Virus record (IMG/VR): IMGVR_UViG_3300034021_000250
Span: 1-57,086 of that record
Direction: 5' to 3' (one strand)
Length of the DNA: 57,086 nucleotides
DNA from: a virus
Below the pieces are notes generated by a model. That model did no database searches. It worked only from the letters and a program-made list of their open reading frames with translations, and had not been told where the DNA came from. Positions 1 to 57,086 of the stretch are shown here, one piece after another (within the stretch, counting starts at the first letter, position 1; each line of letters begins with the position of its first letter). The position numbers and the translations under genes were made by a program.

Positions 1-99
1 TGGCGGTGGTGGTGGTGGTGGCGGAGCATTAGGTGCAGCAGGAGGGTCTTCAACATGGGGCGGTGGAGCTGCTGGAGCAGCAACTTCCGGGAATGCGAA
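1..99. repeat. Terminal direct repeat (contig circularisation overlap), left copy
   Basis: The first 99 bases are identical to 56988-57086. Both copies include the same number of GGT units in the glycine-coding run, so the match is exact. A 99-base perfect end overlap is what a de Bruijn assembler leaves when a contig closes on itself, so the genome is read here as circular or circularly permuted with a unit length of 56,987 bp. A genuine short terminal repeat of the virion DNA is less likely because it falls inside a coding sequence. Confidence 0.93.
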
Positions 100-145
100 A
101 ATAACATGGGTTACAGCCGGTACAAGGCTTGGCGCGTTAAACTAA
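2..145 (+). CDS. Glycine-rich tail adhesin, C-terminal part (continues gene starting at 56374)
   Basis: Frame 2 reads through a glycine/alanine run and ends with residues of the type GNAKITWVTAGTRLGALN before TAA at 143-145. Joined across the circle junction to 56374-56988 it gives one 252-residue protein. The poly-Gly C-terminal tip closing with a short TW..TGTR.GA-like tail is typical of phage tail-tip adhesins and receptor-binding proteins whose Gly-rich part forms a polyglycine-II brush. The function is therefore receptor recognition, by family resemblance. It lies 21 bases upstream of the next gene in the same late operon. Confidence 0.75.
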   Translation, partial: GGGGGGGGALGAAGGSSTWGGGAAGAATSGNAKITWVTAGTRLGALN

Positions 146-166
146 TCTAGAATAAGGAAATAAAAA

Positions 167-1156
167 ATGGCTAACATAAATGTCAAAATTATGGGTACTG
201 ACCCGTTCAATAAACTAGTACTTGTAGCTTGTGCCACAGAAGGCAGCGTAAAACCGCTAGAAGAGCAACCGTTATCTGCATACCCATTTGACTTTGGCGG
301 CGCTACTAACGTTGATGAGTTTTTAGCTAACATCCAAGACTCTTGCCGAGAGAAAGCTTTCGCACAAGACCAAGTTTCTTCAGCTGAATATACCGCAGAT
401 AATTGGGTAGGCGCTACAAGCACATTCACACCAGTTCCAGTAGATACTTCAGAATTTACATTCCAAGCTCGAAAAGACGCTATTTACGCAACATACCCAG
501 CGGCTAATATGGACGCTGTAAATGCATTGTGCAATAGGAAGTGGAATCAGATGCAGCTTGCTCCATTACGTAGAGACGTTGACGCTACTATCGTTGGTGT
601 ATATGTAAATGGCTACGGTGGTATGAACGCAGCGGATGCAGCGATTGCACTTCGTTCTATCAAAGAGGCGACTAATGAGTGTGTAGCATTAGGTATCCCG
701 ATGTGCGGAGGCACTACTCCCGTAGACGGTATGTCTAGAGAACGCTTTGAATCATTCCTAACAGGAATTTCGCAATACAATAAGTTTATCAATACAGTTA
801 AACAAAGCTACGTTTACCAAGACTGGAATATTGTATTTGCTAGAAACCGTAAAGCAACACTAATCAAATCAGAGTGCCAGAAGGTAATTGCAGGAGGACT
901 TAACTTCGACGAACACGTATGGGATTCTGATGCTGCTAGCAGAGCTAATATCACTAACTATTTAGTAGCTAACCCTACACTTACAACAACAGAATGGCGT
1001 ACTAAAGGTAATGAACTAGTTAGAGTAGACCTAGCGTTGTTGAGCAAAGCTTTATCGGACTTCGTAACAGCGACGTATCAGGAATCTTGGGCGCGTAAAG
1101 CAGCGCTAGCAGCACTACCACCTGAAACAACTGAGGCTGAGGTCGATGCTATCTAA
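167..1156 (+). CDS. Fibre-associated protein with C-terminal DUF4376-like domain
   Basis: This 329-residue protein starts at an ATG preceded by AAGGA. Residues ~250-329 (tryptophan, a DAASRANI-type stretch, then TEWRTKGNELVRVDL) match the pattern of the DUF4376 domain found at the C-terminus of phage tail-fibre assembly or fibre-associated proteins. The N-terminal half is not recognised. It follows the adhesin gene directly, which supports a role as a fibre chaperone or fibre-tip component. No signal peptide or membrane segment is visible. The end overlaps the next start by 11 bases, so it is translationally coupled to the desaturase gene. The DUF4376 call is by eye. Confidence 0.6.
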   Translation: MANINVKIMGTDPFNKLVLVACATEGSVKPLEEQPLSAYPFDFGGATNVDEFLANIQDSCREKAFAQDQVSSAEYTADNWVGATSTFTPVPVDTSEFTFQARKDAIYATYPAANMDAVNALCNRKWNQMQLAPLRRDVDATIVGVYVNGYGGMNAADAAIALRSIKEATNECVALGIPMCGGTTPVDGMSRERFESFLTGISQYNKFINTVKQSYVYQDWNIVFARNRKATLIKSECQKVIAGGLNFDEHVWDSDAASRANITNYLVANPTLTTTEWRTKGNELVRVDLALLSKALSDFVTATYQESWARKAALAALPPETTEAEVDAI

Positions 1157-2018
1157 TGACGCCAAAGTTAAACTTACCCAAGCATTTGTTTATTTAGTCG
1201 CAATCGCTACAGTAGTATTTGCTTGGGACGCTAAGTTATTTTTATGGAGTTTAGCCGCCGGGTGGATCATGTTCGGGATCGGTGGGAGCATATGTCTTCA
1301 CAAACTATCTTCTCACGGTTCCTTCACACCTAAGAACAGGCTAATCAAATGGGCGCTTTTGTGGTTTGGAACTATCAGTTCTTTAGGTAGTACGATTTGT
1401 TGGGCGGCTGGGCATCGTGAGCATCACCAACATGCGGACAAGAATACTGACCCTCATAGACCATACGGTTCAATGTGGCACAAAGTTAAGATGTGGTTCT
1501 ACTATTTCCCAACATGGGATATTAGTCCGCTGATTGTTCGTGATTTAACACAAGACCCAGACCACCGGTTCTTTCACCGGCACTACTACAAGATCATCAT
1601 TAGCTACGTAGTTTTGCTGTTCTTGATTAACCCTGTTTATGTCGGATACTTCTACGCTATACCGGTACTGTATACATTGTTCGGGATTAGCTGGGCTACT
1701 GTAATCGCGCATATCCCGCAGCTAGGGTATTTCTCATGGAGGACGTACAACACTCCTGACTACACGTACAACAGTAATTTCTGGAATGTACTTTTAATGG
1801 GTGAAGGCTACCACAACACGCACCACGCATGTCCTTGGCTATGGAATAACGCTTTGCACGACGGTGAGTGGGACGCTTCAGCTTGGGTGATTAAGTTGAT
1901 TGGTATACCTAATGATTTTCCTGCGAAACCGCATAAACCACCAAGAACAGGTAAGGCTTTACGCGCTGAGTTGATGGAAGTAAGGCGCAAACTTCAGGAA
2001 GGCGGACATGAGTCTTAA
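1146..2018 (+). CDS. Membrane fatty-acid desaturase (delta-9/acyl-lipid type), copy 1
   Basis: A 290-residue polytopic membrane protein with all three desaturase histidine boxes: HKLSSH (52-57), HREHH (90-94) and HNTHH (223-227, in a GEGYHNTHHACPW context). These bind the di-iron centre that inserts a double bond into acyl chains. Hydrophobic segments at ~10-50, 66-88 and 148-195 give the usual four-helix topology. Length matches short bacterial delta-9 desaturases. It overlaps the preceding gene by 11 bases and the next one by 11, so the four genes here form a tight unit. Substrate (acyl-lipid, acyl-CoA or the neighbouring ACP) cannot be read from the sequence. Box 1 has H-K rather than the common H-R. 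Confidence 0.92.
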   Translation: MLSNDAKVKLTQAFVYLVAIATVVFAWDAKLFLWSLAAGWIMFGIGGSICLHKLSSHGSFTPKNRLIKWALLWFGTISSLGSTICWAAGHREHHQHADKNTDPHRPYGSMWHKVKMWFYYFPTWDISPLIVRDLTQDPDHRFFHRHYYKIIISYVVLLFLINPVYVGYFYAIPVLYTLFGISWATVIAHIPQLGYFSWRTYNTPDYTYNSNFWNVLLMGEGYHNTHHACPWLWNNALHDGEWDASAWVIKLIGIPNDFPAKPHKPPRTGKALRAELMEVRRKLQEGGHES

Positions 2019-2823
2019 ACTTACCCACTATCAGAACACTAAGTTACTTCAGGTGTTCGCTTGGGCTGGTACAGCATACTTGCTAATTTGCCATTGGAGT
2101 ACCACCCCTATCGGTTGGTTGATGTTGTTTGGGTGGTTATCTTCAGGTATTGGTTTGGGTATCTGCCACCATCGCTATGCAGCGCATAAGACGTTTGAAC
2201 CAAAGAACAGACTTATTAAGTGGTTCATTCTGTTCGTAGGCACAATCATTACTCATGGCTCTGTCATCGCTTGGACAATCACACATAGATACCACCACAG
2301 GTTCTGTGACACTCCTAGCGATCCTACTAACCCTGAAGGTAGTTGGTGGCACAAGATTAAGTGCTTCTTCTATTACTTTGGCGACATAGAAAGACCGAAC
2401 AGTAACGTGATGGTTTTAGACCTAATACGTGATGAGGATTTTCAATTTTTCCACAAATTCCACTTCCCAATTATCTTCACTTACATTGGGGTGCTAGCGC
2501 TTATTAATCCGATGCTGGTGTTGTACTTCTATTGCTTCCCAGTGTGCTACGTACTATTTACATCAGGCTGGGTGACTACGTTAGCTCACTCTCCGGCGTT
2601 AAGTATATTTGGGTATAGAAACTACGATACGCCAGACAAGACGTTTAACAGTGTCTTTTGGCAAATCTATTCAATGGGTGACGGATACCACAATAACCAC
2701 CATGCATGCCCGTGGTTGTGGAACATGGCAGTGACTAAATATGAATTTGATATATGCGGTCAGTTAGTAAAACTAATTGGGTATCCAAACGACATACCAC
2801 CAACAAAAGTTAAGGATAAGTAA
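2008..2823 (+). CDS. Membrane fatty-acid desaturase, copy 2 (paralogue)
   Basis: A 271-residue paralogue of the preceding desaturase with intact boxes HRYAAH (55-60), HRYHH (93-97) and HNNHH (228-232). The shared FxPKNRLIKW motif after box 1 and GYHNxHHACPWLWN around box 3 show that the two copies arose by duplication or are close relatives. Other parts differ, suggesting distinct regiochemistry or substrates. Four hydrophobic segments are visible. The start overlaps copy 1 by 11 bases and the stop abuts the oxygenase start (TAATG), indicating coupled expression. An intact set of iron ligands in both copies argues that both are active. Confidence 0.92.
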   Translation: MSLKLTHYQNTKLLQVFAWAGTAYLLICHWSTTPIGWLMLFGWLSSGIGLGICHHRYAAHKTFEPKNRLIKWFILFVGTIITHGSVIAWTITHRYHHRFCDTPSDPTNPEGSWWHKIKCFFYYFGDIERPNSNVMVLDLIRDEDFQFFHKFHFPIIFTYIGVLALINPMLVLYFYCFPVCYVLFTSGWVTTLAHSPALSIFGYRNYDTPDKTFNSVFWQIYSMGDGYHNNHHACPWLWNMAVTKYEFDICGQLVKLIGYPNDIPPTKVKDK

Positions 2824-3440
2824 TGCACTTAGCAATAACAGATTTGTTTCCTACCGCTTTAGCTTCAGTCAGATTAGGTAGAGCATTTACAGATGATGAG
2901 CTAGCTTTTATTGATAGTGAGGCTACCAACACACTTAAGTTTGACTCTCTAATGGGAAAGAACCTAAACATTCTAGATGACCCAAGATTAAGTGATATTA
3001 AGAAGTTTATTGAGGAAGCGGCTAACCAGTACCTGAAAGAAGTCATGTCTAGCAATACGGACGCGTCTTTATATGTAACTCAATCTTGGTTAAACATAGT
3101 GAGTGCTGGTAATAACCAAGGTATGCATATTCACCCTAACAGTTTCTTGACCGGAGTTATTTACATAAAGGTACCTCTAGGAATAGAAGGGTTGGTATTC
3201 CATAAGCACCTTAATTACATAGGTCTAAGAGTCGACCCTGAAGTGCGTAATAAATATAACGAAGAAGACCGTGTAGAGTTAGTACAAGAAGGGCAGGTAC
3301 TTATATTCCCATCAAATTTAATGCACGGAACGCTTACACACGCATCAGTTGATACACCAAGAGTAGCAATTGCCTTTAATACTTTTATACGTGGGACTGT
3401 AGGCAGTATGTACGGGTATAACGAACTAACACTAAGCTAA
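2823..3440 (+). CDS. 2-oxoglutarate/Fe(II)-dependent oxygenase
   Basis: A 205-residue protein resembling the short 2OG-Fe(II) oxygenases common in aquatic phages (TIGR02466/2OG-FeII_Oxy_5 type). The segment GMHIHPNSFLTGVIYI (H102, H104) followed by a distal FPSNLMHG (H168) and TPRVAIAFN (R180) fits the double-stranded beta-helix iron site and the 2-oxoglutarate-binding arginine. The reaction would be hydroxylation of an unknown substrate. Being sandwiched between desaturases and an acyl carrier protein suggests, as inference only, an acyl or lipid substrate. The start shares bases with the previous stop. Confidence 0.8.
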   Translation: MHLAITDLFPTALASVRLGRAFTDDELAFIDSEATNTLKFDSLMGKNLNILDDPRLSDIKKFIEEAANQYLKEVMSSNTDASLYVTQSWLNIVSAGNNQGMHIHPNSFLTGVIYIKVPLGIEGLVFHKHLNYIGLRVDPEVRNKYNEEDRVELVQEGQVLIFPSNLMHGTLTHASVDTPRVAIAFNTFIRGTVGSMYGYNELTLS

Positions 3441-3446
3441 GGAAAA

Positions 3447-3686
3447 ATGATGGAACAACTTGTAAAACAGATGATTGCCAACAGATTAGATATTGACATT
3501 AGTTTGGTGACTAACGAGGCTAGACTTGTGAAAGACCTTAAAGCAGACTCTCTGGACACAGTCGAGCTTTTGATGGAAATCGAGAGAATGTTAAAGCTAA
3601 GGATTGATGACAGCAGCCTAGGTGATATTTCTACTGTACAGAACATTATTGATCTGGCGGTTAAGCTTCAAGCAACTACAGTTTAG
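3447..3686 (+). CDS. Acyl carrier protein
   Basis: A 79-residue acidic four-helix protein with the phosphopantetheine attachment motif LKADSLDTVEL; the modified serine is S35. Length and motif position match type II fatty-acid ACPs. It would need host holo-ACP synthase for activation. It follows the oxygenase by 6 bases with an AAGGA ribosome site and is 12 bases ahead of the large tail-protein gene. A phage ACP next to two desaturases implies that the acyl chain may be presented to them as acyl-ACP; the sequence does not prove this. There are two adjacent ATGs; the first is used here. Confidence 0.9.
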   Translation: MMEQLVKQMIANRLDIDISLVTNEARLVKDLKADSLDTVELLMEIERMLKLRIDDSSLGDISTVQNIIDLAVKLQATTV

Positions 3687-3698
3687 TTAGGGGTTTCT

Positions 3699-6600
3699 AT
3701 GCCAGCACAAAGAATAAAGCAGTTTTCAGGAGTTATACCTAGAGTCGACCCACGGGATATTCCTGAGAATGCTGCACAAGACGCGACTAACGTCTTCCTA
3801 ACGTCTGGTCGTATAGACCCGATGCTGCAACCTACAACTGTAGCCACGACGCGGTCAAGTTTAGTTCAGACCATCTACCGATTGTTTAACGGTACTTCTT
3901 CCTACTGGTTAAACTGGTTAGAGCAAGTTGATGTAGCAGAGTCGCCAGTATATGTCTCTAATAACGCAAGGATTGCTTTTACATCACATAGTTTTGAGCC
4001 AAGACAAACCGACCTTACGCTTGCATCAGCATCGCTACCTTATCCAGCTCAGTGGTATGTGCTAGGCGTAACGCCACCCATTACAGAGGCAACGTGTTCT
4101 TCAATCGTAGGCGGTTCTGGAACAGTAGAGAGTCGTTCATATGTATATACATATGTTACACAGTGGGGCGAAGAATCCGCACCGTCTCCTGCGTCTGTTG
4201 TCACAATCCCAGCTGCGACTATTACTGGTTCGATTGCAGATACTACTTTGACAGTATCAGCCATTACATCAGGCTCACTTTCTTTCTCAGGTCAGACTCT
4301 ATCTGGCACCGGAGTCACTTCAGGGACTAAGCTATTAAGCCAACTTACATCAAGTGAAGCAGCGGTAGCTTCAAGATCCTATGCAGTAGGTACACCAGCA
4401 GGGTCAAAATCGCTAACACTAGCTACATTTACAGGTATATCTTACGGTATGTTTGTGACAGGAACTGGTATCCCAAGTAACACTATAGTCACCAACACGC
4501 ACGATAATACTGTTGAGATATCTAGGGCGACTACGGCACAAGCTTCAGGTACGTATAAATTCTGGACAGCTAAGACTAGTTCTAACTTCGCTTACGGCGG
4601 AGTTTCTGGCGCTACTACTATTGCTTTAAGTTATATGAATAACATTGCAATCGGGCAACTTGTATTAGGTACAGGTATCCCAGCAGGGGCTACAGTAACA
4701 GCACTATCAGGAAATATCGCGCAGAGCTTTGCAAGTGGCGGCGCTTATAACACTTCTAGCATTGTATTCGGTTCTGTATCAGGGATTGCCGTAAACCAAT
4801 TTGTAACTGGCGCTGGTATTACAACGGGTACAATCGTAACAGCTATCGACGTCCCAAATAAAACGGTTTCTATATCGCGCCCATTGTCTGTTCAAGCTGT
4901 TGGCGGGTACTCGTTCAATGCCCAGACAATTACAATTTCTGCAGCGCTTACCGAACAAGCAACAGGTACATATGTATTCTTAGATTCAGTGACAAGCAGT
5001 ACATTCCAAGGCGGCGGTAACGCTGGCGCAACATCTTTTGATCTGTTGAATATATCGTCAGTAGCTGTAGGACAATTAGTATCAGGAACTGGTGTACCAG
5101 CTGGAACAACGGTAACAGACGTATCCAGCACTAATAAGATCAGTATTTCGAACGCGTTAACTGCTCAAGCAGTAGGGGCATACGCGTTTTACAACCAAGG
5201 TGGATTAGGTACGTACGAAGTAGATACTTCTCAAACCGCTGCAAGCACTACAATTTCTACTGCTACAAGTGCAGGTTACAGCAACGCAACATGGAACATT
5301 AATATTCCTGATGTAGCGCCAGCTAACACATACACAATCTCTGCAGCGACGTATGCAGATGGAGTACTTACCCTTACGCTTAATACAACCTTTGGTCTTA
5401 GAGCCTTAGAGTTTCTGAACTTTGTAAACGTAGGCGGTATTACAGACTTAAACTACAAGTCATACCAAGTACAGTCAGTTAATGCAGCGTCTAAGCAAAT
5501 CACTATTAATATAACTACAACGCAGTCTTACGTATCAGGCGGCACCGCTACACGGGATGCTCCGCACAACACAGATAAAATGATGAAGCGCGTTTACCGG
5601 ACTGTTACTACAGCTACGGGTACTAACTTCTATCAGGTAGGCGCAGACTTACCAGTAGCAACAACTACGTTCGCAGATAATTACGTAGCTATTGGTGGAC
5701 AACTTGTGACTAGTGGCTGGGTAATGCCTCCAGCTAACCTTCAAGGTGTAGTAACGCATCCTTCAGGGGCTTTAGTTGGGTTTGTAGGTAATACGATATA
5801 TATGTCACAACCCTACAGCATTTACGCTTGGCCTATAACACAAACTAACACGTTAGATTATACGGTCGTAGGGCTAGGAATTACAGGGCAGTCAGTTGTA
5901 GTAGGTACTGAGGGTAGACCATACGTTCTTACATTTACAGACCCTGCTGCTGCGTCAGCACAAAAGCTAGATAACAACTGGCCTTGTTTAGCTAAGAAAG
6001 GTATCACTACCCTAGAGAACGGCGTGCATTACCCATCAACTCTTGGGCTAGTTTATATCGGGGCATCAGGTGCTTCGCTTATATCTGAGAAGTTCTACGC
6101 ACAAAGAGATTGGGCGGCACTTAACCCTAGCTCATTTATCGCGGCGCACTATGACAGTAGATACTACGCGTTCCACGACGACGGTGAAAACCCTCAGATA
6201 CTTATGTTCTCAGGAAGCACTGGTATCTCGTATATCAACTACCAGCCTACAGCAATGTACACAGACCGTAAGAGCGGCGAGATTTATGTAGCATCTAATG
6301 GTTTCGTGCAGCAACTAAACTCTGGTACAGGTTTGTTCATGCAATACAGCTGGAGAAGTAAAGAGTTTGTCAATCCAAACCCAGTTAACTTAGGCGCATG
6401 TAAAGTAGACTTTGAAGGTGCAGTTACAGCCAGTGATGCGGCAGCGATTGAGGCAGCTAATAACGCGATTAAAGAAGCGAACGTATCTTTGCTAGCCAGC
6501 CCTTTAGGTGTGTTGAATGTAGCTCCACTTAACATGTACCGTGTAGACGGGTCGAACTTAGCCGACTTGTATGTACCAGCAGCTAGCGCATCTTACGTAT

Positions 6601-6776
6601 CAATCTCGTTGTACGCTAACGGGAAACTACAGTTCACAAAAGTGGTAAACGATACAAAAGTTTGGCGTTTCCCAGCAGGACTTAAATACGACAATTACTC
6701 AATCGGGATTACTGGTACAGCCCCTGTTAAAGCAGTGGTTCTAGGCGGTACTCCTATGGACTTGAAAGCAGTATAA
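3699..6776 (+). CDS. Large tail/virion protein with tandem beta repeats
   Basis: A 1025-residue protein. The N-terminus (residues 1-120) and the C-terminal ~400 residues resemble the podovirus tail-tube/stabilisation proteins that sit between portal and needle. Residues ~200-510 hold about five copies of a ~60-residue unit with the signature GQLVxGTGIPAGTxVT followed by KxxSISxxLTxQAxGxYxF, likely beta-sandwich or beta-solenoid repeats. It has no signal peptide. Ribosome site AGGGG precedes the ATG. The gene starts the tail/ejection gene run. The assignment rests on gene order and composition; a fibre-like decoration protein is the alternative. Confidence 0.65.
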   Translation: MPAQRIKQFSGVIPRVDPRDIPENAAQDATNVFLTSGRIDPMLQPTTVATTRSSLVQTIYRLFNGTSSYWLNWLEQVDVAESPVYVSNNARIAFTSHSFEPRQTDLTLASASLPYPAQWYVLGVTPPITEATCSSIVGGSGTVESRSYVYTYVTQWGEESAPSPASVVTIPAATITGSIADTTLTVSAITSGSLSFSGQTLSGTGVTSGTKLLSQLTSSEAAVASRSYAVGTPAGSKSLTLATFTGISYGMFVTGTGIPSNTIVTNTHDNTVEISRATTAQASGTYKFWTAKTSSNFAYGGVSGATTIALSYMNNIAIGQLVLGTGIPAGATVTALSGNIAQSFASGGAYNTSSIVFGSVSGIAVNQFVTGAGITTGTIVTAIDVPNKTVSISRPLSVQAVGGYSFNAQTITISAALTEQATGTYVFLDSVTSSTFQGGGNAGATSFDLLNISSVAVGQLVSGTGVPAGTTVTDVSSTNKISISNALTAQAVGAYAFYNQGGLGTYEVDTSQTAASTTISTATSAGYSNATWNINIPDVAPANTYTISAATYADGVLTLTLNTTFGLRALEFLNFVNVGGITDLNYKSYQVQSVNAASKQITINITTTQSYVSGGTATRDAPHNTDKMMKRVYRTVTTATGTNFYQVGADLPVATTTFADNYVAIGGQLVTSGWVMPPANLQGVVTHPSGALVGFVGNTIYMSQPYSIYAWPITQTNTLDYTVVGLGITGQSVVVGTEGRPYVLTFTDPAAASAQKLDNNWPCLAKKGITTLENGVHYPSTLGLVYIGASGASLISEKFYAQRDWAALNPSSFIAAHYDSRYYAFHDDGENPQILMFSGSTGISYINYQPTAMYTDRKSGEIYVASNGFVQQLNSGTGLFMQYSWRSKEFVNPNPVNLGACKVDFEGAVTASDAAAIEAANNAIKEANVSLLASPLGVLNVAPLNMYRVDGSNLADLYVPAASASYVSISLYANGKLQFTKVVNDTKVWRFPAGLKYDNYSIGITGTAPVKAVVLGGTPMDLKAV

Positions 6777-6964
6777 TGAAGAAACCTACCATACCAGCAA
6801 TACCATTCGGAACTCCGCAATCTGAGCATCTAAGCGCTATTAAGCAGAATATCGAAATGCTTACTGGTAAGGTAGGCGGAACTATTGAGAACTTAGGAAC
6901 ACAAGCTTCGCTACTCGATGTAATCATCAAACTAAACGAGGTTATAAACAAGCTGCAATCTTAA
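6776..6964 (+). CDS. Small phage protein, 62 residues, unknown
   Basis: The start overlaps the preceding stop (TAATG), so it is translationally coupled to the large tail protein. The protein has a Pro-rich N-terminus followed by an amphipathic helix (residues ~20-60) with heptad-like hydrophobics. Small coiled-coil proteins at this position in podoviruses are usually minor virion components. No family is recognised. The next 35 bases carry a promoter. Confidence 0.65.
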   Translation: MKKPTIPAIPFGTPQSEHLSAIKQNIEMLTGKVGGTIENLGTQASLLDVIIKLNEVINKLQS

Positions 6965-6965
6965 C

Positions 6966-6994
6966 TTGCTTACATGTTAACAATATGGTATAAG
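6966..6994 (+). promoter_or_regulatory. Sigma70-type promoter with embedded operator, ahead of GNAT gene
   Basis: TTGCTT (6966-6971), 17-base spacer, TATAAG (6989-6994). The spacer starts with half of the recurrent palindrome (TTACATGTTAACA at 6970-6982). The ATG of the next gene is only 5 bases past the -10 box, so the transcript is predicted to begin at or within one or two bases of the start codon. Confidence 0.65.
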
Positions 6995-6999
6995 GCAGT

Positions 7000-7422
7000 A
7001 TGACAAAACGCATCCTTTGCACCGAGTCCGATAAGGTTCGCGTAGGCGAATGGGTGTTTGCTCGCACAGGCGGAAAATTCCTTCCAGAGATAGCACAGGC
7101 AATAGGTTTAGAGAAAGACGGCGAGCTTATTGCAGGGGCCGTTTTTGAGAGCTGGAACGGAGCTGTTGTGTACGGTCATTTAGCAATTGCTAATAAGTAC
7201 GGCATGAATCGCGAGTTCCTAAAGTTCAACTTCCAATATGTTTTTAACCAACTAAAAGCTAACAAGTTAGTAGGTATGGTAGCAAGCACAAATACAGACG
7301 CTATCAAACTAGATGAAAACTTTGGGTATGTATTAGAAGCAACTATTAAAGATGGTGTACCAAATGGCGACATGCTTATTTACACGATGACTAAAGAGCA
7401 GTGCCGATTTTTGAAGGACTAG
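7000..7422 (+). CDS. GNAT-family N-acetyltransferase
   Basis: A 140-residue protein with the size and pattern of GNAT acetyltransferases: a strand pair around GELIAGAVFESW, a central helix, then a VGMVASTNTDAIKLDENFGYVLE segment resembling GNAT motifs A/B (a conserved Asn followed by a helix and the GFxxE-type strand). GNAT proteins are frequently encoded just upstream of podovirus ejection proteins. Target is unknown. It has its own promoter (6966-6994) with a start codon predicted at the 5' end of the message. It ends 3 bases before the next gene. Confidence 0.65.
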   Translation: MTKRILCTESDKVRVGEWVFARTGGKFLPEIAQAIGLEKDGELIAGAVFESWNGAVVYGHLAIANKYGMNREFLKFNFQYVFNQLKANKLVGMVASTNTDAIKLDENFGYVLEATIKDGVPNGDMLIYTMTKEQCRFLKD

Positions 7423-7425
7423 AAC

Positions 7426-8658
7426 ATGAGATACGATCACTTTTCAATGCTGCCTACACGGGCATTCCAACCAATCGGCAAACGAATGACGCTAGAAGGC
7501 GGCAAAGGTGATGCTCCTCCACCCCCAGATTATTCACCTATTGCAGCATCAAACGAAGCAGCAGCAAAAATTGCAGCGCAGTCAGCGGCGGACGATTTAG
7601 CTTTCCGTAAGAGCGTCTATGCAGATTCACAGCCACGTCAGCAACAGTTATATGACTTAGCTAGCCAAATCGCAGGTCGTCATGTAACGATGATGGATCA
7701 GAACCAAAAGATTGCTGCCGATAATAACAACTATTACAACAATACATTCCAGCCAATCGAAGCACAGACTGCTATGGATTCAATGGGTTCTCAATATCTA
7801 AGCAAGGCTGATCGTTCGCGACTAGCCAATGTTATGAGTGGTACTTCGGGTTTGACTGGGAGCAATCGTACTTTAGCTATTGATGAAATCGCACGTAATG
7901 CACAGAGTGGCGCTGCAGACCAAGCGCAACAACAAGCAATGGCGCAAAGCAATGGCGCTTACACGCAACAGTCGCAAAACTTAGCCCGTATGGGTCTTGA
8001 CCCTTCACGTTTAGCTGCAGCTGCAGCAAGTCTTGCACAGAACCAAACGTCAAACCAAATCAATTCCGCTAACCAAGCGCGTACAAATATCTTTAACCAA
8101 CAAGCCGGTCTTCGTACCGGTGTAGCTAACTTCGGTCGCAACATGCCTAACACTGCAACACAAGCATACGCAACTGCTGGCAACATGGGTAACAGCGCAG
8201 TCAACAATCAAAACACAGGCTTTCAGTCAGGTCTTCCGTACGCTAACTACGTATCTGGTTCAGTACCTAACTCAATCAATGCAGCAAATACTCAAGTACA
8301 AGGCAACCTAGGTTTAGGCCAACTAATGAACGGCTCTTACGCTACACAAATGCAAGGCTACAACAGTGGTGGCGATATGCTTGGTGGCTTAATGGGCTTA
8401 GGCAGTTCTTTAGGCAGTGCTTACATTATGAGAGGCTCTGATAGAAACATTAAAGAAAATATCAAACGCCTTGGTGAGCTTGATAACGGTCTTGTTATTT
8501 ACGAATTTGAATATAAAGAACCGTACAAAAATGTATGGGGGCATGGGCGCAAGATTGGTGTCATGGCTGACGAAGTTGAGTCAGTTCTTCCAGCTGCCGT
8601 TTCTGTGCATCCGGATGGGTATAAGGTAGTTGATTACAGCATGATTGGAGCAGCGTAA
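7426..8658 (+). CDS. Internal virion (ejection) protein with C-terminal S74-type chaperone domain
   Basis: A 410-residue protein. Residues 25-320 are rich in Ala, Gln and Asn and helical, like podovirus ejection proteins. A short glycine-rich hydrophobic stretch (GGLMGLGSSLGSAYIM) precedes residues ~337-410, which match the intramolecular chaperone/peptidase S74 domain (SDRNIKENI; S338 with the conserved Lys). S74 domains normally trimerise and self-cleave from tail spikes and fibres, so its place on an ejection-type protein is noteworthy. The gene overlaps the next by one base and is first of three consecutive large ejection-type genes. Confidence 0.7.
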   Translation: MRYDHFSMLPTRAFQPIGKRMTLEGGKGDAPPPPDYSPIAASNEAAAKIAAQSAADDLAFRKSVYADSQPRQQQLYDLASQIAGRHVTMMDQNQKIAADNNNYYNNTFQPIEAQTAMDSMGSQYLSKADRSRLANVMSGTSGLTGSNRTLAIDEIARNAQSGAADQAQQQAMAQSNGAYTQQSQNLARMGLDPSRLAAAAASLAQNQTSNQINSANQARTNIFNQQAGLRTGVANFGRNMPNTATQAYATAGNMGNSAVNNQNTGFQSGLPYANYVSGSVPNSINAANTQVQGNLGLGQLMNGSYATQMQGYNSGGDMLGGLMGLGSSLGSAYIMRGSDRNIKENIKRLGELDNGLVIYEFEYKEPYKNVWGHGRKIGVMADEVESVLPAAVSVHPDGYKVVDYSMIGAA

Positions 8659-10325
8659 TGGGTAACTTTTGGAGAAGCTTTAGTGAAGGCGTCACAATGG
8701 GTGACAGGATTAACGATAAATTAGATAAGTATCGTATCGGTAAAGAACTACGTGCTATCAACAGTGAGTCGCCTACACGTGAATACTCAAATGAAGGTCT
8801 TACAGAGATCAACAACTCAGACCCTAATTCAGGTAAAGAATGGGTATCAACAAACAGCGAAGATAATCCACTAGGCATTGGTGGAGGTAGCGGTTATTGG
8901 AAAGACTCAGCCGGTAATCAGTTTGCTCCACAAGATACACCTACTGTTGACGATAGAGGTAACTACACATTAGCTAATGGTAAAACAGTCGGCCTTAGCC
9001 AGTATCGTCTTGGAGACCAAGTTCAAGAAAAGGAGTTCTCAAAGCACCAACTCCAAGCATATCGCTTAGAAAAAGCAGCACAAGTAATGGACTCTATGGG
9101 TGAACCAGAAAAAGCGCAACAGTATCGCGCTCAAGGTTTACAAACACAAATGCTTGGTGAGCAACTCCAAACAATGCGTGACCAGTCTGACGAAAAAAAT
9201 CAGTTCAAAGAAGGTTTCAAGAACGCACAAAAGATAACACTAGGTTGGGATCAGGCTAAACAACAAGCACAGGATTTATATGCCGCAGGTGATGTTGAAG
9301 GCGCTGGTAAAGTGTTAATCAACTTCTACAACAAGCAAGTACCTGATGGTACTAATGCCTACATGGATGACTCAGGCCACCTACACTATTCACAGGGTGA
9401 CAAGTTAACGTCTGCTCAAGCAAACATCTATAACCCAGACACATTCAAGAAAATGGTTCAAGCTGGCGACTCTCAAGTTCAAGCGCACATTAAGTCTTTA
9501 ATCCCTGTTCAAAGTTTTGAGCAAATGATGACAATGCGCACAGCAGACAACCAAGACCGCGGATTTAACGAAGGCGTGCGTCAGTTTGGTATTACAAGCG
9601 GTCAACGCGACGCAGAACTTACTGATAACCGTAACTACCGTCAAGGTACCCTAGATAATGCTGCTGCAGAATTGAAAATGAAACAACCGTACTACGCTTC
9701 AGAAGCCGCTAAAAATAAAGCAGAAGCAACTTGGTATGGTCGTCGTTCTGGTGGTGGTGAACACGCATCAGTATGGGCGCCTGTTGGACAAGATAAAGAC
9801 GGCACAATTGTTTCATTTGATAGAACAACAAACCGCCTAGCTCGTACTGATGGTAAACCTGTACAAGACCAAAGCTTATTCAGAAAAGTTACTGGTGAAA
9901 AATCTACTAGAGAAATGACTCCAGACGACCTAGTTAAAATTAGGTCTATCGCGTCAGAAACACCGGGCTGGGATGATATGCCAGCAGGTAAGCAACAAGA
10001 AGTTATTAGTGGGATTATGCAGCAATTTAACTTTGCTCCGTCATCTGATAAATCAAGCGATCCAATGAGTGTTACTCCTCCTGATGGGTCTCCTAGAAAA
10101 GGTAAACCTTCTGGTGCAAGCCTTAATCTCAGAGGCCCAATGGGGCAAGACTTAGGATTTACTCAAGCGGATTTAGATTCTGTTAGACGCAGGAACGGTA
10201 CTGTAACGTTGTCATCAAACAAAGAACCAACGCGTGCTGAGATTGAAGAAGCTAGAAAGCACGCACAAAATAAACCAGCACTAGGATTAAATACCAGCAA
10301 CACGTTTAGCCCATTTGCTTTGTAA
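8658..10325 (+). CDS. Putative internal virion/ejection protein, 555 residues
   Basis: A hydrophilic 555-residue protein, helical and Gln/Lys-rich in the middle (residues ~115-400), with Gly/Ser/Pro-rich ends. It has no membrane segments or recognised catalytic motif. Its place between an S74-bearing ejection-type protein and the 2368-residue polyvalent protein matches the second ejection protein (T7 gp15-like slot) in many podoviruses. Function by position only. The start shares a base with the upstream stop. Confidence 0.6.
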   Translation: MGNFWRSFSEGVTMGDRINDKLDKYRIGKELRAINSESPTREYSNEGLTEINNSDPNSGKEWVSTNSEDNPLGIGGGSGYWKDSAGNQFAPQDTPTVDDRGNYTLANGKTVGLSQYRLGDQVQEKEFSKHQLQAYRLEKAAQVMDSMGEPEKAQQYRAQGLQTQMLGEQLQTMRDQSDEKNQFKEGFKNAQKITLGWDQAKQQAQDLYAAGDVEGAGKVLINFYNKQVPDGTNAYMDDSGHLHYSQGDKLTSAQANIYNPDTFKKMVQAGDSQVQAHIKSLIPVQSFEQMMTMRTADNQDRGFNEGVRQFGITSGQRDAELTDNRNYRQGTLDNAAAELKMKQPYYASEAAKNKAEATWYGRRSGGGEHASVWAPVGQDKDGTIVSFDRTTNRLARTDGKPVQDQSLFRKVTGEKSTREMTPDDLVKIRSIASETPGWDDMPAGKQQEVISGIMQQFNFAPSSDKSSDPMSVTPPDGSPRKGKPSGASLNLRGPMGQDLGFTQADLDSVRRRNGTVTLSSNKEPTRAEIEEARKHAQNKPALGLNTSNTFSPFAL

Positions 10326-10344
10326 CATAGAGTTGGAGTAATAC

Positions 10345-13300
10345 ATGGCTTTAATTGATGACATCCGTAAGAAATATGCTGGTACCGCTTATGACAAAAT
10401 GTCAGACTTTGATATCGCTAAACATATCGCTGACAGCTCGGGCAGGAAAGTTGATGCAGTCGCTTACGATTTAGGTATCGACCTATCGCTTCCGAAGTCT
10501 GACATAGGTAAAGAAATTCATGCCGGTGGTAATAACTACGCCGCTGGCATGCGTCATATCCAGCACGCGTTAACAGGAAATAATGAGTATCTTGTAAAAG
10601 CACTTAATGATTCTGATCGCGCTGAGTTCTTACAAAGCCAATCTAAGGCTCCACACTCTTGGGATGAAGTAAAACTAGGTGATAGTGATAAAGGTCTTAC
10701 TAACTATCTAGGTCAAGGTTTTGCTAGTTCACTCCCTTATATGGCTGAAGCAGCTGTGTATGGTTTAGCAGACTACTTTTCAGGTGGCGCATTAACTCCA
10801 GCTATTGTTGAACGCTATGCAGGACAAGCCGCTTTAAAAGCAGGTGCTAGAGAATCAGTCGCTAAGAACATCGGAAATTCAGCTGCTAAAACAGCTGGTA
10901 TGACAGCAGCTACATACCCTTCAGCGCTTGGCGACGTTCTATCTAACCAGTACAACCAATCTGGTGAATATAACATGGGCTACGCTCTTCCAGCCGCCCT
11001 ACCATATGCAGCACTTAATTCACTTGGTCTTGAAGGTGCTTTAGCACGCAGGTCTATCACACGTGGATTAGTCGAACCAACTACTAGCCGTCTTGCTAAT
11101 GCTGCTATCGGCTTTGGTCGTACAGGTATCGAAGAAGCTATTGGTGAAACTGGTCAAGAAGTCGTTAACCAGTACGGTCGTCGTTCAGTTGATAGTTCAT
11201 ACGACCCTATGGGTGCGCAAGCAATGGCTGCGTATAAAGAATCAGCTATCCTTGGCGGATTGATGGGCGGCTTGCCGGGTGGTATTCACGGTGCATTCCA
11301 AAAAGGTACTATCGACCACAGCGACCCAACAGATTTGTTAGGTAAACGCACTACACACGAAGACCAAGCATACTACCAAGCACTTCAAGGCGCTAATAAC
11401 TTTAAGGCGCCTGACTATTTAACGCCTAACGTTAATCAAGGTGCTGGAGTTGGTACGCAAGAGTGGATTAACCAACAAACAGGCGTAGGCGCATCATCTA
11501 ACGTGTCTCGTAAAGACGTAGCCGCAGCATTCAACGAAAAGCTAGATACCCCGCAAATTGTTCTTGATGCTAAAGGTACTCCGTATACAACGGATAGTGC
11601 AGCTGATGTATTTGAGTTTGAACAGTTTGGTCGTACGTCTAAGAACGCTACTAAGGCTCAAAAAGCTGCTGCGCAAGCGCAACAAAACACACAGAATACT
11701 ACACAAAATAATACACAAGATACTGCAAAAGAAGAGGCAGCTTGGGACTATGTGCATCCAGAAACAGGCGAGGCAATCCCTAAAGCAGCTGAACTTGGTA
11801 TCAAGTCTATCAAGAAACAACAAGCATACGAGATGGTTGCATCAGCATTACACGATGGCACTATTGACCAAGCAGAGTTTGAGGCTCAAGTTAATGCTAT
11901 TCAAACAACACAAAAAATTGGCTCACTAACTACACGAATCGAAAAAGAACTACGTGCTGCACGTGATGTTAAAACAACAGGTAGTAACGTTTCTACAGCT
12001 GACTCACAAGCACTAGGTACTGTTCTAAAGAGCATGGTGACACCTGAGCAATTGAAATGGTGGGAAGCTAGACAAGACCCATTAAACGAAAATAAATCAG
12101 ATGCAACTATCGCTAAAGAACTAGGCTTCACTCGTCAGAACGGTAGTAAGCTTGCTAAGAACTCACGTAAAGTTGTTGCACAGAAAGTTGCTAATGCCTT
12201 CGGTATTACACCAGAAGAAGCTGACGCACGCATCGTAGAACACTTAAAAGCTACAGCGCCTAAAGCAGTTGCTGCAGAAAACAACGTTGGTATGTCACCA
12301 GAGTCACAACAGTCAGTCATTGATAAAACAGACCTAACCTCAAACGACGAGAGTGGCAGCGTACAAAGCATGGGTGTTATCAACAGTGTCGGTGGCTCTC
12401 AACGTGGAAACATGTCTGTAGGTAAAACAGAACTACCACCAAACTATGTAGAGACAGTTAACCCTAGCAACAATGCTAGGGCCGCTGCAAACGTAGCACG
12501 TGAACAGCATATACATGATATGTTAAATGACCCTGAGCATAAGAATGCTGCTAACGATTGGAACGACTTTAAGTCTGAAGGCACACCAGAATTTCACGAG
12601 CTTTCACCAGAAGTACGCGCAGATTTTATTTCAGACTACATTGAAATTATCAACGCAAAAGAGGAATATGACTGGACTGACGGTGAAGAACTTCGTCAGA
12701 TCGAACTTGCGCAACGTGAAGCAGAACAATTACTAGGGAGCAGCGATGTCAGAGATAGCCAAAGCACTGGAAAAGTGGAAGGAAATTCCACCGGAAGTAC
12801 GCAAACAGATGGTAGAAAAAAATCCGAAGTACGCGCCATTGGAAAGAATGGTAGCGCTGATGGAAGCACAAACACCGCAACCACAGACGACGAACTCGCA
12901 AGATTAATTGCTTCACAAGAAGAAGACGTTCAATCTGAAAATATTGATGACAACGAAACCGAAGATGGTGGCGCAAGACGTTCAGAATCCGGCGCTACTA
13001 CTGGCACATCAGTTGTTAACATCAAAGCAACTTTAAAAGCTTTATTCCTATCCCCAGCTAAGTTTGACCAGCTAGTTAAAATCGTACAGTCAGTTAAAGA
13101 TATTCCTGAAAACGTACGCGCTAACGCACAACTATCTGACTCAGACAGAACTACTCAAGGTTTTGCTTGGGAAGGTAAAGTGTATTTGATCGCTGACAAT
13201 ATCGCTGAGAAATCTACCCTTGCTGTGTTCTTACATGAACTCGGCGTACACGTTGGGTTAGAAAAACTTCTTGGTGAAGATAACTTCAGAAACCTAGCAG

Positions 13301-16300
13301 CTCAAATTTCAGAATGGTCTGCTCGTACAGATAATTCATTAGAAGCTCGTCTAGCACGTAAGGCTATGGAACGAGTTGAGTCCGCAGCAAACAGCGCTGA
13401 TAAGCGCGGTCAATCATTTGAAGATGGTGATTATCTACACGAGATGATTGCGTACTTTGTAGAAGAAGCCGTACTTGCTGGTGTAGACCCTACTGCAGTG
13501 ACACATATTAAATCAGCTGGCCTACGTGAATGGTTCCGTAAATTCACCGCTGCTATGAAACTAGGTCTACGTAAACTTAGCCTAGGTCGTTTTGATTTGC
13601 TTACAGCACAGAACATCGTTGATATGACCTTCGGTGCAGCTGACCTAGAACTTAACGGTACATGGCATGGCACAGCAGCGGACTTCCGAAACTTCGACCA
13701 CAAGTACATGGGGTCTGGTGAAGGCGCTCAAGCGTTTGGATGGGGTTCGTACTTTGCTCAACGTAAAGGCATTGCTAACGACTACCTAGATCAAGACGTC
13801 AGAAGAAAATCTAGCCGTGCTTCGCACTGGGTTAACGAGAAACGCAGTGAGATTACTAAGTTTGCAAATGTGATCAAAGCCAAGTATGCAGAAAAAATAG
13901 CTGAGATTCTAAGTAAAGAAGGCGCTCAATCAGGCCACTTAAAACTTGCCAAGCTACTAGGCTTTATCGACATGCAACGGTTTAACATGAACTCTTACGC
14001 TGAGTTCCTTGAAGCAATAGGCCAAGAAATTGCTAACGAAAACTTTACCAGAGCTTTTGGTGGTATGCGTATAAATAGCCCCATCATTGGTGATGAAAAT
14101 TCTAAAATAGCTGCCGTTTCGCCAGCAATGGTTAATGAAGCAATTGATAAACTGCTCAAGTCTAAACCTATCGAAGGTTCAATGATGCGTGTTCGTCCTT
14201 TAGTGGCAGAAAACGAGCTGCTTGACTGGGATGCACCTTTAGATGAGCAATCACCGCAAGTACAAAAAGTAATAGACAAAATTAGCGATGATATTAAAGA
14301 ACGCGCTGACGACTTATCTCGCCATGGTAATGCTACAGGTGAAACGCTATACCGTGCTATCCATGAAGCTGCTGATGAAGGTATGTTCTGGAAAGAAGCT
14401 GGTGTTGAAGATACTGGCAGACGTCAAGATGCACAGAAGGTCGCAAGTCTATACTTAGATAAACTAGGTATTCCGGGTCTTAAGTTCTTAGACCATCCTA
14501 GCCGTAATAAGAAAGATTTGGACGCTGCTCAAAGTGCGACACGTAATATCGTTGTGTTTAACGACAAGAACATCTCACGCGCAGCAACACAAATTGGTGG
14601 TGATTCAAACCGTGTACGCTTCTCACAAACAGACGAAGAAGTACCTGAAGAGCAATCTACTGTACGCAATCCATTAGGTGATAAACGTAAAGCAGCTATG
14701 ACAGACATCGGTGCAGCATTTGCTACGGTGACACCTAAGCTTCTAACAAACTACCAACTAGTAGACCAGTTCGGTAAGAAATTAAAAGCCTTGGTTGAAT
14801 ACATGAACTTGAACGACAAGATGACTGTGCTTCAACAAAAGCTAGTTCGTTCTTCACATGACATCCTTGAGAGCTGGAACAAACTATCACGTACTTCACC
14901 TAAGATGGCATGGCGTTTATCAGGTGTAATGCATGACGCTACACTCGAAGGTATCCACCCTGACTTGGCATTTGATGATGAACTTAACTCTCACCTAGAT
15001 AAAGTTAAAGACCGTGAGAAGTATGACGCATTGAAGTTACGCTATAACGCGTTAACAACAGAAGCTAAAGAAACCTATCAGGCAGTTAAGGCTACGCTTG
15101 CAAACAACTGGAAACTACGTAAAGAAATTTACGCTGACGTTGTACGTATGGCATATGCCAAACAACTTGAGTTAGCTAAAGCAAACAAAGACCAAAAAGA
15201 AATCGACCGCATTGAAGCTAAGATTGCTAAGGAAATCGAAAACCACGCTGACCAAATCAAATCAATCCGTGGCCCTTACTTCCCACTCATGCGTTTCGGT
15301 GACTTCTTAGTTATTGCTGAATCTAATGAGTTGCAAGCAGCACGTGAAGAGTTGCAAACTGCAACCGGTGATCGCTTCAAAGAAGTTAAGAAGCGCGTTG
15401 TAGCTATGGAGAAAGACGCTAAACATTATCAAGTGCATTCATTTGATAAAGCATCTGAACAAAAAGCTATGGCAGCGAAGCTAGAGAACACGCACGAAGT
15501 ACGTCTAACCAAAGGTGAAGACTACCAACGTGAATTACGCCCATCAACATTCGGTCAACTAGAACAACTAGACAACGTACTTGGTACAGAGTTTGGTTCT
15601 AGAGCTAGTGGTATCTCAGCTAAGATTCGTGACGCGGTTACTGAAATGTACTTAAGCTCTATGCCTGAGCATTCAGCACTCCAACGTCAAATTAAACGTC
15701 ATGGTATCCAAGGTGCTTCACAAGACATGATGCGCTCATTTGCTGAGTTGATGGAACGCGATTCGTTCTACTTATCACGCATGCGCTTTATGCCAGAAAT
15801 CACATCTAGCTTGTACAAGATGAAAGACGAGTCTCGTGCTAGCAACGAACTACGTGATGTATACAACAACGTTAAATCTCGTATGGCTATGGACTTCTCA
15901 TACACCAGAGCGCCTGTAGCAGCGTTTTTATCTAGACTAAGTTCTATCTGGCACTTAGGTGTTGCACCATCATACTTACTAATCAACGGTACACAGCCTT
16001 GGACTATTACCATGCCGCAACTAGCTGGTAAGTTTGGCGGAGCAAAAGCATTTGGTGCTATGCGTTCTGCTTGGGCTGATTCAGTACGAATTATTAAAGG
16101 GGGTCGAAATGGCGAATTCTTTAGTCTATCTAACGCTGATTTGTCTAAGACGCTTGCTGGCGATGAGCTACGTATGGCTACAGAACTTCAAGACTTGGGT
16201 AAATTGGACATCGCTCAAAACATTGACACTGAAGTGTACGCTTCAGGCACTGACCCTAAATGGATTCGCGCTCAACGTGTATTTAACTGGGCTTCTCATA

Positions 16301-17451
16301 ACATCGAGTTAACCAACCGTTTGTCTACAGCTTTAGCAACTTACCGCCTAGAACGTAGTCGCGGTGCAACACACGAAGACGCAACATCTAAAGCACGTGA
16401 AGCAATCGAGCTTACACAACTTACATACGATGACACTAACGCAGCGTACTTTATGAAGTCTGGTCACTTAGGTGGTTGGAACCGTATGCCTATGCAATTC
16501 CGTAAGTATCAACAAGGCATGATTTACTTGCTAGTACGTAACGCTAAAGAATCGTTCAAAGGCGACAAAGAATCTCAGCGTGCATTAGGTTATTTGTTAA
16601 TGATGCAGTTAGCCACGGCTGGTGCAGCAGGTATTCCACTAGCATTCCCACTAGCGGTAGTCGGTAGTTTGTTTGGTGATGATGACGATGAAAAAGGCGA
16701 TTACGCTACGCAAGTACGTAACTACCTAGCTGACATGCTAGGCCCCACTGCAGCACGCGCTTTATGGAAAGGCTTACCGACACTTCTAGGTTTAGACATC
16801 TCACGAAATATCGGTATGGGCGACTTGTTTAACCCGCTTCCAATGATGCGTTGGAGTGATGTGACAAATGCTAAGACAGGTAAAGACGCAGTAGCAACAC
16901 TTCTGCTAAATGCAGCTGGCGCACCTTTCGGGACTGTAGCTGATTTGTTTGAAGGTATCCAGAGGTTTAGCCATGGCGAGATTGAACGCGGTATTGAGAA
17001 GATGCTACCTAAATTCTTGGCGTCTCCAGTTAAAGCAGTTCGATATGCAACCGATGGTTTGACTTCACGCAGCGGTAACGTTGCGGTTGAACCAGATAAG
17101 TTTGATGGTTGGGACTTGGCATACAAAGCACTAGGCTTTAGCCCAGTAGTTGAGTCAGAACACTATGCAGCACAAAACTCTAAAGAAGATGTAGCCCAAG
17201 CAATCAATGCTCGCCGTAAAGAAATTTATAGCCAGTACGCTCAAGCTCGTTTATCTGGTGGGAATGCTAGTGATGTTCGTGAAGCAGTTGCGAAGTTTAA
17301 CTCAGATCATCCAAAACAACGTATCACCCAAGAGCAGTTACTTCAATCATTGCAACAACGTCGTAGTAGTAAGAAAGAATACGACGAAGCTGGTGTTCGA
17401 TTCAGCAAGCGTGACAAGTCACTCAAAGGCGTTGATAGATACGCATACTAG
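10345..17451 (+). CDS. Giant polyvalent internal virion protein (zincin-like, ART-like and LPD-type domains)
   Basis: A 2368-residue protein, the largest in the genome. Residues ~120-320 contain hydrophobic/Ala-Gly segments probably used in membrane passage. A zincin motif HELGVH lies at 964-969. Residues ~1103-1415 match the ADP-ribosyltransferase-like domain of phage polyvalent proteins: TWHGTAADF (H1108), GEGAQAFGWGSYFA, a LLDWDAPLDEQSPQVQ motif and the closing GIPGLKFLD...RNIVVFND. The C-terminal ~600 residues, with a hydrophobic stretch around MQLATAGAAGIPLAFPL, resemble large polyvalent-protein-associated domains. Such proteins are ejected with the DNA and act early in the host. Ribosome site GGAG. 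Domain names are by eye. Confidence 0.8.
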   Translation: MALIDDIRKKYAGTAYDKMSDFDIAKHIADSSGRKVDAVAYDLGIDLSLPKSDIGKEIHAGGNNYAAGMRHIQHALTGNNEYLVKALNDSDRAEFLQSQSKAPHSWDEVKLGDSDKGLTNYLGQGFASSLPYMAEAAVYGLADYFSGGALTPAIVERYAGQAALKAGARESVAKNIGNSAAKTAGMTAATYPSALGDVLSNQYNQSGEYNMGYALPAALPYAALNSLGLEGALARRSITRGLVEPTTSRLANAAIGFGRTGIEEAIGETGQEVVNQYGRRSVDSSYDPMGAQAMAAYKESAILGGLMGGLPGGIHGAFQKGTIDHSDPTDLLGKRTTHEDQAYYQALQGANNFKAPDYLTPNVNQGAGVGTQEWINQQTGVGASSNVSRKDVAAAFNEKLDTPQIVLDAKGTPYTTDSAADVFEFEQFGRTSKNATKAQKAAAQAQQNTQNTTQNNTQDTAKEEAAWDYVHPETGEAIPKAAELGIKSIKKQQAYEMVASALHDGTIDQAEFEAQVNAIQTTQKIGSLTTRIEKELRAARDVKTTGSNVSTADSQALGTVLKSMVTPEQLKWWEARQDPLNENKSDATIAKELGFTRQNGSKLAKNSRKVVAQKVANAFGITPEEADARIVEHLKATAPKAVAAENNVGMSPESQQSVIDKTDLTSNDESGSVQSMGVINSVGGSQRGNMSVGKTELPPNYVETVNPSNNARAAANVAREQHIHDMLNDPEHKNAANDWNDFKSEGTPEFHELSPEVRADFISDYIEIINAKEEYDWTDGEELRQIELAQREAEQLLGSSDVRDSQSTGKVEGNSTGSTQTDGRKKSEVRAIGKNGSADGSTNTATTDDELARLIASQEEDVQSENIDDNETEDGGARRSESGATTGTSVVNIKATLKALFLSPAKFDQLVKIVQSVKDIPENVRANAQLSDSDRTTQGFAWEGKVYLIADNIAEKSTLAVFLHELGVHVGLEKLLGEDNFRNLAAQISEWSARTDNSLEARLARKAMERVESAANSADKRGQSFEDGDYLHEMIAYFVEEAVLAGVDPTAVTHIKSAGLREWFRKFTAAMKLGLRKLSLGRFDLLTAQNIVDMTFGAADLELNGTWHGTAADFRNFDHKYMGSGEGAQAFGWGSYFAQRKGIANDYLDQDVRRKSSRASHWVNEKRSEITKFANVIKAKYAEKIAEILSKEGAQSGHLKLAKLLGFIDMQRFNMNSYAEFLEAIGQEIANENFTRAFGGMRINSPIIGDENSKIAAVSPAMVNEAIDKLLKSKPIEGSMMRVRPLVAENELLDWDAPLDEQSPQVQKVIDKISDDIKERADDLSRHGNATGETLYRAIHEAADEGMFWKEAGVEDTGRRQDAQKVASLYLDKLGIPGLKFLDHPSRNKKDLDAAQSATRNIVVFNDKNISRAATQIGGDSNRVRFSQTDEEVPEEQSTVRNPLGDKRKAAMTDIGAAFATVTPKLLTNYQLVDQFGKKLKALVEYMNLNDKMTVLQQKLVRSSHDILESWNKLSRTSPKMAWRLSGVMHDATLEGIHPDLAFDDELNSHLDKVKDREKYDALKLRYNALTTEAKETYQAVKATLANNWKLRKEIYADVVRMAYAKQLELAKANKDQKEIDRIEAKIAKEIENHADQIKSIRGPYFPLMRFGDFLVIAESNELQAAREELQTATGDRFKEVKKRVVAMEKDAKHYQVHSFDKASEQKAMAAKLENTHEVRLTKGEDYQRELRPSTFGQLEQLDNVLGTEFGSRASGISAKIRDAVTEMYLSSMPEHSALQRQIKRHGIQGASQDMMRSFAELMERDSFYLSRMRFMPEITSSLYKMKDESRASNELRDVYNNVKSRMAMDFSYTRAPVAAFLSRLSSIWHLGVAPSYLLINGTQPWTITMPQLAGKFGGAKAFGAMRSAWADSVRIIKGGRNGEFFSLSNADLSKTLAGDELRMATELQDLGKLDIAQNIDTEVYASGTDPKWIRAQRVFNWASHNIELTNRLSTALATYRLERSRGATHEDATSKAREAIELTQLTYDDTNAAYFMKSGHLGGWNRMPMQFRKYQQGMIYLLVRNAKESFKGDKESQRALGYLLMMQLATAGAAGIPLAFPLAVVGSLFGDDDDEKGDYATQVRNYLADMLGPTAARALWKGLPTLLGLDISRNIGMGDLFNPLPMMRWSDVTNAKTGKDAVATLLLNAAGAPFGTVADLFEGIQRFSHGEIERGIEKMLPKFLASPVKAVRYATDGLTSRSGNVAVEPDKFDGWDLAYKALGFSPVVESEHYAAQNSKEDVAQAINARRKEIYSQYAQARLSGGNASDVREAVAKFNSDHPKQRITQEQLLQSLQQRRSSKKEYDEAGVRFSKRDKSLKGVDRYAY

Positions 17452-17462
17452 AGTAAACGCTG

Positions 17463-17957
17463 ATTAGTCACCCGACCCACATAACCGGCAGAGCAGCCGA
17501 GGCGTACGTTAGATATGATTTATCAAAGCGTGGCTATGTTGTCTGTGCTGGATTTGAAGGTGCGCCATATGACCTACTTGTAGACGTCGGTAAAAAGTTT
17601 ATCCGCATACAGGTAAAGGGTACGGAGAAGGTATCTCAAAAGAAATCAGGTGCGCACTACACGCCAACGTACAAATTTAGTACGGCTGGAATGAAACCAG
17701 AATGTGATGTTGTTGCTTTGGTTGCGTTGGATATTGAAAAGATTTGGTACGCTGATCTAGCAGACTGCCTATATAAAGACAAGGTTTGGGTACCAACTAA
17801 GCGGATGGTTCTTGGGTCTGATGCCGCACTTCTCGCCGCAATCCAGCTAGGTATGCACCCCATAACCTCCATGCCGCCTTGCGCTCTGGTAAATACTCCG
17901 CATGATTGTAAACAGCCATCACACCTTCCATCGTGTGATTCAGCATTTTCTCTGTAA
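17463..17957 (+). CDS. PD-(D/E)XK endonuclease-like protein with non-ATG start
   Basis: The open frame after TAA at 17454 encodes HITGRAAEAYVRYDLSKRGY, then APYDLLVDVGKKFIRIQVKGTEK, the core of a PD-(D/E)XK nuclease of the small group-I-intron-endonuclease/PDDEXK_5 type (catalytic D, then Q-x-K). No ATG precedes this core; ATT at 17463 or CTG at 17460 are the only plausible starts, so 17463 is an assumption. The first in-frame ATG (17691) would remove the catalytic motifs. The 3' 161 bases overlap the end of the integrase gene on the other strand. It may be a late-operon homing-type nuclease or a decaying gene. Confidence 0.6.
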   Translation: MSHPTHITGRAAEAYVRYDLSKRGYVVCAGFEGAPYDLLVDVGKKFIRIQVKGTEKVSQKKSGAHYTPTYKFSTAGMKPECDVVALVALDIEKIWYADLADCLYKDKVWVPTKRMVLGSDAALLAAIQLGMHPITSMPPCALVNTPHDCKQPSHLPSCDSAFSL

Positions 17958-18888
17958 CGTGTGGCATTACACCTTTATCGTTTAGGTGGGTAGTAATCGT
18001 TCTACGGAAATCATGGGGCGTGTAACTAACGCCTCTTCGTTTTATTGCCCGTGCCATTACTCGATGGTCTCCAACGTAAGGTGGTGGAACAATTTTAAGA
18101 ACCATTCTGGCTTGAGGTGAGAGGTATACTTTATGCAGCTTTTTATTCTTGTTACCTTTTTGATCGGTGGGGATGTGCCACCAGCAACCGTTGATCTGTG
18201 CTTTACAAATCCCAAGTACCTCACTGGCTCGTTGACCTGTAAGTAACGCAAGTGCCAAAGCAGCACGAGTTCGATAATCCATTCGTGGTGTGCGTAGTTC
18301 GATTAGTAGGTTTTTAATTTCTTCTACCGACAAAACTTTGGTACGTGGCTTCTCTTTACCACCAACAGCTTTTTTAGTTAGCGGCAGCAGAACATTATTT
18401 TCTATGTCACCGCGTTCAACAGCAAAACCAAATATAAGTTTGATGTCAGTTAGCACCCTATTCGCCATGATGGGTGAACCGCGTTCTACAATCTTTTCTA
18501 AAAGCTTCGCAACCTCTGCCCTTTTAACCGTTCTGATGTCTCTAGAGCCTAGTACGGGCTTAATTTCTTTTTCGTACTTGTACATAAACTGCTCAGGATT
18601 TACGTACCTTCTCTTAACATGTTTGTAGAAGGCTGTGAACACTTTATCCACGGTTGGAATATCTTCTGCGATACCTTCAGGGGTATGAACAAAGTTTGTT
18701 GCAAGCTTTCTTGCGTCAGCTAGTCCCAAATTGGGATAGTCGCCTAACTTAATCCATTTACTTTTGTGACGGTACAAAAACTCTTTACGTCCAGATGTGT
18801 GAACTCTAAGGTATAATTTTTTACCAGCCAATATAAACTGGTCTTTGTCAGTAGGCTTTAAGCCTTTTAATTCTTTATCGGTCAACAT
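17797..18888 (-). CDS. int: Tyrosine-family site-specific integrase
   Basis: A 363-residue recombinase with an N-terminal DUF4102-like arm-binding region (LTDKELKGLKP...YLRVHTSGRKEF) as in P4-type integrases, a core-binding domain and a C-terminal catalytic domain. Catalytic residues are visible: R220 (TGQRASEVLG), H292-R295 (HDFR), H318 (LNHT) and nucleophile Y327 (AVYNHAEY). It catalyses insertion and excision at the attP site located 157 bases upstream of its start. The start codon lies inside a copy of the phage operator palindrome (18881-18894), suggesting direct control by the phage repressor. The 3' end runs against the convergent nuclease gene. Confidence 0.93.
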   Translation of the reverse strand: MLTDKELKGLKPTDKDQFILAGKKLYLRVHTSGRKEFLYRHKSKWIKLGDYPNLGLADARKLATNFVHTPEGIAEDIPTVDKVFTAFYKHVKRRYVNPEQFMYKYEKEIKPVLGSRDIRTVKRAEVAKLLEKIVERGSPIMANRVLTDIKLIFGFAVERGDIENNVLLPLTKKAVGGKEKPRTKVLSVEEIKNLLIELRTPRMDYRTRAALALALLTGQRASEVLGICKAQINGCWWHIPTDQKGNKNKKLHKVYLSPQARMVLKIVPPPYVGDHRVMARAIKRRGVSYTPHDFRRTITTHLNDKGVMPHVTEKMLNHTMEGVMAVYNHAEYLPERKAAWRLWGAYLAGLRREVRHQTQEPSA

Positions 18889-18894
18889 GTAAAG
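18881..18894. promoter_or_regulatory. Operator palindrome over the integrase start codon
   Basis: GTCAACATGTAAAG matches the recurrent TGTTnACATGTnAACA palindrome in 10 or more positions. The central CAT is the integrase start codon read on the minus strand, so bound repressor would cover the start of the gene. Confidence 0.6.
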
Positions 18895-18915
18895 AAGTTT
18901 ACAGTATTATGGAAT

Positions 18916-18935
18916 CTGTGACAATTTCTGTGACA
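18916..18935. repeat. Paired CTGTGACA repeat, left of attP
   Basis: Two direct copies of CTGTGACA at 18916 and 18928, 12 bases apart. The same pair with the same 12-base period occurs on the other side of the attP core (19137/19149). Candidate arm-type binding sites for the integrase. Confidence 0.55.
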
Positions 18936-19044
18936 CTTTGGAAAATGCTTGGGGGTATTACGGGGTGGGGTATTTGACATTAAGTGCTTGATTTACAAAG
19001 CAACAGACACCTTATGCAAAATCATGTTTCTACCCCTTTTTTGC

Positions 19045-19089
19045 CTACGAACCAAGGGGTCAGGAGTTCGAATCTCTTCGGGCGCACCA
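19045..19089 (+). other. attP: attP core: 3' half of tRNA-Arg(ACG)
   Basis: The segment reads as a tRNA from the anticodon loop onward: CTACGAA (anticodon ACG), CCAAG anticodon-stem strand, GGGTC variable region, AGGAG-TTCGAAT-CTCTT T-arm, CGGGCGC acceptor strand, A and CCA. Bases 5' of it do not form the rest of a tRNA, so this is only the 3' part, as used by tRNA-targeting temperate phages to restore the host gene on integration. The host target is therefore predicted to be a tRNA-Arg(ACG) whose acceptor begins GCGCCCG. It lies 157 bases upstream of the integrase start. Confidence 0.88.
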
Positions 19090-19099
19090 TATAAATCAA

Positions 19100-19128
19100 G
19101 GGGTTAGCATCACTGCTAGCCCCTTTTT
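19100..19128 (+). terminator. Rho-independent terminator behind the attP tRNA fragment
   Basis: Stem GGGGTTAGCA / TGCTAGCCCC (one G-T pair), loop TCAC, followed by TTTTT. It probably came with the tRNA from a host and would terminate the reconstituted host tRNA. Read leftward it may also slow transcripts from the primase gene towards integrase. Confidence 0.8.
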
Positions 19129-19136
19129 ACATCCAA

Positions 19137-19156
19137 CTGTGACACTTTCTGTGACA
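19137..19156. repeat. Paired CTGTGACA repeat, right of attP
   Basis: Direct copies at 19137 and 19149 with the same 12-base period as the pair at 18916/18928. The 20-base block is repeated exactly at 21016-21035 inside the primase-helicase gene. Candidate integrase arm sites. Confidence 0.55.
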
Positions 19157-19159
19157 GTT

Positions 19160-22057
19160 TTATTTTTGCTTAAATTTCCTTACGGCTACAGCCTCATCAA
19201 AATCAATAGTCTCGCCAGATGTAGCAACTACGCCGCTTCCAGACAATTTATGGATATCAAACTCAAGTGCATACACTGGCGGCAGCTGAACTGTAGTGCC
19301 TGTACCTAGACGAACCATCTTACCTGTGACACATATAGGCGCACCTTGTTTCGGGTTCTCCATGATGTAGCCATAAGATTTCAAGTCGTTAGTCATCCAA
19401 CCAACATCAACGTCGCTATCACGGCACCAATCTGCAAGTGCCTTACGTTCAACGATTAGTCTTGGTCTAGCTTTATCGAGTACACGCCTTGCTACCGGTG
19501 GCGCTCTTAGTTCTGCTTGAGGATGTTCTAGTGCGCTACGTGAATCACCAAATGAATCTGTGACAATCGTACGATTGATTAACCAACCTAAGAACGAAGC
19601 TAAGTATTCTGATGCTGAGAATGTTGCTTGTGAACGTTTGTTACGTAACGACATGATATGTTCTTCAGCCCAATCTTGCACGGCTTTCAAATCAAAATCA
19701 TGTAAGCCCATCATCTTGGATAACTTACCAGCGAACATAACGGTACCAACTAGACGACGGTAGTAACGCTCATTCTCTTCGCCGCCTTCAGGTGCATAAC
19801 GCATCACATACTTGTTGCACTTCTCGCCGATCTCATCAGACTTATTGATAAGCGCCGTTAACCAGATACGACCAACTGTACCGTACTGCGTGTTCAATAA
19901 TGTCTCAGCTGCTTCTTGGTCACGTACAAACTTCCAACCTTTATCAGAGTCTGTATTGATGCTGAAACAACGTAACGATGTAGCTTCATGCACTTCACGA
20001 CGAACACCATTAAGCACTTGTTCGAACGGGCTTTGACACGTAATAAAGTTTAGGGAATTCCAATACAGCTTCGATAGCACACTAAGTTCGCCGTTTTGTT
20101 TGAGACGAATCTTATTCTTACCGGCTTGTATTGAGTAGAACAGTGCTGCTAGTTCATGTGGTGGGATACCTGTAATCTCGTCGAATACAAAAGGTAAATT
20201 CTTAACACGTCCTAGTACTTGAATACGTGCGTTTGATGTTGTACCTTCACCGTTAGCTTGCATCTCAAGAGACCCAGCTGGGCCATACATAGAGCATGCT
20301 ACGTTTGCAACCTTAGTCTTACCATTACCACCACGACCTGATAGACCGATCGGAATACCATGCCAACCTTCCAGACCCATGATCTGAATTAGAGGTGATG
20401 CAAAACCGGCTAGGATACAAAACTGCGCAGCTTCAGCGCCTTTATGGTTGTACAGATGATTTACTTGCGCTGTCCATTCAGCTGCAGTGCCGCTGGTATC
20501 GTTGAGACTCTTGCCGTGTGTCTTACCAGTAATACCTTCGATGTCTTTCACAATATCAATATGCAGTTCACTGTTCTTAGTGATAGCAACGTTACCAATA
20601 ACAAATCGAGAGTTACCTTCGTGCCACCCATATGAATCGTAGATTGCTGTCTCAATTTTGTTTGTACGTAAATTTTCTAAATGTGATTTCACATAGTCTT
20701 GTAGCATATCGAGTCCGTACCTACCTATCGTATAAATCTCATGGGCTGCAAACGCTGCGCCAAGTAAGTTCTTCTGAGCAATAAGTGATGTTTCAAATTC
20801 GAACGTACGCCATTCGTTCTGATAGACCTGACGTGATACACGTGCAACCATCACACCTTCCACGTTTCTAATACGCATGGTGATAATGAATAACTGTGTA
20901 GTAAATGGTACGTATTCAACAACGCCGTCTTTATTGACCTTGGCTTGCTTCAAGAAGTAACCATCCCACTCAAACCCTTTAGGGAGTTTGAACGTATCAA
21001 TCACTGCTGTTTCTTCTGTGACACTTTCTGTGACATCTGCAACGACTTCAATTTCTTGTTCCTCATCGTTTACAATCATGCCAAGCTGTATAGGCGACTT
21101 TACTTTTTCCGCGTGTTTACAACCATTGCATTTCTCAGACAGTTCACTGAAGTGCTGACACGTAGCTGGGCCTGAAGTCCAGCCATCAATCTTTTTCTGT
21201 GTAGCATCGTGTGAATATCTTGGGTCGCCTTTACTCCACTCGTGAGCAAGCTCGTCACCTTCAGTACAATTCTTAACCACGCCAAGCATCGCACGCCATA
21301 ATGGTTCTGGTACGTCACCTTTCTTTTCAGCTACCTCTGCCAACGTTGGGCAGAACTTGATTACTTGGTATGCTGATGATGGTGGATACTCAACTGGTGC
21401 GCCTAAATCGTTAGATAATTCAAACAATGAACTAAACTTAGGTTTCTCAGGTGTAGCGAACTTAGCTACGATTGAATCAAATATGGCAACGTTTACTTCT
21501 GGTGCATCACGTAGAACCTTAACAGCTCTCTCACCGTTCTTACGCCATGTAGACCCCACTGGACGCAGTACACTTGATGCATCTTTAGTACGGCTTGGGT
21601 CATGCTTGAAACCAATTTCGTTTAGTGCTGTAGCAAAAGCCGATACGATCGGCTTCCATTGTTCTTTTGTTAAGTCAGTATCTAATACCCAGTAGCAATG
21701 TAATCCCATACCTGATTGAACAAGCATAGGCACTGGTAAACTGTATGTCTTACACATCTCAACAACAGCAGCTGCGGCTTCTTTGATAGTGCCATAGCTC
21801 TTATTCTTGTCAGCTTTACCTACGTCAATATCTAACCAGATGCTACGCATCCAGCCAGCGTTATCAGCCTTACGGCTACCTTTTTCTTTGTACGAGGCAC
21901 AAGCATGGTATGCGTCAAATAACTTACTGTCGTATTGCTTGATGTCTTCTCTAAGCTTTTCTACTGTTTCGTAGAACTTATTGAATGTTTTACCTTCCTT
22001 AATGAAGGTACCCACGTATATACCGCAACGTGGGAGTATTTTGGATAAAAATTCCAT
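19160..22057 (-). CDS. Primase-helicase (PrimPol plus DUF927-type helicase)
   Basis: A 965-residue replication protein. The N-terminal half has an archaeo-eukaryotic-type primase signature: WLDIDVG (D76, D78), SGMGLHCYW (H120) and a downstream SRTKDASSVLRPVGS motif. Residues ~275-330 contain a cysteine cluster (CQHFSELSEKCNGCKH). The C-terminal half is a DUF927-like superfamily III-type helicase with Walker A GRGGNGKT (~574-581) and Walker B LPFVFDE (~625). It would prime and unwind the phage genome. It is the last replication gene of the leftward operon; the upstream 50 bases carry a TATAAA box and an operator-like sequence. The gene contains further CTGTGACA repeats. Confidence 0.85.
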   Translation of the reverse strand: MEFLSKILPRCGIYVGTFIKEGKTFNKFYETVEKLREDIKQYDSKLFDAYHACASYKEKGSRKADNAGWMRSIWLDIDVGKADKNKSYGTIKEAAAAVVEMCKTYSLPVPMLVQSGMGLHCYWVLDTDLTKEQWKPIVSAFATALNEIGFKHDPSRTKDASSVLRPVGSTWRKNGERAVKVLRDAPEVNVAIFDSIVAKFATPEKPKFSSLFELSNDLGAPVEYPPSSAYQVIKFCPTLAEVAEKKGDVPEPLWRAMLGVVKNCTEGDELAHEWSKGDPRYSHDATQKKIDGWTSGPATCQHFSELSEKCNGCKHAEKVKSPIQLGMIVNDEEQEIEVVADVTESVTEETAVIDTFKLPKGFEWDGYFLKQAKVNKDGVVEYVPFTTQLFIITMRIRNVEGVMVARVSRQVYQNEWRTFEFETSLIAQKNLLGAAFAAHEIYTIGRYGLDMLQDYVKSHLENLRTNKIETAIYDSYGWHEGNSRFVIGNVAITKNSELHIDIVKDIEGITGKTHGKSLNDTSGTAAEWTAQVNHLYNHKGAEAAQFCILAGFASPLIQIMGLEGWHGIPIGLSGRGGNGKTKVANVACSMYGPAGSLEMQANGEGTTSNARIQVLGRVKNLPFVFDEITGIPPHELAALFYSIQAGKNKIRLKQNGELSVLSKLYWNSLNFITCQSPFEQVLNGVRREVHEATSLRCFSINTDSDKGWKFVRDQEAAETLLNTQYGTVGRIWLTALINKSDEIGEKCNKYVMRYAPEGGEENERYYRRLVGTVMFAGKLSKMMGLHDFDLKAVQDWAEEHIMSLRNKRSQATFSASEYLASFLGWLINRTIVTDSFGDSRSALEHPQAELRAPPVARRVLDKARPRLIVERKALADWCRDSDVDVGWMTNDLKSYGYIMENPKQGAPICVTGKMVRLGTGTTVQLPPVYALEFDIHKLSGSGVVATSGETIDFDEAVAVRKFKQK
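21016..21035. repeat. Paired CTGTGACA repeat inside primase-helicase gene
   Basis: Exact 20-base duplicate of 19137-19156, again two CTGTGACA copies 12 bases apart. It encodes a short VTESVTEE repeat on the minus strand, so it may be a coding repeat, but identity to the attP-flanking pair is striking. Confidence 0.55.
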
Positions 22058-22069
22058 GCTCTAAATCCC

Positions 22070-22115
22070 CCCGGTGAGCGAACTAGTTTATATGTAAACA
22101 ACTACACAATCAAAG
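22070..22115 (-). promoter_or_regulatory. Probable promoter and degenerate operator upstream of primase-helicase
   Basis: On the minus strand GTTTACATATAAAC is an imperfect copy of the operator palindrome; TATAAA within it is a plausible -10 box with TTGATT 15 bases upstream. A GGGGGG run 10 bases before the ATG acts as ribosome site. Confidence 0.4.
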
Positions 22116-22367
22116 ACATTCTTTAATTACTGCAGAAAGTTCAGTCGCACGATCTCCACTACGAGCTGAAACATCTAATGGTAACTTCTTCTTTGAAAGT
22201 GCTGTTCGCACAGCGGTTGAGATTAACTTAACACGTTTCTGAATCAACGAATGAATGGTAGTGCCATTGTGCCAGTTATGCACTGTAGTACGGCTAACAC
22301 CAAACAAACGGGATATATCGGACTTACTCAGGCCGGCGTCGTTATATAGTTCAACGTCAAATTGCAT
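22110..22367 (-). CDS. Small helix-turn-helix DNA-binding protein
   Basis: An 85-residue protein with a classical HTH at residues ~12-35 (GLSKSDISRLFGVSRTTVHNWHNG), similar to Cro/CI-type or transposase-type HTHs. The rest is basic and helical. It is the best candidate in the genome for a repressor or Cro-like regulator recognising the dispersed palindrome, although no oligomerisation domain is visible. Ribosome site AAAGGA precedes the ATG. The 70 bases upstream contain repeated ACCGGTT elements that may be its own operator. Confidence 0.65.
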   Translation of the reverse strand: MQFDVELYNDAGLSKSDISRLFGVSRTTVHNWHNGTTIHSLIQKRVKLISTAVRTALSKKKLPLDVSARSGDRATELSAVIKECL

Positions 22368-22379
22368 AAATATTCCTTT

Positions 22380-22437
22380 TGTTGTTAGTACCGGTTACGG
22401 TTCCGGTGTTGCATAAGCAACCGGTTGCGGGGGGGTT
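22380..22437. promoter_or_regulatory. Intergenic ACCGGTT repeats, palindrome and G7 run
   Basis: This segment between the HTH gene and the next gene holds GCAACCGGTTGC (perfect 12-base palindrome, 22417-22428), a hairpin GTTGC-ATAA-GCAAC just before it, two more CCGGT-type elements and a run of seven Gs. It does not look like a terminator on either strand (no matching T-run for minus-strand transcripts). A regulatory role for the HTH gene is inferred. Confidence 0.4.
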
Positions 22438-22704
22438 TTATACTTCTATCGCTGACGCACTCATACCTTTTGATACGTACGCCGCTTTTACGGTTGACTC
22501 GATGTGTTGGCATGCAATCTTAATTAACTCCTGATGCCCAAGAGATGTTACGTCTTGGGCTGCGATTGCACGACCTACTACTTCAGCAAAACCGATAATA
22601 GCTTCGAGTGGATGTAGCTCACGAACATTACTTGCTGTTGCATGAGTAGCGACTTGAACTACAGCTTTAACTCGATTCCTATTGATTTCGATTTTGTTAC
22701 GCAT
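22438..22704 (-). CDS. Phage protein of unknown function, 88 residues
   Basis: A small soluble helical protein beginning MRNKIEINRNRVKAVVQVA. Three in-frame ATGs (22716, 22710, 22704) precede it; the last is chosen because it gives an eight-base overlap with the upstream stop and a GGTGA ribosome site. No motif or family is recognised. Position between the putative ssDNA-binding protein and the HTH regulator suggests a replication or regulation accessory role, but this is only context. Confidence 0.55.
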   Translation of the reverse strand: MRNKIEINRNRVKAVVQVATHATASNVRELHPLEAIIGFAEVVGRAIAAQDVTSLGHQELIKIACQHIESTVKAAYVSKGMSASAIEV

Positions 22705-23680
22705 CGTCATCACCAAGCATGTTGTCTAACTCAGCTAACATACCATCGTAGCTATCTACTTCAACTACTGGTGCAGCTTTCTTAGCAACTGGTGCCGGTG
22801 CAGCTTCTACTGGTTCAGCTTCTTCTACAGCAACTTTAGATGTCGATGTTGCCTTAGCTAATACTGCATCAAGCGCTGACTTAGGTTTTGCCGCCGCCGC
22901 TGGTTTAGGTGCTGGTGCTTCTGCCTTTGGAGCAGGTGCTTCATACTCGTCAGCTGGTAATGCTGCAAACGAATTAGATTGACCAAGACCAGTGATGTTA
23001 GCCACTACTTCAGCTTCCATTGTCTGAGCTACCACTGCTGCTGTTGCATCATCAATAAAACCAACTGGTTTGAACGTCAATGCTGGGTGAGCTACTGAAT
23101 AATCAAAACCAATCTTTGTAACTACGGCTTGGTATGGAACACCACGTTTAACTAATGACTCGTTGTACTCACGTAATGTCTTCAATGAAGCTGCTGGAAC
23201 ACGCAACAACATCGGGTCATTCACTTGGCTTACTGGAGCAATAGCGATACGGCGTGAATCTGAACATGCCTTACCTTTACCACCGTTCTCAGTGATACGT
23301 GAACCGAACTGGTTGTGTACGCAAGCTGCGCACTTCTTAGCCTGTGGTTCTTGTGCATCTGCTGCTGGTGAAATACCGTCGTTAGAGTAGCAACTTGGTC
23401 GTGCTTCAGAACCTTCAGTGTAGCCACCTGTATAGAAAACCTTAGAAAGGTTTGGATTGGCTTTAACGATTACAACTTCAATAGATGCTGCTGGTTCGTC
23501 TTCACCCGGTTTTGTTACCAATGTCTTTTCATCACCACGTGTGATGTGGAACACCTTACCTTTAATTGAGATATGCGGAAAACCACCAGAACTCAAACCA
23601 GACGATAGGTCGTTAGTAATTTGGAACGCGCCAGCAATATGTGCTGGTAATTTTGCTGAATCAAATGGGATCATTTGCAT
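22697..23680 (-). CDS. Putative ssDNA-binding protein (Cys-rich core, acidic C-terminus)
   Basis: A 327-residue protein. Residues ~1-215 form a globular region with a cysteine group (PSCYSND, KKCAACVHN, KACSDSRR) spaced like a zinc site. Residues ~235-300 are an Ala/Pro/Lys-rich linker. The C-terminus ends in an acidic tail (LDNMLGDDDA) as in SSB-type proteins that recruit partners. With primase, helicase and polymerase genes around it and no other SSB in the genome, an ssDNA-binding role is a reasonable inference. No OB-fold signature can be confirmed by eye. Confidence 0.5.
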   Translation of the reverse strand: MQMIPFDSAKLPAHIAGAFQITNDLSSGLSSGGFPHISIKGKVFHITRGDEKTLVTKPGEDEPAASIEVVIVKANPNLSKVFYTGGYTEGSEARPSCYSNDGISPAADAQEPQAKKCAACVHNQFGSRITENGGKGKACSDSRRIAIAPVSQVNDPMLLRVPAASLKTLREYNESLVKRGVPYQAVVTKIGFDYSVAHPALTFKPVGFIDDATAAVVAQTMEAEVVANITGLGQSNSFAALPADEYEAPAPKAEAPAPKPAAAAKPKSALDAVLAKATSTSKVAVEEAEPVEAAPAPVAKKAAPVVEVDSYDGMLAELDNMLGDDDA

Positions 23681-23695
23681 TTTATTTTCCTTAAA

Positions 23696-24079
23696 TTAAG
23701 AACGTCTAATGTTAACTAGACGTGTTTCAACGTAATTCACACCCGGTGGTATATCACCGTTTTCTTCCTTGTACTGCTCAACCGCTGTCTTGCTGGCACG
23801 TCGTTCTAAAAACTCCCAAGACTTATTAGGAATAACGAACTCGCTTAGGAATAAATCCCAATCAGCAATAGGCACTGAAACACGTGTCGTTGTATACGCT
23901 GTACCGTTTGGTGTCTTTACGCTGCTTACACCAGTTTCTTCAAACTGTTTTAGTAGAATCGCTTCTACCTTATCAAGCATGTTGTCGATGTCTGCTACCT
24001 TTGCATCATACTCAGCTTTGAATACCGCCTTCTTGTCACGAAGCTTAATGTACTTCGCAACAATCTCATCAAGTTTCAT
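23696..24079 (-). CDS. Conserved phage protein with N-terminal coiled coil, unknown
   Basis: A 127-residue protein starting MKLDEIVAKYIKLRDKKAVFKAEYD, with a coiled coil over residues ~1-50 and a conserved-looking C-terminal part (WEFLERRASKTAVEQYKEENGDIPPGV). Similar proteins occur in replication operons of Burkholderiales and Pseudomonas phages by memory; function unknown. The ATG at 24079 is preceded by AAAGGAG at some distance and overlaps the end of the upstream AlpA-like gene by 11 bases. A longer form from further upstream ATGs is unlikely because it would run deep into that gene. Confidence 0.65.
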   Translation of the reverse strand: MKLDEIVAKYIKLRDKKAVFKAEYDAKVADIDNMLDKVEAILLKQFEETGVSSVKTPNGTAYTTTRVSVPIADWDLFLSEFVIPNKSWEFLERRASKTAVEQYKEENGDIPPGVNYVETRLVNIRRS

Positions 24080-24269
24080 TATGTGTATCACTCCTTTGTT
24101 GTAAATGTGTAAACAACCATTTATCAATTTCTTCTTCTAACCATGCCGTATATCTACTGGATAACTTCAGCGGCTTTGGAAATGTTTTATCGTTCTTAGC
24201 TAGTCTAAACACGCTAACCTTATGCATGTCTAGCTTTTCAGCTACAGAAGCTGCTCTAAGAAGTTTCAT
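24069..24269 (-). CDS. AlpA/MerR-like small helix-turn-helix regulator
   Basis: A 66-residue protein with the AlpA-type arrangement: LRAASVAEKLDMHKVSVFRLAK (HTH), then a PKPLKLSSRYTAWLEEEIDKWL segment. This family includes phage activators and excisionases. Its promoter (24276-24304) carries the phage operator, and the ATG lies 6 bases after the -10 box. It could be the directionality factor for the integrase or an early activator; the distance from int (5 kb) leaves this open. Confidence 0.75.
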   Translation of the reverse strand: MKLLRAASVAEKLDMHKVSVFRLAKNDKTFPKPLKLSSRYTAWLEEEIDKWLFTHLQQRSDTHNET

Positions 24270-24275
24270 GCTTTA

Positions 24276-24304
24276 ATACTATCAAGATGTTTACATGTTG
24301 TCAA
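24276..24304 (-). promoter_or_regulatory. Leftward promoter with embedded operator (AlpA-like gene)
   Basis: Minus strand TTGACA (24304-24299), 17-base spacer, TAGTAT (24281-24276), then six bases and the ATG. The spacer begins ACATGTAAACA, part of the recurrent palindrome. Leaderless message predicted. Confidence 0.7.
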
Positions 24305-25866
24305 ATTACGTTCTCCTCTTGTACTAGGTCTAGCAACGATCCCTGAAGCTTTTGCTTGTTCTTCAGGCGCTCATAAATCCTACGTTCTACTGGTGTGCCT
24401 TCAAGCATTACGATGAACTGGTTGTTCTTCTGACCCGGTCTTGTGATACGTCCGTTAGCTTGCTCAAACGTTTCATTTGATGTCACCGGTGCAAACCATA
24501 TAATCGTGTTTGCTGAAGTCAACGTCAGGCCATGTGACATAGCAGCTGGCTGCGCTACTAGTACACGCATATCATCTTGTGTCATAAACGACCTGAACGT
24601 TTCATCACGTACGTTCTTACTAACCCCGCCATGGATAACACCTACTCGGTGTCCCTGTGCTTCAAGGTTATTTACTACTAAAGTAACTGAAGACCTAAAC
24701 GGTACAAATATAATTACCTTCGCTTCGCTGGCTTCAATGACTTCATTCATTACCTCAAGGCGATGTTCAGCCCCGATACAAACTTCTTCACCTTGTGTGT
24801 CATAAGCAACGCCACATGCAATCTGCACTAACTTAGAAAGCTTTACTGCTTCGTTTACAGCTAGTACCTGACCACCAGCAATCTCTGTCTTAAGCGACTT
24901 AAGCATCTCTGCATATGCTACTTTTTGTTTGTCTGATAACTGAACTTCACGTGTCTCAAACATACAAGGCGGTAGGTCAATACATTCGTCACGAGTAAAC
25001 CTAATTGCTGGCTGCATAACACGTTGTACTGTGTCTACTGCATTCGGTCTTGCTATCCATGTAAACGGCCCAGCTTGTCGCATCACCATATCTTTGAACT
25101 TGTTAAAGTACGGCGGCACGTTGTCTGGAGCTAATAGTTTGCACTGCGCCCATGCATCTGTAGGCGCGTTTGGAGTAGGTGTACCAGTTAACCCCCAAGC
25201 GATACGTGAAATCTTCTTATCGTTTACAACCGAGTTAAGCGTCTTCCATCTAGTAGTACTAGCATTACGTCCACACTGCGCAATCTCATCAACAATAACA
25301 ATGTCAATGTCGTCACGCTTTGCTAGCTCATCTTTAATAACGCCCAGACCATCGTGATTGATGATGTACACGTCATGTGGGATAGCTAACAACTTCTTAC
25401 GTTTTTTTGCATCACCGTGTAATACAGCGTAGGTTAGATGCGTAAAGTTCCTGAATACTTCGTCTGCCCAAGTACGTTCAAGTGTTGATAACGGCGATAC
25501 AACTAACAGTTTATTTACTTTGCCGCGTTCTCTTAGGTAGTCATACGCCCAAAGCGTAGCTAACGTTTTACCTGTTCCAAGTGAGTTAAGAACAAAAGCT
25601 CTGCGATGCATAGTAAGAAACGATGATGTCTCACGCTGTGCCATGAAAGGCTTGTTTCTACCCGGATAAGCGTAGTAATAAGCGATCGGTGATGGTGCTT
25701 GTACACCAAGGTTACGTAACACTTTTACTTCGTCTAACCGATGCGGTACGGCAATTAAGTCCGTACCTTTCATACGCATGTGCTTTGCTGTAGGCATAAC
25801 TGTCGTGTACTTCTCAGGCGATTTAGTCTTAATAACTAATGCCTTCCTATCTTTAACGACAATCAT
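24301..25866 (-). CDS. SNF2/DEAD-box superfamily II helicase
   Basis: A 521-residue ATPase with motif I NSLGTGKT (94-101), motif II VDEIAQ (192-197, a DEIA rather than DEAH variant), motif III GLTGTP, and motif VI QANGRITRPGQ in the second RecA-like domain. This is the usual short SNF2-type helicase of phage replication modules, likely involved in fork remodelling or recombination. The ATG overlaps the upstream stop. It is downstream of nuclease genes and upstream of a separate promoter for the AlpA-like gene that overlaps its last codons. Confidence 0.9.
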   Translation of the reverse strand: MIVVKDRKALVIKTKSPEKYTTVMPTAKHMRMKGTDLIAVPHRLDEVKVLRNLGVQAPSPIAYYYAYPGRNKPFMAQRETSSFLTMHRRAFVLNSLGTGKTLATLWAYDYLRERGKVNKLLVVSPLSTLERTWADEVFRNFTHLTYAVLHGDAKKRKKLLAIPHDVYIINHDGLGVIKDELAKRDDIDIVIVDEIAQCGRNASTTRWKTLNSVVNDKKISRIAWGLTGTPTPNAPTDAWAQCKLLAPDNVPPYFNKFKDMVMRQAGPFTWIARPNAVDTVQRVMQPAIRFTRDECIDLPPCMFETREVQLSDKQKVAYAEMLKSLKTEIAGGQVLAVNEAVKLSKLVQIACGVAYDTQGEEVCIGAEHRLEVMNEVIEASEAKVIIFVPFRSSVTLVVNNLEAQGHRVGVIHGGVSKNVRDETFRSFMTQDDMRVLVAQPAAMSHGLTLTSANTIIWFAPVTSNETFEQANGRITRPGQKNNQFIVMLEGTPVERRIYERLKNKQKLQGSLLDLVQEENVI

Positions 25867-26165
25867 TACTTACCTTTCTTCTCCCGTTTGGAGGTCTGTG
25901 ATTTCAAGCTACCATCAGAGTTACGTGCAAAACTTCTGTTAGCTGCCGGCGTTACTTCACGCGCATTAGATAACGCGTTCTTACCTCCTTTTGATAGTGG
26001 GTCGATATGGTCTAAATCCATACCATCATTGACAGATGCCTTACCAGATTTAACAGCTTCACGTCGTAACTTGTGACGCTCTGCATCACCTTTATTCTCG
26101 CCGCGGTTAGCTGCAGTTTTGGCCTCTTGTTTGTAATCACGTTTATAGTTTTTGCTGCTTGGCAT
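25866..26165 (-). CDS. HNH-motif protein (putative nuclease)
   Basis: A 99-residue, very basic protein with DLDHIDPLSKGGKNALSNAREVTPAANRSF, the DH...GG..N...N pattern of the HNH/beta-beta-alpha metal fold. Flanks are Lys/Arg-rich and probably disordered. Small HNH proteins of this kind accompany phage replication genes; some bind rather than cut DNA. Ribosome site GGAGA. Catalytic activity is not certain as the first His of HNH is in a DH context only. Confidence 0.65.
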   Translation of the reverse strand: MPSSKNYKRDYKQEAKTAANRGENKGDAERHKLRREAVKSGKASVNDGMDLDHIDPLSKGGKNALSNAREVTPAANRSFARNSDGSLKSQTSKREKKGK

Positions 26166-26175
26166 AAGCGTCTCC

Positions 26176-26406
26176 TTAAAGTTTCATAGCCATTCTATGT
26201 ATGTAACGGTTGAACCAGCGACGTATTGTGTAACTCCGTGCTACCGATATAACCGTGAAAATTAATCCCATGTTGAAGGCTTGTATGCCTGTTACATGAA
26301 ACCCAAACAAGGGCAGTATCAAAAGATTAGCTACCCAATTAATTGCGAACCCAATTGCTACGTTTACTAGTGCTTCTACAAAACTACCTACCCTACTTTG
26401 AGTCAT
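26176..26406 (-). CDS. DUF7220-like small membrane protein
   Basis: A 76-residue protein with two hydrophobic segments (VNVAIGFAINWVANLLILPLF and AFNMGLIFTVISVA) and an Arg-rich C-terminus (ARSYTIRRWFNRYIHRM). It matches the DUF7220 phage membrane protein pattern as remembered. Function unknown; inner-membrane location is expected. It overlaps the preceding 36-residue membrane peptide gene by 14 bases. Confidence 0.75.
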   Translation of the reverse strand: MTQSRVGSFVEALVNVAIGFAINWVANLLILPLFGFHVTGIQAFNMGLIFTVISVARSYTIRRWFNRYIHRMAMKL

Positions 26407-26503
26407 TGATGCTCTCCCAAAATGCCACCGCCCATAGGTACACTAAACATACTGGCGCCCATATAGGTGATAGAAGTATCAACACAACTAACTTGGTTCT
26501 CAT
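26393..26503 (-). CDS. Tiny single-span membrane peptide, 36 residues
   Basis: ATG at 26503 opens a 36-codon frame: MRTKLVVLILLSPIWAPVCL followed by VYLWAVAFWESINDSK. It has a positively charged N-terminus and one or two short hydrophobic helices. It overlaps the DUF7220 gene start by 14 bases, typical of coupled genes. No family known. It is one of several such peptides in the early region. Confidence 0.5.
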   Translation of the reverse strand: MRTKLVVLILLSPIWAPVCLVYLWAVAFWESINDSK

Positions 26504-26558
26504 ACTCAATTAGGTAAGCTCCATAAATTTATCGGTGGTAGCACCAAATCGTGCCACG

Positions 26559-26993
26559 TTACTTTTTTATGGTTAACCACTCAGTAGGACGGTCATCACC
26601 TTCTGGGTACGTCGTGCTGTAAAGTGTCAACATACGTAAATTACACATAGCATGTGCTAAGTGAGGTAGCCCACTCTCAGGGTCATTCTCTTCACCGCGC
26701 TGCCAAGCAGCCATATGTCGCATAGCACAAGCAAAAGGCACAGACCAATCCATACCCTTAGCCCAGTTCCATGCTGCGTACTTTCTCTTACCGTATTCCC
26801 ACACCCTAGCTTCATCAGCTAACGTACACATTGGGATTAACGACATGTCAGGCTTGCCACCGTTATAGCGTGCGCCACTACCTTTTTCTGTGCTGTTTAC
26901 ATCACCTACTGAATACATCGTGTTAGCCATTGGGTCGTACATTTCTGCGGATTTCTTACCTGTTTTATCTAGCAATGCGTCCAAAGCGTCCAT
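26559..26993 (-). CDS. dATP/dGTP diphosphohydrolase-like protein
   Basis: A 144-residue protein. ARYNGGKPDMSLIPMCTLADEARVWEYGKRKY and the following NWAKGMDWSVPFACAMRHMAAW plus DPESGLPHLAHAMCNLRML match the dGTP_diPhyd_N (former DUF5664) family, all-alpha nucleotide pyrophosphohydrolases related to MazG. It would hydrolyse dNTPs during phage replication. ATG at 26993 is chosen because it overlaps the upstream stop (TAATG) and has AGGAGG in front. No PurZ gene accompanies it, so a Z-base genome is not indicated. Confidence 0.8.
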   Translation of the reverse strand: MDALDALLDKTGKKSAEMYDPMANTMYSVGDVNSTEKGSGARYNGGKPDMSLIPMCTLADEARVWEYGKRKYAAWNWAKGMDWSVPFACAMRHMAAWQRGEENDPESGLPHLAHAMCNLRMLTLYSTTYPEGDDRPTEWLTIKK

Positions 26994-27739
26994 TATTCCT
27001 CCCCGTACATTTTGGGGTTGAACGGGCATCTAGGTTTAGACTCTTTTGCCTTAAGCTTTTTAGTACGTTCTTTATACATGTTGGTAAACGAAAACTGAGA
27101 TGGCTGTATCTTAGCTAACTCCTCAGCACTTATTAGGTGGTGTCTGAGTTCAACTTCTTTTTCAGTAATAGGTACGATATGTGCTAATGGCTGTCCATGA
27201 GGCACCAAGAAAGTCGCATCGTCTCTAAGTGAAATAAGTGCGTTCACGTTTGTAGAATGTTGGTACTTATAGTTAACTGTACCGTTCAAGAATGTCAGTG
27301 GTGTACCCATTGGATAGTTCCATGTGGGTGATAAGAACATAAACTTAATGTCTGATTTAGTCTTTAACCACCACGGTGAATTTAGTTTGATATGTCCGAA
27401 CTGGGTTGGGTCTGCATAGGTTTCCCATTGCTGCTTACCATGCACCTCAATCTCACTTACTCTATCGCTGAACTGCCACTGGTAAGAACCTTCTTTAACC
27501 TCAATAGCTAGGTCACTCCAGTTTGGTAGGATGAACCCTTGCTTATATAGCTCAATGAAGCCTGAGCATTGCTTAATCGTTGACGCCTTATAGAACTTCT
27601 CATCGTAGCGACTTGGTGTTTCCTTCCACCAACGTGGTAAGAACTCGATAGCTTTCTCAATCTTAAAGAATTCGTGGGCAGAATTGTTTACCGTCATACA
27701 ATCTACAACTATCTTCGGTTTCTTAAATAAAAATATCAT
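26993..27739 (-). CDS. Conserved phage protein, 248 residues, function unknown
   Basis: A soluble protein with several Trp-rich motifs (LPRWWKETPSRYDEKF, TIKQCSGFIELYKQGFILPNWSDL, LNSPWWLKTKSDIKFMFLSP) and an ending rich in Lys/Pro with CPFNPKMYG. The pattern recalls a family carried by aquatic T4-like and other phages, but no function is known to me. GGAGG lies seven bases before the ATG. An operator palindrome (27763-27776) sits 24 bases upstream. Confidence 0.6.
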   Translation of the reverse strand: MIFLFKKPKIVVDCMTVNNSAHEFFKIEKAIEFLPRWWKETPSRYDEKFYKASTIKQCSGFIELYKQGFILPNWSDLAIEVKEGSYQWQFSDRVSEIEVHGKQQWETYADPTQFGHIKLNSPWWLKTKSDIKFMFLSPTWNYPMGTPLTFLNGTVNYKYQHSTNVNALISLRDDATFLVPHGQPLAHIVPITEKEVELRHHLISAEELAKIQPSQFSFTNMYKERTKKLKAKESKPRCPFNPKMYGEE

Positions 27740-27762
27740 TGCTGTGCCTCCAAGCCACTTCC

Positions 27763-27776
27763 ATTAACATGTTTAC
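27763..27776. promoter_or_regulatory. Operator palindrome upstream of the 248-residue protein
   Basis: ATTAACATGTTTAC fits the recurrent palindrome. It overlaps the last codons of the VRR-NUC gene; no clear -10 box follows, so it may be a roadblock (stoperator) type site. Confidence 0.5.
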
Positions 27777-28078
27777 GCATTAACAAGTACCTCCCATAGT
27801 TCTTCTAACTGTTTAACATCATCCACCACAATAGCTATACCCCTTGCAGTCTGAATCTCGTGGATTCTAGCTTGCTGATTAGGTGTAAGGTTACTACGCT
27901 TACCGGGGGCTTTCGTTTCTATTGCTAGGAACTTCCCTGACGGTGGAACGCAGCATAAGAAGTCTGGCGTACCAACAACTCCCATGCCGTTCTGTACTGG
28001 GCAGAACCAGTAAATCCCTTTGGATTTTAGCCAATTCTTTACCTTTGCCTTTACTTTTGCTTCTGGTGTCGCAGCCAA
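27773..28078 (-). CDS. VRR-NUC domain nuclease
   Basis: A 101-residue protein covering exactly one VRR-NUC (PD-(D/E)XK superfamily) domain: GVVGTPDFLCCVP (catalytic D), then FLAIETKAPGKRS (E-x-K), and a C-terminal QARIHEIQTARGIAIVV segment. Such stand-alone domains in phages are structure-specific, Holliday-junction-type nucleases. The start is TTG at 28078 with GGAGG seven bases ahead; no ATG lies upstream. It follows the RecB-like nuclease gene cluster. Confidence 0.85.
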   Translation of the reverse strand: MAATPEAKVKAKVKNWLKSKGIYWFCPVQNGMGVVGTPDFLCCVPPSGKFLAIETKAPGKRSNLTPNQQARIHEIQTARGIAIVVDDVKQLEELWEVLVNA

Positions 28079-28092
28079 TTAATCCTCCTTGC

Positions 28093-28254
28093 TCACAGGG
28101 ACGCTTGCCACGTGTCGAACTGATCCATCAACTGTTCCATTCGCAATGCTAGTTCAAGCTCTAAATCGTTCGTATCAACTCTATTAAAAACTATTCGAAT
28201 TAGTTCTTCGTTGGTGTAGTTTATGTAGTTAGTCACTACTTGCGGAGTAGGCAT
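28093..28254 (-). CDS. Small acidic helical protein, 53 residues, unknown
   Basis: ATG at 28254 overlaps the upstream stop (TAATG). The peptide MPTPQVVTNYINYTNEELIR continues into an acidic amphipathic helix (LELELALRMEQLMDQFDTW). Close packing between two genes supports that it is real. No family recognised. Confidence 0.55.
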   Translation of the reverse strand: MPTPQVVTNYINYTNEELIRIVFNRVDTNDLELELALRMEQLMDQFDTWQASL

Positions 28255-28463
28255 TACTTGGTATCCTTTTTAAGTTTGTAGCCAGAGGCAATTGCCTTCT
28301 CTAGGCTGGTTTCGAAGTCACAGAGGTCTCCCCGCAGCTTCACTGATTGAGTTGCTTTGTTAAACTTCAACACTTTGAACTCTTTGTAAGTAAGTATATT
28401 TCCAGCTTCATCAGCTGTTGTTTTGGACAGTGTATATCTAGCTCTTGCCACTTCTTCTCCCAT
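28254..28463 (-). CDS. Small phage protein, 69 residues, unknown
   Basis: Two starts are possible: ATG 28463 (26-base overlap with the RecB-like gene) or GTG 28451 with GGAGAA immediately upstream. The frame stays open further upstream but that part lies over the nuclease gene in another frame and looks like shadow sequence. The product (GEEVARARYTLSKTTADEAG...) appears as a small beta-rich protein. Function unknown. Confidence 0.55.
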   Translation of the reverse strand: MGEEVARARYTLSKTTADEAGNILTYKEFKVLKFNKATQSVKLRGDLCDFETSLEKAIASGYKLKKDTK

Positions 28464-29106
28464 TAAACTCGCATCCTGTACAAGGACACCATGCCTTACA
28501 TAAGCCAGAAGGTTTAGGCTCCCACCTGTCTTTTGAATAAGCGTTTTCCATGCGTTGAACTCTTGGTAAAAAGTCCATCCACAGGAGGGGTATTTGTTTA
28601 CGTGTGAACACCTCTTGGTCGATTTTGTTATCTTTAAGCCATACGAAACCCGTTTTAACTTCTTCAACCCACGGGTACGTATGCATCGCCAATAAACCCA
28701 TCAACTTCAACTGGTCACTATCAGCTTTACGCTTACCAGTTTTCCAGTCAAATAAGTATGCTTTCTTAGTATCGACCATACCCAAGTCGACAATACCTCT
28801 AGCCCACGACTTACCCCATTCGGTAGGCGCAAAGTTACTATCAATCGACATCTTTTCTTCGACTAGACGACGACCTTCTCTTGCAATAATCTTATCAACC
28901 AGTGGCTCATAAGACTTAATAGCATCAGGTAATGGCTGCCCACTTTTAGCTCTGTTTTCTAGCGCTTGGTGGACGGTGTTTCCCCAAATTGTAGCCTCTG
29001 TCTGAGGCTCTTTAATTTCACGTGTTACCTTAGTCTGGTAGTAACGACGTGGACATGTTTCAAACGATGTTAAAGTACTATGACTCCACGGGGGCATTAT
29101 AGCCAT
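28438..29106 (-). CDS. RecB/Cas4-like PD-(D/E)XK nuclease
   Basis: A 222-residue nuclease of the PDDEXK_1 group. HSTLTSFETCPRRYY at the N-terminus, GIVDLGMVD and YLFDWKTGK (motif D-x-K), a QLKLMGLLA helix and a C-terminal cysteine group (CKAWCPCTGCEF) are the usual elements; the cysteines with the N-terminal one could hold an Fe-S cluster as in Cas4/AddB. Role: recombination or end processing together with polymerase and SNF2 helicase. ATG at 29106 with GGAG in front is preferred over upstream ATGs that overlap the preceding gene. Confidence 0.82.
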   Translation of the reverse strand: MAIMPPWSHSTLTSFETCPRRYYQTKVTREIKEPQTEATIWGNTVHQALENRAKSGQPLPDAIKSYEPLVDKIIAREGRRLVEEKMSIDSNFAPTEWGKSWARGIVDLGMVDTKKAYLFDWKTGKRKADSDQLKLMGLLAMHTYPWVEEVKTGFVWLKDNKIDQEVFTRKQIPLLWMDFLPRVQRMENAYSKDRWEPKPSGLCKAWCPCTGCEFNGRRSGKS

Positions 29107-29623
29107 TAGGTAATTCTCCATTGGATATGCGTTCATCAACCATCTGCCAGAACTCTAGCAAGACTTCATTACGCTCATCCGTTGTCAGCCTTTGCTTACC
29201 ATACCTATACTTCTTCATGTATTCCAGCCGCTCTTTTGCCCAAGCTTGTTCAAGAAACTTAAGGTACCCAAGGCGATCAACAACTTTACCGTTAGCCGCT
29301 TCATATACCCATAGAGCGCGGTTCATGCGCTCACGTCTGCTTGATTGCATGTCGCGTGTTAGCAGCGTTCTATATACCGCATGCACGTCAACTTTCGCCT
29401 GACCACCTAGAGAATCTCTAATCGCTTTTGTGTACTCCACAAATGTAGCGGAGTCGTCAACGAACGCCTCTAGTGCGCCTTTCAGCTTCGCATGTTGCTT
29501 GGGTAAAACAAAAGTGCTACTTCCAACTTTCTTGTACGTCTGGATATATGCATCAGTAAGGTTAAGCCATTTTGCTGGGCTTTCTTGCTCCAATAACCAG
29601 TCGGTAAACTCTTTCAGGGCCAT
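29078..29623 (-). CDS. Phage protein of unknown function, 181 residues
   Basis: A basic, mostly helical protein with many Tyr/Arg/Lys residues (YIQTYKKVGSSTF, DMQSSRRERMNRALWVYE, EYMKKYRYGKQRL). It might bind nucleic acid. It sits between DNA polymerase and the RecB-like nuclease and is the first gene after a promoter at 29685-29713. AAGGAGG precedes the ATG. No family recognised. Confidence 0.65.
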   Translation of the reverse strand: MALKEFTDWLLEQESPAKWLNLTDAYIQTYKKVGSSTFVLPKQHAKLKGALEAFVDDSATFVEYTKAIRDSLGGQAKVDVHAVYRTLLTRDMQSSRRERMNRALWVYEAANGKVVDRLGYLKFLEQAWAKERLEYMKKYRYGKQRLTTDERNEVLLEFWQMVDERISNGELPNGYNAPVES

Positions 29624-29684
29624 TTGATGACCTCCTTATAATATGTCAATTAAAAGTAAACTCGCATATTATTATTATCTAGCA

Positions 29685-29713
29685 AATCTATCATAAAATG
29701 TTCATGTTGTAAA
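29685..29713 (-). promoter_or_regulatory. Leftward promoter between DNA polymerase and nuclease cluster
   Basis: Minus strand TTTACA, 17-base spacer, TAGATT (29690-29685). The spacer contains ACATGAACA, a partial operator, and another half-site (GTAAACGTGTTAA) lies just upstream. Leader of ~60 bases before the next gene with a normal ribosome site. Confidence 0.45.
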
Positions 29714-29726
29714 CATCTTAACACGT

Positions 29727-31538
29727 TTACTTTGCGTCTGCGTATGATTTTCCAAAGTTGGCTTCTGCTGCTAACGGAATTTCAGGCCACCATTCTGGCG
29801 ACGTTGACATCACCTTGACCATCCATTCAGCTGCTTCTTCGGCCTCATTCTCTGGAACTAGTGCGACGACTTCATCATGCACTTGTAACTTAACCTCGTA
29901 TTTCTTAGCAATCTCCATCCATTGTTCAGCAATGATGTTTCTCGCTAGATGTTGGCAAATGTTCTCAACGATTTTACCCCCATAAACTTTCACAGGCTCA
30001 ACAGTCTTGAACTTCTTAGTATCGTACACCCAACCTTCAGATGTCCTTCTTAGGTTTGGATAATAGATTTGGTTTTGTGGTGGAGTGACCAACCCCTTCT
30101 TATTAGTGTGAATCATGTTACCGATCGTGTAGTCGGCACCGGTTGAGATTGCAGCTAGTGCTTTGTCTGCGCTCTTCCATAGCTGTGGTATCGCATAGTA
30201 CGTATCACGCCATAAGTTAACGATGCGCTCTGCTTCATCGTCTGGTACATCTTTACCTTTTGATAGTAGTCGTACAGTCTCTTTGAACTTACGCCATGAC
30301 ATGCCATACCCTAGACCTAAGTGGGCAACCTTACCCATGAAACGTTCGTCTTTATCTTCTTTGGTAATCTCACGACCGTACAACATAGATGCAAACTGAC
30401 AGTACAAGTCTTCACCTCTACGTAATGCTTCAATAGATTCCTGTTGACCTGCTAAGGTGTGGTTCACACGAAGCTCGATGTTAGAACTATCGCATGCTAC
30501 TAATACAAATCCTTCCGGTGCTTTAATCGCTCTTCGTATGTTTCCGCCCCTAGGCAGATTCTGAAGATTAACCTTGTCGGCTCCAGACCACCGCATAGTA
30601 GTGACAGCGCCAGCGTAATTGAGCGGTACAGGCATCGGGCCTCGCTTCGCCATGCCAAGGAACATTTCCGTACGGGTTTCTTCGATAGTAGATTTAACGC
30701 CCAGTCTCGCCGCAACTGCTGCTTGGACGCTAGGGTTCTTGTGTTCGAGTAGTGCAGTAAATGCTTTGTCAGTTTTTCCAAACGCATAGGTGTCCTTACC
30801 TGTTGCAGCTGATACTTTAAGTGGTGGTTCAACACCTAGGTTACGTAGTACCTCAGCAAATTTAGGGTTAGACATAATCTCGTCCTTACCAAAATCAACG
30901 CTGCCTAATAGCTCTTCTTTCTTAGTGCGTACCTCATTAAGGTGGTTCTCAAGGATGTCTGCATCCAGCTCTAGTTTAGGCTCAGTAAACATGCGAACTG
31001 TTAAATCAATTAACTTCATCTCACGCGCTGGTGTTAGCGGGTATAGGCGCTTGAAAAGCTGGTACGTTAGCTCTACGTCGTTCTTACAATACTCACCGTA
31101 CTTAGCAAGTTCTTCAGGTGTGAAGTCTTCAAGGCGTTTACCTAACGCATCTAGAACCTCAGTACCTTTTTGACCAATACCAAAGTGTTCGGCTAATGCT
31201 TTGAGTGAACCGCCTACATGGGTTCCAAAATGCGGACGTGCCATAGACAATGTATCAACAATAAGTGCCGGCTTAAGACCTAGTCTCCACTGCACGATTG
31301 CCAAATCAAATATAGCGTTATGCGCTATGACAGTGTTACCGTTAACGTATGGTGCTAAGGCTTCTGCATAATCCAAATCGTTATCGAATGAGAACCAAAC
31401 AGTTTCGTTGTTACCTTCTTTAACAGCACACCCAATGATTTGAAAGTTGTCGTCACGGATGTACTGCTCTGTTGTATGCGAACGAAACCCCAAGTCTTTA
31501 CTGTAGTAGGTTTCAAAGTCGATCACGACTGGCTTCAT
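29727..31538 (-). CDS. Family A DNA polymerase with 3'-5' exonuclease
   Basis: A 603-residue polymerase. Exonuclease motifs: DFET (D7, E9), HNAIFD (D78) and YCKND (Y150, D154). Polymerase motif A VACDSSNIELR (D350), O-helix RFMGKVAHLGLGYG (R399, K403, Y411) and motif C VHDEV (H554-E556). No 5'-3' exonuclease domain. The residue equivalent to E. coli Phe762 is Leu407, a variant reported as typical of temperate or slower-replicating phages. It is the replicative polymerase of the phage and is preceded by GGATAA ribosome site. Confidence 0.95.
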   Translation of the reverse strand: MKPVVIDFETYYSKDLGFRSHTTEQYIRDDNFQIIGCAVKEGNNETVWFSFDNDLDYAEALAPYVNGNTVIAHNAIFDLAIVQWRLGLKPALIVDTLSMARPHFGTHVGGSLKALAEHFGIGQKGTEVLDALGKRLEDFTPEELAKYGEYCKNDVELTYQLFKRLYPLTPAREMKLIDLTVRMFTEPKLELDADILENHLNEVRTKKEELLGSVDFGKDEIMSNPKFAEVLRNLGVEPPLKVSAATGKDTYAFGKTDKAFTALLEHKNPSVQAAVAARLGVKSTIEETRTEMFLGMAKRGPMPVPLNYAGAVTTMRWSGADKVNLQNLPRGGNIRRAIKAPEGFVLVACDSSNIELRVNHTLAGQQESIEALRRGEDLYCQFASMLYGREITKEDKDERFMGKVAHLGLGYGMSWRKFKETVRLLSKGKDVPDDEAERIVNLWRDTYYAIPQLWKSADKALAAISTGADYTIGNMIHTNKKGLVTPPQNQIYYPNLRRTSEGWVYDTKKFKTVEPVKVYGGKIVENICQHLARNIIAEQWMEIAKKYEVKLQVHDEVVALVPENEAEEAAEWMVKVMSTSPEWWPEIPLAAEANFGKSYADAK

Positions 31539-31540
31539 GT

Positions 31541-31879
31541 TTATCCCTTATCAAGTTGTGACAGAACCATTGAACTAACGAACTTTGTTTTAAGTTCTTC
31601 AACATCTTTTGCAATGAATTTTTTAGTACGTTGGTTTGATTTAGATACATGTAATACGTACCCGTCTTCAGTCTTTTCAACGCGCATGTCCCAGAAGTCT
31701 GGCATTGGTGTTGCGTGTGATGCTGCATATGGGTTAGCTTGCATAGCCTGTGCTTGTGCGTACTGGTTAGCTATTGCGGTAGATACTGCCATGTTCGATG
31801 CTCCATATGGTGGTGGCGGAGGTGGAATCATTACTTTGCCTATCATCAGTTTTTCCTTGATATTCTTTAGCCATTTCAC
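31541..31879 (-). CDS. Small phage protein with polyproline segment, 112 residues
   Basis: Begins with GTG at 31879, overlapping the upstream stop (GTGA). Residues ~18-25 are a run of prolines (MIPPPPPPYG), followed by an Ala/Gln-rich stretch, then a compact basic C-terminal half (DFWDMRVEKTEDGYVLHVSKSN). No family known. Directly upstream of DNA polymerase. Confidence 0.6.
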   Translation of the reverse strand: MKWLKNIKEKLMIGKVMIPPPPPPYGASNMAVSTAIANQYAQAQAMQANPYAASHATPMPDFWDMRVEKTEDGYVLHVSKSNQRTKKFIAKDVEELKTKFVSSMVLSQLDKG

Positions 31880-32025
31880 TGCGTTACCCTCAAGTCGTTC
31901 ATTTCGATTTCACGTTGTGTGTCGTCTGGTAGCTGCACGATTACCGTGTCAGGAAAATGCCCACGCTTAAGCACTTCAACAACGCACTCTAACGAGTTAC
32001 TCCAGCACCACTTAGGTATCTTCAT
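31876..32025 (-). CDS. Small protein, 49 residues, unknown
   Basis: MKIPKWCWSNSLECVVEVLK continues into RGHFPDTVIVQLPDDTQREI. ATG at 32025 lies one base after the preceding stop; the longer frame upstream is covered by the zinc-finger gene. Ends in GTGA overlap with the next gene. Function unknown. Confidence 0.55.
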   Translation of the reverse strand: MKIPKWCWSNSLECVVEVLKRGHFPDTVIVQLPDDTQREIEMNDLRVTQ

Positions 32026-32026
32026 A

Positions 32027-32221
32027 CTATTTGCCACGCCGCCTCTCCTCTTCCCAGCTACGGGTGCATGTGGCATCACACCAACGACGTCCCAGTACTG
32101 GCTCATCACAATATAAACACCTTCCAGTTTCTTCAGCCTCTGGTGTCAAATTTATTTGACTAAGGCTACTCTGCAAGGCAGCTTCAGCAAGGTCATTAGC
32201 TAAATCTACTTCATCACTCAC
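32027..32221 (-). CDS. Small zinc-finger protein (TraR/DksA-like)
   Basis: A 64-residue protein. The N-terminal DLANDLAEAALQSSLSQI helix recalls phage TraR/DksA homologues, and the C-terminal half has CLYCDEPVLGRRWCDATC, a four-cysteine zinc site with C-x2-C and C-x3-C. TraR proteins bind RNA polymerase through the secondary channel; the assignment here is tentative. GTG start, overlapping the upstream stop. Confidence 0.6.
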   Translation of the reverse strand: MSDEVDLANDLAEAALQSSLSQINLTPEAEETGRCLYCDEPVLGRRWCDATCTRSWEEERRRGK

Positions 32222-32348
32222 GTCTAAGACCTTTCTTGTTGTTTCTGTTATTTTTTCTAGTGACGCTACTAATGAACATCCCGAACATAACGCCGTATAA
32301 AAATGCTACGGAGTAGCACATTACGTACTCAAAAATTTTATGCATCAT
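32214..32348 (-). CDS. Tiny membrane protein, 44 residues
   Basis: ATG at 32348: MMHKIFEYVMCYSVAFLYGV followed by MFGMFISSVTRKNNRNNKKG. One hydrophobic helix with a strongly basic cytoplasmic tail. Overlaps the next gene's GTG start. Function unknown. Confidence 0.5.
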   Translation of the reverse strand: MMHKIFEYVMCYSVAFLYGVMFGMFISSVTRKNNRNNKKGLRRE

Positions 32349-32353
32349 AAGAA

Positions 32354-32431
32354 TCACCAGTGATGTACTACGTTAATGATTAGAACTATGTCAGCGATTG
32401 CAGCCAACCCTAGGATTATCCAATCTCTCAT
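32354..32431 (-). CDS. Tiny membrane peptide, 25 residues
   Basis: ATG at 32431 overlaps the stop of the upstream zinc-finger gene (ATGA). MRDWIILGLAAIADIVLIIN plus five residues forms a single transmembrane helix. Too short for family assignment; retained because of the coupling and the presence of similar peptides nearby. Confidence 0.4.
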   Translation of the reverse strand: MRDWIILGLAAIADIVLIINVVHHW

Positions 32432-32571
32432 TTCTTGTTCTTTTTGCTAGTTAAACTAAATCCTGATGTACGTGTAAAACATCCGTCACATAAATGTTTG
32501 ATTCGACCTAACGTATCTTTCTTAGTACGCGTAGCTACAGCGCTTCTACATGATTGGCAATACTTAACCAT
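32428..32571 (-). CDS. Small zinc-ribbon protein, 47 residues
   Basis: MVKYCQSCRSAVATRTKKDT then HLCDGCFTRTSGF: two CxxC knuckles as in zinc ribbons. Start 32571 overlaps the last codons of thyX. Basic C-terminal tail. Probably nucleic-acid or polymerase binding; function unknown. Confidence 0.6.
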   Translation of the reverse strand: MVKYCQSCRSAVATRTKKDTLGRIKHLCDGCFTRTSGFSLTSKKNKK

Positions 32572-33220
32572 TCGATACCTCCATAACAGCTTGCCAGCAC
32601 ACAGGTAGTTCACGTGTTAACACGTCGCTGATTTGTTGTGCGATTAGACGGTGTTCTTTCTGTGTTGACGCATCCATACGCACTTGGCAGTAATGCATCC
32701 AGCTGCGAATAGAACCTTTCATGTACATGCGAGTAGTGGTCAAACCTTCTGGCAACACGGAACGAGCAACCTCTTTAGCGATACCCAAGTCTAACGCACG
32801 TTGATATGCGCCATTAGTAATGCTAACCACGATAGCTTGTAGCTCGTTGAACTCGGCTGCTAGTAACTCGTCATCAGTCACGATACTGTTCTGACGGTTC
32901 TTAGTGTCTTGAAGACGTGCTTCACGTAACTGACTAGCCGGCAACTGTTCTACCTTTTGGTAGCGTTGGCTAAACTCTTGGAATGAGAACGAACGATGTC
33001 GCAACATCTGACGAGCAATATCACGTGTCGTAGTGATTTCAAAACATGCGTCTACCATCTCAAAAGGCGACCAATGTTTGTGGTCAACCATGTACTTGAT
33101 AATCTTACCGCCTGTATCATGGCTCTCTTGGTTGGCTGGGTTAGATACACGTGCCATGTAAGCAATTAACTTCTCTGCTTTAGGCGTTATCCACACTAGT
33201 TTTACGTTCTTTTCTTCCAC
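32564..33220 (-). CDS. thyX: Flavin-dependent thymidylate synthase
   Basis: A 218-residue ThyX with the signature RHRSFSFQEFSQRY (74-87; RHRxxSxxxxSxRY) and a C-terminal GSIRSWMHYCQVR substrate-binding segment. It makes dTMP from dUMP using FAD, NADPH and methylene-tetrahydrofolate to feed phage DNA synthesis. Full length for the family. The start is GTG at 33220 within the last codons of the preceding small membrane gene, with AAGGAAG upstream. Confidence 0.95.
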   Translation of the reverse strand: MEEKNVKLVWITPKAEKLIAYMARVSNPANQESHDTGGKIIKYMVDHKHWSPFEMVDACFEITTTRDIARQMLRHRSFSFQEFSQRYQKVEQLPASQLREARLQDTKNRQNSIVTDDELLAAEFNELQAIVVSITNGAYQRALDLGIAKEVARSVLPEGLTTTRMYMKGSIRSWMHYCQVRMDASTQKEHRLIAQQISDVLTRELPVCWQAVMEVSNG

Positions 33221-33420
33221 ATTTCTTCCTTAATGAATTCGTTGTATTGTGCCTGTAGTGCTTCCGCATTTACGTTTAGTTTTTTTGCTGTGAACGCTAA
33301 CATGCACCCACTAAAACCTTTAAGGAATTTAACTTCCTGACTTAACTTATAAGCGCCGCGGATCAATATCGCAATAACACCAATTGATAAGATGTTAAGA
33401 CCTATTAAGTATGTTTCCAT
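33202..33420 (-). CDS. Small membrane protein, 72 residues
   Basis: N-terminal transmembrane helix (METYLIGLNILSIGVIAILI), then an amphipathic/coiled region and a basic end. ATG preceded by AAGGAG. Overlaps both neighbours. Function unknown. Confidence 0.6.
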   Translation of the reverse strand: METYLIGLNILSIGVIAILIRGAYKLSQEVKFLKGFSGCMLAFTAKKLNVNAEALQAQYNEFIKEEMWKKRT

Positions 33421-33551
33421 GTCTGCTCCTTTAGGGCGTCTTCAGCTGCTTTTTTAACAGCTTCCTTATCCGCTATGTCTTGCAGTTCTTGTTCGTGCCT
33501 CCACATATCTTTACCAACGGCATCCCACCAATCGTCGCCTCGTTTAGACAC
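33405..33551 (-). CDS. Small hydrophilic protein, 48 residues, GTG start
   Basis: GTG at 33551 with GGAGGGTGGAG upstream. MSKRGDDWWDAVGKDMWRHE followed by an acidic/basic helix. Ends inside the next gene's start. A further overlapping 28-codon frame (33544-33630, MQKQWLRTSV...) lies just upstream and may be a leader peptide; it is not listed separately. Confidence 0.5.
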   Translation of the reverse strand: MSKRGDDWWDAVGKDMWRHEQELQDIADKEAVKKAAEDALKEQTWKHT

Positions 33552-33640
33552 GTCTCCACCCTCCTGTAAGTACGGCGTGCCTACCTGTTGTGTACAAGTA
33601 AACAGATGTACGTAACCATTGTTTCTGCATGTGAAAAGAC

Positions 33641-34006
33641 TCAGGATAAAACGTCTTCGCTTTCGTCTTCAACTGCCACAAATCTATGTTTCCCATTTTT
33701 ATTCGCTCCTATAGTTCGCCAGTTCTTATGCAACCCGTTTAACACTCGATCAGGTGCAAATCCCAAGACGTCACATATCCAAATAAAAGACCCTATCTTA
33801 GTAGAGTCGTCATAAAACCAGCGTTTTGCGCTGGCGCCAATGTGATAATTTTCGTTCATTACAGCTGGCTTTCTACCGCCATTTGCTCTGAGATAGTATG
33901 CGTAATCATTCAAATGAATCATTAGTTTTGCTGCCCACAACCTACGTACAGCTCTAACATCAGCACCCGTCTGTTCGTCGTAGTAGTTATCTTCTAGCTG
34001 AAGCAT
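33641..34006 (-). CDS. Phage protein of unknown function, 121 residues
   Basis: A soluble helical protein (VRRLWAAKLMIHLNDYAYYL, AKRWFYDDSTKIGSFIWICDVLGFAPDRV) whose composition suggests a small DNA-binding or regulatory fold; no family is recognised. It is the first gene after the promoter/operator at 34010-34040. AGGGAGGG lies upstream and could serve as ribosome site on read-through transcripts. Confidence 0.6.
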   Translation of the reverse strand: MLQLEDNYYDEQTGADVRAVRRLWAAKLMIHLNDYAYYLRANGGRKPAVMNENYHIGASAKRWFYDDSTKIGSFIWICDVLGFAPDRVLNGLHKNWRTIGANKNGKHRFVAVEDESEDVLS

Positions 34007-34009
34007 AAA

Positions 34010-34040
34010 ATACTATCCCTCCCTTGTCAACATGTTAACA
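34010..34040 (-). promoter_or_regulatory. Leftward promoter with full operator palindrome
   Basis: Operator TGTTAACATGTTGACA (34040-34025 on the minus strand). -35 TTAACA, 17-base spacer, -10 TAGTAT (34015-34010). The ATG is only three bases further, so the true -10 or start may differ by a few bases. Confidence 0.55.
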
Positions 34041-34048
34041 ACATTATA

Positions 34049-34228
34049 TCAGTTATTGTTTTGAAATTGCTGCTGGTTAACACGTTCACGTGCGTCACGT
34101 TCAGCTTCCCGATGGATACGCTCGTAGGCTTTGACAATGTCCCGTCCTAATTCTTCGTTGCTTAACTTCAAAAGGTTCGAGGCATTTACATACCTACCAA
34201 GCATCTCGTAGTGTTTACGTTCCATCAT
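34049..34228 (-). CDS. Small charged protein, 59 residues
   Basis: MMERKHYEMLGRYVNASNLL then ELGRDIVKAYERIHREAERD: helical, highly charged, Gln/Asn-rich end. Run of Gs upstream serves as ribosome site. The start overlaps the end of the upstream membrane-peptide gene. Function unknown. Confidence 0.55.
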   Translation of the reverse strand: MMERKHYEMLGRYVNASNLLKLSNEELGRDIVKAYERIHREAERDARERVNQQQFQNNN

Positions 34229-34388
34229 GGATTACCCCCCTAATCTCGTGGATGTTCCCATACCGGTCTTTCAAACTTGCAACGCATTCTTTGGCTTGTG
34301 GCTTTTGACCTTGGATTATCACCAGAATAAAACATGCGACAAGTATTCCGCAGAATACAGCGGTAACATTTACGTTACTATCATTCAT
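34215..34388 (-). CDS. Small single-span membrane protein, 57 residues
   Basis: MNDSNVNVTAVFCGILVACF continues ILVIIQGQKPQAKECVASLK: N-terminal transmembrane helix (residues ~8-25) with a soluble Cys-containing tail. Start overlaps the preceding stop (ATGAATGA). Function unknown. Confidence 0.55.
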   Translation of the reverse strand: MNDSNVNVTAVFCGILVACFILVIIQGQKPQAKECVASLKDRYGNIHEIRGVIHDGT

Positions 34389-34695
34389 TTTTTATCTCCA
34401 TAACGTGTTGGTACGACCTTAACACTTGTTCGGCTTGACCCTTGACTATTACAGTGCGAGGTAAATGATTACCTGTTGTACCGTCCCAATCAGCAAACTC
34501 TTTGTCGTAATAATTTATTTTGCATAACTTAGGAAAGTTGCTCTGTAATAGTTCAAGTTCGTTAGCCCACTCTTGCCATTGGTCGTCAGAAATTATTGGT
34601 TGATCGCTCTCATAATAAAGGTACGAATGCACGAGCATCTGCGCTCTACGTCGTCTAATCAGCGCTTTGATGTCAGCTTCGCTAACTTTATTCAT
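34381..34695 (-). CDS. Stand-alone LigA N-terminal (domain Ia)-like protein
   Basis: A 104-residue protein. Residues 10-55 (IRRRRAQMLVHSYLYYESDQ then PIISDDQWQEWANELELLQS, NFP) follow the pattern of the NAD+-dependent DNA ligase N-terminal domain Ia, which binds the NMN half of NAD+ (Y-Y-x-x-D-x-P-x-I-S-D-x-x-(Y/W)). No adenylation domain follows, so it cannot be a ligase itself. It may bind NAD+/NMN or act as a regulator. ATGA overlap with the upstream gene. Confidence 0.6.
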   Translation of the reverse strand: MNKVSEADIKALIRRRRAQMLVHSYLYYESDQPIISDDQWQEWANELELLQSNFPKLCKINYYDKEFADWDGTTGNHLPRTVIVKGQAEQVLRSYQHVMEIKNE

Positions 34696-35054
34696 GCTAG
34701 GCGCATAACTTCGACTACAGTATGGTCTTTGTTCACTGTTGTAGTGGCTGCCTCAGCACCCCATACACGATTAGTCCAACCACACAATGCGCTACGTAAT
34801 GACTCGGCTTTGAAGTCACCGGCTGGGATAGCGGCAACATCACCTACTTCCATGTCTTTAACGTATGTTTCTAAGTGTGCTGTCAACGCGCCATGAGGAT
34901 ACGCTGAAGGTGCGCGAGTATGTTTACCACCAGTTACTACCTTGCCATCTTGGAACGTTACCTTATAGGTAGCATCTAGACTGTTTAGTAGTTTGATAGC
35001 GTTTTCTGCTGCGATTTTTTGTAACTTCTCGTTTTGTTGAAGAGTTGCATTCAT
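34692..35054 (-). CDS. Phage protein of unknown function, 120 residues
   Basis: Helical N-terminus (MNATLQQNEKLQKIAAENAI) followed by a beta-rich domain (YKVTFQDGKVVTGG, DVAAIPAGDFKAESLRSALC). AAGGAG ribosome site; ATGA overlap with the downstream gene. No family recognised. Confidence 0.6.
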   Translation of the reverse strand: MNATLQQNEKLQKIAAENAIKLLNSLDATYKVTFQDGKVVTGGKHTRAPSAYPHGALTAHLETYVKDMEVGDVAAIPAGDFKAESLRSALCGWTNRVWGAEAATTTVNKDHTVVEVMRLA

Positions 35055-35066
35055 TCTTACTGCTCC

Positions 35067-35408
35067 TTAGATAGTGAGTCCTGAGACTTTTTCTTTAATA
35101 AAACCTACTACACCTACATGCTCGATGCGTAGCATCTGAGCGGTATTCAACCATGTGATTGAATTCTTATCGGTCGGCATTAGTTGAGACTTATGTTTAG
35201 ACGTTGTTCTGCTATACCTATCGTCGTTGCCATACCATTGTTTTGTTTCTCTAGACCAAATGTATAGTGGGAAGTGTCTGCCGTACGAATACACTCCGTA
35301 ATCGCTTTTTTCTTCCTCACCAATCCACATACCTTTAGTGTTAGAGCCTTGAAATTCCTTTCGCCACATGACGTGGCTGCGTGCATCTTTGTTAGCTACC
35401 CTTAACAT
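35067..35408 (-). CDS. DUF8033-like phage protein, 113 residues
   Basis: The pattern VMWRKEFQGSNTKGMWIGE, YGVYSYGRHFPLYIWSRETK and YSRTTSKHKSQLMP resembles a small protein family common in phages and plasmids (DUF8033 as remembered). Function unknown. The start codon lies inside a perfect operator palindrome (35402-35413) with AGGAG on its other side. Confidence 0.55.
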   Translation of the reverse strand: MLRVANKDARSHVMWRKEFQGSNTKGMWIGEEEKSDYGVYSYGRHFPLYIWSRETKQWYGNDDRYSRTTSKHKSQLMPTDKNSITWLNTAQMLRIEHVGVVGFIKEKVSGLTI

Positions 35409-35414
35409 GTTAAC
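35401..35414. promoter_or_regulatory. Operator palindrome over a start codon
   Basis: CTTAACATGTTAAC; the inner 12 bases are a perfect palindrome and contain the ATG of the minus-strand gene ending at 35067. Confidence 0.6.
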
Positions 35415-35416
35415 TC

Positions 35417-36100
35417 CTAAACAACTTCAACATAAGGCACATCAAAAACTACACGTCCAGCACTCACACCATTACGTGCAATACGAGCGCGGGCATATTC
35501 ATTAAGCTCACCAAATGCCTGAGCTGCCGACTTACCATCAGCTACAAGGGTAAGTAAATCTTTGTAGTCGAATTGATAGTTGTCCCAGCATTGGTTGTTC
35601 TTGTCATTTAACTTAACGAACACGGTGCATAGCTTACGTAGGTCACGTATCCATTTACGTTCTGTTGCATCTAGTTTACGTGGCTCGGAAATAACAATAG
35701 GCGCTGTACCTTGAGGCTTAGACTTTGCACTGTTAAACCATGCTACTGCACGACGTAAGTGGTCTGGTCGTTCCTCAGCTTTACCCCATTTACGTGCAAG
35801 ATTGACGGTGTGCTTAGTATCTAGGTCAACCAATAAATTAGGTGAACCGTTAGCCATTAGCCAAGCCTTTGGTACGATACGTCCATCAGGTAACATGTAT
35901 TTGTACTTAACATCACGCGGTGTGAATACTTCTAAGTTCAATTCGCTGTAAACCATTCGATCGCTAGGTGTCCAACGAGTATTAGTAGTCATCAGTTCGC
36001 CTGTTTCGAACTGCACAAAGTTATTGTGTCCAACGTGTGTGTGAAATGCGTTGTAACTATCCCAACGACGATATGCTTTGCTAAAGTCAGTAAGTTTCAT
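35417..36100 (-). CDS. Phage protein of unknown function, 227 residues
   Basis: A soluble protein with an N-terminal part rich in aromatic residues and a C-terminal helical domain (GKSAAQAFGELNEYARARIA). No catalytic signature can be seen. AAGGAAT ribosome site. Member of the run of small early genes. Confidence 0.6.
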   Translation of the reverse strand: MKLTDFSKAYRRWDSYNAFHTHVGHNNFVQFETGELMTTNTRWTPSDRMVYSELNLEVFTPRDVKYKYMLPDGRIVPKAWLMANGSPNLLVDLDTKHTVNLARKWGKAEERPDHLRRAVAWFNSAKSKPQGTAPIVISEPRKLDATERKWIRDLRKLCTVFVKLNDKNNQCWDNYQFDYKDLLTLVADGKSAAQAFGELNEYARARIARNGVSAGRVVFDVPYVEVV

Positions 36101-36112
36101 GTCAGTAATTCC

Positions 36113-36292
36113 TTATTCAATAAGTGCTAAATCGTATATGCTTGACTGTGGTTCAATAGATTCGAATTCTGTAAATGCACCGCTTCTGCAAATGTGTTGT
36201 GCCTGTGCATAGGCGTCTTCGTAATCGTCGGCTTCTACTTCAATCTCATAAAACAATCTGCTCTCAACAGTTAGTTTGTAGCGTTGCGTCAT
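36113..36292 (-). CDS. Small acidic protein, 59 residues
   Basis: MTQRYKLTVESRLFYEIEVE followed by ADDYEDAYAQAQHICRSGAF: a beta-alpha pattern seen in many small phage proteins of unknown function; it resembles the 65-residue protein at 40079-40276 in layout. ATG 36292 is chosen for GGGGG spacing; an ATG six bases upstream is possible. Confidence 0.55.
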   Translation of the reverse strand: MTQRYKLTVESRLFYEIEVEADDYEDAYAQAQHICRSGAFTEFESIEPQSSIYDLALIE

Positions 36293-36301
36293 ACCCACCC
36301 C

Positions 36302-36439
36302 CTACTTAATGTCGTCATCGCCATAACGTGTATTCAAATCCATACGCAGATACAGCATCAGTTGTACGATACGAGTTTCCAAGCGTGTAATACGCTCTAA
36401 TAATTCTTGTGCTAATTGCTTATCTGTTTTTCCAAACAT
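36302..36439 (-). CDS. Small helical protein, 45 residues
   Basis: MFGKTDKQLAQELLERITRL followed by ETRIVQLMLYLRMDLNTRYG: a single amphipathic/coiled-coil helix. GGAGAG ribosome site; the ATG lies in AACATGTT, half an operator. Function unknown. Confidence 0.55.
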   Translation of the reverse strand: MFGKTDKQLAQELLERITRLETRIVQLMLYLRMDLNTRYGDDDIK

Positions 36440-36448
36440 GTTGCTCTC

Positions 36449-36841
36449 CTAAAATTCGTTACCGATTGATTGATTAACGTGTAAAAAATAATTCACATCG
36501 TCACCGCCAGTTTCTTCTTCTATATCACCGTTTTCTTCACCAATACGAATGAACTCGTACGATAAACCGCTTTCTTCAGCGTCAGCTAACAGTGCATGCC
36601 ATGCCTTAACATCGTCATAGTCTTCGTACCATTTCCATGAGTCGTCACCGCTGTCTAAGTGAATGAACTTAATTACCTCTGTACTTGATGTGACGTCTTT
36701 CCAATCCTTTTCAAAGATATGTAAGTGTTCTTTGAACTCATCAAACACGGGGTTGCCTACTACCTTGTGCTTAACTAAGAATGCGTTTACCTTAGCAACT
36801 TCACCATAGATAACGCTTTGTACTTGGCTTCTGTATCCCAT
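36449..36841 (-). CDS. Acidic phage protein, 130 residues
   Basis: Starts MGYRSQVQSVIYGEVAKVNA, a beginning common to small conserved phage proteins; the middle has VIKFIHLDSGDDSWKWYEDY and the end is very acidic. Its acidity invites comparison with DNA-mimic proteins, but this is speculation. AAGGAG ribosome site. Confidence 0.6.
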   Translation of the reverse strand: MGYRSQVQSVIYGEVAKVNAFLVKHKVVGNPVFDEFKEHLHIFEKDWKDVTSSTEVIKFIHLDSGDDSWKWYEDYDDVKAWHALLADAEESGLSYEFIRIGEENGDIEEETGGDDVNYFLHVNQSIGNEF

Positions 36842-36850
36842 GATGACTCC

Positions 36851-37372
36851 TTAGAACATCCAATTACGTGAGCCGTGTTTAGTAATATCTAGCTCAACTT
36901 CATTAACATCACCAGACTCGATACCATTAGCTAGCTCAACCAACTCTTCTGTGATTGGTATCTCAACTTCTTTAGCGATACGTTTTAGAAGCGGTGGTGG
37001 GATGTCGTAGAAGTATCCGTTTTCTTTTTTGTTCTTAACGTTTTCAATCATGCTTCGTAAATACCAATCGTCACGTTGCCCCATAGTTAACTTAGCCGCT
37101 ACTGCTGCAGACTCCATCAAGTTAAAGAAGCTATCGTCATGCATGTTTTCCCAACGGATTGAGTTGTCACTGATAGCCAAGTACGGGATGTCGTGTTTCA
37201 AGATAAGGTTCATAGCAATACGTGTTGGTACGCCATTCATACCGCCTACAGATACACCTGTACGAAGTGTCTTAACCAAACGGTTCTTTTGGATTTTGCC
37301 TAGCCTGTCGATGTCGTATGTCATCTTGATGCTTTTGGCTTTGCGAATGTGTGATACTGGAATGTTAAACAT
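36851..37372 (-). CDS. Phage protein, 173 residues (paralogue A of tandem pair)
   Basis: Shares DxDxLGKIQKNRLxKxL near the N-terminus, PxRIA, and the general layout with the adjacent 37394-37894 gene, so the two are tandem paralogues. Function unknown; basic N-terminal third, acidic C-terminal third. Preceded by the conserved leader CTTACTAACAGGAG. Confidence 0.65.
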   Translation of the reverse strand: MFNIPVSHIRKAKSIKMTYDIDRLGKIQKNRLVKTLRTGVSVGGMNGVPTRIAMNLILKHDIPYLAISDNSIRWENMHDDSFFNLMESAAVAAKLTMGQRDDWYLRSMIENVKNKKENGYFYDIPPPLLKRIAKEVEIPITEELVELANGIESGDVNEVELDITKHGSRNWMF

Positions 37373-37380
37373 AATCTAGC

Positions 37381-37394
37381 TCCTGTTAGTAAGT
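37381..37394 (-). repeat. Conserved leader motif copy 1
   Basis: Minus strand ACTTACTAACAGGA, 12-base core identical in four places, located directly upstream of a start codon and including the ribosome site. Confidence 0.6.
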
Positions 37395-37894
37395 TATAGT
37401 CCGTCTTCAGCGTTGATTGAAATAACACCAGCGACTCCGCTTTCTAAGTCGGCGATGATTTTGTCTAGCTTGTCGTTAGAACGAAGTGCATGTGCAGTAA
37501 AGATTGTCTTCATGGCTTTCTTAGAGAAGCCCCAGCTTTCTGCTTTTGGCATACGATATTTGATAGCGTCGAACCCTTCAGTGCGATAGCTGTTCTCGTA
37601 ACCTCTATCTAGCTTTGTAGCTACTGCCACAACATCTAGCACTTTGAAGTCCTCTTCTTTATCAAGCCCAGACCAACGTAACCCGCTGTAATACTTGTGA
37701 CGTACAACTGGTGCATCACACGTTGACCTAATACCATGCGCGATACGCGCTGGCAGACCGTCCCCATAAACACAGCCAGACTTAAGCTGTTTGATTAGTC
37801 TGTTCTTTTGAATTTTGCCTAGCTTATCGACATCAATATCAATCGTTATGCTTTTAGCTATGTTAATAAAATCTTGCGGAATGTTTAGAGCCAT
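37394..37894 (-). CDS. Phage protein, 166 residues (paralogue B of tandem pair)
   Basis: Paralogue of the downstream gene: both have FxxxAKSIxxxxDxDxLGKIQKNRL near the N-terminus and a PARIA motif. The C-terminal halves diverged. Function unknown. The start is preceded by the leader ACTTACTAACAGGGG, which here also encodes the end of the upstream gene. Confidence 0.65.
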   Translation of the reverse strand: MALNIPQDFINIAKSITIDIDVDKLGKIQKNRLIKQLKSGCVYGDGLPARIAHGIRSTCDAPVVRHKYYSGLRWSGLDKEEDFKVLDVVAVATKLDRGYENSYRTEGFDAIKYRMPKAESWGFSKKAMKTIFTAHALRSNDKLDKIIADLESGVAGVISINAEDGL

Positions 37895-38134
37895 TTAATT
37901 TCCCCTGTTAGTAAGTTTGTATGTGACTAGTACGTACTTCTTTGCATCTTCCGAGTTACTGAAAAATGTTCCTGCCCATTTGTGGATACATACTCCACCC
38001 CAGAACTGCTTATCTGGGTCTGTCTTAAACGACTCTTCAACTACACCGCCAACGATGTTGTCGTCTTTGTCGTAAACGAAGTTCCAAATACTGTCGCCTC
38101 GGCGTTCGAACCTCCATGTCATGTCATCATGCAT
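37895..38134 (-). CDS. Small phage protein, 79 residues
   Basis: Beta-rich protein (TWRFERRGDSIWNFVYDKDD, VCIHKWAGTFFSNSEDAKKY). Overlaps the end of the VWA gene (start inside its last codons) and its own last codons form the conserved leader motif of the next gene. Function unknown. Confidence 0.6.
   Translation of the reverse strand: MHDDMTWRFERRGDSIWNFVYDKDDNIVGGVVEESFKTDPDKQFWGGVCIHKWAGTFFSNSEDAKKYVLVTYKLTNRGN
37903..37916 (-). repeat. Conserved leader motif copy 2
   Basis: Minus strand ACTTACTAACAGGG, upstream of the gene starting at 37894. Confidence 0.6.
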
Positions 38135-39207
38135 ACCTCACCCCATGGTGCTTTATCGTCACCGTTTGATACCCAAAGCACAGGATAGTCAGGTGGTGTA
38201 CCGAAGTCGTTGCAATACAAGTCGGTTAGGAATACGCAACACTCAGGCAACGTGTCTTTTGCGTTGATCGCCTCAATCACAGGGCTAAATGCTGTACCGC
38301 CACCGCCATGTGGTCTGATATTCAACTCGTCGTCGGGTGAATACTCTTCTTGATGACTTACAGAACTGTCGAAGTAATAAACGCTAATCTTGCTAGGGCG
38401 CATTTGGTTTTTAATGCCAGCAATCTCACTAGCAAACATGTTCAAGATTTTCTCGCTAATCGAACCCGAACAATCGACTGCAATAGCTATCTCGCCCAAT
38501 GTTTCGCCAGCTAACGAAGGCAAATACATACCTTGTGATAAGAACCTACGATTAGGTCTAGAAAATGAGCGGTCAGTGCGAACACGCTTGCTCACAAAGC
38601 GTCGTAGTAGTTCACTCCATGGCATCTTAGGTTGTACGATTTGGTCGATAAGTCGTTGCGCACCTAATGACATCTTGCCCATCATCTTGGCGGCTTGTGC
38701 CGCTTGAACCGCACGAATAGTCCACTGTTGGTCTTGGTCGTCACGTTCGCCAGCTTGGGCATCACGTAACTCGTCTTGTGGCTCGTCGTTTGATTGTTCT
38801 GGTAACAAGTTATAAACGCCGTCGGTATTCTTACCCGCTAAAACTATCTGTTGGTTGTAAAGCCAATCAGGATGTATCTCACCAACTCGGTCTGTCACTA
38901 GCATGTCGTTAATGATGTAATCGCCGGCAATGTTCCAACGCTTAGGGCTACGGCTACCTCGACGTGTAAGGTGCTTGAACACACAATGCATCACCTCATG
39001 TGCCTCAGCGAATTTAAGTTGATTAACTGTTAACGTGTTAACATATTCAGCGTTGTAATAAACGTTCTTACCATCGACTGCCAATGTAGGTATAGTGTCG
39101 TCCTCAACGAATGGTAGGTTGCATAGCAGTGCCGCATAGAACGGTTGCTCTACGATTAGCTGTGCCTTAGCCTTAGATAGCTTATAAACGGCATCTTGAT
39201 TAGCCAT
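38119..39207 (-). CDS. VWA-domain protein with metallopeptidase-like N-terminus (DUF2201 type)
   Basis: A 362-residue protein. The N-terminal domain has HEVMH (H70, E71, H74) and H79, the DUF2201_N metallopeptidase signature. A Gln/Asp-rich linker (~135-165) leads to a VWA-like domain with MIDAS motif DCSGS (245-249), T305 after a GGGG run and TD (D329). Proteins of this kind act with MoxR-type AAA ATPases, encoded here 1.3 kb upstream. ATG at 39207 is used because of AGGAG and the leader motif; the frame is open further but lies over the upstream gene. Cellular target unknown. Confidence 0.85.
   Translation of the reverse strand: MANQDAVYKLSKAKAQLIVEQPFYAALLCNLPFVEDDTIPTLAVDGKNVYYNAEYVNTLTVNQLKFAEAHEVMHCVFKHLTRRGSRSPKRWNIAGDYIINDMLVTDRVGEIHPDWLYNQQIVLAGKNTDGVYNLLPEQSNDEPQDELRDAQAGERDDQDQQWTIRAVQAAQAAKMMGKMSLGAQRLIDQIVQPKMPWSELLRRFVSKRVRTDRSFSRPNRRFLSQGMYLPSLAGETLGEIAIAVDCSGSISEKILNMFASEIAGIKNQMRPSKISVYYFDSSVSHQEEYSPDDELNIRPHGGGGTAFSPVIEAINAKDTLPECCVFLTDLYCNDFGTPPDYPVLWVSNGDDKAPWGEVCMMT
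39028..39043. promoter_or_regulatory. Operator-like palindrome inside VWA gene
   Basis: TGTTAACGTGTTAACA matches the operator except for CGTG in the centre. It lies within coding sequence for VNTLTV. Confidence 0.35.
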
Positions 39208-39216
39208 AATGTTTAC

Positions 39217-39230
39217 TCCTGTTAGTAAGT
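39217..39230 (-). repeat. Conserved leader motif copy 3
   Basis: Minus strand ACTTACTAACAGGA, ahead of the VWA gene. Confidence 0.6.
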
Positions 39231-39239
39231 AGGTAGGTG

Positions 39240-40070
39240 TTACGCTGTCATGTATCCTGACATCTTGCTCAGAATATCGTCTAACCCTGTTACGGTTTTC
39301 TCTCGAACGTTTGGTAACTGACGTAGTGCTTCGGGTGCTTGTCCACATAGAACAGACTCAACCTCACGACGCATAGCTTCTAATTGTGGGTCATCAGTAA
39401 AGTTTAGTCGTGGCAACATATCGCACAGCTCAACCGCATTTTCTACAAGGCTGTCACGGAATACACCATCGGGGTCACGTAAGCGGTCAGCCGCTTTCTT
39501 AGCTACGTCATACAAGCGTTCCCATAAGTCTTTGTTAGCCTCACGTTCAGCCGATACGATACTGTCTTTGAACTTAGCCATCTCGTCCTGTGCTAACTGA
39601 ATACGGAAGTCGCCCTCTTGTGGTACAGGCATGAACGATACATCGAAGTCAAACTTGGTACGCACGTCGGTCGGGTAGTCGCTCTCGTTGTATAAACCAT
39701 TTAACGTAAGCTGTGCTTGTGACTTAAGGTGTGGGTATTGACGTACAAACTCGTTAACGTGTGTTTCCCATTCAGACTTAAGCGCACGCATCTCGGTCGT
39801 GAATTCTAAGTAATTCCTATTAGGTAACACCCGCGCCCCATCCATAGCCCAAGGTAAAGTGTTGGCATAGTAGAACGTACGTGCTGCACCTGTTGATTTC
39901 GTAATTGCCTCAAGTTCGTACGCTGCTGGCAAGATTGATTTGTGATACGAACCCACGCTTGAATTTACGCCATGATTGATCGCCACTTCTTTAGTAGCTT
40001 TCTTATCTAGCTTACGTGCAGTCCACTGAGATACGTTTAGTGATACTAGCAGTGCATTTTCTGCAAACAT
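39240..40070 (-). CDS. Phage protein in MoxR/VWA cluster, 276 residues
   Basis: A mainly helical, soluble protein of unknown family. Positioned between the AAA ATPase and the VWA gene, so probably part of the same module, perhaps an adaptor or substrate receptor. ATG at 40070 is chosen with GGAGG immediately upstream; a longer frame overlaps the preceding gene. The start codon lies in AACATGTT, resembling an operator half. Confidence 0.65.
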   Translation of the reverse strand: MFAENALLVSLNVSQWTARKLDKKATKEVAINHGVNSSVGSYHKSILPAAYELEAITKSTGAARTFYYANTLPWAMDGARVLPNRNYLEFTTEMRALKSEWETHVNEFVRQYPHLKSQAQLTLNGLYNESDYPTDVRTKFDFDVSFMPVPQEGDFRIQLAQDEMAKFKDSIVSAEREANKDLWERLYDVAKKAADRLRDPDGVFRDSLVENAVELCDMLPRLNFTDDPQLEAMRREVESVLCGQAPEALRQLPNVREKTVTGLDDILSKMSGYMTA

Positions 40071-40078
40071 GTTACCTC

Positions 40079-40276
40079 CTATATTTGTGTAACTTCCGTT
40101 GATACGATTTCGTTGTCGGAAAAGATTTCCCAATCCGCACCATCAATGCATGTCGGGCAGTCTTTGTGTTCATTGGTATTTACTTTAATCAAGGCTTGCA
40201 CGAATGACTCAGCCTCAACCTCATGCCATACATGAACGTCGCATTTAACTATTTGACTAACTCGCCACCTAGCCAT
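40079..40276 (-). CDS. Small protein with CxxC, 65 residues
   Basis: MARWRVSQIVKCDVHVWHEV then EAESFVQALIKVNTNEHKDC: beta-alpha layout with cysteines (C12 and a CPTC motif) that could hold a metal. Similar in shape to the protein at 36113-36292. GGGG upstream of ATG. Function unknown. Confidence 0.55.
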   Translation of the reverse strand: MARWRVSQIVKCDVHVWHEVEAESFVQALIKVNTNEHKDCPTCIDGADWEIFSDNEIVSTEVTQI

Positions 40277-40285
40277 GTCATACCC

Positions 40286-40480
40286 CTATTGTTTAGATAG
40301 TGCATCTGTGTCGGTCAGTGCAAGGTCAACCCGTTGCAAGATTTCGAAAATATGTTCGTAGTTTCTGTCGTGTTCTTCATCCTTCCAGTTTTCTTCGAAG
40401 TGACGTTTCTCTTCATCCCACATGTAGTTGATGATTGCCTTGATGTCGTTAATTGTTGCTTTGGTAATGTGTATCGCCAT
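40286..40480 (-). CDS. Small acidic protein, 64 residues
   Basis: MAIHITKATINDIKAIINYM then WDEEKRHFEENWKDEEHDRN: an acidic helical peptide. The beginning resembles the first strand-helix of a GNAT fold, but the protein is too short to be one. GAGG upstream of ATG. Confidence 0.5.
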   Translation of the reverse strand: MAIHITKATINDIKAIINYMWDEEKRHFEENWKDEEHDRNYEHIFEILQRVDLALTDTDALSKQ

Positions 40481-40519
40481 ACGCGCCTCGTCGTAGTAGT
40501 CGGGGGTCGCCCCCCTTTG

Positions 40520-41518
40520 TTATAGAAGTACGTCTGCACCTTCGTTAGACGCCCAATCTGTAAACGCTTGTGTAGCCGCTAACGCTGGGTCACGTGTCAC
40601 CGCATCACGAACAACCAATGCAGTAAACTCAGGGGGCATACGCTTACTGAATGTCATAACACGTGCAAAGTTGTTATCAGTAGCACGTTGAGCAATAGCA
40701 CCGCTTAACGCATAAAGTACGCTACCCTCAGTCGGCACAGCATGTGTGTCGGGTGACATCAATACAGCATCAGGGTTAGGTAACTTACGATACATGTCAT
40801 GGAACGATTTGAACTCGATAGCCGCGCCCTCACCGATACGACCTTTATATAGCTCTAACTCAGCTTCGGCTGGCACGCTACCAATGAGAGGGTTGATACC
40901 TTCTACCCATGAACGTGGCGTTGGGTTCTTATCGCGGTTAGGGTCAAAGTCATGCAACATGCTAGGTTTGAAACGCCAGAACGCTACGATAATCGGTGAT
41001 ACACCATGACTTAACGCCCACTTACATGAGTCATCAAGGTTACTTTCTAATTCAATCTCAACCTCACGGTCGCTAAGGTGTGACAAGATACGATTTGCAC
41101 CTGCTCTATCTTTAGTACGATTACCCGTACTGATAACACTCCACCCGTCAGCTAGTGGCACGCCATGTAATTGTCTAGCCTGTTGGATGTTCGCTAATAC
41201 TTTCTGTAAGTCTTGGTTGGCTTGGTTACGGTCATCAAACAATAAGATACCTTTATCAGGTAGCCCAGCCTTACCCTCGAACGGATACCAATCGGGCATA
41301 CGATATGAGAACGTTGTTGTGTTGTTATCCATGTACGGAATACCAAAGTCCTCAACCAACATAGTCGGTAAGTGTTTTTCGATAAGCCCAATACCTAACG
41401 AGCCAGCGATTTGATGTACCACAGATGTCTTACCACCGCCCGGCGCACCAACGATTGTCGTACTCATACGCTTTTCAATGAGGGTAGGTAGAATGTTTGC
41501 AATTAAACTAGGTTTCAT
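40520..41518 (-). CDS. MoxR-type AAA+ ATPase
   Basis: A 332-residue AAA+ protein: Walker A GAPGGGKT (24-31), Walker B GILLFDD (95-96 DD in place of DE), sensor-1 region VISTGNRTKDRAG and arginine-containing LSDREVEIE. MoxR ATPases remodel partner proteins together with VWA proteins for insertion of cofactors or maturation; the VWA partner is two genes downstream. The C-terminal third (FTALVVRDAVTRDPALAATQ) is helical. Start preceded by AAGG and the conserved leader ACTTACTAACAG. Confidence 0.85.
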   Translation of the reverse strand: MKPSLIANILPTLIEKRMSTTIVGAPGGGKTSVVHQIAGSLGIGLIEKHLPTMLVEDFGIPYMDNNTTTFSYRMPDWYPFEGKAGLPDKGILLFDDRNQANQDLQKVLANIQQARQLHGVPLADGWSVISTGNRTKDRAGANRILSHLSDREVEIELESNLDDSCKWALSHGVSPIIVAFWRFKPSMLHDFDPNRDKNPTPRSWVEGINPLIGSVPAEAELELYKGRIGEGAAIEFKSFHDMYRKLPNPDAVLMSPDTHAVPTEGSVLYALSGAIAQRATDNNFARVMTFSKRMPPEFTALVVRDAVTRDPALAATQAFTDWASNEGADVLL

Positions 41519-41533
41519 AAGAGTGTTACCTTT

Positions 41534-41546
41534 CTGTTAGTAAGTT
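41534..41546 (-). repeat. Conserved leader motif copy 4
   Basis: Minus strand AACTTACTAACAG, 13 bases upstream of the ribosome site of the AAA gene. A weaker relative (ACTTACTCACAAGGGG) lies before the gene starting at 42971. Confidence 0.55.
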
Positions 41547-41562
41547 GGTGTGTTGTTACGGA

Positions 41563-41658
41563 TTAAACGAACGCAAGTGCAATAGCTACACCGAATATCA
41601 CGGCATAGATAAACAGCATTAGGTTTGCGGCTTCGTTGGTGAATTGTCTGTTACGCAT
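41563..41658 (-). CDS. Tiny membrane peptide, 31 residues
   Basis: ATG at 41658: MRNRQFTNEAANLMLFIYAV plus IFGVAIALAFV. One transmembrane helix at the C-terminus. GGGG-type ribosome site upstream. Unknown. Confidence 0.45.
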   Translation of the reverse strand: MRNRQFTNEAANLMLFIYAVIFGVAIALAFV

Positions 41659-41668
41659 GTCATACCCC

Positions 41669-41758
41669 TTATATTGATAGTGAATACAGTTGATAAATAA
41701 GTACCCATACAGCTACAAGTAGGATGATGTTCAGTGTTACCCATTCAAAACGGCTCAT
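41669..41758 (-). CDS. Tiny membrane peptide, 29 residues
   Basis: ATG at 41758 overlaps the upstream stop (ATGA): MSRFEWVTLNIILLVAVWVL followed by IYQLYSLSI. One transmembrane helix. Unknown. Confidence 0.45.
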   Translation of the reverse strand: MSRFEWVTLNIILLVAVWVLIYQLYSLSI

Positions 41759-41940
41759 AGTGATATGCCTTCCATTGGTAAGGTGAGTTGTTCGTACATA
41801 GCCATGTGAGCTTGGTACGTTTTGTTTTTGTCGCGGTTTAATAGCGTTACGGGTCTATCGTTTGTGATAGCTTCCACATATGCTTTTACCCAACGTGCGG
41901 AATACACATGTCGGGTTTCGGGTTTTCTACTACGTTGCAT
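41755..41940 (-). CDS. Small basic protein, 61 residues
   Basis: MQRSRKPETRHVYSARWVKA then a helix and RDKNKTYQAHMAMYEQLTLP. ATG at 41940 has GAGG eight bases ahead; a GTG start nine codons upstream lies inside the operator palindrome. Basic and probably nucleic-acid binding; function unknown. Confidence 0.55.
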   Translation of the reverse strand: MQRSRKPETRHVYSARWVKAYVEAITNDRPVTLLNRDKNKTYQAHMAMYEQLTLPMEGISL

Positions 41941-41960
41941 GATGTCAACCTCACAGTTTT

Positions 41961-41976
41961 TGTTCACATGTGAACA
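41961..41976. promoter_or_regulatory. Perfect 16-base operator palindrome
   Basis: TGTTCACATGTGAACA, a perfect inverted repeat and identical to the copy at 42106-42121. Confidence 0.75.
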
Positions 41977-41988
41977 AGTTGTGTTGAA

Positions 41989-42063
41989 TTATTTTCGATG
42001 GATTGCGTCCATGATGATTGCGATAACAGAATAAATACCTATAACTATCATTACGAATGTCAT
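41989..42063 (-). CDS. Tiny membrane peptide, 24 residues
   Basis: ATG at 42063: MTFVMIVIGIYSVIAIIMDA plus IHRK. A single hydrophobic helix with basic end. Weak evidence beyond similarity in type to the neighbouring peptides. Confidence 0.35.
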   Translation of the reverse strand: MTFVMIVIGIYSVIAIIMDAIHRK

Positions 42064-42105
42064 GGTTTGACCCTTTTTACGTTAAGATGTTTACAGTCCA
42101 TTGTA

Positions 42106-42121
42106 TGTTCACATGTGAACA
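42106..42121. promoter_or_regulatory. Perfect 16-base operator palindrome
   Basis: TGTTCACATGTGAACA, second identical copy, 145 bases from the first. AAGATGTTTACAG nearby is a further half-site. Confidence 0.75.
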
Positions 42122-42175
42122 TTGTAGCAAAGTTTGTATTATTTGTACCTCTGTAACCCATTGATTTAACAGTAG

Positions 42176-42395
42176 TGTATGAATGTATGAAAGTTTTGGA
42201 GGATATACGCAAGTTTACACATATATAAGATAAATGTAAACATGTTAACAATGTTACCATGCCCCAAGCGTTTCACACATACCACAGATAGAATTTTTTT
42301 CTAAAGGGTATATATATTTTGTTCATACATTCATACATTCATACAAAGTATATAGTCTAACCCGCATAAAACCTAGAAAGTGATGTTTGTATGAA
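42176..42395. other. ori: Iteron cluster, candidate replication origin
   Basis: The octamer TGTATGAA occurs as a tandem pair at 42176-42191, as three tandem inverted copies (TTCATACA) at 42322-42345 and once more at 42388-42395. The space between is AT-rich (e.g. GGTATATATATTTTG), and operator palindromes flank it at 42106, 42235 and 42425. Direct iterons next to AT-rich DNA in the non-coding switch region at the head of the replication operon fit a phage origin. There is no convincing gene in 42064-42440. Confidence 0.55.
42220..42250 (-). promoter_or_regulatory. Leftward promoter with operator in the iteron region
   Basis: Operator TGTAAACATGTTAACA at 42235-42250. Minus strand -35 TTAACA, 17-base spacer, -10 TATATG (42225-42220), with TATATA also available two bases closer. 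Confidence 0.55.
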
Positions 42396-42409
42396 GTCAG
42401 ATTGTCGAT

Positions 42410-42440
42410 AATACAATGCTACAAAGTAAACATGTTTACA
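42410..42440 (-). promoter_or_regulatory. Operator palindrome with possible leftward promoter
   Basis: AGTAAACATGTTTACA (perfect over the inner 14 bases) at 42425-42440. Minus strand TAAACA, 17 bases, TGTATT gives the same geometry as the other promoters. Just behind the stop of the gene at 42441-42971. Confidence 0.5.
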
Positions 42441-42971
42441 CTAAGCCGCTAAAAGTTCGTCGTTTGATGCATTTTCGGCTTCGATGGATAAGTGGTAACG
42501 GATTAAAGCTGTTTTGATGTAGCCCGCAAGTTCTTCATTACGTACTTCACGCTTGCCTTCGTCTTTAATCGTGTCCAATTGTTTGAGTAAGCTGTTTACA
42601 CGTGTTTCAATGTCAAATGCACTGTTAAGGTCTTTCGTTTGGCGTGCATAGTCGTACCAACGTGCTACGGCTTCAGAGTTCAAATAGTCCTCATCGAATA
42701 CCATGCTGTCACGTTTTTTCTTGTTAATGCCGAATTGCGCCTTAGTTTTGTCCCATTTAACGCAACCCATGTCCTCGAAGTATGTTACGAGTGCTTGGCG
42801 GTCTAAACCACGACCCATAGCATCAATCAAATTGGTAGCGAGAGTCGCGTCACCATGTTCCCATGAGTGACCGATGATTGATACTGCAACCACGTGGATT
42901 TGTTCACGTAGTTTTACGTTTTTACCCTTGATACTACGGATTTGAGAGTTAATCTGTTTAAGTGTTAGCAT
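42441..42971 (-). CDS. Phage protein of unknown function, 176 residues
   Basis: A helical protein (LTLKQINSQIRSIKGKNVKL, DRQALVTYFEDMGCVKWDKT, YDYARQTKDLNSAFDIETRV). Small proteins of this type are found in early regions of various phages; no function known. AAGGGG ribosome site and a weak copy of the leader motif precede the ATG. It is the rightmost convincing gene of the leftward block. Confidence 0.65.
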   Translation of the reverse strand: MLTLKQINSQIRSIKGKNVKLREQIHVVAVSIIGHSWEHGDATLATNLIDAMGRGLDRQALVTYFEDMGCVKWDKTKAQFGINKKKRDSMVFDEDYLNSEAVARWYDYARQTKDLNSAFDIETRVNSLLKQLDTIKDEGKREVRNEELAGYIKTALIRYHLSIEAENASNDELLAA

Positions 42972-43036
42972 TTTAAGCCCCTTGTGAGTAAGTAAATTTA
43001 TGAAACAGCACCCTAAAATTAACTGTTAAGATACTG

Positions 43037-43213
43037 TCAGATAAATGCCAATGTTGTCGATACGTCATGGCGTCCTTTCGTCAGGCGGATATTATCCCCT
43101 GATAGGATTTTCTCAACCAAATCGAGAAGAAGATGATATGTCGCGTAGCGTACACATTCGAGGTGGTTAGCCCCTGAAACCCAGCGAGCAATTAAGCCCT
43201 TAGCCGAGTTCAC
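43037..43213 (-). CDS. Possible small protein, 58 residues
   Basis: GTG at 43213 with AGGG upstream opens MNSAKGLIARWVSGANHLEC followed by VRYATYHLLLDLVEKILSGD. A TTG start at 43258 would give 73 residues. Composition is plausible (amphipathic helices) but there is no family or strong ribosome site, so it may be non-coding control region. Confidence 0.35.
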   Translation of the reverse strand: MNSAKGLIARWVSGANHLECVRYATYHLLLDLVEKILSGDNIRLTKGRHDVSTTLAFI

Positions 43214-43258
43214 CCGAACCCTGTTATAGTCCCTTAGCGTGCAGTCACCGAGTTCCAA

Positions 43259-43568
43259 CTGATTTTACAGTTAAGCCGTCCACACCTTATGAAGCCCCGT
43301 ACCTATGCTTGGGCGTACACAAAAATCCGCGCACGCTTGCACAAAAAGTTCACTTCACTAAGTCAACTGTAGCTATTATTTCTCGCATCGCCTTACGGCT
43401 TCGTCAGCTACACCTGTGGCAACATGTCAACCTGCAAGGGAGGGGAGGGGTGGGACACGTGATATGCATGCCCCCCCGCTGGCTTATGGGTTTGCCGTAC
43501 AACAGACCTCATTTTTTCAACCTGTAAACATCTTTACACCCATACCACCCGTCAAGTACAATCCATCC
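43259..43568. promoter_or_regulatory. Divergent control region with G-quadruplex motif, possible pac/cos site
   Basis: A 310-base segment between the leftward and rightward blocks, next to the terminase genes. It contains GGGAGGGGAGGGGTGGG (43438-43454), four G-runs with one-base loops that form a strong G-quadruplex consensus, a C7 run 16 bases later that could pair with it, an operator half-site (CAACATGTCAACC, 43420-43432) and CTGTAAACATCTTTACA at 43532-43548. Small frames across it are not convincing. Location suggests a packaging initiation site or transcription switch. Confidence 0.45.
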
Positions 43569-43781
43569 ATGGACTACTCAGACCTCATTCAACTCATAGA
43601 TCGCGCAAAAGCGTTACATGAACTTACCAAAGACAACCTCCTCCCTAGCGCAATAAGCTTACTGACCCCATACATGTCAGCAGAAGACCCCGACAATATC
43701 GAACTTGTTGGGCAAGCAAGGTATGCAGCAAATTGCATAGAGGCCATGTGGGACGCTCGTAACACGCTTTTCGGTGTATAA
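43569..43781 (+). CDS. Small protein upstream of terminase, 70 residues
   Basis: MDYSDLIQLIDRAKALHELT followed by an all-helical sequence (SLLTPYMSAEDPDNIELVGQ). ATG at 43569 is the first plausible start; the frame is open further upstream, over the control region. It resembles small terminase-associated helical proteins by position only. Confidence 0.55.
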   Translation: MDYSDLIQLIDRAKALHELTKDNLLPSAISLLTPYMSAEDPDNIELVGQARYAANCIEAMWDARNTLFGV

Positions 43782-43799
43782 CCAAAAAATTCCAGAATC

Positions 43800-43836
43800 T
43801 TGACAACTAGTAGCAAACATGTTTACATGTCAACAT
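43800..43836 (+). promoter_or_regulatory. Terminase promoter with double operator
   Basis: TTGACA (43800-43805), 17-base spacer, TTACAT (43823-43828), then six bases to the ATG of terS. Two overlapping operators (GCAAACATGTTTAC, 43813-43826; TGTTTACATGTCAACA, 43820-43835) cover the -10 and start codon. The -10 box is weak; no ribosome site is visible. Confidence 0.55.
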
Positions 43837-44206
43837 GGACGACCAAAACCCTGCCGTACAAAAAAAGATAAATATTTCTCCACAGTTACTGGAAGCAGTT
43901 GCTGAGGACTCTGCTGCTGCGCAGCCGGTATTAAGAGCGCAAGCGTTTATGATGGCAGACGAGATGTTTAGAACGCGTCACCAGATGTCTCTCCCACAAC
44001 GCATATCACTCATGGAATCGTTTGCAAAGATGGGGAACTTAAACCCTAAAGCAATTGATGTAGGTGGCGCTGCTGGAAGTGGGTTCAGTATTAACATCAC
44101 CCTGCCGGGGCATCAAAAAACACAGTCTGTGACTATCGAAGCTGTTCCAACGGAAAAAGTAATAGAGGCCGAAGAAGCACCTGTATCGGAAGAAGCTGAT
44201 GAGTAG
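43835..44206 (+). CDS. terS: Putative terminase small subunit
   Basis: A 123-residue acidic protein with a helical core (ISPQLLEAVAEDSAAAQPVL and LPQRISLMESFAKMGNL) and a disordered Glu-rich tail. Its end overlaps the large terminase start by eight bases, the usual terS-terL arrangement, which is the main basis for the call. It would recognise the packaging site and deliver DNA to the large subunit. No ribosome site; translation probably from a leaderless message. Confidence 0.65.
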   Translation: MDDQNPAVQKKINISPQLLEAVAEDSAAAQPVLRAQAFMMADEMFRTRHQMSLPQRISLMESFAKMGNLNPKAIDVGGAAGSGFSINITLPGHQKTQSVTIEAVPTEKVIEAEEAPVSEEADE

Positions 44207-45683
44207 CTTTGTAGCAACCCCTACCATGGAAGATTTTATGCTGTCTAAAGCGTTCGTACGCGTATTAGGCGGGCCGATTGGTGGCGGTAAATCCGTATGC
44301 TGCTTACATGATCTGTTCTTGTGGGCGTCGGAACAGGCGGCGAATGAAAAGGGTGAACGGAAAACACGGTTCCTGATTATTCGTAACACGGCAGACCAAC
44401 TACGTTCAACGGTTCAAAAGTCGTTACATGATTGGTTCCCACCGGGACAAGCTGGTACGTGGAAAGCGTCAGAGAAAACGATGTACTTCGACCTACCACT
44501 TGCTGATGGCACCCGTATGAAATCCGAATGGATGCTGATCGCGTTAGATACACCAGATGACGTCCGTAAAGCGTTGTCACTAGAAGCCACGGGTATTTGG
44601 GGTAACGAGGCACGAGAATTGCACCCCGAAGTTGTTGAAGCCCTCCTAGGTCGTGTAGACCGTTATCCATCCATGAAAGACGGCGGTGCAACACGTGCAG
44701 GAGCAATATTCGATACCAACATGCCAGACGTCGATACTTGGTGGCATGAGAAAATGGAGAACGCTCCAACGAACTGGTCAGTACATGTGCAGCCACCTGC
44801 CATCATATCAATGGATCAGTACCTAGATAAATACCGTGAAGAGCCAGAAGAAGAGCGTACAGCCGTAGCATTCGATGGAACAGAGTATGTATCTAACCCT
44901 GAAGCTGATAACTACGATCACCTAAGCAAAACGTACTACGCCAACAACATACCGGGTAAGTCAGCGGACTTTATTGACGTGTTCTTACGTTGCCGATATG
45001 GTCGTGCGCTTAACGGTACTCCAGTGTATGACGGAACATTCATACCAGAATTTCACATAACAGATCACCTGACACCCATCAAAGCAGAGAACTATCCGAT
45101 AACGATAGGCTTGGACTTTGGGCGCACACCCGCAGCTATATTTGGTCAGTTAGACCATCGTGGTCGTATCATGGTGTTTGACGAGTTAATTTCTGAGAAC
45201 ATGGGTCTTGAGAAGTTCATCACAACAAAACTTAAGCCACTTATCTACGAGAAATACGCTGGGTACCCGATAATCATTGCACCCGATCCAGCTGGATGGG
45301 CAAAAACACAGGTAACTGAAACCTCCCCTGTCGACGTACTAAAGCGCGAAGGGTTTAAAGTTGTAGGTCGTGAACGCTTAACAAACAATGTAGAGCCGCG
45401 TATTCAGTCGGTAGAACGCATGCTAACACGTCAGGTGGATGGTAAAGCCGGCTTTTTAATATCAGCAAACTGCTCGTCACTTATCAAAGGGTTCAAATAC
45501 GGATATCGCTGGAAAGTCGACAAAAAAGGCAATATTCAGGATAAATCTCCTGACAAAAACGAATTCTCTCACCCACATGATGCTCTTCAGTATCTAGCTC
45601 AAATTGTTGATTCCGGCGTATCCGGCACCAGTATGGGCAGACGACGTGAGATTCAACCGGCGCCAATTCGCTGGGCTATTTGA
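44199..45683 (+). CDS. terL: Terminase large subunit
   Basis: A 494-residue packaging motor. ATPase Walker A GGPIGGGKS (24-32), a coupling region after LEATGIWGNEARELHPEVVE, and the RNase H-like nuclease domain beginning ITIGLDFGRTPAAIF (D306), with further acidic residues in APDPAGWAKT and the HPHDALQYLA motif at the end. Length and order match podovirus/siphovirus TerL. It cuts concatemeric or circular DNA and translocates it into the procapsid through the portal. Confidence 0.92.
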   Translation: MSSFVATPTMEDFMLSKAFVRVLGGPIGGGKSVCCLHDLFLWASEQAANEKGERKTRFLIIRNTADQLRSTVQKSLHDWFPPGQAGTWKASEKTMYFDLPLADGTRMKSEWMLIALDTPDDVRKALSLEATGIWGNEARELHPEVVEALLGRVDRYPSMKDGGATRAGAIFDTNMPDVDTWWHEKMENAPTNWSVHVQPPAIISMDQYLDKYREEPEEERTAVAFDGTEYVSNPEADNYDHLSKTYYANNIPGKSADFIDVFLRCRYGRALNGTPVYDGTFIPEFHITDHLTPIKAENYPITIGLDFGRTPAAIFGQLDHRGRIMVFDELISENMGLEKFITTKLKPLIYEKYAGYPIIIAPDPAGWAKTQVTETSPVDVLKREGFKVVGRERLTNNVEPRIQSVERMLTRQVDGKAGFLISANCSSLIKGFKYGYRWKVDKKGNIQDKSPDKNEFSHPHDALQYLAQIVDSGVSGTSMGRRREIQPAPIRWAI

Positions 45684-45708
45684 CAGTTGTTTACATGTAT
45701 GCTTAAAT
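45680..45708 (+). promoter_or_regulatory. Promoter at the end of terL, upstream of a terminator
   Basis: TTGACA (45680-45685), 17-base spacer containing GTTTACATGTAT (operator half), TTAAAT (45703-45708). A terminator follows ~40 bases after the predicted start, so a ~55-base RNA is expected. Confidence 0.5.
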
Positions 45709-45714
45709 AATCGT

Positions 45715-45772
45715 ACTCATCTCCTCCAAAGTGGGTAAACTCCTTAAACCCCGTTAAATCGGGGTTCTTTTT
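45715..45772 (+). ncRNA. Predicted short RNA between terL and portal
   Basis: Inferred from the promoter at 45680-45708 and the terminator at 45747-45774. The transcript would be about 55-58 bases, ending in the CCCCG hairpin. No matching family is known; it might also be just a terminator leader. Confidence 0.3.
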
Positions 45773-45774
45773 TT
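45747..45774 (+). terminator. Rho-independent terminator after terL
   Basis: Stem AACCCCG / CGGGGTT with loop TTAAAT, followed by C and seven Ts. Ends the terminase transcript. Confidence 0.85.
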
Positions 45775-45779
45775 ACTAG

Positions 45780-45808
45780 TTGACATGTAAACAACATTCA
45801 TGTATAAG
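45780..45808 (+). promoter_or_regulatory. Portal promoter with embedded operator
   Basis: TTGACA (45780-45785), 17-base spacer, TATAAG (45803-45808). Operator AGTTGACATGTAAACA at 45778-45793. ATG of the portal follows after six bases, so a leaderless message is predicted. Confidence 0.75.
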
Positions 45809-45814
45809 ACTAGT

Positions 45815-47953
45815 ATGAATTCATATGGTCTACAAACTCCTGTCTCTGGCAACATTGGTGGAATTTTACCAGTGCAGAATAATGCTGCGTTAAACGCGGC
45901 TGAAGACGCTCGCCGTCAAGCAGAGCGAGAAAACAACCAGCCAATAATTCAATCACTAGCTGCACACGTGCGTAAATGCTGGACTCAAGCGTACACAGCA
46001 AAACAACAAACAGTTGAACCACGTATGTTGCAGTCAGTTCGTCAACGTAGAGGCGAATACGACCCAGAAACTCTAGGCGAGATCAGAAAAACTGGCGGTT
46101 CAGAAATCTACATGATGTTGACTTCGAATAAATGCCGCGCTGCTAGCTCATGGTTACGTGATGTTCTAACAGGCACCGGCAACGACAAGCCTTGGGGCAT
46201 CGACCCTACTCCAGTACCAACGCTAAACCCTACTGATATGGAAGGTGTAGCTGCAGAGGCTTCACAAGAAGCTATGGCAATTGAACAAGCCATGGGCGCA
46301 CAGATTACTACTCCATACCAGATGAAAGAGATCGTTAACCGCATCTCAGATCGCAAGACAGCAGAAGCAATGACCGACGCGAGAATGTATGCATCTCGCA
46401 TGGAAAACAAAATGGAAGACCAGTTAGACCAAGGCAACTTTATGGATGCCCTATCTGACTTCACAGACGACCTAACAACATTCCCATCAGCAATCCTTAA
46501 AGGCCCAGTTGTACGTAACAAACCACGTATGCAATGGGTACAAAATGGCAAGGATTGGACACCAGATGTTAAGAACGAAATCGTTCTTGAGTGGGAGCGT
46601 GTTGATCCATTTATGATTTACCCTGCTCCACATGCAACGGATATTAATGACGGGTACTTAATTGAGCGTCACCGTTTAAATCGTTCTGATCTTGTAGACC
46701 TTATTGGGGTTGACGGATATTCTGAGAACGCAATTCGTGCAGTGCTAGAGCAATACAATAAAGGCGGCCTACATGAGTGGCTGCGAGTAGATACGCAAAA
46801 AGCACTTGCTGAAGGTAAATCAACTTCAGCTATCAGCCAAAATGACGAACGTATTGATGCCCTTCAATATTGGGGTTCAGTACAAGGACGCTGGCTAGTT
46901 GAGTGGGGTATGGACAAAAAAGACGTTCCAGACCTTGATAAAGAATACAACTGCGAAATCTGGCTAATCGGTCAATGGATTATTAAAGCAACGCTTAACT
47001 ATGATCCGTTCGGTCGTAAACCGTACTACAAAACATCATACGAAGAGATTCCCGGCGTTTTCTGGGGTAACTCAGTAGCTGACTTAGTACGTGACTGCCA
47101 AAACGTCTGTAACAGCGCTGCACGCGCTTTAGTGAACAACATGGGCATATCATCCGGCCCTCAAGTTTCTGTGAACGTAGACCGCATTCCTGCAGGTGAA
47201 GACGTCACACAAATGTACCCATGGAAAATCTGGCAAACAGTTAACGATCCGTTCGGTAGCTCTGCGCAGCCAGTGTCATTCTTCCAACCATCATCTCTAG
47301 CACAAGAGTTAATGGTAATTCACAACACATTCTCTGGTCTAGCTGACGAATACTCAGGTGTTCCTCGTTATATGACCGGTGATAGCCCTGCAGGTGGAGC
47401 CGGACGTACAGCTTCTGGTATGTCTATGTTGATGAATAACGCAAGCAAGGCAATGAAACAGGTTGTAAATAACATTGACCAGTTCATCATGCGTCCGCTT
47501 ATTGAGCGTTTGTATTACTACAACATGAAGTATGGTAAAGACCCAGAACTTAAAGGCGACGTGAATATTATTGCTCGCGGTACAAACGCAATGATTCAAA
47601 AAGAAGGCGCTCAACAACGTCGTAACGAGTTCTTACAGATCGTTGCTAGCAACCCTACATTCAGCCAATTGGTTGGTATGCAAGGTATTGCAGCATTACT
47701 TCGTGAGACAGCAAAAACACTTGATATGGATACTGACAAGCTAGTTCCTTCAGATGAAGCAATTCGCGCTATGCAGTTCCAACAAAGCCAACAAGCAATG
47801 ATTCAACAAGGTTTAGCAGCACAGCAAGGTCAACAGCCTCAGCAAATTCCACAACCGCAGCAACCACATGGGCCAATTGCTCAAAATGGGCAGACCCTTA
47901 TGAATGGGCAACCAATAACAGACAATTTCCAACCAAACAGACAACCGGGGTAG
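45815..47953 (+). CDS. Portal protein (head-tail connector)
   Basis: A 712-residue protein of the long podovirus portal type. Recognisable parts: an N-terminal helical region, the body with KPYYKTSYEEIPGVFWGNSV and DLVRDCQNVCNSAARALVNN, and a Gln/Pro-rich C-terminal tail after residue ~650. It forms the dodecameric ring for DNA passage. An ATG at 45800 in frame lies within the -10 box; the ATG at 45815 is therefore the real start (MNSYGLQTPVSG). Confidence 0.88.
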   Translation: MNSYGLQTPVSGNIGGILPVQNNAALNAAEDARRQAERENNQPIIQSLAAHVRKCWTQAYTAKQQTVEPRMLQSVRQRRGEYDPETLGEIRKTGGSEIYMMLTSNKCRAASSWLRDVLTGTGNDKPWGIDPTPVPTLNPTDMEGVAAEASQEAMAIEQAMGAQITTPYQMKEIVNRISDRKTAEAMTDARMYASRMENKMEDQLDQGNFMDALSDFTDDLTTFPSAILKGPVVRNKPRMQWVQNGKDWTPDVKNEIVLEWERVDPFMIYPAPHATDINDGYLIERHRLNRSDLVDLIGVDGYSENAIRAVLEQYNKGGLHEWLRVDTQKALAEGKSTSAISQNDERIDALQYWGSVQGRWLVEWGMDKKDVPDLDKEYNCEIWLIGQWIIKATLNYDPFGRKPYYKTSYEEIPGVFWGNSVADLVRDCQNVCNSAARALVNNMGISSGPQVSVNVDRIPAGEDVTQMYPWKIWQTVNDPFGSSAQPVSFFQPSSLAQELMVIHNTFSGLADEYSGVPRYMTGDSPAGGAGRTASGMSMLMNNASKAMKQVVNNIDQFIMRPLIERLYYYNMKYGKDPELKGDVNIIARGTNAMIQKEGAQQRRNEFLQIVASNPTFSQLVGMQGIAALLRETAKTLDMDTDKLVPSDEAIRAMQFQQSQQAMIQQGLAAQQGQQPQQIPQPQQPHGPIAQNGQTLMNGQPITDNFQPNRQPG

Positions 47954-47959
47954 TTTTCC

Positions 47960-48172
47960 ATGAGTGACGAAATCCACGAAAGAGTCGCCGTACTCGAAGC
48001 AAACTACGAGTCTACAGTCAAAAAGTTGGACGAAGCCATTTCTAAGCTAGATGGTATTAATACGCAGCTGAGTAAATACCACGGATTTATTGGCGCAGTT
48101 GCATTCATTGTCACAGGCGTTGGTATAGCTTGGAATATTTTTGGCGGTTGGGTTAAGACACACTGGCAATGA
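47960..48172 (+). CDS. XhlA/holin-like small membrane protein
   Basis: A 70-residue protein: N-terminal coiled coil (ERVAVLEANYESTVKKLDEA), then a C-terminal transmembrane helix (FIGAVAFIVTGVGIAWNIFG). This layout is that of haemolysin XhlA-like lysis accessory proteins. It opens the lysis gene cluster. It could instead be a virion-associated membrane protein. Confidence 0.65.
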   Translation: MSDEIHERVAVLEANYESTVKKLDEAISKLDGINTQLSKYHGFIGAVAFIVTGVGIAWNIFGGWVKTHWQ

Positions 48173-48354
48173 AGCAAAGCGTAATAAACAAAGTCAATCA
48201 ATGTAAGAAGTGCTTATCGTATTACACGGAAGGCGTTGAAGGTGACGACGGTGTTTGCGATGCATGTTTTGATGCTGACGTAGACCCAATAGTCGATGAA
48301 GACGAAGTTATAGAAGAAGCAGACCCACCGGACGTAAACATTCAAAATGATTAA
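48169..48354 (+). CDS. Small acidic zinc-ribbon protein, 61 residues
   Basis: KVNQCKKCLSYYTEGVEGDD and VCDACFDAD carry two CxxC pairs, followed by a very acidic tail. ATG overlaps the previous stop (ATGA). Zinc-binding is likely; function unknown. Positioned between lysis genes. Confidence 0.6.
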   Translation: MKQSVINKVNQCKKCLSYYTEGVEGDDGVCDACFDADVDPIVDEDEVIEEADPPDVNIQND

Positions 48355-48760
48355 TAGCCGCGACCCAAACGCACTACACCCCAAAGTAAAAGAACTATGT
48401 GTCGATTTTATCGAAAAATGTAAACACGAAGGTATTGACGTGATTATTACATCGACATACCGTGATCCAGAGTCACAAAATGCGTTATACGCACAAGGTC
48501 GAACAACACCCGGAAAAATTGTTACAAACGCAAAAGCTGGAGATAGCTTCCACAACTGGAAAGTAGCATTCGATTTTTGCCCTATCGTAAACGGTAAAGC
48601 TCAATGGAATGACGGAGAGTTATTTGAGCGCTGCGGAAAGATTGGTGAATCTTTAGGGCTGGAGTGGGCTGGTCGTTGGGTTAAGTTTAAAGAACTCGCA
48701 CATTTTCAGTTTACTTATGGATTATCACTTGCTGACTTCAAAGCGGGTAAAACATTTTGA
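48347..48760 (+). CDS. Endolysin, M15-type L-Ala-D-Glu/D-Ala-D-Ala peptidase
   Basis: A 137-residue single-domain peptidase of the VanY/M15C type: STYRDPESQNALYAQGR, zinc ligands in SFHNWKVAFDF (H69, D76) and ELAHFQ (H119). It cleaves peptidoglycan stem peptides at lysis. No signal peptide, so holin release is needed; a holin follows. The start overlaps the zinc-ribbon gene by eight bases. Confidence 0.92.
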   Translation: MINSRDPNALHPKVKELCVDFIEKCKHEGIDVIITSTYRDPESQNALYAQGRTTPGKIVTNAKAGDSFHNWKVAFDFCPIVNGKAQWNDGELFERCGKIGESLGLEWAGRWVKFKELAHFQFTYGLSLADFKAGKTF

Positions 48761-48951
48761 ACAACAAAGCTTGGTACAAAAGTAAAACTATCTGGTTTAA
48801 CGTCCTTGCAGCCATGGGAGCAGCTCTTGAGGCATCTCTCAGTGTTATTCAAGGTGAGATTAACCAAAACGCTTACTTAGCTCTGGTCGTTATAGTAGCC
48901 GGCGGTAACGTTATTCTGAGATTTATATCAGCACAGGGCATAGGAAAATAA
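48757..48951 (+). CDS. Holin-like membrane protein
   Basis: A 64-residue protein with two hydrophobic segments (TIWFNVLAAMGAALEASLSV and AYLALVVIVAGGNVILRFIS), short polar ends, and the position between endolysin and spanin expected for a holin. Begins with TTG, overlapping the endolysin stop (TTGA); no ATG is available in frame. Confidence 0.78.
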   Translation: MNNKAWYKSKTIWFNVLAAMGAALEASLSVIQGEINQNAYLALVVIVAGGNVILRFISAQGIGK

Positions 48952-49475
48952 TGTGGGCAAACATAATACCGATGTTCAACCAGTATCGTGCGGCCTTCAT
49001 TGCAGGGCTTCTGGCTGTTCTACTCATGGGTGCCTTTATCGCAGGATGGAAAGTAGAGTCTTGGCGGTGGGCAGCAGCAGAAGAGAAGAGAATGGAGCAA
49101 GCAATAGTACTTCAACTGGAGACACAAAAGAAAACACTAGCGCTTCAAGCAGTAGCCGATAACACACAACAGGGAGCCGTTAACGCGGTTAAAAGTGTAT
49201 ATGAATACTATTCGAGCCACCCTACTATTAAGTACCTTGGTAATGACTGCATGCAGCAGTACAACACTGATAAAACCTTGTCCAGTATTACCGAAACCAC
49301 CAACGGCAATAACACAGCTTCCGCCAACAATGGACACGCTACCATTGAAGTTACAGAAACAATACAAGTAATACAACCAAACCTACTAGAGCGCTGTGCT
49401 GAAACGACAGTTCAAGCACTCCAATGTAGGCAATACGTACTAGACCTTACTAAGGAAACTAACAATGCCAACTAA
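48951..49475 (+). CDS. Rz: Inner-membrane spanin subunit (i-spanin)
   Basis: A 174-residue protein: one N-terminal transmembrane helix (FIAGLLAVLLMGAFIAGW), then a periplasmic helical region (AAAEEKRMEQAIVLQLETQK) and a C-terminal part with paired cysteines. This is the Rz pattern; its partner Rz1 is encoded inside it in another frame. The pair fuses inner and outer membranes at the last step of lysis. Start overlaps the holin stop. Confidence 0.85.
   Translation: MWANIIPMFNQYRAAFIAGLLAVLLMGAFIAGWKVESWRWAAAEEKRMEQAIVLQLETQKKTLALQAVADNTQQGAVNAVKSVYEYYSSHPTIKYLGNDCMQQYNTDKTLSSITETTNGNNTASANNGHATIEVTETIQVIQPNLLERCAETTVQALQCRQYVLDLTKETNNAN
49201..49371 (+). CDS. Rz1: Outer-membrane lipoprotein spanin subunit (o-spanin) embedded in Rz
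   Basis: A 56-residue frame fully inside the Rz gene: MNTIRATLLLSTLVMTACSS is a lipoprotein signal with lipobox MTAC, and the mature part is Pro-rich (KPCPVLPKPPTAITQLPPTM), ending QKQYK. Short, proline-rich, embedded lipoproteins are diagnostic for Rz1. Establishes a Gram-negative host. Confidence 0.9.
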   Translation: MNTIRATLLLSTLVMTACSSTTLIKPCPVLPKPPTAITQLPPTMDTLPLKLQKQYK

Positions 49476-49491
49476 GAAATGCTAATACTTG

Positions 49492-49520
49492 TTGACATGT
49501 TAACAAGAAAGTAGTATAAG
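49492..49520 (+). promoter_or_regulatory. Rightward promoter with full operator
   Basis: TTGACA (49492-49497), 17-base spacer, TATAAG (49515-49520). Operator TGTTGACATGTTAACA at 49490-49505. The ATG is seven bases past the -10 box. GGCAGGTA between them resembles the sequence at the GNAT promoter (TATAAGGCAG shared). Confidence 0.8.
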
Positions 49521-49527
49521 GCAGGTA

Positions 49528-49764
49528 ATGAATAACGAAATTGCTCTTTATAGAAGCTTGATGATTATCCGAAATTCGGACGAGTTCAAGGCTTATCGAG
49601 AATGGCTAGAAGACCAGCGTGAGAAATCACGAGATCGGCTCGAAACCACTACCGAAGAGATTGTGCTTAGACAAGAACAAGGCGCATCACGAGTCTATAA
49701 GACACTAATTGGGAAAATCGAGGACGCCCCAAAGACCCTCGAAAAACTCGTAGACCGTAAATAA
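49528..49764 (+). CDS. Small helical protein, 78 residues
   Basis: MNNEIALYRSLMIIRNSDEF then a charged coiled helix (KAYREWLEDQREKSRDRLET). It lies directly ahead of the scaffold gene, a place where podoviruses keep a small head-morphogenesis protein. Function unknown. Driven by the promoter at 49492-49520, probably as a leaderless message. Confidence 0.6.
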   Translation: MNNEIALYRSLMIIRNSDEFKAYREWLEDQREKSRDRLETTTEEIVLRQEQGASRVYKTLIGKIEDAPKTLEKLVDRK

Positions 49765-49822
49765 GCTGAACACTTCTAACGAAACTCAGTAGATATAGCC
49801 GGCACGAAAAGGAGAATAGACA

Positions 49823-50785
49823 ATGGATCAGGACTTGCCAAAGGCAATTCAGAACGAGCTTGCACAAGCTGAAGCGATTGAGAAACAACTGGCAGATGAA
49901 GCGGCTTCCAAAGAAGGAAATACCGAACCAGCACCAGAACCAACGCCAACTGAACCCACGGAAGTACCCTCTGAACCAAAACCAGCTGAAGAACCTAAGC
50001 CAGCTGTGGATGCGGAATGGAAACAGCGTTATGACATCCTTCAAGGGAAGTACAACGCAGAAGTACCAAGGTTACATGACCAACTGAAATCTCAAGGTGA
50101 TGTCTTGCAGCAACTTCAGCATGAGCTAGAAGCACTTAAAAACAAACCAGCAGAGCCACAACAGCCTAAAGAATCACTGGTAACTGACAAAGATGAAGAA
50201 ACATTCGGATCAGATTTAGTTGACCTTGCAAGACGCGTCTCACGAGACGAAGCTTCGCAAACGCTTCAACGAATCAACATGATTGAAAATGCGATTCAAC
50301 AGTTAATGCAGCTTTCACAGAAAGTAACCGCAGTTGAAACTAACCAAGTACAAACAGCGCAAGATAAGTTTTGGACTTCGATAGCAACAGCAGTGCCAGA
50401 TTGGAAAGAAATTAACCACGAAGCGCAATGGTTATCATGGCTAGCTGAGTATGACATTGTAGCTGGCAAGACACGACAAGAAAGCCTAGACGAAGCTTCA
50501 CAACGTTTAGATGCAGACCGAGTCGCTGGATTGTTCAAACTATGGAAAACTCAATTCAGACCTGCAGAACCAGCTAAATCAAATACCGATGCAGAACTCT
50601 CTCGTCAGGTGGCTCCACCTAAACAAGGTGCCTCCTCTGTGCCGACACAACAGAAAATTTGGACAGGTGCAGAATATGAACGAGCGTACGACCCACGCTT
50701 AATGACACAGATGTCAGCCGATGAAGTTGATAGTCTACAAGCCGAGGCCGAACGTGCAGTCCAAGAAGGACGAGTTCGTTGGTAA
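49823..50785 (+). CDS. Capsid scaffolding protein
   Basis: A 320-residue acidic protein: long Pro/Glu-rich disordered part (residues ~30-70), coiled-coil (LKSQGDVLQQLQHELEALKN), and a C-terminal helical region. Composition and position immediately before the coat gene fit a scaffold that is lost from the mature head. AGGAG-type ribosome site (AAAAGGAGAATAG). Confidence 0.8.
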   Translation: MDQDLPKAIQNELAQAEAIEKQLADEAASKEGNTEPAPEPTPTEPTEVPSEPKPAEEPKPAVDAEWKQRYDILQGKYNAEVPRLHDQLKSQGDVLQQLQHELEALKNKPAEPQQPKESLVTDKDEETFGSDLVDLARRVSRDEASQTLQRINMIENAIQQLMQLSQKVTAVETNQVQTAQDKFWTSIATAVPDWKEINHEAQWLSWLAEYDIVAGKTRQESLDEASQRLDADRVAGLFKLWKTQFRPAEPAKSNTDAELSRQVAPPKQGASSVPTQQKIWTGAEYERAYDPRLMTQMSADEVDSLQAEAERAVQEGRVRW

Positions 50786-50845
50786 TTAGGTTGGAGCCAT
50801 AATAAATCATTTTGAGTTGTTAACACGTAAACTAGGAGAATTATT

Positions 50846-51826
50846 ATGGCAGCAACATTTCCAGTAGTATCACCATTTAATACAAACCCATCTTACTCAG
50901 GTGCGTTTATCCCGACCCTATGGTCTGCTAAATTGAACGCTAAGTTCTACAAAGCAACCGTATTCGGCGAAATCGCTAACACAAACTGGGAAGGTGAAAT
51001 CAAGGGCATGGGTGACAAGATCGTCATCAACAACATCCCAACATTGACAATCAACAGCTATAGCTCTGGTACAGCGTTATCATACGAAGTTCCAGCACCA
51101 AGCACATTGACTATGAACATCGACAAAGGTAAATACTTTGCGTTCCAAGTGAATGATGTATTGGCTTACCAATCAGAAATCAAATTGATGGATACGTTCT
51201 CAAACGATGCATCTATGCAAATGAAGATTTCTATTGATAGCACTGTATTGTTCAACACATTCAGCGGCGCAGCAGCAGCAAACAAAGGCGCTAACGCAGG
51301 TGTTCAATCTGGCGGCTACAACTTAGGTACTGATGCAAGCCCAATCGCTTTGTCAGCAACTAACGTTCTTTCAACAATCACATCATTGTCTTCAGTATTG
51401 GATGAGCAAAACATCCCTGAAACAGATCGTTTCTTGTTGATTGACCCAGCTACTCGTCAATTGTTACTAAGCTCTAACTTGGCACAAGCTCAATTCATGG
51501 GTGACAGTCAATCTGTATTGCGTAACGGTCGTATCGGTACTATTGACCGCTTCACAGTATATGTATCAAACAACTTGCCACGCGGCGCTGCTGCTAAAAC
51601 ATGGGCATCTGGTGACGGTACAGAAGGTAATGCAACAGGTACTACAGAAGCTAAACGTCGTGCAATCGTTGCTGGTCACAAATCAGGTCTCAGCTTCGCT
51701 TCACAAATGACTAAGGTTGAAACTGTTCGCAACCCATCAGACTTCGGTGATTACATCCGTGGCTTGAATGTGTTCGGTTACACAGTAACTAAACCAGAAG
51801 CATTAGCTTACGCTGTTGTAGCTTAG
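50846..51826 (+). CDS. Major capsid protein (HK97-fold coat)
   Basis: A 326-residue protein with the coat-type pattern WEGEIKGMGDKIVINNIPTL, LTMNIDKGKYFAFQVNDVLA and FLLIDPATRQLLL. Strong codon preference for TTG/GCA/CCA and an AGGAGAA ribosome site suggest high expression. A terminator follows directly. An operator-like TTGTTAACACGTAAAC lies 15 bases before the ribosome site. Confidence 0.9.
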   Translation: MAATFPVVSPFNTNPSYSGAFIPTLWSAKLNAKFYKATVFGEIANTNWEGEIKGMGDKIVINNIPTLTINSYSSGTALSYEVPAPSTLTMNIDKGKYFAFQVNDVLAYQSEIKLMDTFSNDASMQMKISIDSTVLFNTFSGAAAANKGANAGVQSGGYNLGTDASPIALSATNVLSTITSLSSVLDEQNIPETDRFLLIDPATRQLLLSSNLAQAQFMGDSQSVLRNGRIGTIDRFTVYVSNNLPRGAAAKTWASGDGTEGNATGTTEAKRRAIVAGHKSGLSFASQMTKVETVRNPSDFGDYIRGLNVFGYTVTKPEALAYAVVA

Positions 51827-51840
51827 TTGTAAGAAAGAAC

Positions 51841-51865
51841 GGGTGGGGGTTCTCCCCACCCTTTT
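51841..51865 (+). terminator. Rho-independent terminator after coat gene
   Basis: Stem GGGTGGGG / CCCCACCC, loop GTTCT, followed by TTTT. Probably leaky, limiting expression of downstream adaptor genes relative to coat. Confidence 0.85.
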
Positions 51866-51884
51866 ACCAATCAGGAGAATTTAA

Positions 51885-52160
51885 ATGGCACAAACTTTAG
51901 AGTCCGTACTTAAACAACTTGGCGAAGATGCAAGTTTAACTGGCGGGCGAATCATTGTTTACCGTGATGGCAAACACACAGACGTAGGTGGTCTAGGACT
52001 ACATGACGGCGTGTTTAATTTGACAGAGCAAGGTGTTGCATTGCTAGGTGAAGCTCCAGCGGAAGAGCCTAAGAGTTCAGGCAAAGGTAAGAAAGCAGTA
52101 GAGAAGGTCGTTGAAACACAAGAAGAAACACTAGCTGAAAAGCTAGATGCCTTGGAGTAA
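51885..52160 (+). CDS. Small virion-region protein, 91 residues
   Basis: Short N-terminal domain (LESVLKQLGEDASLTGGRII, HDGVFNLTEQGVALLG) followed by a Lys/Glu-rich tail. Located between coat and adaptor genes; could be a head decoration or connector accessory. GGAGAA ribosome site. No family recognised. Confidence 0.6.
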   Translation: MAQTLESVLKQLGEDASLTGGRIIVYRDGKHTDVGGLGLHDGVFNLTEQGVALLGEAPAEEPKSSGKGKKAVEKVVETQEETLAEKLDALE

Positions 52161-52163
52161 TAC

Positions 52164-52493
52164 ATGTCATACACCATGCAAAACGTAGTTGATAAAGCTC
52201 GAATCCCGTTGAATGACGCGGCTAAAGACCGTTATACCGACGTTGCTTTGCTTGGGTATGCAAACGATGCAGTTCTGGTTCTGCGTAAACGTAGACCAGA
52301 TTTATTTCTAGGTCGTTGGGCAGTTTTGCCGAACGCTTTAGCGCTCACAGACGCGTTCCCTGTAGCAGATGAGTATGTGCCAATCATGGCTGACTACATC
52401 GCCGGTCGCGCAGAGCTTGTTGACGATGAGAACATAGACAACTCTCGCGCATCATCGCTTATTAACTCATTTATTACTGGGATTACAACCTAA
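52164..52493 (+). CDS. DUF6682-like head-tail adaptor
   Basis: A 109-residue protein: MQNVVDKARIPLNDAAKDRY, then VALLGYANDAVLVLRKRRPD and a C-terminal helical end. The pattern matches DUF6682 proteins of podoviruses as remembered, found beside the connector gene. Structural role in joining portal to tail. Ends in TAATG overlap with the next gene. Confidence 0.7.
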   Translation: MSYTMQNVVDKARIPLNDAAKDRYTDVALLGYANDAVLVLRKRRPDLFLGRWAVLPNALALTDAFPVADEYVPIMADYIAGRAELVDDENIDNSRASSLINSFITGITT

Positions 52494-53131
52494 TGAAACT
52501 ATGGGCCGACTTTTTTGATTATGTGATAGCGGAACTTCCGGGAGTACCGCAAGACGTCGCTACGCTTCACATTCGAAACGCAGCTATAGATTTCTGTGAC
52601 CAAACTGGTATCTACGTATATAGCGCTGACCCAGTTGATATTCAAGCTGGCGTTGCAGAGTACGATTTAGACCCACCTTCAAGTAACTATGATGTTGCAC
52701 GAGTTGGATCAGCTTGGGTTGAGACGAACGAGCTAGCCCCAATGAGCGAGGATATGCTTCGTTCAAAAATGATTAACTGGACAGAGCAAGAAGGTTATCC
52801 ACAAGGCTTCATGCACTCTAACCCAAGCGAAATGCGCTTAGTACCTATCCCTGATCTTGATATTAGTGAGGGTCTAAAAATTCGTTTGGTACTTCGTCCA
52901 GCACGAACAGGGCGTGGCGTAGAAGATTGGATTTTTAACAAGTACGTGGAGACGATTGCATCAGGCGCAAAATACCGTCTTGCGTCAATGCCACAGAAAC
53001 CATGGACTAGTTCCGACGTAGCTACTTACCACGGAAAAATGTATCAAGCTGGTATAGAAGCTGCGGCTACAGAAGCAACTAAGAGTTACACCCGCGCAAA
53101 ACTTCAAGTGTATTTAACTAGGATTGTATGA
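52493..53131 (+). CDS. Head-tail connector/adaptor protein
   Basis: A 212-residue protein (FFDYVIAELPGVPQDVATLH, IRNAAIDFCDQTGIYVYSAD, MRLVPIPD and a C-terminal helix). It resembles podovirus head-completion/adaptor proteins located after the DUF6682-like gene. Coupled at both ends (TAATG upstream, ATGA downstream). Confidence 0.7.
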   Translation: MKLWADFFDYVIAELPGVPQDVATLHIRNAAIDFCDQTGIYVYSADPVDIQAGVAEYDLDPPSSNYDVARVGSAWVETNELAPMSEDMLRSKMINWTEQEGYPQGFMHSNPSEMRLVPIPDLDISEGLKIRLVLRPARTGRGVEDWIFNKYVETIASGAKYRLASMPQKPWTSSDVATYHGKMYQAGIEAAATEATKSYTRAKLQVYLTRIV

Positions 53132-53289
53132 GCGAATTTAAATTAGGTAGTGAACCAAAGTCTATGCGAATCGAAGCAGTTGTTATTCGTGCTAACGGTA
53201 AACGCGAAGATTTAGGTGTTATTTCATACTGGAATAGGAATCCTCTATTACGGGCATGGTTTTGGGTAAGAAATATTTTTAGGAGATAG
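53128..53289 (+). CDS. Small basic virion-region protein, 53 residues
   Basis: ATG overlaps the preceding stop. MSEFKLGSEPKSMRIEAVVI continues to a Trp/Arg-rich end (LRAWFWVRNIFRR), possibly a membrane or DNA contacting tail. Function unknown. Confidence 0.6.
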   Translation: MSEFKLGSEPKSMRIEAVVIRANGKREDLGVISYWNRNPLLRAWFWVRNIFRR

Positions 53290-53291
53290 AT

Positions 53292-53681
53292 ATGGCAACA
53301 GTATTTGCAAATGCCGGTAAAGCGATCGTATCCGGACGATTAATTGGTGCAACGCCTTCACAGGCCGAACCAAAATATTTAGCTTGGGGTACAGGTGCAG
53401 GTACATCAGCAGTAGCTGATACTACTTTGTTTACTGAGACAGCTCAGGAAGCTCGTACAACATGTACAACCACTCAAGTAACTACAACTTTGACTAATGA
53501 TACATTCCAAGCTGTAGGTACTATCACAGTTGCAACAGCAGCTAAGACAATTACTAACGCAGGTTTGTTTGATGTTACAACAGCCAGTGCAGGTAATATG
53601 TTAATGAAAACAGACTTCACAGGTATCGCATTGAACGTGGGTGACTCTATCCAGTTCACAATGAAACTACAATTTACGTAA
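53292..53681 (+). CDS. Structural protein, putative tail or decoration protein
   Basis: A 129-residue beta-rich protein: MATVFANAGKAIVSGRLIGA, WGTGAGTSAVADTTLFTE and FTGIALNVGDSIQFTMKLQ. This pattern is widespread among phages at the start of the fibre region. Role by position: tail or head decoration. AGGAG ribosome site. Confidence 0.7.
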   Translation: MATVFANAGKAIVSGRLIGATPSQAEPKYLAWGTGAGTSAVADTTLFTETAQEARTTCTTTQVTTTLTNDTFQAVGTITVATAAKTITNAGLFDVTTASAGNMLMKTDFTGIALNVGDSIQFTMKLQFT

Positions 53682-53689
53682 GAAGCTAG

Positions 53690-55171
53690 ATGCTTAATAG
53701 CTACCCAGTAAACGCTGCCTATCTAAACGGTTCTGGTGGTACAGGGCAACAAGTAATCGCCTTTGTAACAGCAGGGAGCCAAGCTATATATGGTAGGTTG
53801 TGCAGAGCGTTTATAAGCGTTATTACGCGAACCGGCATTGTTGCAGGTAATAACGCTGGGATAGTTAACCCAGTAAACGGGTCTGCGGTTAACTGGATAG
53901 TAATGAATGGTGGAGTGGCATTTAGTAAAGAGCAGAAAACCATTCTAGGGATAATAGCCCTAGCAGTGACAGCAGGGATAGCTTCGTTAAAACGACTAGT
54001 AGTAATCCGCCCATTGCAGGTAGTCTCAGCAGGTTTAGTGCGCGCCCCAGCAAAACGAATACTGTCTATAGTTACGAAAAGTTGTACTGGTTTCGTAAAC
54101 ACTATTAGGGGGGTTAGGCTTATTAAGTTGTCAGTAGCCTCAGACGTACTCTCAGTAACTAGGTTTGTATTAGTAAAAGTAGCAGTAGTTATCGTTGGCA
54201 GCATAGTGAACACCCCAAGGAAGCTGATATATAGAAGGGTAGTAACAGCAAGTAATATATCACTCCGAGTAGTACGAGCGCTGTCGAGGTATACCAACTA
54301 TGCCACAGCCATACAGGTGAACGTACGTAGAGCAGTTAGTAGAATTTGGAACGTAGTAAGTTTTAGCGCAGCAGGTAACGCACGCGAGCTTATAAATCTG
54401 ATTGGTGGTGCCGTAGTTAACATGTTCGCTATAAACGGTGGCATTCCTCCTACTATCGAGCAACGAACCATATGGGGAAAAATAGTAACGGCTGTATCTA
54501 GCGCAACAGTAAATTCGGTTAAGCGAGTTTTAAAACCAGCGCTAGCAATAGGCAGCAACATACTTAAGGTAGTTAGACGTATATCGCTAATAGAGCGTGC
54601 CATTTCTACCGAGGTAGGCGCAGTAGTTAGATACGTGCGAGTGATTCTAGTAGCAGCGGTTTCAGGAGTTGTAACTACAACCAAAGCTGTGCGAGTATTT
54701 GTAGCTAAGGTTATAAGTTCAGTGGCACCGAAAAGAGTCCTATTTGTAGCGAAGAAATTTAACGCGGTTACAAACAATACTGTAAGCATATTCGTAAGAG
54801 GAGTCAGAAGAAGACTACTGGCTACTTCAAGTAGTTTACAGTCATATAGTAAACGCGTTGGTAAACCGATAATAACTATCGCAACAGGACTTAGTAGCGC
54901 TTTCAAACTAAGGGTTGTTTTAGCCAATGTAATAACTATAGTGCGCGGAACAAACTTTAAGCGCTTGTGGAACTACTCATCAGTATCTACAGCAGTAAAA
55001 GCCTCAAGAATCAGATTGGCATTCTTGGTCGGAGTAAGAGTGTTAAGCCAATGGATTATCGGATTGTTTAAGTCGAATACAACCTATGTATGTGTTAACA
55101 TGTCAACAATATATGTGGTAGACAAATACGATCCGATCGTTGTACCACCAGAAGATACGGAGATTGTGTAA
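53690..55171 (+). CDS. Unusual basic Val/Ile/Arg-rich repetitive protein, 493 residues
   Basis: The protein has three VN...NG headers: NSYPVNAAYLNGSGGTGQQV at the N-terminus, GSAVNWIVMNGG (around residue 65) and GAVVNMFAINGG (around 245). The last two are each followed by EQ(K/R)TIxG and long stretches in which short hydrophobic runs alternate with Arg/Lys about every 19-20 residues. Few acidic residues. It could be a fibre shaft or membrane-interacting tail protein. Long antisense frames over it stem from composition. No clear family. Confidence 0.6.
   Translation: MLNSYPVNAAYLNGSGGTGQQVIAFVTAGSQAIYGRLCRAFISVITRTGIVAGNNAGIVNPVNGSAVNWIVMNGGVAFSKEQKTILGIIALAVTAGIASLKRLVVIRPLQVVSAGLVRAPAKRILSIVTKSCTGFVNTIRGVRLIKLSVASDVLSVTRFVLVKVAVVIVGSIVNTPRKLIYRRVVTASNISLRVVRALSRYTNYATAIQVNVRRAVSRIWNVVSFSAAGNARELINLIGGAVVNMFAINGGIPPTIEQRTIWGKIVTAVSSATVNSVKRVLKPALAIGSNILKVVRRISLIERAISTEVGAVVRYVRVILVAAVSGVVTTTKAVRVFVAKVISSVAPKRVLFVAKKFNAVTNNTVSIFVRGVRRRLLATSSSLQSYSKRVGKPIITIATGLSSAFKLRVVLANVITIVRGTNFKRLWNYSSVSTAVKASRIRLAFLVGVRVLSQWIIGLFKSNTTYVCVNMSTIYVVDKYDPIVVPPEDTEIV
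55093..55108. promoter_or_regulatory. Operator palindrome inside the 493-residue gene
   Basis: TGTTAACATGTCAACA, one mismatch from a perfect palindrome, 65 bases before the next start codon. TTAACA with a TAGACA box 18 bases later could be a weak promoter. Confidence 0.5.
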
Positions 55172-55458
55172 TGGACATTTTTGAAAAACAACCTGCAGAT
55201 GTAGTCGATATAAATATCGACCTTTCTCAGTATCTACCTTCCACAGACTCTATCGTTAATGCTGTACCAACTTTCGAAGGTACAAATGATGGAAGTCTAG
55301 TGTTAGGTACAACCGCTATCAACAACACAACCAAAGTTGTTACACAGTGGGTTTCAGGCGGTACAGACGGTAAAAGTTACCATGTTGCAGTTACTATCAC
55401 TTCGGCTGCGGGGCGAGTAAAGCAAGTGGATTTCAAAGTTAAAGTGAAGGAGGTTTAA
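55171..55458 (+). CDS. Phage fibre-tail adaptor protein
   Basis: A 95-residue beta-sandwich-like protein. The core VVTQWVSGGTDGKSYHVAVT and ITSAAGRVKQVDFKVKV corresponds to the small fibre-tail adaptor family that attaches fibres to the tail. It precedes two fibre genes directly, in line with this role. Confidence 0.75.
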   Translation: MDIFEKQPADVVDINIDLSQYLPSTDSIVNAVPTFEGTNDGSLVLGTTAINNTTKVVTQWVSGGTDGKSYHVAVTITSAAGRVKQVDFKVKVKEV

Positions 55459-55459
55459 T

Positions 55460-56374
55460 ATGCCAGCATTAGTCACCAACAATGCTTCAGCGACACTAGC
55501 AACAGGTATTACGGCGGTAGCCACAACGATTACATTAGGTACTGGGCAAGGTGCTTTGTTCCCTTCCCCACTAGGCACATCAATTTTCTATGCAACACTA
55601 GTTAACTCTAGTAACCAAGCTGAAGTTGTTAAAGTAACAGCACGAGCAACGGATACGTTAACTGTGGTTCGTGGACAAGATAGCACAACAGCTCGTGCTT
55701 ATAGTACAGGCGATAAGCTTGAACTTCGTCCTACAGCTGCATTATTTAACGCCAAGCTTGACGCTGATACAGCGGCGCTTACATATGCTCCCCTAGGCGG
55801 TACTGGTGCTTCAGGTACTTGGCCTATTTCAGTGACTGGTAACGCTGCCACATCTTCTTCATGTACTGGTAACGCTGCTACATCTTCTTCATGTTCTGGT
55901 AACTCTACGACAGCAACAACCGCATCTGCGCTAAATACAGCCAATAACTACCAAGGTAACTCCTTTGGTGTTGGTACTGCAGCGTCAGGTACGGCTGGTG
56001 AAATTCGCGCAACAAACAACATTACAGCTTATTACTCAGACGAACGTCTTAAAGATGTCCTAGGCCCTATCGTAGACGCGCTAGCAGCAGTTAACACGTT
56101 AAGCGGTGTTCGATACAAGGCAAACGCTGTAGCAGGTTCTTTCGGCTATAACACAGAGCGTGTTGAAGTTGGTGTCTTAGCACAAGAAGTTGCAGCAGTT
56201 CTTCCTGAAGTAGTAGTTCCAGCTCCATTCGATATTGCTCAGGCCGATGATGGTACTGAGTTCAGTTTGAGTGGTCAGGGTTACTTAACAGTGCATTACG
56301 AGCGAATTGTTCCGCTGCTTATTGAAGCTATTAAGGAGCTGTCAGCTAAAGTTGCTGTATTGGAGAATAAATAA
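55460..56374 (+). CDS. Tail fibre with C-terminal S74 chaperone domain
   Basis: A 304-residue fibre. Residues 1-110 are beta-rich (TLGTGQGALFPSPLGTSIFY), residues ~115-160 contain a short repeat (GNAATSSSC type), and residues ~190-304 are an S74 intramolecular chaperone (YSDERLKDVLGPIVDALAAV, GVLAQEVAAVLPEVV). The chaperone would trimerise the fibre and be cleaved before SDERLK. AAGGAGG ribosome site. Confidence 0.85.
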   Translation: MPALVTNNASATLATGITAVATTITLGTGQGALFPSPLGTSIFYATLVNSSNQAEVVKVTARATDTLTVVRGQDSTTARAYSTGDKLELRPTAALFNAKLDADTAALTYAPLGGTGASGTWPISVTGNAATSSSCTGNAATSSSCSGNSTTATTASALNTANNYQGNSFGVGTAASGTAGEIRATNNITAYYSDERLKDVLGPIVDALAAVNTLSGVRYKANAVAGSFGYNTERVEVGVLAQEVAAVLPEVVVPAPFDIAQADDGTEFSLSGQGYLTVHYERIVPLLIEAIKELSAKVAVLENK

Positions 56375-57086
56375 TGACTCTTCCAGCTTCAGGTGCTATC
56401 TCTACAAACAATATTAACGTAGAACTCAGGTTCGCGGCAACAGCTGTAATAACGCTGAATGATGCGCCACTTCGTTCGTTAGCTGGCAAACCATCCGGGA
56501 GTATCGCACTAGGTAACTTCTACAGCTTACAGTCTAGGTTGCCTTTATCGAAAGTTATTTCAGCTAATACGAATAACTACACATTCTCACCAGCGTCTGT
56601 CGCCGGATATATTGCAGGTATTACAGACGCGACACTGACTATTGGTAGCGGCGTTGTCGTGGGGTCTGCTTCTACAGGATCGTTCGGACTAACCATTTCA
56701 GGGTGGGCAGCTGGTGACAGGGTTTACCTTGTAAATAACGGATATATCGTAGGCGCAGGTGGTAATGGTAACGGCGGTGCAGGTGGGCCAGCGCTATCAA
56801 CGTCAATTGCGACTTTCATTACAAATAACGGGACTATCGGCGGCGGCGGCGGTGCAGGTGGTGGTTCACAGGCTTATTCATATTCAGGTGGTGGACACCC
56901 TCCATCAACTGTCTATGTTGCGGCGGTAACAGGTGGTGGTGGTGCTGGCTCTGTCGCAGGTTCGCCCGGAGGCACTTTAACTGCAGGTGGCGGTGGTGGT
57001 GGTGGTGGCGGAGCATTAGGTGCAGCAGGAGGGTCTTCAACATGGGGCGGTGGAGCTGCTGGAGCAGCAACTTCCGGGAATGCGAA
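56374..57086 (+). CDS. Glycine-rich tail adhesin, N-terminal part (continues at base 2)
   Basis: MTLPASGAISTNNINVELRF, ITLNDAPLRSLAGKPSGSIA and LGNFYSLQ form the N-terminal region shared by many phage tail-tip proteins. A beta-rich middle is followed by several poly-Gly runs. The frame is cut by the window end; bases 56988-57086 repeat bases 1-99, and the gene finishes at base 145, giving 252 residues. Receptor binding is inferred. The start overlaps the preceding stop (TAATG). Confidence 0.82.
   Translation, partial: MTLPASGAISTNNINVELRFAATAVITLNDAPLRSLAGKPSGSIALGNFYSLQSRLPLSKVISANTNNYTFSPASVAGYIAGITDATLTIGSGVVVGSASTGSFGLTISGWAAGDRVYLVNNGYIVGAGGNGNGGAGGPALSTSIATFITNNGTIGGGGGAGGGSQAYSYSGGGHPPSTVYVAAVTGGGGAGSVAGSPGGTLTAGGGGGGGGGALGAAGGSSTWGGGAAGAATSGNA
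56988..57086. repeat. Terminal direct repeat (contig circularisation overlap), right copy
   Basis: Exact duplicate of bases 1-99; see left copy. Remove one copy to obtain the 56,987-bp circle. Confidence 0.93.

Follow-up and report, generated by a model that had tools for sequence, protein, structure and literature searches.

The stretch of DNA analyzed here (the window) is an IMG/VR virus record of 57,086 bases that carries a 99-base direct terminal repeat and, given this repeat, is probably a complete genome. It encodes an integrase, Thy1, DNA polymerase A, an SU10-like portal and a Gp77-like fibre-tail adaptor, and both its internal virion protein (3699..6776, plus strand; phrog_511) and its GNAT gene (7000-7422) resemble their counterparts in Bcep22-like podoviruses. 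Close to the start of the window, four genes on the plus strand form a compact cassette. They encode an SCD1-type membrane di-metal desaturase, Des1 (1146..2018, 290 aa), a paralogous desaturase, Des2 (2008..2823, 271 aa), a putative 2OG-Fe(II) oxygenase of the PF13759 family (2823..3440, 205 aa) and an acyl carrier protein, ACP (3447..3686, 79 aa). Des1 starts 11 bases within the upstream DUF4376 gene, which stops at 1156, Des2 starts 11 bases within Des1, and a TAATG is common to Des2 and the oxygenase gene, which is separated from the ACP gene by 6 bases. All four reading frames and their overlaps are therefore arranged as the initial annotation had described them. Most starts are preceded by purine-rich stretches that resemble ribosome-binding sites. 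The GC content of the cassette (0.39-0.45, compared to 0.44 for the genome) gives no clear foreign signature, and a promoter scan over 9 kb of the window returned none, with 16 expected by chance.

The cassette does lie between tail genes, as had been noticed. Upstream is the DUF4376 tail protein (167..1156, plus strand; PF14301, 1.9e-14), which also matches PHROG tail families, and downstream is the gene that phrog_511 describes as 'internal virion protein'. Further to the left, across the ends of the record, are a tail-fibre/collar-like protein (55460..56374, plus strand) and a glycine-rich fibre-tip-like reading frame of 252 aa (56374..57086, plus strand), which reads through the terminal repeat as far as about position 145 of the window. 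This gene context supports the late position proposed for the cassette.

All four proteins match their families above the curated cut-offs. The two desaturases match FA_desaturase (PF00487) with E-values of 3.7e-16 and 7.7e-14 (60.1 and 52.5 bits, cut-off 29.7), the oxygenase matches 2OG-FeII_Oxy_5 (PF13759) at 7.4e-19 (68.5 bits, cut-off 27), and the ACP matches PP-binding (PF00550) at 6.1e-8 (33.3 bits, cut-off 20.8), as well as phrog_5934 and NCBIfam ACP models. Nine histidines of Des1 (H52, H57, H90, H93, H94, H189, H223, H226 and H227) are invariant in 32 viral desaturases and, as far as sequence can tell, fit the SCD1-type di-metal set, in agreement with the claim of paralogous desaturases with intact histidine boxes. 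Likewise, all of the 12 viral ACPs compared have the serine (D-S) that is predicted to carry phosphopantetheine. The claim that the oxygenase retains its iron ligands stood only in part. Its residues H102, H104, H168 and R180 are invariant in eight relatives, but the resulting pattern is H-x-H...H...R and not the HxD...H, or more generally H-x-(D/E)...H, of the textbook iron triad. HIHP also occurs in the related solved structures 3bvc and 2rg4. What is conserved is hence best described as a metal-binding-like triad. The dN/dS ratios between relatives are low (about 0.05-0.3 where computable) and indicate purifying selection on Des1, Des2 and the ACP. Together with the recurrence of the genes in 31 records described below, they rule out chance.

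The predicted structure of Des1 is of high confidence (pLDDT 92.6, pTM 0.90), and a Foldseek search against the PDB returned SCD1 structures as the only significant matches (best E-value 4e-8). Des1 combines the PF00487 domain, three histidine boxes with a further histidine ligand, and the fold that characterize SCD1-type membrane desaturases. It shares the fold and the nine-histidine metal site with mammalian stearoyl-CoA desaturase SCD1 (4ymk, 6wf2, 4zyo), at 16-18% identity in the structural alignment, and its substrate carrier is probably different. SCD1-type enzymes usually act on acyl-CoA or lipid-bound chains. The predicted model speaks to the fold and the metal site of Des1, not to the form of its substrate. 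In a maximum-likelihood tree of 131 desaturases, Des1 and Des2 belong to a well-supported clade whose 60 rows are exclusively viral, where Des2 occupies its own sub-clade (it has an orthologue with 84% identity in L004) and Des1 has orthologues in all three of the phage backbones described below.

Related viruses were collected from IMG/VR, where single-sequence scans led to four virus contigs and profile scans to many more, and their gene maps were drawn with HMMs. Overall, 31 distinct virus records, several of them near-identical, carry a related desaturase in the corresponding island; this count takes in L173 and L174, which have the same DES-DES-ACP set and no recognized DUF4376. The general layout of the island is fibre, small Cys protein (c7), DUF4376, desaturase (DES), [cupin], ACP, [DES], [cupin], PF13759 oxygenase, further 2OG oxygenases, holin and endolysin. 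The backbones are Bcep22-like (the window and L003), T4-like, that is, myoviruses (L005, L017 and L174), and of another podovirus-like type (L009, L010, L018, L032 and others), in which a 722-aa protein shows similarity to proteins from Caulobacter, Pelagibacter and Roseobacter phages.

In 27 of the 31 island records, an ACP gene shares the strand of the desaturase and either overlaps it or lies up to 927 bases away, which bears out the idea that the genes form a set. The records without an ACP are L007, L008, L012 and L076, and some of these are contig fragments. The exact order of four genes, for which a search across phages had been proposed, does not recur as such: L003 has a cupin in place of the oxygenase, the short L004 contig has no oxygenase, other relatives have several, and at least three orders occur (DES-DES-[Oxy/cupin]-ACP, DES-cupin-ACP and DES-ACP-DES). 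The pathway idea had been said to fail if related phages carried the genes singly at random places. On this point, desaturase and ACP stay together and the full order does not. The fixed core is therefore the desaturase with the ACP, with exchangeable iron enzymes and a variable gene order.

The coupling extends beyond the island. Further desaturase-ACP pairs are found in L035, L049 and L191, L180 has three desaturases with an ACP, and of 43 virus records with a desaturase, 17 had an ACP in a PF00550 search. Desaturase arrays adjoin fibres in other viruses too (L047 and L049), and sets also occur away from fibres, as in L006 and its relatives, where they lie between the NrdB and glutaredoxin genes. 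Some relatives add a holo-ACP synthase (AcpS), which was found in 3 of 44 virus records. In the T4-like record of L174 (DES-DES-ACP), it is located at L203:3877-4278; in L049, DES-ACP-DES-AcpS are contiguous and adjoin fibres; and in the L050 record, AcpS, two ACPs, FabZ and a ketosynthase form one cluster. Ketosynthases are also present in L034, L047 and L006, and in L047 the ketosynthase comes with two PF13759 oxygenases and five tandem desaturases ahead of an S74-like fibre gene. The ACP of the window would need AcpS from the host.

Outside these viruses, no ACP was found within 3 kb of any of the best 80 bacterial desaturase loci, which are distant (at most 31% identity) and hence provide a contrast of settings rather than of orthologues. 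No reliable cultured phage carried the gene set. The contigs of Acinetobacter phage MD-2021a have desaturase matches but look bacterial, and we rejected them as cultured carriers; Pelagibacter phage Mosig has a lone desaturase. A search for relatives through the internal virion protein returned none that fitted the exact patterns. The mosaic nature of the slot, where oxygenases and cupins come and go, may suggest that these are independent cargo genes gathered beside the fibre genes, with no common pathway. We consider this highly improbable, as few records of the cultured-phage collection contain an ACP (16 of 50,697 with the query used), although most island records do, and as independent desaturase-ACP arrangements and AcpS additions occur elsewhere.

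The window and L003, which are near-sister phages, share 87-99% identity in most of the upstream structural genes, and identity returns to 92-98% at the GNAT gene and beyond. Between these regions, identity drops to 46% for the fibre, 41% for DUF4376, 43% for Des2, 36% for the ACP and 52% for the internal virion protein, while Des1 is 82% identical. On the left side of the block, the tail-fibre/collar-like protein aligns at 81% over only 143 aa, and no counterpart of the glycine-rich reading frame was found in L003. The block that varies between these near-identical phages thus consists of fibre, lipid genes and virion protein.

The co-inheritance within this block is also detectable across records. 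Pairwise identities of DUF4376 and DES are correlated (Mantel r 0.84, 19 records with the c7 gene), and so are those of ACP and DES (r 0.96, 15 records). In contrast, c7, which lies directly upstream of DUF4376, does not correlate significantly with DES (r 0.11), and the partial correlations given c7 are almost unchanged (0.83 for DUF4376-DES and 0.96 for ACP-DES). L009 and L020 illustrate the same break: they share 88-96% identity in c1 and c7, compared to 36% in DUF4376 and 45% in DES. The identity correlations and the break at c7 indicate that DUF4376, desaturase and ACP travel between phages as one module. The DUF4376 half nearer to DES correlates better, and physical linkage may partly contribute to the co-inheritance of DUF4376, but co-variation stops abruptly at c7. 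The DUF4376 tail gene is therefore part of the exchange unit, which goes beyond what the initial annotation had seen, whereas the internal virion protein is outside the lipid module, though inside the variable block.

The inheritance of DUF4376 together with DES and ACP, its place directly in front of them and the neighbouring glycine-rich tip frame would agree with a modified acyl group that is placed on the fibre or on the DUF4376 protein itself. This would make the virion the acylated partner, which we regard as improbable to much the same high degree as unrelated cargo. No acyltransferase was identified: the GNAT gene, considered as the missing enzyme, belongs to the core genome in Bcep22-like phages that are free of the cassette. 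The DUF4376 model (pLDDT 85) had no significant match in the PDB, and a GNAT-fold domain within it was rejected, as the PDB match was insignificant and had no sequence support, and BFVD returned DUF4376 proteins themselves.

Our preferred reading, to which we give a little less than even confidence, is that of a phage-encoded, carrier-protein-dependent module for acyl-chain tailoring that is exchanged among phages with a tail-fibre component. Host AcpS, or phage AcpS in some related viruses, would first add phosphopantetheine to the phage ACP, which would then receive an acyl chain from the host pool. At the cytoplasmic membrane, Des1 and then Des2 would introduce two double bonds or an alkyne into the chain while it is bound to the ACP, and the HxH iron enzyme, or the cupin and 2OG enzymes of the relatives, would oxidize the chain further. 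Late in infection, the product would enter a host envelope component tied to the receptor that the linked fibre reads. For example, it may reach lipid A or a surface glycolipid via host acyl-ACP transferases and alter re-adsorption or superinfection. We infer this chemistry throughout; gene context lends good support to the ACP step and is also the basis from which the use of the ACP by the desaturases is deduced, and the final step is the weakest. No loading enzyme or transferase was found in the genome of the window. As the genes sit among structural genes and are linked to a fibre component, an end use connected with the envelope or the receptor is favoured over one in general metabolism. 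In a more specific form, which we find unlikely, the module would be of a new class among phages: the fibre component and the ACP-dependent lipid-tailoring enzymes would be inherited as one unit, with which the phage makes a custom oxidized or unsaturated acyl group that matches its fibre and marks the virion or the host receptor.

Virus-encoded fatty acid desaturases (vFAD) of cyanophages are reportedly the subject of Roitman 2018. For vFAD of cyanophages and of sea-ice and brine viruses, the accessible part of Zhong 2020 (PMC7300359) proposes a role in membrane fluidity. According to the same part, these are phage-borne PF00487 proteins with an SCD1-like fold, intact histidine boxes and purifying selection, sometimes in several copies, as in the window, whose desaturases share the flanking phage genes, intact motifs and purifying selection that define vFAD. 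Unlike what is seen in the window, that part mentions neither an ACP nor a partner oxygenase, nor any joint inheritance with a tail protein. By analogy, Des1 and Des2 may unsaturate host phospholipid chains in bulk, with an ACP that only aids host fatty-acid synthesis and an oxygenase that is an unrelated passenger. The enzyme family, the fold and this published model all agree with such a role. However, we judge it unlikely, as it leaves unexplained the recurrent ACP, the phage AcpS, the presence of at least two divergent desaturases and the co-inheritance with a tail protein.

In gene content, the cassette is also reminiscent of the JamABC alkyne cassette and of polyyne clusters (PMC8406139), which pair one or more membrane desaturases with a dedicated ACP. 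Following this JamBC logic, the ACP-bound chain might instead become a small diffusible unsaturated, acetylenic or hydroxylated fatty acid, a toxin or signal like JamB/JamC or polyyne products, and the arrays of 3-5 desaturases, the ketosynthases and FabZ in other viruses are in line with it. Such a product seems distinctly unlikely. The fatty acyl-AMP ligase (JamA; PF00501) was absent from all 43 virus records, with a control that was positive in 12 of 14 genomes, so that we rejected membership in these systems; the window has two desaturases compared to three in the seven-gene polyyne cluster. No thioesterase or exporter was seen in the window, and a Pfam scan of 37 of its proteins (short reading frames left out) listed neither a thioesterase nor a rubredoxin.

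The individual parts of the tailoring module are already known: desaturases, ACPs and 2OG oxygenases of phages have each been described. Cyanophage 2OG-Fe(II) oxygenases (phrog_81) belong to the same family as the oxygenase of the window and include many relatives at 28-32% identity, but here the enzyme is coupled to desaturases and an ACP. Roseobacter prophages carry an ACP with fatty-acid synthesis enzymes (acpP-fabF-fabG; PMC8224337); these are elongation enzymes and, unlike in the window, no desaturase or fibre-linked island is described with them. Among the papers within reach of our literature search, we found none that describes this set in phages or presents it, together with a tail protein, as a mobile unit.

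So far, phage desaturases have been read as helpers of membrane fluidity. The dedicated ACP, the phage holo-ACP synthases in relatives and the co-inheritance with a tail protein suggest a defined biosynthetic module tied to host recognition. If the product of this module is identified, it could represent a new kind of lipid modification made by phages, a new mechanism of superinfection or adsorption, or a compact source of ACP-dependent desaturases. The role that desaturases and 2OG oxygenases play where they lie close to fibre genes in phages thereby becomes directly testable.

The PF13759 oxygenase of the window (2823-3440) and the cupin that replaces it in the near-sister phage L003 (L003:9632-10084) have the pattern HxH...H in common. 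Because both sequences carry this pattern, they suggest that the two proteins are interchangeable three-histidine iron enzymes. In three records with desaturases in the fibre island (L009:9308-11777, L012:3710-5911 and L020:6404-8032), the stretch between the desaturase-ACP (acyl carrier protein) genes and holin/endolysin holds a series of three or four 2OG-type oxygenases that differ from one another.

The predicted model of the DUF4376 tail protein of the window (167-1156) bears, at residues about 95-220, a weak and not significant likeness (E 0.15) to AcrVA5, an anti-CRISPR with a GNAT fold. Despite this lack of significance, the likeness is noteworthy because DUF4376 is co-inherited with the ACP.

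Desaturase genes are found beside fibre genes in other viruses as well. In L047:2900-13930, five tandem desaturases are accompanied by a ketosynthase and two PF13759-type oxygenases, with a long S74-like tail-fibre gene directly after them. Pelagibacter phage Mosig (MT647606.1, L198) has a single desaturase-domain gene, whose neighbours are Asp/Arg-hydroxylase, TauD, aminotransferase, MoaA-like and acetyltransferase genes; this cluster adjoins the tail-fibre genes and is a further fibre-adjacent tailoring cluster.

In the T4-like viruses L006 (4302-10047), L022, L026-L028, L030 and L031, the two to four desaturases of each lie not at the fibres but between the NrdB and glutaredoxin genes, and L006:4302-10047 additionally encodes KAS III, an acyltransferase resembling NeuD and an oxygenase resembling TauD. 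The huge (364 kb) putative virus record of L050 includes, at L204:3585-13999, a near-complete type II fatty-acid/polyketide-like cluster, composed of two ACPs, holo-ACP synthase, FabZ, a FabF-like ketosynthase, a desaturase and Rieske-like, hydroxylase-like and UbiB-like proteins. Two contigs of Acinetobacter phage MD-2021a (CAKLQH020000002.1 and CAKLQF020000003.1) carry trpB, trpC, btuB and baeS, and therefore look like host chromosome deposited under a phage name.

In eight further records (L013-L016, L021, L023, L024 and L038), a NeuD/LpxD-like left-handed-helix acyltransferase follows the desaturase, and in L013-L016 an S-adenosylhomocysteine hydrolase-like gene is third in the row (for example, L014:7857-10889). 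This arrangement is a possible route from acyl-ACP to a sugar.
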